In this document: positions 1 to 33,468 of the stretch, one piece after another | Numbering within the stretch: the stretch's first letter is position 1 | Layout: the number at the start of each line of letters is the position of its first letter | From: a virus | Length of the DNA: 33,468 nt | Direction: 5' to 3' (one strand) | IMG/VR virus record: IMGVR_UViG_3300025889_000493 | Location: 1 to 33,468 of that record | The notes under the pieces: generated by a model | The model's input: the letters and a program-made list of their open reading frames with translations, nothing else | The model's database searches: none | Told to the model about the DNA's origin: nothing | Program-made: the position numbers and the translations under genes

Positions 1-312
1 TCCGTGAAAAGGGTCTACACCTTTGCTGTCATAAAATCTTGTAACATCTTTAGTAGTATTATTTCTTTTGTGTGCAGAATCAAGTCCTTGACCTCCACTA
101 AAATCTGAACGAGAAAATATCTGACCAATGTTTGTAGTAATATCTTCAGGATTTTGAGTAAGATTAATTTGCTGACTAGGAAACTCTGCAGAAGATATTG
201 TTAATTGTCTATTAGGTGCTATCGCAGTTCTAAATAATAAATCATCTAAAGCTAAGTCATATCCTTTTCTTTTAGGATTATCAGTTGTAGATATTGTAGG
301 TACTCTAGCCAT
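1..312 (-). CDS. tail-type structural protein, N-terminal part (cut by left edge)
   Basis: The first 104 codons of a minus-strand gene run off the left edge with no stop. It starts with an ATG at 310-312 that overlaps the last base of the upstream gene's stop (TAATG), so the two are translationally coupled. The visible part is hydrophilic and contains a segment reading IFSRSDFSGGQGLDSAHKR, followed by TRFYDSKGVDPF. I associate this pattern with tail or tail-fibre-type proteins of environmental phages, but only loosely. Its place directly after the capsid and connector genes supports a tail role. The specific function is not established. Confidence 0.6.
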   Translation of the reverse strand, partial: MARVPTISTTDNPKRKGYDLALDDLLFRTAIAPNRQLTISSAEFPSQQINLTQNPEDITTNIGQIFSRSDFSGGQGLDSAHKRNNTTKDVTRFYDSKGVDPFHG

Positions 313-1310
313 TAGGAATAACTAATCTTATTAATCGTAACTGGCTCTGGAAATCTAGCCCTTAAATCCTTTCGTGCTTGTTCTATTAGTATTCTTTGAT
401 ATGACAATAAAGAATTTCTAATACTTGTTGCAGAGTTAACAGGAAAGTTTTGTACTTGCATAGCTTGTGTAATATTTTCTACAGTAGCACTTGGTATATC
501 TCTACCTGCAATAATCTGTGCAGCTACACCAGCCATAATAATTGGTTCATATTCTGTTTCTAAACCTATAGTTGTAAGCGTATCTGTTTCTGCAGTAGGT
601 TCTACAAACTTCTTTTTAAATGTAACAAAGACTGTATGTCCAGCATTTACATTATAAACTTGAACAGCATTAACTTTATTAGGTCCATTGTTTGAATAAG
701 TAATAGTTTGTTCTGTTCCTGCTGCATCTGTATATGTAAAAGGATTAGGCAGGTCAACAAGTTCTACAGCTACACCTTGAAACACAACACCTGTTTCATC
801 AGAACCTGCAGAGAAATCTGTGTATTGTGAAATTGATTTGATAGGTGCTATTAAGTAGTTATCATTAGTTCCGCTTAGTGGAATGTATCCTGTCTTAGCA
901 GTAATTGATTTAGTTTCTGTTGCAAATAATGTAGGGTATAAATTTTTAATTTGGTCACATACAGCATCAAATACATTCTTTCTAGGAAATACTGGATTAA
1001 TTTTTATTAAGTCATCTACTGCGTGTGCTTCTAAAGAAGTTCCTCTTACAGCTCTCTTAACTGTAATCTGTTCTGCTGAAGTGTTAAGGTCTGTAACTAA
1101 CATAAGTTCTTGACCTATCTCTATAAAAGCACCAGGCTCCATAGCATCTTCTTCTTCAGAAGTTAAATATTCTGATTCGTATTGTACGATTGTGTCTGTT
1201 GCATCTGCATCTAAAGTTGCTCTTAAAACAGAAAAAGATTGTATATCATCATTTGGTTCTAAGTATTCACGATAGACTCTATCAACAAGGTTTCCTATAT
1301 TACTACTCAT
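312..1310 (-). CDS. head-to-tail connector / neck protein (probable)
   Basis: 332 residues from the ATG at 1308-1310. An upstream TTG would add seven residues but has no ribosome site and lies close to the terminator, so I prefer the ATG. The N-terminal half has the pattern EIGQELMLVTDL...ITVKRAVRGTSLEAHAVDDLIKINPVFPR followed by a DAV...IKNLYP helix. Phage neck or head-completion proteins I recall from actinophages share the 'VxRG..GT...H..xDxIxINPxFPR' arrangement. It lies just after the major capsid gene, where connectors usually are. The C-terminal half is of unknown fold. Adaptor, stopper or tail-terminator are all possible. The role is inferred from motif and order. Confidence 0.6.
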   Translation of the reverse strand: MSSNIGNLVDRVYREYLEPNDDIQSFSVLRATLDADATDTIVQYESEYLTSEEEDAMEPGAFIEIGQELMLVTDLNTSAEQITVKRAVRGTSLEAHAVDDLIKINPVFPRKNVFDAVCDQIKNLYPTLFATETKSITAKTGYIPLSGTNDNYLIAPIKSISQYTDFSAGSDETGVVFQGVAVELVDLPNPFTYTDAAGTEQTITYSNNGPNKVNAVQVYNVNAGHTVFVTFKKKFVEPTAETDTLTTIGLETEYEPIIMAGVAAQIIAGRDIPSATVENITQAMQVQNFPVNSATSIRNSLLSYQRILIEQARKDLRARFPEPVTINKISYS

Positions 1311-1327
1311 TTCTAACCTATGATAGC

Positions 1328-1360
1328 ACAAGAAAAGGGTGGAGGTGGAGTTCCACCCTA
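1328..1360 (-). terminator. intrinsic terminator after the capsid gene
   Basis: On the minus strand an 8-bp perfect stem (AGGGTGGA / TCCACCCT, 1336-1343 with 1352-1359) closes an 8-nt loop and is followed by TTTC. It sits in the only gap between the capsid gene and the connector. It probably works as a partial terminator that sets capsid protein above the downstream neck and tail genes. Confidence 0.65.
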
Positions 1361-1379
1361 ATCTTGATAATTAAATTAC

Positions 1380-2510
1380 TTAGGCTGAATCAGCTTTAGC
1401 AATCTTTAAGTGATATGAAGGAGGACCAAATTCGAATCCCATCTCCATATAAATTGCTTTACCAATTCTAGCGTTTGCACTTTGGTCAATATCTCTGACG
1501 AAAACTGTTCCGAAACCAGGGATATTGGTAAAGACTGGACTAATGTAAGCCAAGTCTACAATGAACGCTGTGTCAGCAGGAAGAATGTTAGGGTCAACTA
1601 CCATCATTCCAACTGTGCCAAATGGTGTAACGATTGAGTCAATGTCAACACCACCAACATTTCTATCTCTTGGTAAGATAGCAGCTAATGTGCCACTTAA
1701 AGAGTTAGTAAGAAGTTCTTTGTTAAGGTCAAGCATTTGCTTTGGATTAACAACAAGAACTGGGTTAGACATTGGTGCGTGTGCATCATACAATCTCTTT
1801 AAGGATTCTGCAATAGCATCCCAAGAAAGGACTCTTGCTGCTCCTGTACCATCACCTGCTGCATCGTTGTAATAAATATTACCACCAGTTGCAACTGGAG
1901 CGACTGTATTGTCTGCGTTAGCGTTAAGTTCACACCATTCTTTAAGTCCTCGCATTTCACGAGTACCTGAACCTGGTGTAACATTAGCACCATCTGAATA
2001 AGTTCCATTGAATGCAAACCATTCAACTTCCCTTGCTACTTTTTCGAGAGCCTTTTCCATTTGAAAAGCGAACTCATCATTCACTGGGCTACCACCAAAT
2101 AATCCTAATTTATCACCAGCAGTTACTGTTCCATCTCCATCAGAAGCATTAACAATATTTGCGGATAAATCAAAAGGATTTTGGTTTTGAGTAGATGCCA
2201 AAGCTGTGTAAGTCATTTGTACACCCTTGTGGAAAATCTGAGTTACATAGTGATATGCAGCTCTATCTCTTCCTAGATATTCTGTAGGTGTAGAACCTTC
2301 TTGACCTTTGGTTGGCTCAGAGTTAATGACTGCATTATCTTCTACTTGGAATTGCCAAAATGTAGATTGGATAACTTTGCCACCGCCACTGATTCCGCCA
2401 ACTGCAGATGTGAAAGGTGTTCTTTGACCACCGACTTTGAATAATTCACCAGTGAAGTTATTTATGTTTTGTGCATAAATCGTACTATTAGTTAACGATA
2501 TTGATGCCAT
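1380..2510 (-). CDS. major capsid protein, SU10-like family
   Basis: 376 residues, starting at an ATG with a strong AGGAGAA site seven bases upstream. The N-terminal region (FTGELFKVGGQRTPFTSAVGG, then a QSTFWQFQVED segment) and the later ALEKVAREVEWFAFNG, VLVVNPKQMLDLN and VDPNILPADTAFIVDLAYI segments are those of the SU10-type (DUF5309-like) HK97-fold capsid proteins. It assembles the icosahedral or prolate shell around the scaffold encoded just upstream, and is followed by a terminator. Length is normal for the family. Confidence is high for capsid, slightly lower for the exact subfamily. Confidence 0.88.
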   Translation of the reverse strand: MASISLTNSTIYAQNINNFTGELFKVGGQRTPFTSAVGGISGGGKVIQSTFWQFQVEDNAVINSEPTKGQEGSTPTEYLGRDRAAYHYVTQIFHKGVQMTYTALASTQNQNPFDLSANIVNASDGDGTVTAGDKLGLFGGSPVNDEFAFQMEKALEKVAREVEWFAFNGTYSDGANVTPGSGTREMRGLKEWCELNANADNTVAPVATGGNIYYNDAAGDGTGAARVLSWDAIAESLKRLYDAHAPMSNPVLVVNPKQMLDLNKELLTNSLSGTLAAILPRDRNVGGVDIDSIVTPFGTVGMMVVDPNILPADTAFIVDLAYISPVFTNIPGFGTVFVRDIDQSANARIGKAIYMEMGFEFGPPSYHLKIAKADSA

Positions 2511-2533
2511 ATATATCTTCTCCTATATCTAAA

Positions 2534-3031
2534 TTACTTATTATCTTCTTTAAGAGTTTCCATCATACGAAGTTTCGCATTGATTTTATCTCTTGGTTTT
2601 ATATTTGGGTCTTTAACGAATTTCATAAATTCTGCTGATACATCTATAGGTGTAGCATTTACTCCAATCCTATTGAGCTGTTCAACTCTTGATTGTGCTT
2701 CAACTACATTGTTAGATATTTGTTCGCTAGGTTGTTTAGAACTACTAACTTCTCCAAACTCTTGAGCTACAAATTCTCTTATTGCATTAGCAGACACTTC
2801 ACCATCGTAGAGTTTTGTAACAGCTTTACCTATGCCTTTATCTGCACTAAGTCCTAAAGAACTTAAAGCATCATTCATAGCTGTGACTTTGAACTGTTTG
2901 TTCTCTGCCTTAAGCTTTTTATACTCTTCTCTAAGTTGTTTAATACCATCAGTTGAATCATCTAATTCTTCTGTAGTATCTTCTATTTGGTTATTTATAT
3001 CTTCCATTAATTTCTCCATCTTCTCTAGCAT
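2534..3031 (-). CDS. capsid scaffolding / assembly protein
   Basis: 165 residues, highly charged. The N-terminal 50 residues (LEKMEKLMEDINNQIEDTTEELDD...) form a predicted coiled coil, and the C-terminus is short and basic (KPRDKINAKLRMMETLKEDNK), as in scaffolds that bind capsid with a basic C-terminal helix. It directly precedes the capsid gene. The start is uncertain: the ATG at 3029-3031 has AGGA 9 nt upstream, while an in-frame ATG at 3005-3007 has a better GGAG six bases away, giving 157 residues. No protease is visible nearby, so the scaffold may leave intact. Function rests on position and coiled-coil character. Confidence 0.75.
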   Translation of the reverse strand: MLEKMEKLMEDINNQIEDTTEELDDSTDGIKQLREEYKKLKAENKQFKVTAMNDALSSLGLSADKGIGKAVTKLYDGEVSANAIREFVAQEFGEVSSSKQPSEQISNNVVEAQSRVEQLNRIGVNATPIDVSAEFMKFVKDPNIKPRDKINAKLRMMETLKEDNK

Positions 3032-3162
3032 ATAAAATAATCCTATAGTATTAATCGCTAGGTAATTAAAAGGATTTTACACAAGGGTTTACGAACAACA
3101 GGTAACACACCTTGGAGGCGTTACCGAATTTTGCAGCCCTATTTGCCGACCTGCCAGGCACT
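3032..3162 (-). other. structured 5' leader of the capsid operon
   Basis: This is the longest gene-free stretch in the virion block and is visibly richer in G+C than its neighbours. As minus-strand RNA it forms GGTAACGC / GTGTTACC (3118-3125 with 3101-3108), 8 bp including one G-U pair. In the plus-strand RNA the same position would be an A-C mismatch, so the fold fits leftward transcription. A second short stem TGCC/GGCA (3145-3161) contains the palindrome CCTGGCAGG next to the expected start site. Neither hairpin has a T-run, so these are more likely translational, processing or operator elements than terminators. Confidence 0.5.
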
Positions 3163-3168
3163 ACAATA

Positions 3169-3195
3169 AGTATAGCAGATTTATTTCTCTGTCAA
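3169..3195 (-). promoter_or_regulatory. sigma70-type promoter for the capsid operon
   Basis: Read on the minus strand: a perfect -35 box TTGACA (3190-3195), a 15-nt spacer, and an extended -10 TGC-TATACT (TATACT at 3169-3174). Transcription would start near 3162, leaving a leader of about 130-155 nt before the scaffold gene. The -35 box overlaps the last codons of the upstream virion gene. The spacer is two bases shorter than ideal; the TGn extension probably compensates. Confidence 0.7.
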
Positions 3196-4242
3196 GCCAA
3201 TTACTGCACCTTCTTGTGTTTTAGCTGCACCAAGTTGTACTGTAGATTCTGATGCTGCCTGTGCTTCAATAGCTTGTAATTGTAATGTTGTATCTAAATC
3301 TCCAAGATACTGTGCTTGTAATATTTCCATAGCAGAAGGAGCTTCAGTTCTAAGTTGCCTTCTAGCTAATCTAGAACTAATCAAAGCTCTATCTACTGCA
3401 GCTTGGAATGTTCTTTGTGCTTCTGATTGCTGTAACCCTGCACCTACTAAACTTTCGATAGCAGTTCTACTAGCTTCAACACCAGCAGTAACTGCATATT
3501 GGTTACCTATTCTTGCAACATTAAGTTGCCTATTTAAAATCTGTGCATTGACATCAGGGTCTATTATTAAAGGAATAAGTGCAGCTTCATCTAGTTCTAT
3601 TGTTTCACCTAACTCTGTTGAATAATAATTTTCATAAGCTTGTAATACATTTCTTTTCTGTTCTTGAGATAAGTTACTAAGTTGTCTATCAGCTACAGAT
3701 AATCTAGCTGCTACTTCATCTGGGTTAACATTATTTTGTACAAGTTGTGGAAAGAGTGTATCAATAACTTGTCCTCCATATCCACCTATACCAAACTCAT
3801 TAAAGTGTATAAGTACAGCTTCTTTATTTTGTAGATACACTGCTTCTGTCATTCTTAAAGAACCGTCATCTCTAGTAATACCAGGAAATACTTTTTCATA
3901 ACTATCACTAGCTCTCATCTTAGCTAATGCAAATGTTGCTTCACCTGTTTCTATATAGCCTTGAACATATTCATCTATAAGTTTCTTACCTTCTACTGGT
4001 GCAAGTTTTGTAAGCCAAGGCATAAGCACTTGTGCTTGTTCTGCTGTATATGTAGCGTCAGTTGATTCTGTGCTAGTTGTTTTATCTGCTACAGTTCCTG
4101 TATAATTTTCACCACCAACATCAGTTGATGCATCAAAAGCATCTTGATAACTAGTTGTATATCCTCTTTCTTTATACCAATCAACTTGGTCAGCAGATAC
4201 TTCATATCCTGCTAAATAATCTTTTCTATAAACTCTTACCAT
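3181..4242 (-). CDS. probable internal virion (ejection) protein
   Basis: 353 residues. The start ATG overlaps the previous stop (TAATG) and has GAGGA upstream. The N-terminus is a small basic/aromatic module (VRVYRKDYLAGYEVSADQVDWY), then a Thr/Ser/Asp-rich linker to about residue 65. The rest is Ala/Gln/Glu-rich and almost wholly helical, ending in ESTVQLGAAKTQEGAVIGLTEK. No enzymatic motif is seen. Long helical Gln/Ala-rich proteins encoded in a run with a lysozyme and a giant protein are typical of podoviral inner-core or ejection proteins. This is an inference from composition and context. Confidence 0.5.
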   Translation of the reverse strand: MVRVYRKDYLAGYEVSADQVDWYKERGYTTSYQDAFDASTDVGGENYTGTVADKTTSTESTDATYTAEQAQVLMPWLTKLAPVEGKKLIDEYVQGYIETGEATFALAKMRASDSYEKVFPGITRDDGSLRMTEAVYLQNKEAVLIHFNEFGIGGYGGQVIDTLFPQLVQNNVNPDEVAARLSVADRQLSNLSQEQKRNVLQAYENYYSTELGETIELDEAALIPLIIDPDVNAQILNRQLNVARIGNQYAVTAGVEASRTAIESLVGAGLQQSEAQRTFQAAVDRALISSRLARRQLRTEAPSAMEILQAQYLGDLDTTLQLQAIEAQAASESTVQLGAAKTQEGAVIGLTEK

Positions 4243-5489
4243 TATATTCCTCTTATAACATTACCACCCAAACTATTATTTAGCTGGGAAGCTACAGTTC
4301 TTCCAAAGTATTGATTACCAGTTTCATATGCTTTTTTTCTCATAGATTTACCAGCATCTTGAAAACCTAATCCCAATGTTTCATAGAAGTAAGTATCTGT
4401 TTCATCTGGTGCATCACCAAAGATAGAAGTATATAGCTGTCTATATGGTCCAGCTACTTGTGCATAGTTTAAACCTTTACTTGCAAATCTTTCAAAGTAT
4501 GGGTCACTATCAAATATCTTTTGTAATACTTCCTCTGCTTTATCTACTTGGTCAGTAGATACAAAGTAAGATACTTGTTTTTTAGTATCTTCATCTAAAG
4601 TATTATATTTCATTTGACCTAAGTATCTTATGCCTAATCTCTCTGCTTCTTTAGACTTTCTAAAATCTAATGAACCTAAATCAAACTTAAGACCAGTATC
4701 TACTTGTTCTTGTATTAAATTTTGAAATGATAAGTATCTAGAATCTTCTGGATTAAGTACATCTATTCCTGTGTAATGTTTAACAAAGTCATCTAAGTTG
4801 CTAGAGTTTAATAAACCTTGTGTATAAACTTCAATTAAGTTTTGATATGATTCAAAATTATTATTAACAAAGTCATCTACATCAATACCTATCTTTGTAA
4901 GAGTTGCATTTAATTCATCTGTTCTAACATCTCTAAGCTCTCTTAATCTTGCATTAGTTTGATAGTCATTGTTTTTTAAACCACCAGCATTTATAAATTG
5001 TAATTGTCCAATAGTCCAAGGCATCTTAAGTTGTTTAAGTCTTGGGTCATTTTCATCTATAGGTCTGTTTAACCATAGGTGTTCTAGTAATAAAGACATA
5101 CCTGGTGCAGCTACAACATTACCTGTTTCATCTGTTTGAACTTCATAAAACCAGGGTGCATATTCTTTGTAAAGTTCAATGGTTTCTTCAAATGCTTCAG
5201 CAGGGTTGAAGTCATCCATATCATCATAATATTCAGATATAGCAGAAGCACTAAGTGCTGTATGTCCTAAGAGTATTCCAGGTGCTGAATAAACTATCTT
5301 TGGTAATTGTCTTTCATTAGTTAATCCGTGTGGCTTAATAGTTCCTACATCGTATGAAATATATATTGGTTCATCTGCTGATAAAAAATCTCCAGCATCA
5401 TACAAGTAATAATACTTACCAGTATCTGCATCGTAATATACTAAATCTGGTGTAGGTTTATCTGAATACTTCCAAGCTTTTTCACTCAT
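4242..5489 (-). CDS. virion structural protein of unknown function
   Basis: 415 residues, start ATG overlapping the lysozyme stop by four bases (ATGA). It opens with a Tyr/Asp-rich segment (PDLVYYDADTGKYYYLYDAGD) that looks like a small beta-structured module, then becomes mostly helical with several Asp/Asn-rich turns. No transmembrane segment or catalytic motif is evident. It lies between the GH24 lysozyme and another helical virion protein and probably belongs to the internal core or ejection apparatus. I do not recognise the family. Confidence 0.5.
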   Translation of the reverse strand: MSEKAWKYSDKPTPDLVYYDADTGKYYYLYDAGDFLSADEPIYISYDVGTIKPHGLTNERQLPKIVYSAPGILLGHTALSASAISEYYDDMDDFNPAEAFEETIELYKEYAPWFYEVQTDETGNVVAAPGMSLLLEHLWLNRPIDENDPRLKQLKMPWTIGQLQFINAGGLKNNDYQTNARLRELRDVRTDELNATLTKIGIDVDDFVNNNFESYQNLIEVYTQGLLNSSNLDDFVKHYTGIDVLNPEDSRYLSFQNLIQEQVDTGLKFDLGSLDFRKSKEAERLGIRYLGQMKYNTLDEDTKKQVSYFVSTDQVDKAEEVLQKIFDSDPYFERFASKGLNYAQVAGPYRQLYTSIFGDAPDETDTYFYETLGLGFQDAGKSMRKKAYETGNQYFGRTVASQLNNSLGGNVIRGI

Positions 5490-6235
5490 TGTAAATTCGC
5501 TTCCTGCCTTCTAATATCTGTTTTAATTTGTGCAGCTTCATAACTTCCTGCTTCTTTAGGAACTTGTGATTTAAACTTAGAATAAAAACTATCAAGTATA
5601 TTTATTTTACTTACATCAGGTTCAACTACTTGTCCTGGTTCAGGAAAATATTTAGCTGGTTTTAAACTTAACAAATCATTTACTAACATTGGGTGTACAT
5701 CTACAGGATTACCACTAGCATCAAAAATAGTTACAGGTCCTTCAGGTATTCTATTACCACTTAAATCTGTTTTACTATCAAACTCATTTGCAAACTTAAC
5801 TTCTTTATCAATTCTATTAATGTACCATTGTGGTGCTTCTTCACCTCTATATTGTTCATAAGCATCTAACTGTGCTTTTCTAACTAAGTCAATGTTACCT
5901 TCAGCAATTACATCTATAGTTGCTCCTAATGCCCAAGGTCTATTGAAATACACAAGCATCATATAATCTAGTTGCTCTTCTGTAGCTGTAAGATTTCTAT
6001 TCTTTAACATCTGTTCAGCGTGTCCTCTAGCTGCACCTAAATCTTTAGCTAATATTTCTAATCCTTGTTCTTTAGTTATAACTGTATTCTTATTAAATTT
6101 AAATGTTCCAGTAGCATTAGTATGTCCATAACCAATAGTTAATACACCATTAATATCTTTATATGGTTTAGCGTGGAACTCACCTTCCATCTCTTCAATT
6201 ACTTCTATTATTGGTTGTGGTAAATCGTATTCCAT
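5486..6235 (-). CDS. GH24 (T4-type) lysozyme, probably virion-associated
   Basis: 249 residues. The N-terminal 150 residues match phage-type lysozyme: EG at 17-18, YKD at 25-27 and NGVLTIGYGHT at 29-39, giving the catalytic triad E17, D27, T33. It hydrolyses the beta-1,4 bond between MurNAc and GlcNAc. The E-to-D spacing is one residue longer than in T4 lysozyme. An extra C-terminal domain of about 90 residues follows (VTIFDASGNPVDVHPMLVND...), absent from simple endolysins. There is no signal peptide. Its place inside the internal-virion gene run, far from the holin at 33.1 kb, suggests it acts during DNA entry; use as the lysis endolysin is possible too. Confidence 0.8.
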   Translation of the reverse strand: MEYDLPQPIIEVIEEMEGEFHAKPYKDINGVLTIGYGHTNATGTFKFNKNTVITKEQGLEILAKDLGAARGHAEQMLKNRNLTATEEQLDYMMLVYFNRPWALGATIDVIAEGNIDLVRKAQLDAYEQYRGEEAPQWYINRIDKEVKFANEFDSKTDLSGNRIPEGPVTIFDASGNPVDVHPMLVNDLLSLKPAKYFPEPGQVVEPDVSKINILDSFYSKFKSQVPKEAGSYEAAQIKTDIRRQEANLQ

Positions 6236-7656
6236 TATTTAGTTAAACTCGCTATAGCTACTCCTAATCCCTGTTGGTAAGCAACATCTTGTTTACCTTG
6301 GTCAATTAGTGGTTTGAAATAATTATATACAAACTCATCTAATCCTGTAGAGAAAGCTGCTGAAACATCAGCATCTGACATTGATGGAGGTAATAAATAA
6401 TAATCTTGTTCTGTACCTGCTAACTTATCTTGAGCTGCTTGTTTAGCAACATCTACTCTAGCTTGTTCATAAATCTTTTGTGATTCTGCATATGCTGCAG
6501 ATAATCTTTCTATTTCTTTTCCTGCCCAGTCATAGATAACTTGATAATCTCTAACACTAGGATTAGCACCAATAGTATCTCTAACTGTTTGATTAACATT
6601 AAACTTTAAGAAATCTGGATTAGCTTGTGCTAACAATGTTGGTGCAGTAAGTATAGGATTGGTATCTCTTAAACTTATTTCAGATATTGAATCTATAAAA
6701 TAGTTTCTAAGAAAACCTAAGAATGCACCCTCATCTCCATTTGCTGCAGCATTAATTTCTTTCAAGTCATCTATATCTATTCCATATTCTGGTTTTGTAT
6801 TTAAATAACTAAATGCTGATTCTAATGCTTGTATGGTGGCATCTTCACCTGGTGTTCCTATTTCACCAATAGTTCCCATTACATAAGAACCAGGTTGTAA
6901 GAAACCAGCTTCCATTAGTTCTGTTTGTATTTCAATTATTCTTTCTGGTGCAAGTCCAGCTAAAAATGCTGGAGCTAAACCAAAGTTATACAAAGGTGTA
7001 AGTTTATTATTACCTGCTGCTTCTCTATAATTTTTTAATTGTATATCATCTTGTAATCCATAGAATGTCATTGGAGAATATTCAGATGCATATCTAGCAA
7101 AGTAACTATCATCTGTTATAGATGGTGTACCTAAATCTTTTAATTCAATAGAAGTAACTACATCTAATAAAGCTTCAGTATCTCCATCTGCTTTATACTT
7201 TTCATAAGCTGCATCAAGTAATCCTTTTTCACTTGCACCTAATTGGAAATCTCTTTTAGCTCTACCACCTGGTGTAGTATCAATATTAGATGAAACATAA
7301 TCTGCATATTCTGCATCTGCTTCTCTGATAATATCTGCTACATCTACATTTGCTGAAATTTCTTCAATAGGTTGTCCAGTTAATCCAGCTACAAATGCTG
7401 ATGTTATACCTTTTCTTCTGTTTAAATCTTCAGAAGTAGGAATTAAATATCTAGAAATAGCTTTCATTACTTCTGTATCTGCACCTTTTTCTAATAATAC
7501 AAGTACATCTTCTACAACATTCTTAGGCATATCAGGTAAAGCAGCAAAAAAAGCAGAAGTAAATTCTTTTGCTGTTAGTATTCCATTTTCTACTGCATCA
7601 TAAATAGACCTAAGTGTTAGTCCTATCTGTTGATACTTCTGCTGTTCTTTATCCAT
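6235..7656 (-). CDS. large helical virion protein (probable internal/ejection protein)
   Basis: 473 residues, start ATG preceded by GGAGG ten bases upstream and coupled to the giant gene. Predominantly helical, with repeated LxxA and Glu/Ala-rich stretches. Recognisable patches include ITSAFVAGLTGQPIEEISANV (residues about 83-103) and YNFGLAPAFLAGLAPERIIEIQ (about 222-243). The acidic C-terminal part is aromatic (LDEFVYNYFKPLIDQGKQD). No enzyme motif. Context between the giant protein and the lysozyme suggests an ejection-complex component. Family not recognised. Confidence 0.5.
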   Translation of the reverse strand: MDKEQQKYQQIGLTLRSIYDAVENGILTAKEFTSAFFAALPDMPKNVVEDVLVLLEKGADTEVMKAISRYLIPTSEDLNRRKGITSAFVAGLTGQPIEEISANVDVADIIREADAEYADYVSSNIDTTPGGRAKRDFQLGASEKGLLDAAYEKYKADGDTEALLDVVTSIELKDLGTPSITDDSYFARYASEYSPMTFYGLQDDIQLKNYREAAGNNKLTPLYNFGLAPAFLAGLAPERIIEIQTELMEAGFLQPGSYVMGTIGEIGTPGEDATIQALESAFSYLNTKPEYGIDIDDLKEINAAANGDEGAFLGFLRNYFIDSISEISLRDTNPILTAPTLLAQANPDFLKFNVNQTVRDTIGANPSVRDYQVIYDWAGKEIERLSAAYAESQKIYEQARVDVAKQAAQDKLAGTEQDYYLLPPSMSDADVSAAFSTGLDEFVYNYFKPLIDQGKQDVAYQQGLGVAIASLTK

Positions 7657-10600
7657 TAAGAATTACCTCCGTAAAATGTAACATCTGTATATTGTTCTTC
7701 AACTTCATACTTAAACAAATCGAGATAAATGTAATAGAAGTCTGGATATTGGGCAAATAACTCTTGAGATAATTGCCTTAATGCAGCTCTAGCTCCATCT
7801 AATTGTTCTCTTTGTAATGATACATTACTTCCTAAAACAAGTCTAGCTTCTGATAATATCCTATTCCTTTCATCCATATAAATAATTGCACCTTGTACTG
7901 CAGGTAAATCTTGTACAGCTACACTCTCACCATTAGGTAATTTAACTTTAGTAGCACCATCTTGTGCAATCATATCTTCAAACTCTCTTATCTTAGCTTC
8001 TACATCAATAGAAGTAGGTACTGAAGAGTTAACTCCATAACCAGGATATTCTTGTCTTAATTGATTTCTTAATGCTGTAAGCATTTCAAACTTTTGTTGG
8101 CTAGGAACATTAGCATACATTGGTGTATCAAATAGCATTCTTCTTTGATATTCATAAGCTAATCTACCTTGTGCATTTCTTATAGCAGATACATACTCAT
8201 CTTCAGATAAATCTATTCTATCTCTATTAGCAAAAGCATCAGACCAAGCATTAAAGTTAAATTCATCTAATGGATTATCAGGGAATATATAGTAACTAAT
8301 ATTTGGATATCTTGATAATAACTTATCGTTTTGTTTGCTAAATCTACCACCTTCTTCTGTATATGAACGCTTCTGTATTTCTTTAGATTTAGATGTTAAC
8401 AACGCAGAAGGTTCAACACCAAATTGATTTATAAACTCTGTAGTAGCTGCTAATTGGTCACCTTTATATTTAGCAAGTATTCTATAATATGCGTCTGCAA
8501 ATATTGACATACCAAAGTAATAACCATCTGGGTCGTTTTCTTTAAATTCAGCAGGGTCTAAATACAATGCACCACCTGGTGTAGTTTCAACTTCATATCT
8601 AACTACTGCACCTGTCGGAGCAGCAAACTGTACAGCAGCTCTAATCCAAGTTAATCTATTAGCAATAGTCTTAGCTTGTTCCATAGCATCTTGTTGTTTA
8701 GCTTTAGTTGAATCATCATAGACACCTGTAGTAATTAATACTCTTAATACATCTTTATAAGTATTTGCATAAGTACGCTTCATTTCAGGACTACTTGCTT
8801 TACCCATAGACAATAATTTCTTTAACCAAGATGGTATTGATTGCTCTAAGAATGTATAAGGACTTAATGCAGAACCTTCTTCTCTACCATAAGGAAAGAA
8901 TAATTTATCTAATAATTGTGAATCAGGTAACAACTTAGCAGCAGGTATTGCTACTAATGGTCCTAAACCTGGAACAGGATTACCTGCAACCATATTGAGT
9001 GATGATGAATATCCTTCTAACTTAACTCTTACATCTGGTGCTTCCATAGGTTGACCAGTTGTTGGATTCATAATAATTCTATTTTCATCTTCACCAAACA
9101 TCCAGTTAGTAAGTAACTCTGAACCAGGAAAGAAAAACATTTCTTCTCCTGACATTTCGTCTGTATGAAAGAAACCTTCTTCACCTTCTTCACCAGTTCC
9201 TCTAGCACCTTGAATAACACGCTGTACTTTTCTACCAGCTAATAGTTTTTGTTGATTAATTAATCTAGACCAAGTACCTATAATCTCCATATAAACTTCT
9301 GCGAAAGGAAAAGCTATTCTTAACATATCTGAAACAGTATGTCTTTTATTTAAATCATAAAGAAGTCTTTTAGTTTCTTCTAATGCATATGCTTTAGCAG
9401 CAGTATCTAATTCATCTATATTTTCTAAACCTAATACTCTACCATCTGTTGTTTTAATTTGTTTAGTTCCTTTTAACTTCTTAGCAGTAGAAGCAGCATT
9501 CTTAACCCATTGAGAAGCTGGTTGTTTAGCTTGTTCTATAATTTCTGACTTTAATGCATCATCATAGTATGCACCATTCTCTTCAATAAATCTCCAGTAG
9601 TATTGTCTAAAAGCAGATGAACGAGATAATCTGTTAGTTGGAACTGCCATAAATGCAGTAAACAAGGATTCAACTACTTGGTCATATTTATTAATTCTTT
9701 CTGCATTCATATCGTGTACAGACTTCTTCATATTATGACCAACATCATAAACTTTATCTTTTTTATTTTTATCTTTTAACCATTGCTTATATACCTTATG
9801 GTCATCTAATGTTTGACCTCTACCCCAAGTAATATATATTGGTTCACCTTTAGAATCTACACCAAGCTTTAATAAACCTGGTTTACCTGGTGGTTGAAAA
9901 TCTCTAGCTTTTTGTACTTGTTTACCAAAAGCAATATGTCTTATTAGTTCTTCATCTCCTGGCATAGTTATTTCGTGTCTTATAATAGATTCAAAAGTTT
10001 GTCTTGTATTAGCCGATACTGCTTCTTCTGAATTGTTTAATAATGTTCTACCACCATTAGCAAACTCTTCATATGTTTTATAATGTCCACCAGTTTTATA
10101 ATGTAACCTAGCAACTAAACCTTCTATGTAACCATCTGCTGCAGCTCTATCTGTAAGCATTTTACTCTTTTGATATTTACCTGCTTCATCTGAACCATAG
10201 GTCATAGCTCTTCTCCATTGAGATAAATCGCCATCCCAGAAATCATCTTTAATACTTTGTATTGCATCATCAGCAGAAACAACATCATCTAATGTAGCAT
10301 CGGAAACATCTTCTTTTAATATCTTTAGTTTTCTTTGTAGGTATTCATTTATACGAGGAGCTTTCTCATCTAACTTAGCTAAACCAGTTCCTATACCATC
10401 TTCAGGTAATACAACTACTTTACCTTTCCCTCTAGCATCTTCTATTAAAGCTAATGCTTCATCTATAGCTTTTACTGCTTCATCATAATTATCGTCACTA
10501 AAATATTTACTAGGAGATATTTTTGTTGGAATACCTATTGTGTTTGGATTATCTCTAATAACAGCTTGTCCTGCTTTACCTGTTCTAGCTAAGTTATCAC

Positions 10601-13600
10601 CAAATACAAATATTTTATTTGGATTGTTTTTTACTTTTTGAGAAGTAAAAGTTTTCATAGTAATTAATTCACCTCTAAATGTTCCATTAAAACCAGTAAG
10701 CCTATAAGCTATCTCTGCAGTTACTGGGTCATCTGATAGTTGCAATATTTCAGATGCAGCACCCGGGATAAATTTTTCCTTATCATTAATTCCTACATCT
10801 AGGAATGCCCAACTTCTTGATAAACCTTCTGGGTCTAGTACACCTCCGTGGCTTTGAGTTAAAGCAGATTGTGCTTCAAGTGAATCTCCTAATGTTTGAC
10901 CTTTAATATCATAAATACCTTTTGCAATTAATCTCTCTGCAACTTCTTCATCTCCATATCCTCTAACTTGATTAAACAAACGCTTTTTATCTTTACCCAT
11001 AAGCCAAGCAAATGCAGAAAGAGGATGACTAAATACATTATCTAATCCATCCATCCACATACGAATTTGTTCTTCACCTACAACTCTTGATGTCCAAGCA
11101 GCTCTAAGGAGGATTGCTGGTTTCCAAGCTTTATTCATAAAAGCATCACCCATTCTTCCTAGATAACCTGCAGTTAATTCTCTAACAATGTCATCTTCAC
11201 CTTTAGTTAATTTAAATTGTTTACGAGCATTTCTAACCATTAACTCTGCTGTTTCTTGTATAGTCTTATCGTCTTTGATACTTAACTCGTACAATCTGTT
11301 TAAAGGTTTAGCTAATTGTTTTTCAAACTCTGATGATATTAATTCATCTCCTTGTAGTCCTGGCAATCTCTTAGGTATTAAATGACTTTTACCAGCAGCT
11401 CTCATCCAAAATTCTCTAGCAGGAGAAAATACTCTTAAGAATAATCTTGCGTCAGGCATTGGTATAGCATCACTAGCCAAGTACTCAGCTACTAATTGAG
11501 CAGTAGGTCTACCTTTAACTCTTGCTATATTTTGTATATTTGCTTCTTGAAATAATTGTGTAGATACATTGTCTAATACAGTTTGGTCTTGTATCTTGTC
11601 TTGAAAGAAATCTAGTATTTGTTGAGGAGTAACTTTAGAATTTTTAATTACTCTTTTTCCTTTTTTAGTTTGACTAAAAGGAACTTTAGATTTTACAAAT
11701 AAAGGTCTAAGTAATTGTTCTATAGCTTCTTTGTTTTGTAATTTTCTAGGTCCAGCAACATTAACTTTTTTACCTTTAATTAAAGCTTGAGCTTTAGTAA
11801 TAAAATCATCTGTTAAATTAGGATTATCAACATTAATTAAAACTAATGGTTTATTTTTAGATTCAGCAAATACACCTGTATCATAATTATCTATATTTTT
11901 TTTAACGATATCTACCCAATCTTTACCTACCCATCGACCTCTAGATGCATAAAGAATTGTTTTAGCTGTGCCTGTGTCATTAAGTAATTCTTTTTTACTA
12001 AACACAACAATAGTTACATCTGTATTATCTACATTTGCACTTGTTCTTTTTGCGTACCAACTTGGTTTAGGTTGTAAAGAACCTATATCTGCAGTTTCTA
12101 ATTCTTTAATTTGGTCTAATAAATCTAATACTTTATTAACATCATTTCCTTGATATGTAGCTATATTGCTAACTTGTGTATATTGTTTTTGTGTAGCATC
12201 TAATTTTGCTCTTAAGGCAGCTAGTTCATCTCCACCTTGTTGTATAAACTCTTGATATGATTCCATATCAAATTCATCATATTCAATTACTCTAGTTTTT
12301 TTCATTGACCTTAAATCTTTTTCTGGAATGCTTCCACCAGTTTTTTTAATAGCATCACGAAAATCATCAAGTGTCCAGTTTGCAGGTATTCCTAAATCAG
12401 CTTCACCTTTTCTATATTCTAATATTTTTATACCGCTACCAGGTGTACCATCTCCGCCTACATAATAAGCAACTCTTTTGTTTTTTACAAAGTTCATTGG
12501 TGCAGCTTTAAATTTTAAATCGTATAATAAATCTTCAACAGATTGACCTTCAGATAATAAATCTTCTATTTCTTTTTTAGGAATTGAAACTTCTTTAATT
12601 CTTTTACCTTCTTGAGTAACACCTCTAAAGTTTTTACCTTCAAGTTTTATATTTAATCTTTGTAATGCTTCTTCTGCTATTTCAGCTTTTCGTATTAAAT
12701 CTTGTATTTCAGTATCAGAAGCATCTGGTCTAATAACACCTTTGGTTAATAACTGTTCTTTTTTAATTTCAATTTGTTTTTTTAATTCAATAATTTCATC
12801 TTCTAATTTAAACTGTGATTCTAAAGCACCAGGTCTATCTGATAATTGATACCTTTTTAAATAGTCATCAACAGCTTTTTGCATATCTTGATTTTTACTA
12901 GTATTAACATAACCACCTCTAGCTTTAAGTTCTATTGCTCTTTTTTTTGCTATTTCTCTTTTAGTAAGTTTAGAAAAAGGAACTTCCATTATTGCTTTGT
13001 AAGCTGCTATTTCTGCACTAGTTAATCTTTTCTCATCAAAATATCCTAAAAATTTATTACCCTTATCGTTCTTTAATATTCTTGTGTTAACAATTTCTAA
13101 TTGATTTCTTAAATCTGCTATAACATCATCAACAGTATCTTGTAAATTATATTTAGACAATTGTCCTGCTAAATGGTCATACCTACCATTTTTTGCAGTA
13201 GCTTGTGTAAGACCAGGCATACCTCTACCACCAGTTGGAATACCTAATTCTTCAGCAATTTGTAATCCTATAAAGTCTATGCCTTCTTGACCACCACTAT
13301 TAACTTCCTTAACAATAATGTCCATCTCTGGGTCTAATCTATCTATAGTTGCTTGTGGTTCAATCATTTCAAAGAAGTCATCTTTAAGTTGATTCATACT
13401 AGCTGTACCTTCAATATTTTTAATAATGTTATCTGGACCAGCTAATTCATATTCAACTCTTACCCATTCATCTTCTGGTTTTAATCCTCCTTTAGTAAAC
13501 TTCTTTTTTCTCGCTGCAGCTAAAGATGCACTAATTCTTTCTTTATAGTATTCAAAAGTGTAACCTTCTTTTTTAGCAATTTCTCTAGCTAATGTTTCTA

Positions 13601-16178
13601 GTTCTGGATTATCAAATAAATCTAATGGTATAGTTTCAACTTTATTAATTCTGACCATAACTTTTCTACCATTTTTAGTATTTTGAAATAATCTAATTTG
13701 TCCAACTTCAGGTCTAATTCGTCCATATCCTTTAAGAGTTCTAGATGTAGAAGTTCTAACTCCCTGAATAATTAATTCAATAGTAGAAGTATCTTTATTA
13801 GAAAATGGAGTACCTCTAACAGGTATATCATTATTCATTGCTATTACATTACCTTCAGCTTTAATGTCATTTATTTTTTGTTTACCAAATCTTTCATTAA
13901 TTATTTCAGATAATGCTCTAGCTTGATTATTATTAGTATTAGCAAACTTATCTGTTAATGTTTTACCTTGAGCTTTAATAGCTAATTGTTCTAGTAAATC
14001 AGGATTTTCGTCAGCCCAATCTTCCCATATTTTTTTATACCTTGGATAGTAATCAAAATTATCTATCTTTCTACCTGCTGCATCTACAGCTTCATTACCT
14101 TTAGCAGCTTTAATAGAGCTATAACCTTTTACTTTTGCCCATCTAAGTTCTACTGTATCGCCATTAGCAAACTTAGCATTTAATGCAGAAAACTGTTTAC
14201 CAAAGTCATCACCAGCAGTTGATATTTCAAATCCATCTTCTGCAAATCTTGCCCAACCAGCAGAAGTATTACCAGTACCAGGAGCATCATTAATTCTTGC
14301 AGCTAAATCTTCTTCAGCACTTCTAATTAATTTTCTTACTCCACCTACTTCTCTTTTTTTAATACCAGCTCTAGATGCTATATTTTCTACCATCTTTAAA
14401 GCTTCACTCATATCTAACTGTAAAGATAAAACATCATTACCAAAATTATCTAGTACATCTAACTTCTGACCTTGAAACCATTCTTCACCAAATGCAGTTC
14501 TAAAATATTTTCTTGTTTCATCAACAGAAGTCATAAACTTCCTAATGCCTTTAACTAATTCTTTAGGTAAATCTAAAGCTTCAAACTTTTGTTCTATGTG
14601 TGGTAATACACCACCTTCTCCGCCAAGTATATCTAATACATAAACAACTTTAGATAAGTTAGCAGGTCTTGGGTCTGCACCACCTTGTATAGCAATAGTT
14701 TGTAATACTTCATCATCAATACCATCTGCTAGTTTATCTAAAGCTTTCCAAGCAACTTCATTATCTACTTTGGCAAACTTCATCCAGTCTTTTAGTTCAA
14801 AGAAAGTTTGATTTAAATCATTAGCGTGTAATTTTGGTGTAGGAAATTGTTGAAATAATCTACCCCATTTGCTATCTTGATTTTTTAATTTAATAGCAGT
14901 TTTAAAACCTAGTCCAGAAACATCTGGACCATAAAATGCTTTAGCTGCTGTTCTTGAAAATTTACCTTTAAAAACTAAAGAGTTATTATCTAATCTTGTT
15001 TTAAATCTTATATTGTCATCAATAGCATTAATTAATAATCCTTTAACATCTTCTGTGTTAGTTGTATCTCTAAGCTTTTTAAGTATTGATGCACCATCTT
15101 CTAATTGTCTAAACTGACCTTTAGTAATAATATCTATGTCATCATAGTTATCTGCTTTAGCAATTATGTCTGCTATATCTGTACCAACTCTACCTTGAAA
15201 AAATTGTTTAGCTGTAGGTTGATGAACAGTAGCTCTAACAGCTTTATTAATAATACCTGCTTGACTTGTAGCAGTCTTATTAAATGTTCTAGCAGCTTTA
15301 CCTGCTTTAGATAAGCCTATACCTACATAAGTTGAAGGGTCAGTAAATATTGTATATGCACCATCAATAAGACCTGACATAAATTTAAATGCTCTAGAAC
15401 CTGGTTCAAATATTTCTACTGCTGCAACACGACCAGGAGATAATTTAACTGTACCTCTTCTACCAGAGTAAGATAATGCAGCTCTTTCTCTATCATCTAT
15501 AGTTGCTTGTGATAAAGGCTTTCCATAATAATCTTGTATTATTTCTTTAACTTGCTCTGCATCTGCACCTCTACCAACAAGTTCTTTATATACTTCTGTA
15601 TCTTCAGCTAATGTAGAGTTACCAAAATAACCTTCACCTAAGTTAACTTTGTTACCTTTAGCAAACTCTCTAACAGCTCTACCAGCTAATGTAGGTCCTG
15701 TTTCTTCAAATACATTTTTAAGTTCTGTATAAAAATCTGGATTTAATGTAGCTGCTAATGTACCTATACCAGTAAAGTACAATAAAGGATTTTGTTGTTT
15801 CTTTGAATAGTAACGCATACCTGCAGTACCATATCTTTTAACAAATTGACTAGCAGATTCCATTCCAACAAATGCAGTTCTAATTGCACCTCTACCTGCT
15901 GCTTTAATACTTTCCCACCAACTTCTTTCTTTATCCATAAAGGATTCAATAATAGAAGTAAACTCTGGACTTTCTTTAGTAAGACCAACCATAGCTGCAC
16001 CAACTTGTACATCAGGTGGTAAAAATCCATATTGTTGAGAAATACCAGCTAAGTTATCAGCAATATTATTTTGAGCAAAAAAGTTTCTTAATTCTTGTGC
16101 TTGTTGTTTTCTTTGTTTTACAAAATCGCTATCTAAAGCATCTTGATAGGGTGATGTAAAACTCCACTCCCACGCCAT
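7656..16178 (-). CDS. giant polyvalent virion protein with embedded ASCH-like, split SLOG (YpsA-like) and FGDN/DUF7831-like domains
   Basis: 2840 residues, a quarter of the window; GGAG lies seven bases before the ATG, inside the preceding stop region. The N-terminal ~300 residues and the C-terminal ~900 (from about 1950) are helical and virion-like, with hydrophobic patches such as NPLLYFTGIGTLAATLN, AWKPAILLRAAWTSRVVGEEQ and GNPVPGLGPLVAIPAAKLL. The middle holds separate modules: an ASCH/PUA-like region (about 785-920; IQGVRTSTSR, KVMVRINKVETI, EGYTFEYY); a YpsA-type SLOG start (about 952-990; NSGGQEGIDFIGLQIAEELG, IPTGGRGMPG) whose second half is found at about 1370-1480 (RTSANVDNTDVTIVVF, KPLVLINVD, VNVAGPRK); and an FGDN/DUF7831-like domain (about 1840-1958; FVFGDNLARTGKAGQAVIR, GIPTKISPSKYFSDD, LPEDGIGTGLAKL). 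It is likely ejected into the host with the DNA. Domain names are my recognition from motifs, without a profile search. Confidence 0.75.
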   Translation of the reverse strand: MAWEWSFTSPYQDALDSDFVKQRKQQAQELRNFFAQNNIADNLAGISQQYGFLPPDVQVGAAMVGLTKESPEFTSIIESFMDKERSWWESIKAAGRGAIRTAFVGMESASQFVKRYGTAGMRYYSKKQQNPLLYFTGIGTLAATLNPDFYTELKNVFEETGPTLAGRAVREFAKGNKVNLGEGYFGNSTLAEDTEVYKELVGRGADAEQVKEIIQDYYGKPLSQATIDDRERAALSYSGRRGTVKLSPGRVAAVEIFEPGSRAFKFMSGLIDGAYTIFTDPSTYVGIGLSKAGKAARTFNKTATSQAGIINKAVRATVHQPTAKQFFQGRVGTDIADIIAKADNYDDIDIITKGQFRQLEDGASILKKLRDTTNTEDVKGLLINAIDDNIRFKTRLDNNSLVFKGKFSRTAAKAFYGPDVSGLGFKTAIKLKNQDSKWGRLFQQFPTPKLHANDLNQTFFELKDWMKFAKVDNEVAWKALDKLADGIDDEVLQTIAIQGGADPRPANLSKVVYVLDILGGEGGVLPHIEQKFEALDLPKELVKGIRKFMTSVDETRKYFRTAFGEEWFQGQKLDVLDNFGNDVLSLQLDMSEALKMVENIASRAGIKKREVGGVRKLIRSAEEDLAARINDAPGTGNTSAGWARFAEDGFEISTAGDDFGKQFSALNAKFANGDTVELRWAKVKGYSSIKAAKGNEAVDAAGRKIDNFDYYPRYKKIWEDWADENPDLLEQLAIKAQGKTLTDKFANTNNNQARALSEIINERFGKQKINDIKAEGNVIAMNNDIPVRGTPFSNKDTSTIELIIQGVRTSTSRTLKGYGRIRPEVGQIRLFQNTKNGRKVMVRINKVETIPLDLFDNPELETLAREIAKKEGYTFEYYKERISASLAAARKKKFTKGGLKPEDEWVRVEYELAGPDNIIKNIEGTASMNQLKDDFFEMIEPQATIDRLDPEMDIIVKEVNSGGQEGIDFIGLQIAEELGIPTGGRGMPGLTQATAKNGRYDHLAGQLSKYNLQDTVDDVIADLRNQLEIVNTRILKNDKGNKFLGYFDEKRLTSAEIAAYKAIMEVPFSKLTKREIAKKRAIELKARGGYVNTSKNQDMQKAVDDYLKRYQLSDRPGALESQFKLEDEIIELKKQIEIKKEQLLTKGVIRPDASDTEIQDLIRKAEIAEEALQRLNIKLEGKNFRGVTQEGKRIKEVSIPKKEIEDLLSEGQSVEDLLYDLKFKAAPMNFVKNKRVAYYVGGDGTPGSGIKILEYRKGEADLGIPANWTLDDFRDAIKKTGGSIPEKDLRSMKKTRVIEYDEFDMESYQEFIQQGGDELAALRAKLDATQKQYTQVSNIATYQGNDVNKVLDLLDQIKELETADIGSLQPKPSWYAKRTSANVDNTDVTIVVFSKKELLNDTGTAKTILYASRGRWVGKDWVDIVKKNIDNYDTGVFAESKNKPLVLINVDNPNLTDDFITKAQALIKGKKVNVAGPRKLQNKEAIEQLLRPLFVKSKVPFSQTKKGKRVIKNSKVTPQQILDFFQDKIQDQTVLDNVSTQLFQEANIQNIARVKGRPTAQLVAEYLASDAIPMPDARLFLRVFSPAREFWMRAAGKSHLIPKRLPGLQGDELISSEFEKQLAKPLNRLYELSIKDDKTIQETAELMVRNARKQFKLTKGEDDIVRELTAGYLGRMGDAFMNKAWKPAILLRAAWTSRVVGEEQIRMWMDGLDNVFSHPLSAFAWLMGKDKKRLFNQVRGYGDEEVAERLIAKGIYDIKGQTLGDSLEAQSALTQSHGGVLDPEGLSRSWAFLDVGINDKEKFIPGAASEILQLSDDPVTAEIAYRLTGFNGTFRGELITMKTFTSQKVKNNPNKIFVFGDNLARTGKAGQAVIRDNPNTIGIPTKISPSKYFSDDNYDEAVKAIDEALALIEDARGKGKVVVLPEDGIGTGLAKLDEKAPRINEYLQRKLKILKEDVSDATLDDVVSADDAIQSIKDDFWDGDLSQWRRAMTYGSDEAGKYQKSKMLTDRAAADGYIEGLVARLHYKTGGHYKTYEEFANGGRTLLNNSEEAVSANTRQTFESIIRHEITMPGDEELIRHIAFGKQVQKARDFQPPGKPGLLKLGVDSKGEPIYITWGRGQTLDDHKVYKQWLKDKNKKDKVYDVGHNMKKSVHDMNAERINKYDQVVESLFTAFMAVPTNRLSRSSAFRQYYWRFIEENGAYYDDALKSEIIEQAKQPASQWVKNAASTAKKLKGTKQIKTTDGRVLGLENIDELDTAAKAYALEETKRLLYDLNKRHTVSDMLRIAFPFAEVYMEIIGTWSRLINQQKLLAGRKVQRVIQGARGTGEEGEEGFFHTDEMSGEEMFFFPGSELLTNWMFGEDENRIIMNPTTGQPMEAPDVRVKLEGYSSSLNMVAGNPVPGLGPLVAIPAAKLLPDSQLLDKLFFPYGREEGSALSPYTFLEQSIPSWLKKLLSMGKASSPEMKRTYANTYKDVLRVLITTGVYDDSTKAKQQDAMEQAKTIANRLTWIRAAVQFAAPTGAVVRYEVETTPGGALYLDPAEFKENDPDGYYFGMSIFADAYYRILAKYKGDQLAATTEFINQFGVEPSALLTSKSKEIQKRSYTEEGGRFSKQNDKLLSRYPNISYYIFPDNPLDEFNFNAWSDAFANRDRIDLSEDEYVSAIRNAQGRLAYEYQRRMLFDTPMYANVPSQQKFEMLTALRNQLRQEYPGYGVNSSVPTSIDVEAKIREFEDMIAQDGATKVKLPNGESVAVQDLPAVQGAIIYMDERNRILSEARLVLGSNVSLQREQLDGARAALRQLSQELFAQYPDFYYIYLDLFKYEVEEQYTDVTFYGGNS

Positions 16179-16180
16179 TC

Positions 16181-16507
16181 CTACGCTCCATCATCCATCA
16201 ATGCTAAAATATCTGGACTAGGTAATACTGCGTACATTTGTCTTAATATAAAGTTTCTATCCATTTGCATACCCTGACCAAATTTATTTAAGTTGTTAGC
16301 TGTAACAGATTCCATAGGTCTTTCAGTAGGTCTATTTAAAGGTAACATATCTATTCTTGGTGGAGTAGGAGCAGCTTGTTCTACAGGTTGAGGTTGCACC
16401 ATATCTTGTTCTTGTACAAACATTTCAGCAGCTCTTTGCTGTTCTTCTAATTCTACACCTTCACCATATGATTCAGATAAATATCTTCTTTTAATTCCTC
16501 TAGCCAT
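16181..16507 (-). CDS. small virion-region protein of unknown function
   Basis: 108 residues from the ATG at 16505-16507, with GGAG nine bases upstream. A longer in-frame start 12 codons earlier lies inside the upstream gene and is less likely. The N-terminus is basic (MARGIKRRYLSESYGEG), then a Gln/Pro-rich stretch (QDMVQPQPVEQAAPTPPR), then a short C-terminal helix. Overlaps the preceding stop. Probably a minor head, scaffold-like or linker protein. Not recognised. Confidence 0.6.
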   Translation of the reverse strand: MARGIKRRYLSESYGEGVELEEQQRAAEMFVQEQDMVQPQPVEQAAPTPPRIDMLPLNRPTERPMESVTANNLNKFGQGMQMDRNFILRQMYAVLPSPDILALMDDGA

Positions 16508-16727
16508 TTTCTTCATCTCCATATTCAAAATCATCAGGAACAATCAATATATCAATTCTTCCTACCATTGGTATAAAAGCAACTGTCATAATGTCTATTA
16601 CTTTTTCTATATCGAAAATAACTGGTTTCTTTTTTAATTTATTAGAACTCTCTTCCCACATAGGTTGTTCTTCAACTGAATAATTTTGTGCAATTATTTT
16701 TGCAAACTCTTGATTTATATCAGGCAT
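16500..16727 (-). CDS. small acidic protein downstream of portal
   Basis: 75 residues, starting at an ATG that overlaps the portal stop. An amphipathic N-terminus (INQEFAKIIAQNY) leads into a hydrophobic central segment (IDIMTVAFIPMVGRIDILIVPDDF) and an acidic tail. The central segment is a plausible beta-strand pair rather than a membrane helix. In tight coupling with portal and the next small gene. Function unknown. Confidence 0.6.
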   Translation of the reverse strand: MPDINQEFAKIIAQNYSVEEQPMWEESSNKLKKKPVIFDIEKVIDIMTVAFIPMVGRIDILIVPDDFEYGDEENG

Positions 16728-18460
16728 TATACTCCTCCTAACAATGCTGCTAGGTTAGGAGGTCCTTGTGGAGCTTGTTGTGCTTGTTGTTGTGCGGCTT
16801 GTAACATCATTTGCTCCTCAGGACTTGGCTCTTCACCTTGAGCTGTAAAATACTTCTCTAATATTCTACCCATATTTTTAGGATTGTTGTAGATTTCTAC
16901 AACAGCCATCCTCGCACCTTTATCTCCTTGTTCAGTATTTCTTAGCAACATCTGGTATAATATTTCTTCGGTTCTTTGTTTAACAATACGCTCATTAATT
17001 TGACTTAGATTTTCTAAACCATCCATTTCTTGTTGCATAGTTTCTTTATCTATGATACCCGCTTGTACTAATTGCAAACCTGTAATAATTTTGTTTGGTG
17101 CATCAAAAGAAGCCATAGCACCATATTTTCTTCTTGTAATATAGTTTTGGTCTATATCAGATGAAGGTGTGTAACTTTCAGAAAATGAAGCACCTTTGTA
17201 AGTTCCAGATATTGGTTTTCTGTTATTAGAAAATAATACTTCATCTAGTTCTAATCTTTTTGAATCTATTTCTTGTAAAGCATATTCTAGTATTGTGTGA
17301 TACTCTCCAACCATAGCACCAACACCTGACTCAAGTTCTTCCAGTCCTCTACCAGTTACAAATGAGTTTGGAGATATAGCATCATCTTGTACTGGATAAC
17401 CAGCAACAACTCTTAATTGTCTTTCTAATCTACCTACAGCTTCAAATAACTGATATGGTAAGTTAGTTGTTGGTTTGACTACTTGTGAACCAGGTGTCAA
17501 ATAGTTTATAGCATTTCTACCTTTTCTATATTGACCTGATTCAATCTCACCTACAATGTTTGTTTCTGTAAATACAGCATCTTCCATAGCAATAACAGAC
17601 AAAATATTTATCTTTGCCATAGAAGCCATAAGACCTATGACTTGGTCAAACTGTCCTTGTAATCTATCAAAACTAAATCTTTTAGCAATAACAAATGCTG
17701 GACCTGATTTAAGTGGATTAGGTACAAAGTCTACAATTTTCTTAGAAGCAATATGCATAACATATGTACCTTCTTCGTTCATATATTCAAGTACAACATC
17801 TCCATTTTCATCAGAGTTTTCCCAACTACCATCATCTCCGATATTTAAGTTATAACTATTGTAAGATGTACTATCTTTTTTATCTTGAGCATCAAACCAA
17901 CTTCTTAGTTCTGGGTACATCTTTATTAAGTTTCTAACTGGAATTTTTTGTATGATTGCTAATTCACTTGGAGTTTGTGAATTTCCAAAATATCCTGGGA
18001 AGCAATCATACGGATTTCTTAGTTCTGCAGTTGGATAATAATTACCATTCATATCTTTTTTGGTAGTAATAACCCATACAGCAAATCCATAACCTGGTAA
18101 CCATCTAGCGACTTGTGGCAACTGTTTTTCTAATTCTTGAACTCTATCGTAAGCTGTAATAATTCTTTCTAGCTTATCTTTTTTAACTTTATTTCTTTGC
18201 GAATCTCTTGAGTTGGTAATGTGTACATCTAATGTAGGAACTTTACCAATCTTTTGAGATAACCTATCTAATGCAGACAATAACAAGTTAGGTGCTGGAA
18301 TAGTATATGCTTCATTAGCATCTAATCCAGGTCCTAGTAATTGTCTAATACCATCTTCTCCACCATTTATAATTGCTCTAAATCTTGCTCTATCAATAAG
18401 CACATCATCGTGCATTCTTTTTAGATAAGAGGCTCTATCAATAATCTCTTCAGGTTTCAT
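16727..18460 (-). CDS. portal protein
   Basis: 577 residues, following terminase by one base step (TAA then ATG). It carries portal-type landmarks: a long N-terminal helical part, WLPGYGFAVWVITTKKD, RNPYDCFPGYFG, an FVIAKRFSFDRLQGQFDQVIG stem/clip segment, VVAGYPVQDDAI and FVTGRGLEELESGVGAMVGE, and a Gln-rich C-terminal tail (LQAAQQQAQQAPQGPPN). The dodecameric portal forms the DNA channel at one capsid vertex and docks terminase. Length and position are normal. The Gln/Ala-rich tail may face the capsid interior and contact core proteins. Confidence 0.85.
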   Translation of the reverse strand: MKPEEIIDRASYLKRMHDDVLIDRARFRAIINGGEDGIRQLLGPGLDANEAYTIPAPNLLLSALDRLSQKIGKVPTLDVHITNSRDSQRNKVKKDKLERIITAYDRVQELEKQLPQVARWLPGYGFAVWVITTKKDMNGNYYPTAELRNPYDCFPGYFGNSQTPSELAIIQKIPVRNLIKMYPELRSWFDAQDKKDSTSYNSYNLNIGDDGSWENSDENGDVVLEYMNEEGTYVMHIASKKIVDFVPNPLKSGPAFVIAKRFSFDRLQGQFDQVIGLMASMAKINILSVIAMEDAVFTETNIVGEIESGQYRKGRNAINYLTPGSQVVKPTTNLPYQLFEAVGRLERQLRVVAGYPVQDDAISPNSFVTGRGLEELESGVGAMVGEYHTILEYALQEIDSKRLELDEVLFSNNRKPISGTYKGASFSESYTPSSDIDQNYITRRKYGAMASFDAPNKIITGLQLVQAGIIDKETMQQEMDGLENLSQINERIVKQRTEEILYQMLLRNTEQGDKGARMAVVEIYNNPKNMGRILEKYFTAQGEEPSPEEQMMLQAAQQQAQQAPQGPPNLAALLGGV

Positions 18461-20374
18461 TTATCTCCAAGGTATTTCATTCCATTCTACACTATTATAA
18501 CCTTCAAAGCTAGGAGTGTAGTCAATTCCCATATCAGCATAAGTTAACTTTGTCAAGGTTCTAATTACTTTCATTGGAAACCAACTTGCCATTACTATGT
18601 CACTCTTGTAACCTTTACCTCCACTTCCTTTAGAAGCAAAGTAAATAAGCTGTTTAGTATATAGTGTAGTTTTTGTTTGAGCTTCTCCATCAGCAAAAGG
18701 TAAACTAATCATTTGTTCATTAAACATAGGTGCTAATGATGTAACACCAAATCTTTCATCCCATTTGTTTTTATGAGTTTCGTGTCCTTCTAGTTTTATA
18801 CCTTGAACATTACAATACTGTTTAATTGTTTTATCTTGTCTAATAGCTTTTTGAAATCCATTCTCTTCAATAACCCAATGAAAACAACCATACATTTCCC
18901 ACCATCTCCGTATTAATTCAAAAGCTTCGTCTAATCCACCACCTAAATGATTATCTAAATCTACCATTGTCATTTTAATTTCACCTGAATGTGTTTCAAC
19001 AGCCCATAAGAAACCAGCTTGATAACCTGTAGCTGCTGGGTCTAACCCTGCAACTAAGTAACTACCACTAGGTATTGTGCCTAAAGACATATTAGGTTCA
19101 TAACATTTTTCTATTTGCTCTGGATTAAACAATCTTGCAGCATTACTAAATGCTTTATTTAGATATACCATTTCAAAATTCTTTAAACCACCTGTAGTCA
19201 TAGAATCACGCTTTCTATTCATTAACCATTTAAAAGTTCTTTTATCTGACCACAACATACAATCAATATGTTCTTCTTCGTTAATTTCAGGTATTGTACA
19301 CATTGAATCGTGTGCTTCTTCAACTATAGTTTCCCAAGCTTCATTATCTAATAAAGCAGAATATAAATCATCAGGGTGCTGTCTTGAACCAATAATAACC
19401 ATAGCTGTATGTTCCTCTTTACGAGAACCTAAAGTTGTAGTCCACCAGTTTTTAGTATTTGCTCTAGATGCTGGTTGCATAGTAGAGCTATGGTCCTCAA
19501 TGTCGTCTGCAATAATAATATCGCAGTCACGAGAAAGTATCTTACCACCTCTACCAATTCCTACCATTGTAGGAGATTTAATACCTGATACAGTTCTAGT
19601 AGATACAGTAAATCCATTTTGTGACCAAGACTTACCAGCTCTAGTTGCTGGTTTAAAAGAACCACCTGGTCCACAGAAATCTTCTTTTAACTTTTCATTA
19701 TTTTCTAAAGTATCTATTACAGAACTAACAGCATTCTTAGCAATATCTTCGTTACCACCTACCCAAAGTATTCTTATGTTTGCATTTCTACAAATAAGCC
19801 ATACAACAAAATGAATTAATAATTCTGTTTTGCCGTGTCGTGGTGGAGATAAAATCATTTGTTGTCCACCATTAAGTAATGCTTTATTAATTGATTTAAT
19901 CCAATTATCGTGAAAGTTTGCTGTTTGAAAAGGTATGCCTTGTTCAGTAAGAAAATATCTATCCCTGAAGTTTTTAAAATCACTTAATGATTGTTTAGCA
20001 TCATCAGATACTTCCCAGTTTTCTGCCTGTATATCTTTTTCTAAATCTTCTCTATATGCAGCTAACATTCTAGCTATGTGACCTGTGGTGCAACCAAGAG
20101 CATTAGCAACATCTTGTCTAGTTATTTCTTCTCTAATTAAATCTAAAGCATAACCTTCGTTTCTAAATTTTTCATATAATGCACCACGCCTAGTAGTTGC
20201 AGATTTAGGTTGATTAATTTCTTTTTTTGTTAATTCGTAGGTTTCGCCTTTTTTCTTAGCTCTGTGTATTCTTTGAGATATTCTTTTATAACAAGTATCA
20301 CTACAATATTTAGTTTTATTTTCTGGTAATGGTGTATCGCAATCTGGTGCAATACAAATTATATTTCTTACCAT
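18461..20374 (-). CDS. terminase large subunit with N-terminal zinc-ribbon/HTH extension
   Basis: 637 residues. ATPase: Walker A SPPRHGKT at 176-183 and Walker B IIIADDIED ending near 294. RNase H-like nuclease: D445 in GLDPAATG, acidic EE in VIEENGF around 503-504, and D592 in KSDIVMA. It cuts concatemeric DNA and powers packaging through the portal. The first 110 residues are unusual: a C-x4-C...C-x3-C zinc ribbon (Cys 7, 12, 24, 28), then an HTH-like segment (QDVANALGCTTGHIARMLAAY, about 87-107). No separate small terminase is evident nearby, so this extension may take over DNA recognition. The start overlaps the upstream gene by seven bases; its ribosome site is weak. Confidence 0.9.
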   Translation of the reverse strand: MVRNIICIAPDCDTPLPENKTKYCSDTCYKRISQRIHRAKKKGETYELTKKEINQPKSATTRRGALYEKFRNEGYALDLIREEITRQDVANALGCTTGHIARMLAAYREDLEKDIQAENWEVSDDAKQSLSDFKNFRDRYFLTEQGIPFQTANFHDNWIKSINKALLNGGQQMILSPPRHGKTELLIHFVVWLICRNANIRILWVGGNEDIAKNAVSSVIDTLENNEKLKEDFCGPGGSFKPATRAGKSWSQNGFTVSTRTVSGIKSPTMVGIGRGGKILSRDCDIIIADDIEDHSSTMQPASRANTKNWWTTTLGSRKEEHTAMVIIGSRQHPDDLYSALLDNEAWETIVEEAHDSMCTIPEINEEEHIDCMLWSDKRTFKWLMNRKRDSMTTGGLKNFEMVYLNKAFSNAARLFNPEQIEKCYEPNMSLGTIPSGSYLVAGLDPAATGYQAGFLWAVETHSGEIKMTMVDLDNHLGGGLDEAFELIRRWWEMYGCFHWVIEENGFQKAIRQDKTIKQYCNVQGIKLEGHETHKNKWDERFGVTSLAPMFNEQMISLPFADGEAQTKTTLYTKQLIYFASKGSGGKGYKSDIVMASWFPMKVIRTLTKLTYADMGIDYTPSFEGYNSVEWNEIPWR

Positions 20375-20658
20375 TTTACTCTATCAGCCCAGTAGGCTGC
20401 AGACATCTTACCCTTCTTAATATTTTTTTGGTGTCTAGCTTTAAAAGATTTTCTTCTAGCTTTTTCTTTAGCAGAGCTAGGATTTTTACCAGCACCAGAT
20501 ACACCTTGTTGTCCAAATCTAATTAACTTCATCTTATGTCCTTCTTGTGCTAAAACAATGTGTGATTTAGTAGGATGTTTAGGTGTACGCTTGGCTTTAT
20601 TAACTCCAGACAATCCGTGCTTTTTTAATAATGATGCTTTGCGTTTTTCGTGTGCCAT
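20368..20658 (-). CDS. conserved Lys/Arg-rich small phage protein
   Basis: 96 residues, TAATG-coupled to the gene before it. Very basic. The second half (KLIRFGQQGVSGAGKNPSSA followed by KEKARRKSFKARHQKNIKKGK and a SAAYWADRVKW end) is a pattern I recall as a conserved small protein of many tailed phages, often beside terminase, with no settled function. The many Lys, Arg and His residues suggest DNA or RNA contact. The GxSGAGKNP stretch is not a full Walker A. Confidence 0.7.
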   Translation of the reverse strand: MAHEKRKASLLKKHGLSGVNKAKRTPKHPTKSHIVLAQEGHKMKLIRFGQQGVSGAGKNPSSAKEKARRKSFKARHQKNIKKGKMSAAYWADRVKW

Positions 20659-20843
20659 TACTTTTTAAAACCTCTCAATGTTTTTGCAAGTCTAGCTTGT
20701 TTAACAGTTCTAGCATCATACTTCTCAGGATTTTTTAAAACCTTAGATTGAAATTGTTTTGTAGTCATACCACGCTTTTTAGCTTTAGCAGTAAAAGCAC
20801 CAGGTCTTTTTATAGCTGATTGTATCCATTTTTTATTAGCCAT
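20658..20843 (-). CDS. small basic phage protein (IKRPGAFTAKAK type)
   Basis: 61 residues from the ATG at 20841-20843, which overlaps the stop of the preceding gene. An upstream TTG would add three residues but is less likely. It contains KWIQSAIKRPGAFTAKAKKRG, then TTKQFQSKV and QARLAKTLRGFKK. I have seen this 'IQSAI.RPGAFTAKAK' pattern in small phage proteins near packaging genes. Strongly basic, with no hydrophobic core evident. A DNA-binding or packaging accessory role is a guess. Confidence 0.7.
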   Translation of the reverse strand: MANKKWIQSAIKRPGAFTAKAKKRGMTTKQFQSKVLKNPEKYDARTVKQARLAKTLRGFKK

Positions 20844-20974
20844 TACTTCCAACCTTTTTTCATAGCAGCATATGCTTTCTTAGAAATAGTAGAATTTTTT
20901 TTGGAACGAGAAGTTCCAGCTTTTTTTCTTTTGTTGATATTTCCAACTAAACTATTCTTTTTTTTCGTTGCCAC
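20843..20974 (-). CDS. 43-residue Lys-rich protein (GTG start)
   Basis: Short ORF with a GTG start at 20972-20974 preceded by GGAG at seven-base spacing. It overlaps the end of the upstream gene by 23 bases and ends in a TAATG overlap with the next one. About one third of the residues are Lys or Arg, ending STISKKAYAAMKKGWK. The tight coupling on both sides and the good ribosome site support it as a real gene. Function unknown; likely nucleic-acid binding. Confidence 0.6.
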   Translation of the reverse strand: MATKKKNSLVGNINKRKKAGTSRSKKNSTISKKAYAAMKKGWK

Positions 20975-21158
20975 TTAATAACTCCATATTGTGGTTATAG
21001 TCAATAACAAATTTTTCTACTAATGCATCTATCTTTGATACATTAGGTTTCTTATTAATAATTATACTACCACACGCATCTGATAAATCCATCGCCCACT
21101 CTTTTAATAATTGTGGGTTAGAAAATATATTCCTCCCTGTTTTAATTTTCTTAGCCAT
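20952..21158 (-). CDS. small helical protein of unknown function
   Basis: 68 residues, with a basic N-terminus (MAKKIKTGRNIF) followed by two predicted helices (LLKEWAMDLSDACGS and IDALVEKFVIDYNHNMELL). The start overlaps the stop of a short upstream reading frame (TAATG). Not recognised. It sits in the run of tiny genes before terminase, where small terminases often lie, but no clear HTH is visible. Confidence 0.6.
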   Translation of the reverse strand: MAKKIKTGRNIFSNPQLLKEWAMDLSDACGSIIINKKPNVSKIDALVEKFVIDYNHNMELLSGNEKKE

Positions 21159-21229
21159 TAGAGTTTTTTATACTTACTCTTCTTCTTCGGCTTGTAAGCT
21201 TTTTTCATACCTTTTTTGTCTATAGGCAT
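21158..21229 (-). CDS. possible 23-residue Lys-rich peptide
   Basis: Short frame beginning with an ATG at 21227-21229 with a strong GGAGAAAAT site, and ending TAATG into the next gene. The peptide is nearly half Lys (GMKKAYKPKKKSKYKKL). It lies wholly inside, but out of frame with, the 3' half of the zinc-ribbon gene at 21174-21344. The ribosome site and coupling argue for translation; the length and overlap argue against. It may serve mainly to pass ribosomes on to the following gene. Confidence 0.4.
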   Translation of the reverse strand: MPIDKKGMKKAYKPKKKSKYKKL

Positions 21230-21344
21230 ATTTTCTCCTAACAATTTTGTTGTAATGTATACAACCTAGATTAACACAAATTCTTTTTTTATTTTTAATT
21301 TCTGTCAACTTACCACAATGTTGACAACTTATATTTTCCGCCAT
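21174..21344 (-). CDS. 56-residue zinc-ribbon protein, probably leaderless
   Basis: Begins with an ATG at 21342-21344. It has a compact zinc ribbon, ISCQHCGK (Cys 7, 10), followed by ICVNLGC (Cys 23, 28), then a basic tail ending QAEEEE. The pattern closely resembles the small protein at 32059-32187, so the two look paralogous. No Shine-Dalgarno is present; a TAAAAT box ends six bases before the ATG, so the mRNA would start at the ATG itself. The gene diverges from the next one across only 14 bases. Confidence 0.55.
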   Translation of the reverse strand: MAENISCQHCGKLTEIKNKKRICVNLGCIHYNKIVRRKYAYRQKRYEKSLQAEEEE

Positions 21345-21358
21345 TATATAATTTTAAT
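21345..21358. promoter_or_regulatory. 14-bp bidirectional promoter with two overlapping -10 boxes
   Basis: Two start codons face away from each other across 14 bases. On the plus strand TATAAT (21347-21352) is followed by six bases and then ATG. On the minus strand TAAAAT (21351-21356) is followed by six bases and then ATG. Both spacings put the expected transcription start on the A of the start codon, so both genes would be leaderless. Neither has a Shine-Dalgarno. Confidence 0.55.
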
Positions 21359-21586
21359 ATGCCAAAGGTTACAGATAAAGAACTCAACAAAAAAGCTAGA
21401 GATATAGCTTTACAAATAGAACAATTAATGGCAGTAGTAGATTTTAAATATAACAGACATCAGCGTTGTTTAGTTTGTAATAATAAATATAGACATCACA
21501 TTGATGAACTTCCCTGTATTTCAGATAAAAAGAAAAAACAAATTATCCGTAAAGATAAATGGGGTAATATAGAATACAGGGGTTAG
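21359..21586 (+). CDS. small Cys/His-rich protein, probably leaderless
   Basis: 75 residues, the only plus-strand gene left of 22 kb. An N-terminal helix (VTDKELNKKARDIALQIEQL) is followed by a metal-site-like segment RHQRCLVCNNKYRHHIDELPC (C-x2-C, HH, C) and a basic tail. Codon use (TTA, AGA, AAA, GAT) is that of the neighbouring genes. TATAAT ends six bases before the ATG and there is no ribosome site. It is followed by a terminator-like hairpin and converges on the nuclease-like gene. Function unknown; a small DNA-binding or host-takeover protein is possible. Confidence 0.6.
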   Translation: MPKVTDKELNKKARDIALQIEQLMAVVDFKYNRHQRCLVCNNKYRHHIDELPCISDKKKKQIIRKDKWGNIEYRG

Positions 21587-21602
21587 ATAGGTTTTCCTCC
21601 TT

Positions 21603-22154
21603 TTACCTAACTAGGATGGCGGAAACGCCATCCACCCCTTTTACAACTTCATCTACTATATTCCAATCGATTTGTAGCTTATGCACGACCCCAGTTTCCA
21701 TTACGACCTCTTGAGGCACTATTAAAGTGCGTGAGAAAAAATTTTTATTTTGAGCTTCTACAATTCTATATTGTGTCATCCAATCTAAGATGTATGGGTT
21801 TATCTCGCTTGGATTCCAGTAAAGGACACGAGTGGTTGGGAAAATCCAGTAGAATAAATAATCTGGAAATGTTTTCATAGCTGCCCCTATAGTCTTTTTG
21901 TTTTCGTGTACTATCTGTATTTCAAATGCTACATTACCTGTATTGTGTGCCTGAGTGTCTGTTTTAACTTCTATATATTTATAATTAAGATGACCATCAA
22001 CTACAAATAAATCAGCCCCTAACCTTTGTTCATCACCTTTAGCTGGTCTGCATATATATAAACTCTTACCATCCTTCTCTTTTGATTGATAATATTTTTT
22101 AATTAAGTTTTCTCCTAATTGACCAACTTCTAGTTGCTCTTGGAAATCAAACAT
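21603..22154 (-). CDS. PD-(D/E)XK nuclease-like protein
   Basis: 183 residues. The N-terminal half has the order expected of the restriction/resolvase nuclease fold: GQLGENLIKKYY (E15), LGADLFVVDG (D48), then YIEVKTDTQ (E62, K64). The second half is beta-rich and aromatic (DYLFYWIFPTTRVLYW) and is not recognised. The gene has its own promoter and an AGGAGG site four bases before the ATG. It could be a host-DNA-degrading or recombination nuclease. The bases around its ribosome site are complementary to a predicted small RNA at 22461-22563. Fold assignment is from motifs only. Confidence 0.6.
   Translation of the reverse strand: MFDFQEQLEVGQLGENLIKKYYQSKEKDGKSLYICRPAKGDEQRLGADLFVVDGHLNYKYIEVKTDTQAHNTGNVAFEIQIVHENKKTIGAAMKTFPDYLFYWIFPTTRVLYWNPSEINPYILDWMTQYRIVEAQNKNFFSRTLIVPQEVVMETGVVHKLQIDWNIVDEVVKGVDGVSAILVR
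21614..21645 (+). terminator. hairpin terminator with GAAA tetraloop
   Basis: GGATGGCG-GAAA-CGCCATCC (21614-21633) is an 8-bp perfect stem with a GNRA loop, followed on the plus strand by ACCCCTTTTAC. It would end the short plus-strand gene. It lies inside the last codons of the convergent nuclease-like gene, so it doubles as coding sequence. Confidence 0.5.
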
Positions 22155-22169
22155 TTTACCTCCTGTAAC

Positions 22170-22209
22170 TTGTAATAAAATCAGTATAGCACTATAGTGA
22201 TTTTAACAA
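22170..22209. promoter_or_regulatory. overlapping divergent promoters around a 10-bp palindrome
   Basis: Leftward: TTGTTA (22204-22209), 15-nt spacer, TGC-TATACT (22183-22188), reading into the nuclease gene. Rightward: TTGTAA (22170-22175), 17-nt spacer, TATAGT (22193-22198), reading into the structured non-coding region. The perfect palindrome CACTATAGTG (22190-22199) lies between and over the core elements and is a good operator candidate. The leftward box and spacer match those of the capsid promoter at 3169-3195. Confidence 0.6.
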
Positions 22210-22225
22210 ATAGTTTTTTACAACT

Positions 22226-22349
22226 ATGAAGTTACAGGTAAGAGCTATCGGACGGCAAAAAGCTGACTGCATCTTACAAGATGGACTGGGATTACCACAA
22301 AGTCAGTACCCAAGGACTTCAGAAAGTAAGAAATTCAAACTTTTTTTTT
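22226..22349 (+). ncRNA. structured RNA candidate with three-way junction and T9 end
   Basis: Downstream of the rightward promoter. Closing helix GCTGACT / AGTCAGT (22262-22268 with 22301-22307), a 5-bp hairpin CATCT-TACA-AGATG (22270-22283), and a short TGG-GATTA-CCA hairpin (22287-22297) form a three-way junction. GGTAA (22237-22241) could pair with TTACC (22292-22296) as a pseudoknot. ACTT-CAGA-AAGT follows, then nine T residues (22341-22349). An open frame of 43 codons from 22226 exists, but its codons (CGG, CTG, TGC, AGG) are unlike those of the genome, so I favour RNA. It fits no riboswitch class I can name. Confidence 0.45.
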
Positions 22350-22401
22350 ATGCGTAGCATATATGTCCGCTATGCGAGAAAAGACCCCAACCCAATCGTA
22401 C

Positions 22402-22434
22402 AATAAAAATAAGTTTTTTTAACTTACTTTTATT
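22402..22434. repeat. A+T inverted repeat upstream of the small-RNA promoter
   Basis: Two 14-nt arms (22402-22415 and 22421-22434) pair at 13 of 14 positions around a T5 loop. The right arm overlaps the -35 region of the predicted promoter with its -10 at 22447-22452, so this could be an operator or a terminator-like element. A replication element is an alternative. Confidence 0.45.
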
Positions 22435-22446
22435 CATTAAGTATGC

Positions 22447-22452
22447 TAAAAT
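22447..22452 (+). promoter_or_regulatory. extended -10 of the 6S-like RNA promoter
   Basis: TGC-TAAAAT (box at 22447-22452) predicts a start at about 22459-22461, which is exactly where the long closing stem of the downstream RNA begins. The -35 is poor, as expected of an extended -10 promoter. Confidence 0.5.
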
Positions 22453-22460
22453 ACTACATT

Positions 22461-22563
22461 AGGAAGTTAGTTACTTATGTGGGTGTTCTATACTGTAACC
22501 TGTAACTTACTCTAGCAATAGAGTTTCACTACACCTCATAGGATAGCTAACTTCCTTTTTTTT
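22461..22563 (+). ncRNA. long-stem (6S-like) small RNA ending in a T8 terminator
   Basis: The ends pair as AGGAAGTTAGTTA / TAGCTAACTTCCT (22461-22473 with 22544-22556; one G-U). The stem continues through a 6-bp helix (22474-22479 with 22537-22542) and GGTGT / ACACC (22482-22486 with 22531-22535). It ends in an apical hairpin ACTCTA-GCAA-TAGAGT (22509-22524) with a GNRA loop. Between them lies a roughly 22-nt unpaired bulge on the 5' side (22487-22508) containing TATACTGTAACC and CCTGTAACTT. The 3' end runs into eight T. Promoter, fold and terminator agree, so this is a good independent RNA. The long hairpin with a central bubble resembles 6S RNA in outline only. It is also complementary to the nuclease gene's ribosome-site region. 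Confidence 0.65.
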
Positions 22564-22966
22564 AGTGTAGAGAAAATTGCCAGTAATTATTGGATATGTT
22601 ACATAATTAACACCCCCCACCCTCCGGTTAACACTCGCCGTGAACACAGGACTGTTGCTTTAAATTACTACTGTTAAAGGTTTCAGAACACTATACCCAT
22701 TGAGGGTATATTGGAACATTTGCTTATCTATACAATCACTATGTCGTTTTATGTCGTACAAACAGACGCCTTTGCATTGAAACGATACACACTCTCTACA
22801 TAGTTCGCTCAAATATAGAGTAGGTTAATTCTAACTGCGAACAATCTATTCCCGCCCACCACCCCGCCACACACACTATACCGGATTGCAGACATAACTA
22901 TCTCATTAACTTAATTCTAATTGTCTGCAAAAGAAGAGTTCATATTTGCGTTATAGCATACTAGTA
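22564..22966. other. gene-free divergence region with short hairpins
   Basis: About 400 bases without a supported gene. Contents: a C-rich tract (about 22611-22624); a perfect hairpin TATACCC-ATTGA-GGGTATA (22692-22710); a tandem ATGTCGT pair around 22740-22757; GTTCGC / GCGAAC (22803-22808 with 22837-22842) enclosing a small GTTA-ATTC-TAAC hairpin; a second C-rich tract (about 22851-22868); and TTGCAGACA / TGTCTGCAA (22886-22894 with 22922-22930), a 9-bp perfect stem. The 10-mer ACACTATACC occurs at 22688-22697 and 22873-22882, each just before or at the start of a hairpin. It looks like a regulatory, small-RNA or replication region. Confidence 0.5.
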
Positions 22967-23055
22967 AAATCAAATTCCTTTAGACGCTGGGTTCGTAAAC
23001 TCACTACGCTTAGATTAAAGGCGGTTTGATTTGACAAGCACGCTCGACTTGTTTT
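22967..23055 (+). ncRNA. structured RNA candidate with nested stems
   Basis: AAATCAAA / TTTGATTT (22967-22974 with 23025-23032) encloses CCTTTA / TAAAGG (22977-22982 with 23016-23021), which encloses TGGGTT-CGTA-AACTCA (22988-23003). This is followed directly by ACAAG...CTTGT-TTTA (23034-23055), which could terminate it. The loop 10-mer GTTCGTAAAC also occurs in the leader of the capsid operon on the other strand. It is not a tRNA: there is no D-arm or anticodon arm, and the T-loop-like sequence lacks the conserved A. Confidence 0.45.
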
Positions 23056-23058
23056 ATG

Positions 23059-23088
23059 TAACTCTTTAAGTTTTTTATTAGAGAGTTA
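23059..23088 (+). promoter_or_regulatory. leader hairpin before the first rightward gene
   Basis: TAACTCTTTAA and TTATTAGAGAGTTA pair over 11 bp (one G-U) around a T-rich loop. It lies about 35 bases before the ATG at 23122, between the structured RNA and an AGAAAGGA ribosome site. Attenuator, processing site or stabiliser are possible. Confidence 0.4.
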
Positions 23089-23121
23089 TATTAAGTTAAG
23101 CTATATATAGAAAGGAAAATT

Positions 23122-23541
23122 ATGGCTAATTCAAATTGGGTTAAACAACCTAAGTTCTATCTAGGACAAGCATTTGCTAATACACCATTTTTCGGTGTTA
23201 AGTTACTAGACAAGAACGATAAATTCACATACCACATTGGTACAAGAACAAAAGCTGGACTTCCAGATATGAATACTGTTCAACAATTACCAAGTGGTAG
23301 TTATCCAGCCCTTATGCAATTTATGGACATATTGACTAATTGTCCTCAAATTCTTAAAAAAGGAGAATATAAAATCAATGCTAAAGGACAACTTCCAAAA
23401 GCATTATTAGACGCATTAGGTACAGATAAAATATCTAAAGCAACTAATAACAAAGTTGGAACTTTAGCCCAACAAAAAGAAATCCAAAAAGGTTGGAACG
23501 AAAACAAAACTAAAGCTAAATCTACATATCGTAGAAAGTAA
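23122..23541 (+). CDS. early protein of unknown function
   Basis: 139 residues, with a strong AGAAAGGA site seven bases upstream. The N-terminal 70 residues look like a compact alpha/beta domain (KQPKFYLGQAFANTPFFGVK, HIGTRTKAGLPDMNTV, LPSGSYPALMQFMDIL). The C-terminus is a Lys/Thr/Gln-rich basic tail ending TKAKSTYRRK. It is the first gene of the rightward block and is followed at once by two perfect hairpins. That suggests abundant early expression under its own control. Family not recognised; nucleic-acid binding is plausible from the basic tail. Confidence 0.7.
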   Translation: MANSNWVKQPKFYLGQAFANTPFFGVKLLDKNDKFTYHIGTRTKAGLPDMNTVQQLPSGSYPALMQFMDILTNCPQILKKGEYKINAKGQLPKALLDALGTDKISKATNNKVGTLAQQKEIQKGWNENKTKAKSTYRRK

Positions 23542-23550
23542 AAAAATTCG

Positions 23551-23592
23551 GCGTGTCGCTTAGGCGACACGCTGTTTTGCAAGGCAAAACAG
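23551..23592 (+). terminator. two back-to-back perfect hairpins (terminator/processing site)
   Basis: GCGTGTCGC-TTAG-GCGACACGC (23551-23572) is followed without a gap by CTGTTTTGC-AAG-GCAAAACAG (23572-23592), each a 9-bp perfect stem sharing one C. The second begins with a TTTT run that can act as the first hairpin's T-tail. The pair separates the first early gene from the next gene's AGAAAGG site. A leaky terminator that becomes an RNA-processing or stability element fits best. Confidence 0.6.
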
Positions 23593-23606
23593 AAAGGTTA
23601 AATATT

Positions 23607-23867
23607 ATGATGACTATCACTTTTAATGTAATAAAAGAAACAGGAACAGACTTGTTCTCTTATATACAACACCAAAATGATTACTCAATTACAGGAACTC
23701 TTAAAGAGATTAATGATAAAGTTATATCTCTTTCTAAAGATAATGTTTACTTAGAGCCATCATATCTACATTGGAAAGGTTTCTCAGTAAATCTAAATAC
23801 TAGAGATAACGACATAGCAGAAACCATACAGTTAATTGATAGATTACCAGACTTAACACAAGTCTAA
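23607..23867 (+). CDS. small early protein of unknown function
   Basis: 86 residues from the ATG at 23607 (an ATG follows at 23610), with AGAAAGG upstream. A longer in-frame GTG start lies inside the twin hairpins and is rejected. Contains TITFNVIKETGTDLFSYIQ, ITGTLKEINDKVISLSKDN and a C-terminal DIAETIQLIDRLPDL helix. Small alpha/beta protein, no Cys, no membrane segment. Not recognised. Confidence 0.65.
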   Translation: MMTITFNVIKETGTDLFSYIQHQNDYSITGTLKEINDKVISLSKDNVYLEPSYLHWKGFSVNLNTRDNDIAETIQLIDRLPDLTQV

Positions 23868-23930
23868 ATAATTCGTAGTTAGGTAGGTGTTCCCCTTGCA
23901 TCTACCTTTCTACATAAAAAAATTTGTCGC

Positions 23931-23956
23931 CCCAAAAGCCCCGACACCCCACCCCA
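23931..23956 (-). other. G-quadruplex motif
   Basis: On the minus strand, four runs of four G are separated by loops of 1, 4 and 5 bases (plus-strand C runs at 23931-23934, 23940-23943, 23948-23951, 23953-23956). This meets the strict G4 pattern and is very unusual in such an A+T-rich genome. Further CCC runs continue to 23989. Confidence 0.6.
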
Positions 23957-24202
23957 TATAATCCCACCCACCAACCCCAACAACGCCCATATAAACAAAC
24001 ATACTAGATAAAGGAACGATGGTCTGATACCCAAAGATATTCTATGTACACCAGAGTGACCCACACATTAATAACATAAAGAAAAAATAATATAAAAGTC
24101 TATAAGCATAAGTAAAGCAAAAAAAATTTAACATAATATATGCATAGATATGCATTCAAAGATATACGAAATTGTCAAGTCATTCTATATAAATAAGAAA
24201 AT

Positions 24203-24256
24203 TCGCAAAAAATTTTCGCAGTCGCAAAATAATTTTGTCGCCAAAATTTTGTCGGC
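24203..24256. repeat. three tandem AAAATTTT repeats flanked by CGC/GTCGC
   Basis: Copies at 24203-24219, 24221-24241 and 24239-24256 share an A-run/T-run core bordered by CGC or GTCGC, with the last two overlapping in a shared CGC. Each is near-palindromic. They lie just upstream of a TATGCAT palindrome and the gene at 24294. Iteron or operator array. Confidence 0.5.
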
Positions 24257-24276
24257 TATATGCATTATTGCATATA
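24257..24276. promoter_or_regulatory. TATATGCA palindrome (operator candidate)
   Basis: TATATGCA-TTAT-TGCATATA, 8-bp perfect arms, ending about 18 bases before the ATG at 24294. Two further TATGCAT words lie at 24139-24155. The same word makes up the 21-bp repeats in front of the HTH gene at 30731. Confidence 0.5.
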
Positions 24277-24293
24277 TATTAGAAAGGAAAGTT

Positions 24294-24836
24294 ATGTCAA
24301 AACAATATAGAAAGCCTAGTGTTCCTCGCACTAAGAGAACACTTGTCGGTTATGATAAGCTCAATGATGTGCCTTTAGTAATCGACACCAACATACCAGA
24401 TTTGTCTGGTACTAGAGAGCCACAACAGAATATACCAGATGGAGATAAGTACCTATGGACTTGTCGCTTTTGTCAAGCTACTACAAAGGTAGGTCGTAAA
24501 GTATGTTCCCTATGTAATAGAGATGCTGATACTGTAATCAAGATTGCAGATAAAGTAGATGAATACACAGAGCATAAAGAAAACTGCGATTGTTGTACCT
24601 GTGATGTATTAGAGATTACTGATGATGAGATTACATTAACCTACGATTGTAACTGTATCTGTATATACGAACCACAGAATATAGAAAGCGTTAGAGATGG
24701 ACAATGGAAACCAAGTAATCGATATGACACTTATGTAATAGAAGTTAATGAGCCTAAGTGTATAGAGTGTTTCATTATTCTACCTATAGAGTTTGTTACA
24801 AATGGTTTAAGAAAGTGTGAGAGCTGTAGAAAATAA
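24294..24836 (+). CDS. multi-zinc-finger early protein
   Basis: 180 residues from the ATG at 24294, preceded by AGAAAGGA. Seventeen or so Cys form several metal-site-like clusters. A zinc ribbon TCRFC...VCSLC (Cys 57, 60, 71, 74) is followed by a dense cluster CDCCTC...CNCIC (98-123). A second ribbon, KCIECF...KCESC, comes last (156, 159, 175, 178). The basic N-terminus has RKPSVPRTKR. Such proteins may bind nucleic acid or host transcription machinery, but there is no specific family match. It lies between the origin-like region and the long-stem RNA array. Confidence 0.7.
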   Translation: MSKQYRKPSVPRTKRTLVGYDKLNDVPLVIDTNIPDLSGTREPQQNIPDGDKYLWTCRFCQATTKVGRKVCSLCNRDADTVIKIADKVDEYTEHKENCDCCTCDVLEITDDEITLTYDCNCICIYEPQNIESVRDGQWKPSNRYDTYVIEVNEPKCIECFIILPIEFVTNGLRKCESCRK

Positions 24837-24839
24837 TTT

Positions 24840-24910
24840 TATTAGGTAGCATATGGGTTTTAATACAGGCAGTCATAAGCCTCCTTTCGTTCCCTGTATG
24901 CTACTTAATA
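24840..24910 (+). ncRNA. long-stem RNA a (14-bp closing stem)
   Basis: Begins four bases after a stop codon. TATTAGGTAGCATA (24840-24853) pairs with TATGCTACTTAATA (24897-24910): 14 bp with one G-U. Inside, ACAGG...CCTGT or AGGC...GCCT can form. It shares four bases with the next hairpin. Not a tRNA: no D-arm and too short between the arms. Confidence 0.55.
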
Positions 24911-24970
24911 CCTACACATATATGCCGTGTTCTAAAGTATAAGTTCATTGTTATCGGTAGTGTAGGTATT
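24907..24970 (+). ncRNA. long-stem RNA b (11-bp perfect closing stem)
   Basis: AATACCTACAC (24907-24917) pairs perfectly with GTGTAGGTATT (24960-24970). The 42-nt interior shows no strong internal helix by eye. The left arm overlaps the right arm of the previous hairpin by AATA, so the two could compete or coaxially stack. Confidence 0.5.
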
Positions 24971-24975
24971 TAATA

Positions 24976-25034
24976 AAGCTATCTATAAGCAACTGTTCAA
25001 AGTAAATCCCTTGAGGTTGCGAGATAGGTAGCTT
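24976..25034 (+). ncRNA. long-stem RNA c
   Basis: AAGCTATCTAT (24976-24986) pairs with ATAGGTAGCTT (25024-25034), 11 bp with one G-U. Inside, GCAAC (24989-24993) pairs with GTTGC (25016-25020), then TCAA/TTGA. Its right arm is the same sequence that forms the base of the next hairpin's left arm, so hairpins c and d cannot both form fully. Confidence 0.5.
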
Positions 25035-25152
25035 GTAACACATAGGAACGCATAAGGTTGGAAACTCTATGCATAGGACTAGAGATATGAAATACCATAT
25101 AAACAATGTAATTCCAGTTTGGTACGCTAACTATGTGTTACAAGCTATCTAT
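25024..25152 (+). ncRNA. long-stem RNA d (22-bp closing stem)
   Basis: ATAGGTAGCTTGTAACACAT plus AG (25024-25045) pairs with 25131-25152 over 22 bp. The inner 17 (25029-25045 with 25131-25147) are perfect. The interior contains GCATA...TATGC (25050-25072 region) and ATATG-AAATAC-CATAT. It is closely related to RNA e, with almost identical arms but a different interior. Confidence 0.6.
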
Positions 25153-25160
25153 TAGTAAGA

Positions 25161-25190
25161 GTGTATATTGTTTGTACCCTGTTGATACAC
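25161..25190 (+). other. short hairpin between RNAs d and e
   Basis: GTGTAT (25161-25166) pairs with ATACAC (25185-25190), 6 bp perfect around an 18-nt loop. It fills the only gap between the two related long-stem elements. Confidence 0.4.
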
Positions 25191-25199
25191 GACTGAAAG

Positions 25200-25302
25200 T
25201 AGGTAGCTTGTAGCACATAGGACATAAAGATATAGTAATATATCACCCGAGCAAGGTCGGCAGGGTAACCAAGACCATTGACTGTGTGTTACAAGCTATC
25301 TA
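25200..25302 (+). ncRNA. long-stem RNA e (21-bp closing stem)
   Basis: 25200-25220 (TAGGTAGCTTGTAGCACATA plus G) pairs with 25282-25302 over 21 bp including three G-U. The interior has GATATA-GTAA-TATATC (25229-25244; GNRA loop) and an ACCC...GGGT hairpin (25245-25265). Compared with RNA d, an A-to-G change in the left arm keeps pairing as G-U, which supports the stem. The right arm ends just before the AGAAAGGA site of the next gene, so folding could affect that gene's translation. Confidence 0.6.
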
Positions 25303-25317
25303 TATAGAAAGGAATAT

Positions 25318-25482
25318 ATGATGGATATGTTATGTGATATGTGCCGTAAAGGTAATTATATCCGTTTATTGATAGAAGCTAATGTTAAATCCTCTGTATA
25401 TCACAGAGTGATGTGTTCATTTTGCAAATATCAAACAGTAAAGAGAAGCAATATAAAGAGAGATGAAAGGAGATTACTCTAA
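25318..25482 (+). CDS. 54-residue zinc-ribbon protein
   Basis: Starts ATGATG at 25318 with AGAAAGGA upstream and ends TAATG into the next gene. Contains LCDMC (Cys 6, 9) and MCSFC (Cys 33, 36) with a basic C-terminus (KRSNIKRDERRLL): a simple four-Cys zinc ribbon. First gene of the operon that runs to about 30.5 kb, placed directly after the long-stem RNA array. Function unknown. Confidence 0.65.
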   Translation: MMDMLCDMCRKGNYIRLLIEANVKSSVYHRVMCSFCKYQTVKRSNIKRDERRLL

Positions 25483-26030
25483 TGGGTAAATCGTTTGGTA
25501 AAAGTCCTGAAGAAAGACAGGAATATTTAAAAGAACTACAAGATATGGGTCTGCAAGATATGAGATATTATTTTCCAAATCCTATGCAAACATACTTTGG
25601 TTTTGGTGCTACAACAGTAGACAATGAAAAAGAAACTGTAGAAACTAACAAAGTTTATATTGAAGCTATGAATCCAGTTATAGCGATAGCTACTTTCTGG
25701 GAAAGTTTCTGGCAACAAGCTTTGGTAAATGTAATAGAAACTTACTGTAGCACTATAGAACAAGCATTACAAGAGAAATACTCTGGTAATGATATACCAA
25801 TGGAAGATATAGTTAATTTATTAAATTTATTAAAAGATGAAGATACTTATAAAAAAGCTATTCAAACTGTGTATAGTAGTGTTCCTGACATTATGTCAAT
25901 AGGCAGTCCTTATATAGTAAATAATGCTGTAGTCAAATCAGAAAAAGAAATGAGTGCAGAGTTTAAACAAACTGTTGATGACTTATTAGCAGATGTATTT
26001 AAAGATGTACCAAATAATGAGGAGGAATAA
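25482..26030 (+). CDS. early protein of unknown function
   Basis: 182 residues, TAATG-coupled on both sides. N-terminal charged helix (KSPEERQEYLKELQDMGL), an aromatic Pro/Tyr/Phe patch (YYFPNPMQTYFGFG), then a helical bundle (MNPVIAIATFWESFWQQALVNV...). The C-terminus is very acidic. The hydrophobic helix (about residues 64-83) is amphipathic rather than clearly transmembrane. Not recognised. Confidence 0.65.
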   Translation: MGKSFGKSPEERQEYLKELQDMGLQDMRYYFPNPMQTYFGFGATTVDNEKETVETNKVYIEAMNPVIAIATFWESFWQQALVNVIETYCSTIEQALQEKYSGNDIPMEDIVNLLNLLKDEDTYKKAIQTVYSSVPDIMSIGSPYIVNNAVVKSEKEMSAEFKQTVDDLLADVFKDVPNNEEE

Positions 26031-26152
26031 TGCCGACATATAAAATACTTGTAAGGTTTGATGCAGAAGATTGGGATGACGCTGTTAGCGTTGTAGAAAA
26101 TATGTATATAAAAGATTGGATATCAGAAATGGAAGAAGAAAATGGCTGTTAA
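26030..26152 (+). CDS. 40-residue acidic protein
   Basis: Starts at an ATG overlapping the previous stop, with GGAGGA seven bases upstream, and overlaps the next gene by 11 bases. The sequence reads like the first beta-alpha of a small fold: PTYKILVRFDAEDWDDAVSV, then VENMYIKDW and an acidic end. Good ribosome site and coupling support it. Function unknown. Confidence 0.6.
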   Translation: MPTYKILVRFDAEDWDDAVSVVENMYIKDWISEMEEENGC

Positions 26153-26384
26153 AACCATAGAAGAAATAGGTTCTTTAGATGGGTATGTACATTGTAAAAC
26201 TTGTTTAGAAGAAACTTATGATAAACCATATACACAAATCATAGAGGTTGGTGTAAAGACTGATACTGATAATGATAAACAATATGTGTATGTGAATTGT
26301 AAAAAGCACAGGCTCAATATAACTAGGTTTGAAATAGTACCTGTTGATTGTAGTTGTGATAGTTGTGAAAATAAAGGAGAGTAA
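26142..26384 (+). CDS. small Cys-rich protein
   Basis: 80 residues. HCKTC (Cys 18, 21) and NCKKH (Cys 53, His 56) make a CCCH-type ribbon around a beta-hairpin; the tail adds DCSCDSC (70, 72, 75). The start overlaps the previous gene by 11 bases; the stop overlaps the next ATG (TAATG). Unknown role, likely metal binding. Confidence 0.65.
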   Translation: MAVKTIEEIGSLDGYVHCKTCLEETYDKPYTQIIEVGVKTDTDNDKQYVYVNCKKHRLNITRFEIVPVDCSCDSCENKGE

Positions 26385-26659
26385 TGAGTGAACAACTAAT
26401 TAAATTAGAAAACCAAATAAAAAATATAAATAAAAAACTAAGTCTAATGGCTAGTGTTCAAATGTTATTAGTTGCACATATAGGAGATAATGATAAAGAG
26501 TTTCAAAATTCATTTGTTGCTACTTGTTTAGCTAAAGATGATATAAGAAATTCTTTTACAGATTTTATATTTGAAACTGGTAGTGATTTACAAAAGTCTA
26601 TGATACAAGAACTTAATTTAAAGATTGAAGATATTAAAGGAAAGAAAGATAATGAGTGA
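26384..26659 (+). CDS. small helical (coiled-coil) protein
   Basis: 91 residues. The N-terminal segment EQLIKLENQIKNINKKLSLM has a clear heptad pattern; the rest is helical (DFIFETGSDLQKSMIQELNL). No Cys motif. Possibly an oligomeric adaptor. Overlaps the next gene's start by eight bases. Not recognised. Confidence 0.6.
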   Translation: MSEQLIKLENQIKNINKKLSLMASVQMLLVAHIGDNDKEFQNSFVATCLAKDDIRNSFTDFIFETGSDLQKSMIQELNLKIEDIKGKKDNE

Positions 26660-26867
26660 AGTTTACGAAATAGAAAATCCAACTAATGACAATGTAAATT
26701 ACTTAACTGTAGATTTTGCATTTAGAAATTCTGTTAAGAAACATACTGCTATTGAACAAATAAATAAGTTAGTTTCGTTAGCTGATAATAACCCTGATAT
26801 ATCATTTATCAGTCATAAACCTACTTACTGGGAAAAAAGCAAGTGGGCTGTAAAGGAGGACGAATAA
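26652..26867 (+). CDS. small protein of unknown function
   Basis: 71 residues from the ATG at 26652, with AAGGAAAG upstream; an earlier ATG at 26625 lies inside the upstream gene and lacks a site. Contains VNYLTVDFAFRNSVKKHTAIEQ and a helix followed by a Trp-rich end (TYWEKSKWAVKEDE). Small alpha/beta character. Stop and next start overlap. Not recognised. Confidence 0.6.
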   Translation: MSEVYEIENPTNDNVNYLTVDFAFRNSVKKHTAIEQINKLVSLADNNPDISFISHKPTYWEKSKWAVKEDE

Positions 26868-27211
26868 TGTATGGCGTAGTGAATACCATAGTAGAACTAC
26901 CTATATTACATAGGGCTAATGATAGGCTAAAAAGAGAAGAATACTACAAAGAAAATGGTAGAAGTGATGTGTTCTTTGACACCTTAATTGATACAGGTAT
27001 TGGAGATGATGAGTGGATTTGTGATTTCTGTAACCAACAGATACCCGTTACAAATGAATTTGATAGTAAACAGATACCAGTCTTTATTCACGGAAGCTAT
27101 GCCTTATGTGATAGCTGTAAAAAAGAATACGAAGGTAAGTACCCAGAGGAATTTGTGGTCGTTCAAACTTGCCCTTGCTGTAAAGCAAGTAAAAAATTAG
27201 AGGAGGAATAA
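26867..27211 (+). CDS. zinc-ribbon protein
   Basis: 114 residues from the ATG at 26867, with AAGGAGGA eight bases upstream; a GTG-initiated extension inside the upstream gene is unlikely. The N-terminal 45 residues are helical and charged. WICDFC (Cys 52, 55) and LCDSC (81, 84) form a zinc ribbon, and TCPCC (102, 104, 105) adds a second site near the end. Resembles small phage proteins that bind nucleic acid or host polymerase, without a specific match. Confidence 0.65.
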   Translation: MYGVVNTIVELPILHRANDRLKREEYYKENGRSDVFFDTLIDTGIGDDEWICDFCNQQIPVTNEFDSKQIPVFIHGSYALCDSCKKEYEGKYPEEFVVVQTCPCCKASKKLEEE

Positions 27212-27514
27212 ATGAGTAATAATGAAAACTTACTTCCAAGAAAAGTAGATAATATTGAAGCTATGTTCAATAGAAGTAGTTACTTTACAGAAGGAACATT
27301 ATCATTATTAAAAACTAATCTTAATGATTGGTTTATCTTAGCTGAATATAAAGGAGATGAATACTTAAGTAAAGCTAATATCTATGATGCTTCATCTCGT
27401 TATTGGAAAGTTAAATTAAAGCGTACTCAAAATTTAGATATTGAATATAGAGTACAAAGAAGTAAAAGAAAACGACAAGCTATATTAGCAGCTCGTGTTA
27501 TAGAAAAGGAGTAA
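27212..27514 (+). CDS. small basic protein of unknown function
   Basis: 100 residues with a GGAGGAATAA site. A central beta-rich portion (DWFILAEYKGDEYLSKANIY, YWKVKLKRTQ) is followed by a strongly basic helix (RVQRSKRKRQAILAARVIEK). The combination suggests RNA or DNA binding, but I recognise no family. Confidence 0.6.
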   Translation: MSNNENLLPRKVDNIEAMFNRSSYFTEGTLSLLKTNLNDWFILAEYKGDEYLSKANIYDASSRYWKVKLKRTQNLDIEYRVQRSKRKRQAILAARVIEKE

Positions 27515-27516
27515 TA

Positions 27517-28062
27517 ATGGTTAGTGGAATTGAAGGCTACCCTAAAGATGTAGAAGAAGCTACTGCTAGGTTAAAGAACTGTGCTATCACTATTCCAATA
27601 CTAGCTTATTTAAATAAGCTATCTATTGAAAATGGTTACAACAGACAGATAAGAGAAGGGTTCTTAGATGAAACCATTGATGATAGTGATAAATATGATG
27701 ACCACGATGATAGAGCAGACGCTAGATTTCCTGCGATTGTAATGTTGGCTATGCCTCATTATCACAAGAATGGAATACCTAGTGAATTGCATTATCGTTT
27801 AATGCTAGAAGTAATTGTTAAGAGTAAGTCTGGTAAAGACATAGGTAAAAAATACGCAACAGTATTTGTTGATATACCTGCTGAAGCATTTGGTATATTA
27901 CCTAATATACCAAACATTACTTGGTTAAATCCATCTGCTAGTACAGATGATATGAACCAATTCTTAACAGAGTGGAACGAAGTTGATGAGGAAACTCTTA
28001 ATGAAAACTTCATCAAAGATATAGAAAATATGTTGGGCAATAGTTCAACAGAGGAGGAATAA
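27517..28062 (+). CDS. acidic protein upstream of the MoxR-type ATPase
   Basis: 181 residues, with AAGGAG upstream. Alpha/beta with an Asp-rich loop DETIDDSDKYDDHDDRADAR around residues 51-70 and a patch FVDIPAEAFGILPNIPN. The C-terminus is acidic. It directly precedes the ATPase/VWA pair and may be their substrate or adaptor, by position only. Bases 27616-27627 match the right arm of long-stem RNA d for 12 nt. Confidence 0.6.
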   Translation: MVSGIEGYPKDVEEATARLKNCAITIPILAYLNKLSIENGYNRQIREGFLDETIDDSDKYDDHDDRADARFPAIVMLAMPHYHKNGIPSELHYRLMLEVIVKSKSGKDIGKKYATVFVDIPAEAFGILPNIPNITWLNPSASTDDMNQFLTEWNEVDEETLNENFIKDIENMLGNSSTEEE

Positions 28063-28066
28063 ACTA

Positions 28067-28762
28067 ATGAAAGAGAGTATATGCTGGGATTTGTTTAACG
28101 CAGTTATCGGTGCTACACCAAGAGTTTTGCTCTATGGTGTTCCGGGTACAGGTAAAACATATCAAGCTAACACAACTAATTTAGAGGGCAGAGAAAGTTA
28201 CAATATCACATTGACACAAGACAGTAGTGCTAGTGAATTGTTAGGACATTATGTTCTTAATGAAACTGGTGGTATGGATTGGTTAGATGGTGTAGGTATT
28301 CAAGCTTGGAAAAGTGGTGCAAGACTTGTGATAAACGAGATTGACCACGCAGGTGTTGATGTAATGTCGTTCTTACACGCTTTACTAGATGACCCTGATT
28401 TTGCAAAATTTACTTTGCCTAACAAGAATAAAGAAACAGTAAGACCACAACCTAGCTTCCAAGTAATAGCTACTATGAACGGAGTACCAGAGGACTTACC
28501 AGAAGCTTTACAAGATAGATTTCCTGTAAAGATAAACATTGATACTGTACATCCTACTGCAATAGAAAGTTTGCCAGAAAAACTTCGTGCTGTATATGGT
28601 GATTACAACAATGGCGAGTTTTCTATTCGTAAGTGGATTGCTCTAGGTGAATTACTTGACCAAGATGTACCATTAGATACTGCATTGGAAGTTATCTTAC
28701 CTACAGAGAAAGAGAATATAATTGACGCTTTAGTTGTAGCTGATGCTACTGATAAAGAATAA
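28067..28762 (+). CDS. MoxR/CobS-type AAA+ ATPase
   Basis: 231 residues: Walker A GVPGTGKT (24-31), Walker B LVINEID (87-93), sensor-1 Asn in IATMNG (138), and an arginine-finger region ALQDRF (148-152). The short C-terminal lid is typical of MoxR/CobS. Such ATPases form hexamers and work with a VWA-domain partner to remodel or insert metal into target complexes. The partner is encoded next, with a one-base overlap. The phage annotation 'CobS' does not imply cobalamin synthesis here; no other cobalamin gene is present. A chaperone role during takeover is inferred. Confidence 0.85.
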   Translation: MKESICWDLFNAVIGATPRVLLYGVPGTGKTYQANTTNLEGRESYNITLTQDSSASELLGHYVLNETGGMDWLDGVGIQAWKSGARLVINEIDHAGVDVMSFLHALLDDPDFAKFTLPNKNKETVRPQPSFQVIATMNGVPEDLPEALQDRFPVKINIDTVHPTAIESLPEKLRAVYGDYNNGEFSIRKWIALGELLDQDVPLDTALEVILPTEKENIIDALVVADATDKE

Positions 28763-30549
28763 TGCTGTTTGTTAAAAGAGCTAAGATTAAGGAAGCCAAA
28801 GAGTTTCCTAATCTAGCTTTACAAAAAGAAGGTGTAAAAACTAACAAAGTTAGTGAAGCTATAAGTGCAAAAAAGTATCTTAGTAAAGGTAATGTAGTTC
28901 CTGTTGTTATTAATAATAATGATAACGATAGAATAGAAAAACTTATTGCTTTAGCACAAACTAAATTGTTTGGTAGAAACACTAGGTATCTTAATCTAAG
29001 TAAAATTGATTTAAATTATGCGGTTCCTGTAGCAGAGAGAATTGCATCATCTTGGTCGGTTAGTAAGTGGGTTAATAGAGCTACTTGGAAAAGTAAGTTT
29101 AGTGGTGCTGAGTTAGTTAGTATTACTGAAAAACTACCTAAGATACCTACACATATTTTAAGAAAAGCTATTACTAGTTTAGTACAAGCTTATTACTTAA
29201 ATGCACCTGTTGATAAGTTATATGAATTATTAATGCACACACTACCTTATTATACTTTTGGATATGATAGGTGGTATGGATATTACACATATCAGTGTAA
29301 ATACATTAACAATCATATAGCTGAAAATGAAACAGAGCATTTTGATTTATTAACAACTTATGCTATGTATTCTAGTTGGGAAGAACACAATAACCCAAGT
29401 AGTTTTAACCTTAACGATGTATTACATATGCTAGTATATCAAGCTGTTAAATCTGAAATGCCTTTAGCTAATAAGTACCAAGTGTATCAAGATTACTTGT
29501 ACATTATAAAAGATGTATCAAGTGTAATTAAGATGCAAAACCACGCTCTTGATGTATTGAAGAATAAAAGGAATGATACTGTTTCACAAGCTAATGTAAA
29601 AAAGATGATTAAGTATCTAACCTTTAATAACTTTAAAAATGTTAGAGAAATATATCATACTAAAACTGGTAGTAAATATGGACTTCTAGAACGAGGTACG
29701 CCTACTTCTAATAAGTTAGTTGAAGATATACCTGATGAATTACTTAGTAATAAGTTTAATATTCAATATGGTGAATTAACAGAAGTAGAAGAAAAAGATA
29801 TTAATAAAGAAATGTCTGACTTTAAACCTATGGCTTTTCCTAGTTATATTAGTGATGATTTATCAACTAAGATAATGGAAGAAGCTAATAAAAACTTTCA
29901 GAAAAATATTATTGATATCAATGGTACTAGAGGTGTTCACGGCAAAGGATTAATGCACAAGTTTATTCCTAATAGAAGGGATAAAGTTGCTGAGATGAAA
30001 CTACACAGACAGCTTAGTGATAGTGGTGTTAAACCTAGAAACATACACAGAATACTTACTGATAGAAAAGTATTTGCTCGTAGAAAAAAGATAGCAGGTG
30101 GCTCTGTTCTCATAGACTTTAGTGGTTCTATGGGTTGGAGTGTAGAACAGGTTAAAGAAATAATTAGAATACTACCTGCTTCTGTTATCGCTGGTTATAC
30201 AGGATACACTACAAGTCGTTCTGTTAATAGTAAACTTTATCACGGAGATATTCGTATCATTGCTGATAAGGGTAAGTATGATGATAGTGCTATTGATAAG
30301 TTATTTAAACACGGCAATAACAACATTGATTATGAAGCTCTACAATGGCTCTCTCAACAAGAAGAACCAAGAATATGGGTAAGCGACCAACAAGTTATTG
30401 GTGTATTTGAAGATGATGTAGCTATTAGATTAAATCAAAAAAGCAGGGTTGATATTGCACGGATTATGAGCCGTAATAATATTATACCTATAGAAGATTA
30501 TGAATATGCTAAAGAGTTTGCAACTCAATATGCTAATCATATAGGTTAA
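28762..30549 (+). CDS. CobT-like VWA-domain protein, partner of the AAA+ ATPase
   Basis: 595 residues, start overlapping the ATPase stop. A long N-terminal helical region (about 1-400) resembles CobT/VWA partners in being Lys-, Asn- and Tyr-rich. Near residue 452 is the MIDAS motif DFSGSMGWS (D-x-S-x-S). GYTGYTTSRSVNSK and a C-terminal EALQWLSQQEEPRIWVSDQQ region follow, as in a VWA fold. It binds Mg2+ and docks the client to the AAA+ ring. The pair occurs in several marine phages. Followed by a hairpin and a strong terminator. Confidence 0.8.
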   Translation: MLFVKRAKIKEAKEFPNLALQKEGVKTNKVSEAISAKKYLSKGNVVPVVINNNDNDRIEKLIALAQTKLFGRNTRYLNLSKIDLNYAVPVAERIASSWSVSKWVNRATWKSKFSGAELVSITEKLPKIPTHILRKAITSLVQAYYLNAPVDKLYELLMHTLPYYTFGYDRWYGYYTYQCKYINNHIAENETEHFDLLTTYAMYSSWEEHNNPSSFNLNDVLHMLVYQAVKSEMPLANKYQVYQDYLYIIKDVSSVIKMQNHALDVLKNKRNDTVSQANVKKMIKYLTFNNFKNVREIYHTKTGSKYGLLERGTPTSNKLVEDIPDELLSNKFNIQYGELTEVEEKDINKEMSDFKPMAFPSYISDDLSTKIMEEANKNFQKNIIDINGTRGVHGKGLMHKFIPNRRDKVAEMKLHRQLSDSGVKPRNIHRILTDRKVFARRKKIAGGSVLIDFSGSMGWSVEQVKEIIRILPASVIAGYTGYTTSRSVNSKLYHGDIRIIADKGKYDDSAIDKLFKHGNNNIDYEALQWLSQQEEPRIWVSDQQVIGVFEDDVAIRLNQKSRVDIARIMSRNNIIPIEDYEYAKEFATQYANHIG

Positions 30550-30563
30550 TGTACATTAATCTA

Positions 30564-30599
30564 TAGACAAGCTAAGTTGCTCTCTCTTAGCAATGTCTA
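30564..30599 (+). other. nested hairpin after the VWA gene
   Basis: TAGACA (30564-30569) and TGTCTA (30594-30599) enclose GCTAAG (30571-30576) and CTTAGC (30586-30591): 12 bp of stem with small bulges, immediately before the terminator. Likely an mRNA 3'-end stabiliser. Confidence 0.5.
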
Positions 30600-30652
30600 G
30601 GGTGGGGTGTAGTTTTTTTAGTTTGGCTACACCCCCACCCCTTTTTTATTTT
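30600..30652 (+). terminator. strong intrinsic terminator of the early operon
   Basis: GGGTGGGGTGTAG (30600-30612) pairs with CTACACCCCCACCC (30627-30640) over 13 bp with one bulged C, followed by CTTTTTTATTTTT. A clear rho-independent terminator closing the 25.3-30.5 kb operon. Confidence 0.8.
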
Positions 30653-30656
30653 TATA

Positions 30657-30716
30657 TATGCATATGCATATGCTTATAATTTTTTTATTTTTTCTTATGC
30701 ATATGCATATGCTTAT
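30657..30716. repeat. 21-bp direct repeat of TATGCAT palindromes (operator pair)
   Basis: Two identical 21-bp copies, 30657-30677 and 30696-30716, start 39 bases apart. Each consists of overlapping TATGCATATGCAT palindromes and ends GCTTAT. The second covers the -35 to -10 region of the promoter for the HTH gene. TATAAT follows the first copy as well. The arrangement suits cooperative binding of a repressor, possibly the HTH protein itself. Confidence 0.65.
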
Positions 30717-30730
30717 GGTATGATTATCGT
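30717..30730 (+). promoter_or_regulatory. extended -10 promoter giving a leaderless mRNA
   Basis: TGG-TATGAT (box at 30719-30724) is followed by six bases and then the ATG at 30731, placing the predicted transcription start on the start codon. No Shine-Dalgarno is present. Confidence 0.55.
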
Positions 30731-31009
30731 ATGAAAGATATAAAGATAGAATATAATGTAGATGACTTGCTCAATAAAGCAACGACTAATGCTATAGGTG
30801 GAACTGTATCTTGGTATAAAAGATTACCAGAACAAGCTAAACCTTTTATTGATGAGTTATCTCGCAGGGTTGTAAACGAGGGTGCGAAAGCTAACGCTCG
30901 TGTAGTATCAGAAATTCTATCCAATGAATTTAACTTTGATGTTTCATACTCAAGAGTTAGACATTGGTTAGTTGATTTAGAGAAACAGTATGCCGAAAAA
31001 TCCAGCTAA
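30731..31009 (+). CDS. small HTH DNA-binding protein
   Basis: 92 residues. N-terminal half VDDLLNKATTNAIGGTVSWYKRLPEQ is helical; the C-terminal half ARVVSEILSNEFNFDVSYSRVRHWL is a helix-turn-helix (about 58-82). I recall similar small HTH proteins encoded immediately before a metallophosphoesterase in actinophages. Probably leaderless and controlled by the 21-bp repeats upstream, so autoregulation is likely. It overlaps the next gene by 20 bases. A small-terminase function is an alternative, but the position far from terminase argues against it. Confidence 0.7.
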   Translation: MKDIKIEYNVDDLLNKATTNAIGGTVSWYKRLPEQAKPFIDELSRRVVNEGAKANARVVSEILSNEFNFDVSYSRVRHWLVDLEKQYAEKSS

Positions 31010-32057
31010 TAAACAACTAGCTACTCTCATAGCTGAAGCCGAAAGCGATAAGATTAAAGAACTTAAAGACACCAATGAGCGTCTATTAAAACAAATTGAC
31101 AAGCTTAAGGATAAGAAAGCAGATATGATTGATGCAGTTTATAAAGGTGCTAAAGATGGTATGAGTACTCTAACAATTCCTAAAATAACAAAACCTAATC
31201 TAAACAAAGTCCGTAGTAAAGACACCGAGATATGCGTACCTTTGCTCTCTGATATACAGTTGGCGAAGAGAACCACAGACTATGACAGTTTTGTTGCAGA
31301 GGAAAGAGTAGTTGAATATGCAAATCGTATAGTCAAACTTACTAATATACAAAGACAGTCACACACAGTAAACAAATGTGTGGTACTTGCACTAGGAGAT
31401 ATAGTGGAAGGAGAATTAATTTTTCCAGGGCAGTCACATTTAATTGACAGTTCTTTGTATAAGCAAGTTACTGTAGATGGACCACGAATACTATTTACTT
31501 TCTTTAGTATTTTATTACAAGCATTTGATGAGGTAGAATGTTATTGGGTGATTGGTAATCACGGAGCATTAGGTGGTCGCTCAAGGCGTGACTACTCCCC
31601 TGAAACTAATGCAGATAGAATGTTAGGTAAAATACTATCGACTATGTTCGCTAACGAAAAGCGAATTAAATTTCACATTCCTGAAGGTGTTGATAACCAT
31701 TGGTATGCAGTAGCAGACCTAGGTGTTAAAGCTAAGTTCCTATGTTTTCACGGAGATAATATTCGTGGAAGTATGGGATTACCTTTCTATGGTTACAGCA
31801 AAAAAATACTAGGGTGGAAAGCATTAGCTTCACAAGGGTTAATGGAAAATTTCACCCACGCAGTATGCGGACATTATCACACACCAACATCACTATATAT
31901 TAATGATGTGCGTGTATGGATTAATGGCTCAACTGAAAGTTATAACAGTTATGCACAGGAACAATTAGCAAGTATGGGTAGACCATCACAATTTTGTTTG
32001 TTTGTGAAACCCAACAAAGGAGTTACTGCTGAATACCTTGTTAACCTTGAGGAGTGA
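30990..32057 (+). CDS. calcineurin-like metallophosphoesterase
   Basis: 355 residues. A charged coiled coil (about 15-50) precedes the catalytic domain: SDIQLA (D88, Q90 replacing the usual D-x-H), GDIVEGE (136-142), GNHGA (189-193), then CFHGDN and a CGHYHTP motif. Family members are dinuclear phosphodiesterases or DNA nucleases, and phage ones are often called SbcD-like or DNA-repair exonucleases. The D-x-Q change is common in some phage branches but would alter one metal site. It probably acts in DNA metabolism with the HTH partner upstream and the SSB-like protein downstream. Confidence 0.8.
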   Translation: MPKNPANKQLATLIAEAESDKIKELKDTNERLLKQIDKLKDKKADMIDAVYKGAKDGMSTLTIPKITKPNLNKVRSKDTEICVPLLSDIQLAKRTTDYDSFVAEERVVEYANRIVKLTNIQRQSHTVNKCVVLALGDIVEGELIFPGQSHLIDSSLYKQVTVDGPRILFTFFSILLQAFDEVECYWVIGNHGALGGRSRRDYSPETNADRMLGKILSTMFANEKRIKFHIPEGVDNHWYAVADLGVKAKFLCFHGDNIRGSMGLPFYGYSKKILGWKALASQGLMENFTHAVCGHYHTPTSLYINDVRVWINGSTESYNSYAQEQLASMGRPSQFCLFVKPNKGVTAEYLVNLEE

Positions 32058-32058
32058 A

Positions 32059-32187
32059 ATGTCACACATTTGTTACAGTTGTGGTAAAGCTTTATTTGTA
32101 AAGTTAGGCTACTTAATATGTATCAATATAACTTGTAGATTGTTTAACAAGAAACAATTTACTAAAGACGAACAAGCAATACAATAA
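32059..32187 (+). CDS. 42-residue zinc-ribbon protein
   Basis: Begins with an ATG three bases after the preceding stop, with GGAG overlapping that stop. Contains HICYSCGK (Cys 5, 8) and ICINITC (Cys 21, 26). The arrangement closely matches the 56-residue protein at 21174-21344 (ISCQHCGK, ICVNLGC), suggesting duplication. Function unknown. Confidence 0.6.
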   Translation: MSHICYSCGKALFVKLGYLICINITCRLFNKKQFTKDEQAIQ

Positions 32188-32205
32188 AACTTATAAAGGA
32201 GGATA

Positions 32206-32970
32206 ATGGCAAAGTTCGATATTAACAGTTATGAAACTGTAGAAGACAGGCTCAAAAAGTTTTGGGCTGATAACCCTAATGGTAGGGTACAAACATACAT
32301 CAACAAGATAAGTGAAGATGGAGAAATGGTTGTTGTTGGTTGTGATATATATAAAGATATAGAAGATGAATACCCTGTGTCAACAGGTTTCGCACAAGAA
32401 TACAAAGGTCAAGGTGGCTTCGCAAATTCTGAAGCTTGGTTAGAAAACTGTGAAACATCTGCTATAGGTAGAGCGTTAGCTAACTGGAAGTATCAAGGTT
32501 CAGATAAGGCAAGACCTAGTCAAGAAGAAATGAAAAAAGTTTCATCATCAAAGCCATTGCCTAAAGAGAACAAAGCAGAAGTTAAGTCCACCGATTCCAC
32601 TGAAGCTTCTGCTAGTTCTCCTATTAAAGAAATAGCCGATGCAGGTTATGGTAATAGAAGGCAAGATAAACATCCAGGCGGTGAATTAGCTATTGATGAC
32701 ACAGGACTTTTATGTCCTTGTGGTTCAAAAGTTAAGTACTATAAAGGAATTGAAAAAGCAAAAGCTACAAGTCCTGACTTTAGATGTACTGCTATGGGTC
32801 AATGTACTGCAGGAGATACAGTAGATGGTAAAGTATTTGCAAAGTCCTGGTGGATGGATAACAAAGCTACACCTGAGAGCTGGAAAGATTATGCTGCAGT
32901 TGCTAATGGTATGAAGATGCCTGAAATTAAATCAATGGATGACATTGATAATGATGCAGCACCATTCTAA
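32206..32970 (+). CDS. SSB/Rad52-like ssDNA-binding recombination protein
   Basis: 254 residues. N-terminal domain (1-100) with VEDRLKKFWADNPNGRVQT, a TGFAQEY strand, and SEAWLENCETSAIGRALANW, the hallmark of a phage family widely annotated as ssDNA-binding or Erf/Rad52-like. A Ser/Lys-rich linker (about 105-140) leads to a zinc ribbon (Cys 170, 172, 194, 200). The C-terminus is acidic and ends DDIDNDAAPF, resembling the SSB tail that recruits partners. Strong GGAGGA-type site. It likely coats ssDNA in replication or annealing. The family is frequent in actinophages, which hints at the host. Confidence 0.7.
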   Translation: MAKFDINSYETVEDRLKKFWADNPNGRVQTYINKISEDGEMVVVGCDIYKDIEDEYPVSTGFAQEYKGQGGFANSEAWLENCETSAIGRALANWKYQGSDKARPSQEEMKKVSSSKPLPKENKAEVKSTDSTEASASSPIKEIADAGYGNRRQDKHPGGELAIDDTGLLCPCGSKVKYYKGIEKAKATSPDFRCTAMGQCTAGDTVDGKVFAKSWWMDNKATPESWKDYAAVANGMKMPEIKSMDDIDNDAAPF

Positions 32971-33053
32971 TGTCGCATCCAGTTCCTGGTCAAAACTATT
33001 TATGTGAAGAATGTGGAGAACATTTAACAGAAGAACCACATAATTGTAACTAA
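32970..33053 (+). CDS. 27-residue zinc-finger peptide
   Basis: Very short gene, TAATG-coupled to the SSB-like gene. Contains LCEECGEH (Cys 12, 15; His 18) and PHNC (His 24, Cys 26), so it could bind one zinc. Immediately followed by a terminator. Its residue order makes random origin unlikely, but length limits confidence. Confidence 0.5.
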   Translation: MSHPVPGQNYLCEECGEHLTEEPHNCN

Positions 33054-33102
33054 GCAAGAGCCGAGGTAGAAAGGATAACACCCTCGGCTTTGCTATTTAT
33101 TA
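33054..33102 (+). terminator. terminator of the rightward block
   Basis: GCAA-G-AGCCGAGG (33054-33066) pairs with CCTCGGCT-TTGC (33082-33093), 12 bp with one bulged G, followed by TATTTATTATTT. It lies between the convergent SSB-side operon and the holin gene and may work in both directions. Confidence 0.75.
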
Positions 33103-33288
33103 TTTAGAAAGTTTTTTCTTAGCAAACTCTTTAACTACTACTAATGCAGCAGATGCACCTGATAGTGCAGCAAGTTGAATAGCATTTACATCTAATCCAA
33201 CTAATGGTGCTACTGTTAATGCACCAAGAAATGCTTGAACAAAAGTCCAAAGAGTTTTTTCTAGTACTACTTTATATTCTTCACTCAT
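33100..33288 (-). CDS. holin (small membrane protein)
   Basis: 62 residues. A short charged N-terminus (MSEEYKVVLEKTLWT) is followed by two hydrophobic segments, FVQAFLGALTVAPLVGL (about 16-32) and IQLAALSGASAALVVV (about 37-52), and a Lys-rich tail FAKKKLSK. Size, two-segment topology and basic end are typical of small phage holins of the r1t/actinophage type. It would form the inner-membrane lesion that ends infection. The start overlaps the previous stop (ATGA). Confidence 0.75.
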   Translation of the reverse strand: MSEEYKVVLEKTLWTFVQAFLGALTVAPLVGLDVNAIQLAALSGASAALVVVKEFAKKKLSK

Positions 33289-33468
33289 TGTATTAATCTT
33301 CCTAACTTTAATTTAGTTTCAATGTTCTCTAGTTTAGCAATAATTGTATCTAATTTCTTCTGAATAAATTGTGGATGTATCATTTCTGGACCTGTTGCAT
33401 TAGATAAATCTTCAGCAGTTATGTTAGTAGTACTCTTTAATAATGAAGTATCTACTTTATCCCATTCA
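33285..33468 (-). CDS. 3' end of a gene cut by the right edge
   Basis: The last 60 codons of a minus-strand gene enter from the right edge and stop with a TGA overlapping the holin start. The visible part ends in an amphipathic helix (FIQKKLDTIIAKLENIETKL) preceded by NATGPEMIHPQ. This suggests a coiled-coil oligomerisation end, as in tail-associated or lysis-cassette proteins. Product not identifiable from this fragment. Confidence 0.55.
   Translation of the reverse strand, partial: EWDKVDTSLLKSTTNITAEDLSNATGPEMIHPQFIQKKLDTIIAKLENIETKLKLGRLIQ

Follow-up and report, generated by a model that had tools for sequence, protein, structure and literature searches.

The window analysed here is a 33,468-base fragment of the virus record IMGVR_UViG_3300025889_000493 with divergent gene blocks. 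Within its right-hand, plus-strand block lies a gap (24837-25317, +), bordered on one side by up228 (24150-24836, +), an ORF for a Cys-rich protein with no match in Pfam, PHROG or NCBIfam, and on the other by p54 (25318-25482, +), which encodes a small CxxC...CxxC protein and is kept as the neighbour of the array in the window's subgroup. On the plus strand of the gap no ORF reaches 45 codons, and the array is directly followed by the ribosome site GAAAGG (25307-25312) and the start codon of p54 (together 25307-25320, +). Elsewhere in the window, a MoxR/CobS-like AAA ATPase gene and then a gene whose vWA product carries a DxSGSM motif (28067-30549) are conserved throughout the phage group, and one minus-strand ORF of 2,840 aa (7656-16178) takes up a quarter of the fragment, with just two PHROG matches, both weakly informative.

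As RNA of the plus strand, the gap folds at -153 kcal/mol, compared with -113 +/- 6.6 kcal/mol for dinucleotide shuffles (z -6.0, 0 of 100 as good); the minus strand has a z of -4.4. When pairs are limited to 175 nt, the z of the gap is -7.3 versus -1.8 for nearby coding sequence. The hairpins that a sequence-only reading had claimed for this gap are thus real and go beyond chance. Their limits, however, are those given below, and the picture of six consecutive hairpins gives way to one of alternating shared boxes. The modules are delimited by two 8-nt boxes, TAGGTAGC and GCTATCTA, which have opposite polarity and occur in alternation throughout the arrays; 483 steps from box to box (254 + 229) alternate versus 26 that do not. 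In the window, boxes start at 24843, 24900 (a variant), 24978, 25025, 25144, 25200 and 25295. In segments of a first type, to which modules d and e belong, the arms are usually extended to about 22 bp, TAGGTAGCTTGTARCACATA / TGTGTGTTACAAGCTATCTA, and these common arms recur among modules while the interiors differ. Segments of a second type (module c and a short module) are closed by the same boxes, read in the opposite sense. Boxes and long arms together form closing stems of about 18-25 bp. Since each box can close either neighbour, the modules are overlapping alternatives rather than six independent hairpins, and the two sets of closures compete for the boxes. Constrained folding gives -105.7 kcal/mol for the first type (d/e) and -97.6 kcal/mol for the second (c/short), so that the d/e closure is predicted to be preferred in the window by about 8 kcal/mol. 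Some arrays (L023 4331-4507, L025 4492-4616, L045 2683-2830) open with long hairpins that lack the usual boxes, e.g. TATCACTACTGCGTAG...CTATGCAGTAGTGATA, perhaps another type of scaffold.

Module a (24843-24907, +), defined by its fold and boxes, consists of a TAGGTAGC...GCTACTTA stem and an unpaired loop with CCTCCTTTC at 24880-24888, where the motif CCTTTC has a probability of 0.93 of being unpaired. This loop resembles the 3' end of bacterial 16S rRNA (anti-Shine-Dalgarno) and is also complementary to the p54 ribosome site. Module b (24908-24969, +) folds as a ATACCTACAC...GTGTAGGTAT hairpin. Module c (24978-25032, +) has GCTATCTA...TAGGTAGC as closing boxes and is a weak member of the short-module family, matched by covariance model R1 (described below) with 22.2 bits and an E value of 7e-4. 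In module d (25023-25153, +), identified by its fold and by cargo homologues, the common arm TAGGTAGCTTGTAACACATA / TATGTGTTACAAGCTATCTA pairs over 23 bp, and the cargo recurs in five other loci (L013, L075, L108, L154 and L211). The cargo reads as a putative pseudoknot, by eye and not by a formal covariation count. Its stem S1 would join UUGGAA (25058-25063, +) with UUCCAG (25112-25117), for which L013 has UAGGAA/UUCCUG, and its stem S2 would join UACC (25093-25096, +) with GGUA (25121-25124), with AACC/GGUU in L013 and GGCG/CGCC in L070. The hairpin earlier placed at 25161-25190 is actually longer: the short module spans 25144-25207 (+; model R1), with a P1 box stem (25144-25151 with 25200-25207), an AGUA(A/G)GA internal loop, P2, the loop CCCUGUU and ACUGAA. 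Finally, module e (25199-25303, +) is supported by its fold, by arm matches and by a cargo homologue in L109, and its common arm TAGGTAGCTTGTAGCACATA / TGTGTGTTACAAGCTATCTA pairs over 22 bp.

The phosphoesterase p355 gene (30990-32057), used as a query, retrieved 80 related virus loci with 71-92% protein identity; the vWA gene as a single-protein query retrieved none. The order up228, gap, p54 is kept in 22 records including the window, with gap lengths of 147-663 nt. All 20 distinct gap sequences, that is, the window's and 19 others in the same syntenic position, are chains of long hairpins (sense z -3.5 to -12.6); their antisense folds are mostly weaker, and coding controls give z values of -0.3 to -5.5. 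Arms of 20-24 nt are 95-100% identical, while the neighbouring proteins are often only 30-60% identical, and the arms are conserved far more than the sequence between them.

We then consider which strand, and which nucleic acid, is under selection. Modules were collected by a rule that treats both strands alike (strict Watson-Crick pairing only), and in the resulting 178 unique modules from 104 loci the arms contain 318 G.U pairs and 2 A.C pairs on the operon sense strand, counts that are not independent events, as many arms are inherited, near-identical copies. Pairing is nevertheless kept in about 50 different arm sequences. G.U counts as a pair only in RNA of this sense strand and is a mismatch in DNA. 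Because the non-Watson-Crick arm pairs are G.U and not A.C, it is the sense-strand RNA that is selected. In loci oriented by their genes, the exact common arm occurs 141 times in sense and 0 times in antisense orientation. These counts bear on the idea that the inverted repeats work as DNA, as recombination or replication structures or protein-binding palindromes, with RNA irrelevant. The repeats are exact, and recombination has clearly occurred in or beside the arms, as such a role would have it; but the arm-pair count contradicts it, since G.U would be a mismatch in DNA and the A.C counterparts are absent, and in most arrays the sense fold is more stable than the antisense one. We regard a DNA-level function as very improbable.

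The short module allows covariation to be followed in detail. Copies were collected by the interior alone (AGUARGA ... CCYUGUU ... CUGAA), leaving the flanks unused, and 38 of the 39 unique copies show pairing at all 9 flanking positions when set in the best register. When 31 short modules are aligned, changes on both sides occur in 14 of 17 pairs, with 59 double-change cells and 96.9% of the cells paired; none of 500 shuffles attains even one of these values, which are lost when the partners are slid. RNAalifold, unaided, predicts nearly the same structure, and covariance model R1, built from 24 copies with the window left out, finds the window's copy at 25144-25207 with 74.2 bits (E = 3e-18). 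The sequence-only reading had accepted that homologues without covariation would count against it; in fact the relatives covary, and their G.U pairs are sense-specific. Its proposal that structured RNAs are chained here in a way not described before, with long stems closing them around interiors that vary, is supported.

Between the boxes lie 376 unique segments of about 25 to 160 nt, falling into at least 164 sequence clusters by their interiors. Just 59 of the 164 clusters have two or more members, so the sampling of cargos is far from complete. The same cargo may occupy either box orientation. Some cargos are pseudoknots, others T-arm-like hairpins (GUAGGUUCAAAUCCUAC, cluster 5) or hairpins whose loops are C-rich. 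Counting one representative per cluster, CCCTGT is present in 23 (2.7 expected), CCCTTT in 18 (2.3) and CCTTTC in 12 (0.9), with no enrichment of their reverse complements across the same representatives; by folding, the C-rich motif tends to be unpaired (0.59 vs 0.42 for whole modules). The C-rich loops (CCUCCUUUC in module a) are like the 16S 3' end, but the two MAGs behind phage-bearing contigs contain no 16S for comparison, and mimicry of 16S rRNA was not kept as a reading. At several loci (L056 4651-4812, L058 2069-2206, L123, L136 and L216) cargos of about 100 nt combine a T-arm-like hairpin with a cloverleaf-like layout, possibly a tRNA mimic; ARAGORN calls no tRNA in such cargos where it was run.

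Comparison of loci shows that the cargos are replaced between the same arms. In 11 locus pairs, the 80-bp flanks on both sides are 80-100% identical and the arms are nearly always the same, while the interiors are unrelated; the independent swaps number fewer than 11, since some of these pairs share one locus. The clearest pair is L118 and L142, with both flanks 100% identical, and between L023 and L026 a rare arm variant has been kept while an interior of about 48 nt was replaced by one of about 170 nt. Matching flanks around unrelated interiors demonstrate cassette exchange. The possibility that the arms arose by recent duplication is thereby recast: the arms are indeed homologous, but cassette exchange explains them and recent tandem duplication alone does not.

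The position of the arrays could also suggest that the hairpins act in cis, separating, stabilising or processing the polycistronic phage mRNA as RNase III sites, stability hairpins, antitermination elements or translation control of the next gene, with the cargo of little importance. This is the main rival explanation because a ribosome site usually follows closely on the end of the array (median 40 nt from array end to the next start codon). In addition, they lie within the operon in sense orientation, the stem length fits RNase III, and GAAAGG ribosome sites could be masked by the C-rich loops. However, the cargo sequences are conserved and covary, which plain spacers would not need, the genes downstream of arrays are of at least 37 kinds, and the cargos move among unrelated phages; we consider this cis role unlikely, though clearly less so than the other rivals. 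In L078, the array has been relocated to a different gene gap.

The exact 20-nt arm is found in at least 120 stretches of IMG/VR contigs but in none of the 84,980 prokaryote (GTDB) species genomes, and the arms match nothing in 50,697 cultured-phage records; the array DNA likewise has no match among cultured phages. Five loci (L119, L128, L154, L172 and L174) carry arrays together with a terminase of another family (Terminase_6N) and match neither the terminase nor the phosphoesterase of the window; 11 of the 16 cassette clusters in this second group are common to other loci. L154 and L172 have several arrays per genome. Sharing by unrelated phages, common 20-nt inverted arms and many genomic positions would suit selfish small mobile elements, MITE-like or REP-like, with the arms as terminal inverted repeats. 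Such elements are an improbable explanation: the antisense orientation is never seen (141:0), the arms have G.U and not A.C pairs, the exact arm is absent from the prokaryote genomes, the interiors are mutually unrelated whereas MITEs share theirs, and arms and flanks are retained in the swaps. A packaging or replication RNA, one of the roles suggested earlier, is less likely because the cargos are many and different and the arrays occur in two unrelated phage groups.

No conserved protein is common to the two phage groups within the stretches read, so a common partner, if there is one, is more likely to be a host protein. The nearest cultured relatives of the terminase, portal and phosphoesterase are Streptomyces phages at only 22-42% identity, and the closest of these, phage Dagobah (L229), has no R1 match. 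Two MAG phage contigs with short-module copies were binned as marine Actinomycetota, while other binned contigs are labelled otherwise. Actinomycetota are likely hosts because of the Streptomyces phages and these two contigs.

A Y-RNA-like particle was also considered, in which the vWA protein of the operon would be a Ro60-like partner of the common stem and the cargo an effector module. The vWA gene does lie in the same operon, and a long stem with tRNA-arm-like cargos occurs at some loci. However, an alignment of 66 vWA homologues, an AlphaFold model (pLDDT 81) and searches of Pfam, PDB sequences and Foldseek gave no Ro60 or TROVE: the TROVE domain is absent from all 66 homologues, and the vWA protein has no PDB sequence match and no Foldseek match below 0.001. 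The AAA neighbour of vWA is CobS/MoxR-like, and the second group of phages has no conserved protein in common with the first in the stretches read. This explanation is scarcely credible.

Altogether, the sense-strand RNA is selected, the scaffold of alternating boxes and sense-specific stems is shared, and the structured cargos within it are conserved, swapped, and held in common by unrelated phages, as expected of an exchangeable RNA cassette array. We propose, with a probability slightly above one half, that the gap is one such polycistronic phage array of exchangeable structured RNAs, which probably undergo processing and act on host targets in trans. The array would be co-transcribed with the surrounding operon, and its stems of about two turns would be cut, or would protect the ends. 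RNase III requires about two helical turns, and the host enzyme is the obvious candidate for such cutting. The products would be stable RNAs of 50-130 nt that may act in trans on varying host macromolecules, such as defence factors, toxin RNases or translation, the last via the C-rich CCCUUUC/CCCUGUU loops. Changing host targets would then favour swapping by recombination within the conserved arms; cargo turnover under a fixed scaffold is what an arms race would predict.

A wider and more tentative proposal is that phages of uncultured aquatic bacteria share one library of structured RNA effectors, more than 100 in number and exchanged horizontally. All would be carried on the same kind of RNA scaffold, and each would disarm or hijack a host factor different from those of the others. 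Such a library could do with RNA what anti-defence gene islands do with genes, and its own swap mechanism would lie at the stems of the scaffold. If this is true, phages own a modular system of RNA weapons that they can share, and its cargos could be read from metagenomes via the common arms. It would provide more than 100 new RNA families whose targets can be tested, a new way for unrelated viruses to exchange cassettes and, for biotechnology, natural RNA aptamers that come with a scaffold. Even if the elements act in cis, the RNA architecture is an unusual one that is widespread among uncultured phages and that Rfam lacks.

As for known families, the Rfam search called for in the sequence-only reading left the window without any match: neither the window nor any of 11 further loci gave a covariance-model score above the gathering cut-off, and a looser scan of 19 arrays gave just microRNA-like and similar chance matches, all below the cut-offs. 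Nothing similar was found in the literature outside preprints and most subscription journals, and none of the known families compared here fits.

T4 RNA C and D and the RNA anti-CRISPRs are phage-encoded structured RNAs or RNA decoys. GOLLD and ROOL are phage-encoded structured non-coding RNA as well (PMC12286853). All of these resemble the arrays in being phage-encoded, non-coding and structured, but each is a single family, whereas here more than 100 unrelated cargos, unmatched in Rfam, sit in one exchangeable stem. Phage tRNA gene arrays likewise cluster structured RNAs in phage operons, and some cargos here have a T-arm-like hairpin; however, ARAGORN finds 0 tRNA genes in the window and 21 relatives. 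Bacterial Y RNAs (YrlA) with Ro60 also have a common closing stem and a separate, sometimes tRNA-like module, but here the Ro60 protein is absent and Rfam gives no match. A CRISPR array has identical direct repeats and unique spacers of constant length, whereas here the boxes alternate in polarity and cargo length ranges from about 25 to 160 nt. The ToxI RNAs of type III toxin-antitoxin systems are likewise tandem, small and structured, include pseudoknots, and are cut from one transcript; however, they repeat directly in near-identical copies next to a toxin gene (ToxN-like), whereas here neighbouring cassettes are unrelated to each other and unmatched in Rfam, and a non-exhaustive search saw no toxin gene. 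In integron gene-cassette arrays, as in these arrays, the cassettes can be exchanged and a structured site common to them forms their boundaries; integrons carry genes, whereas here the cargo is a structured RNA and the boundaries are selected as RNA stems.
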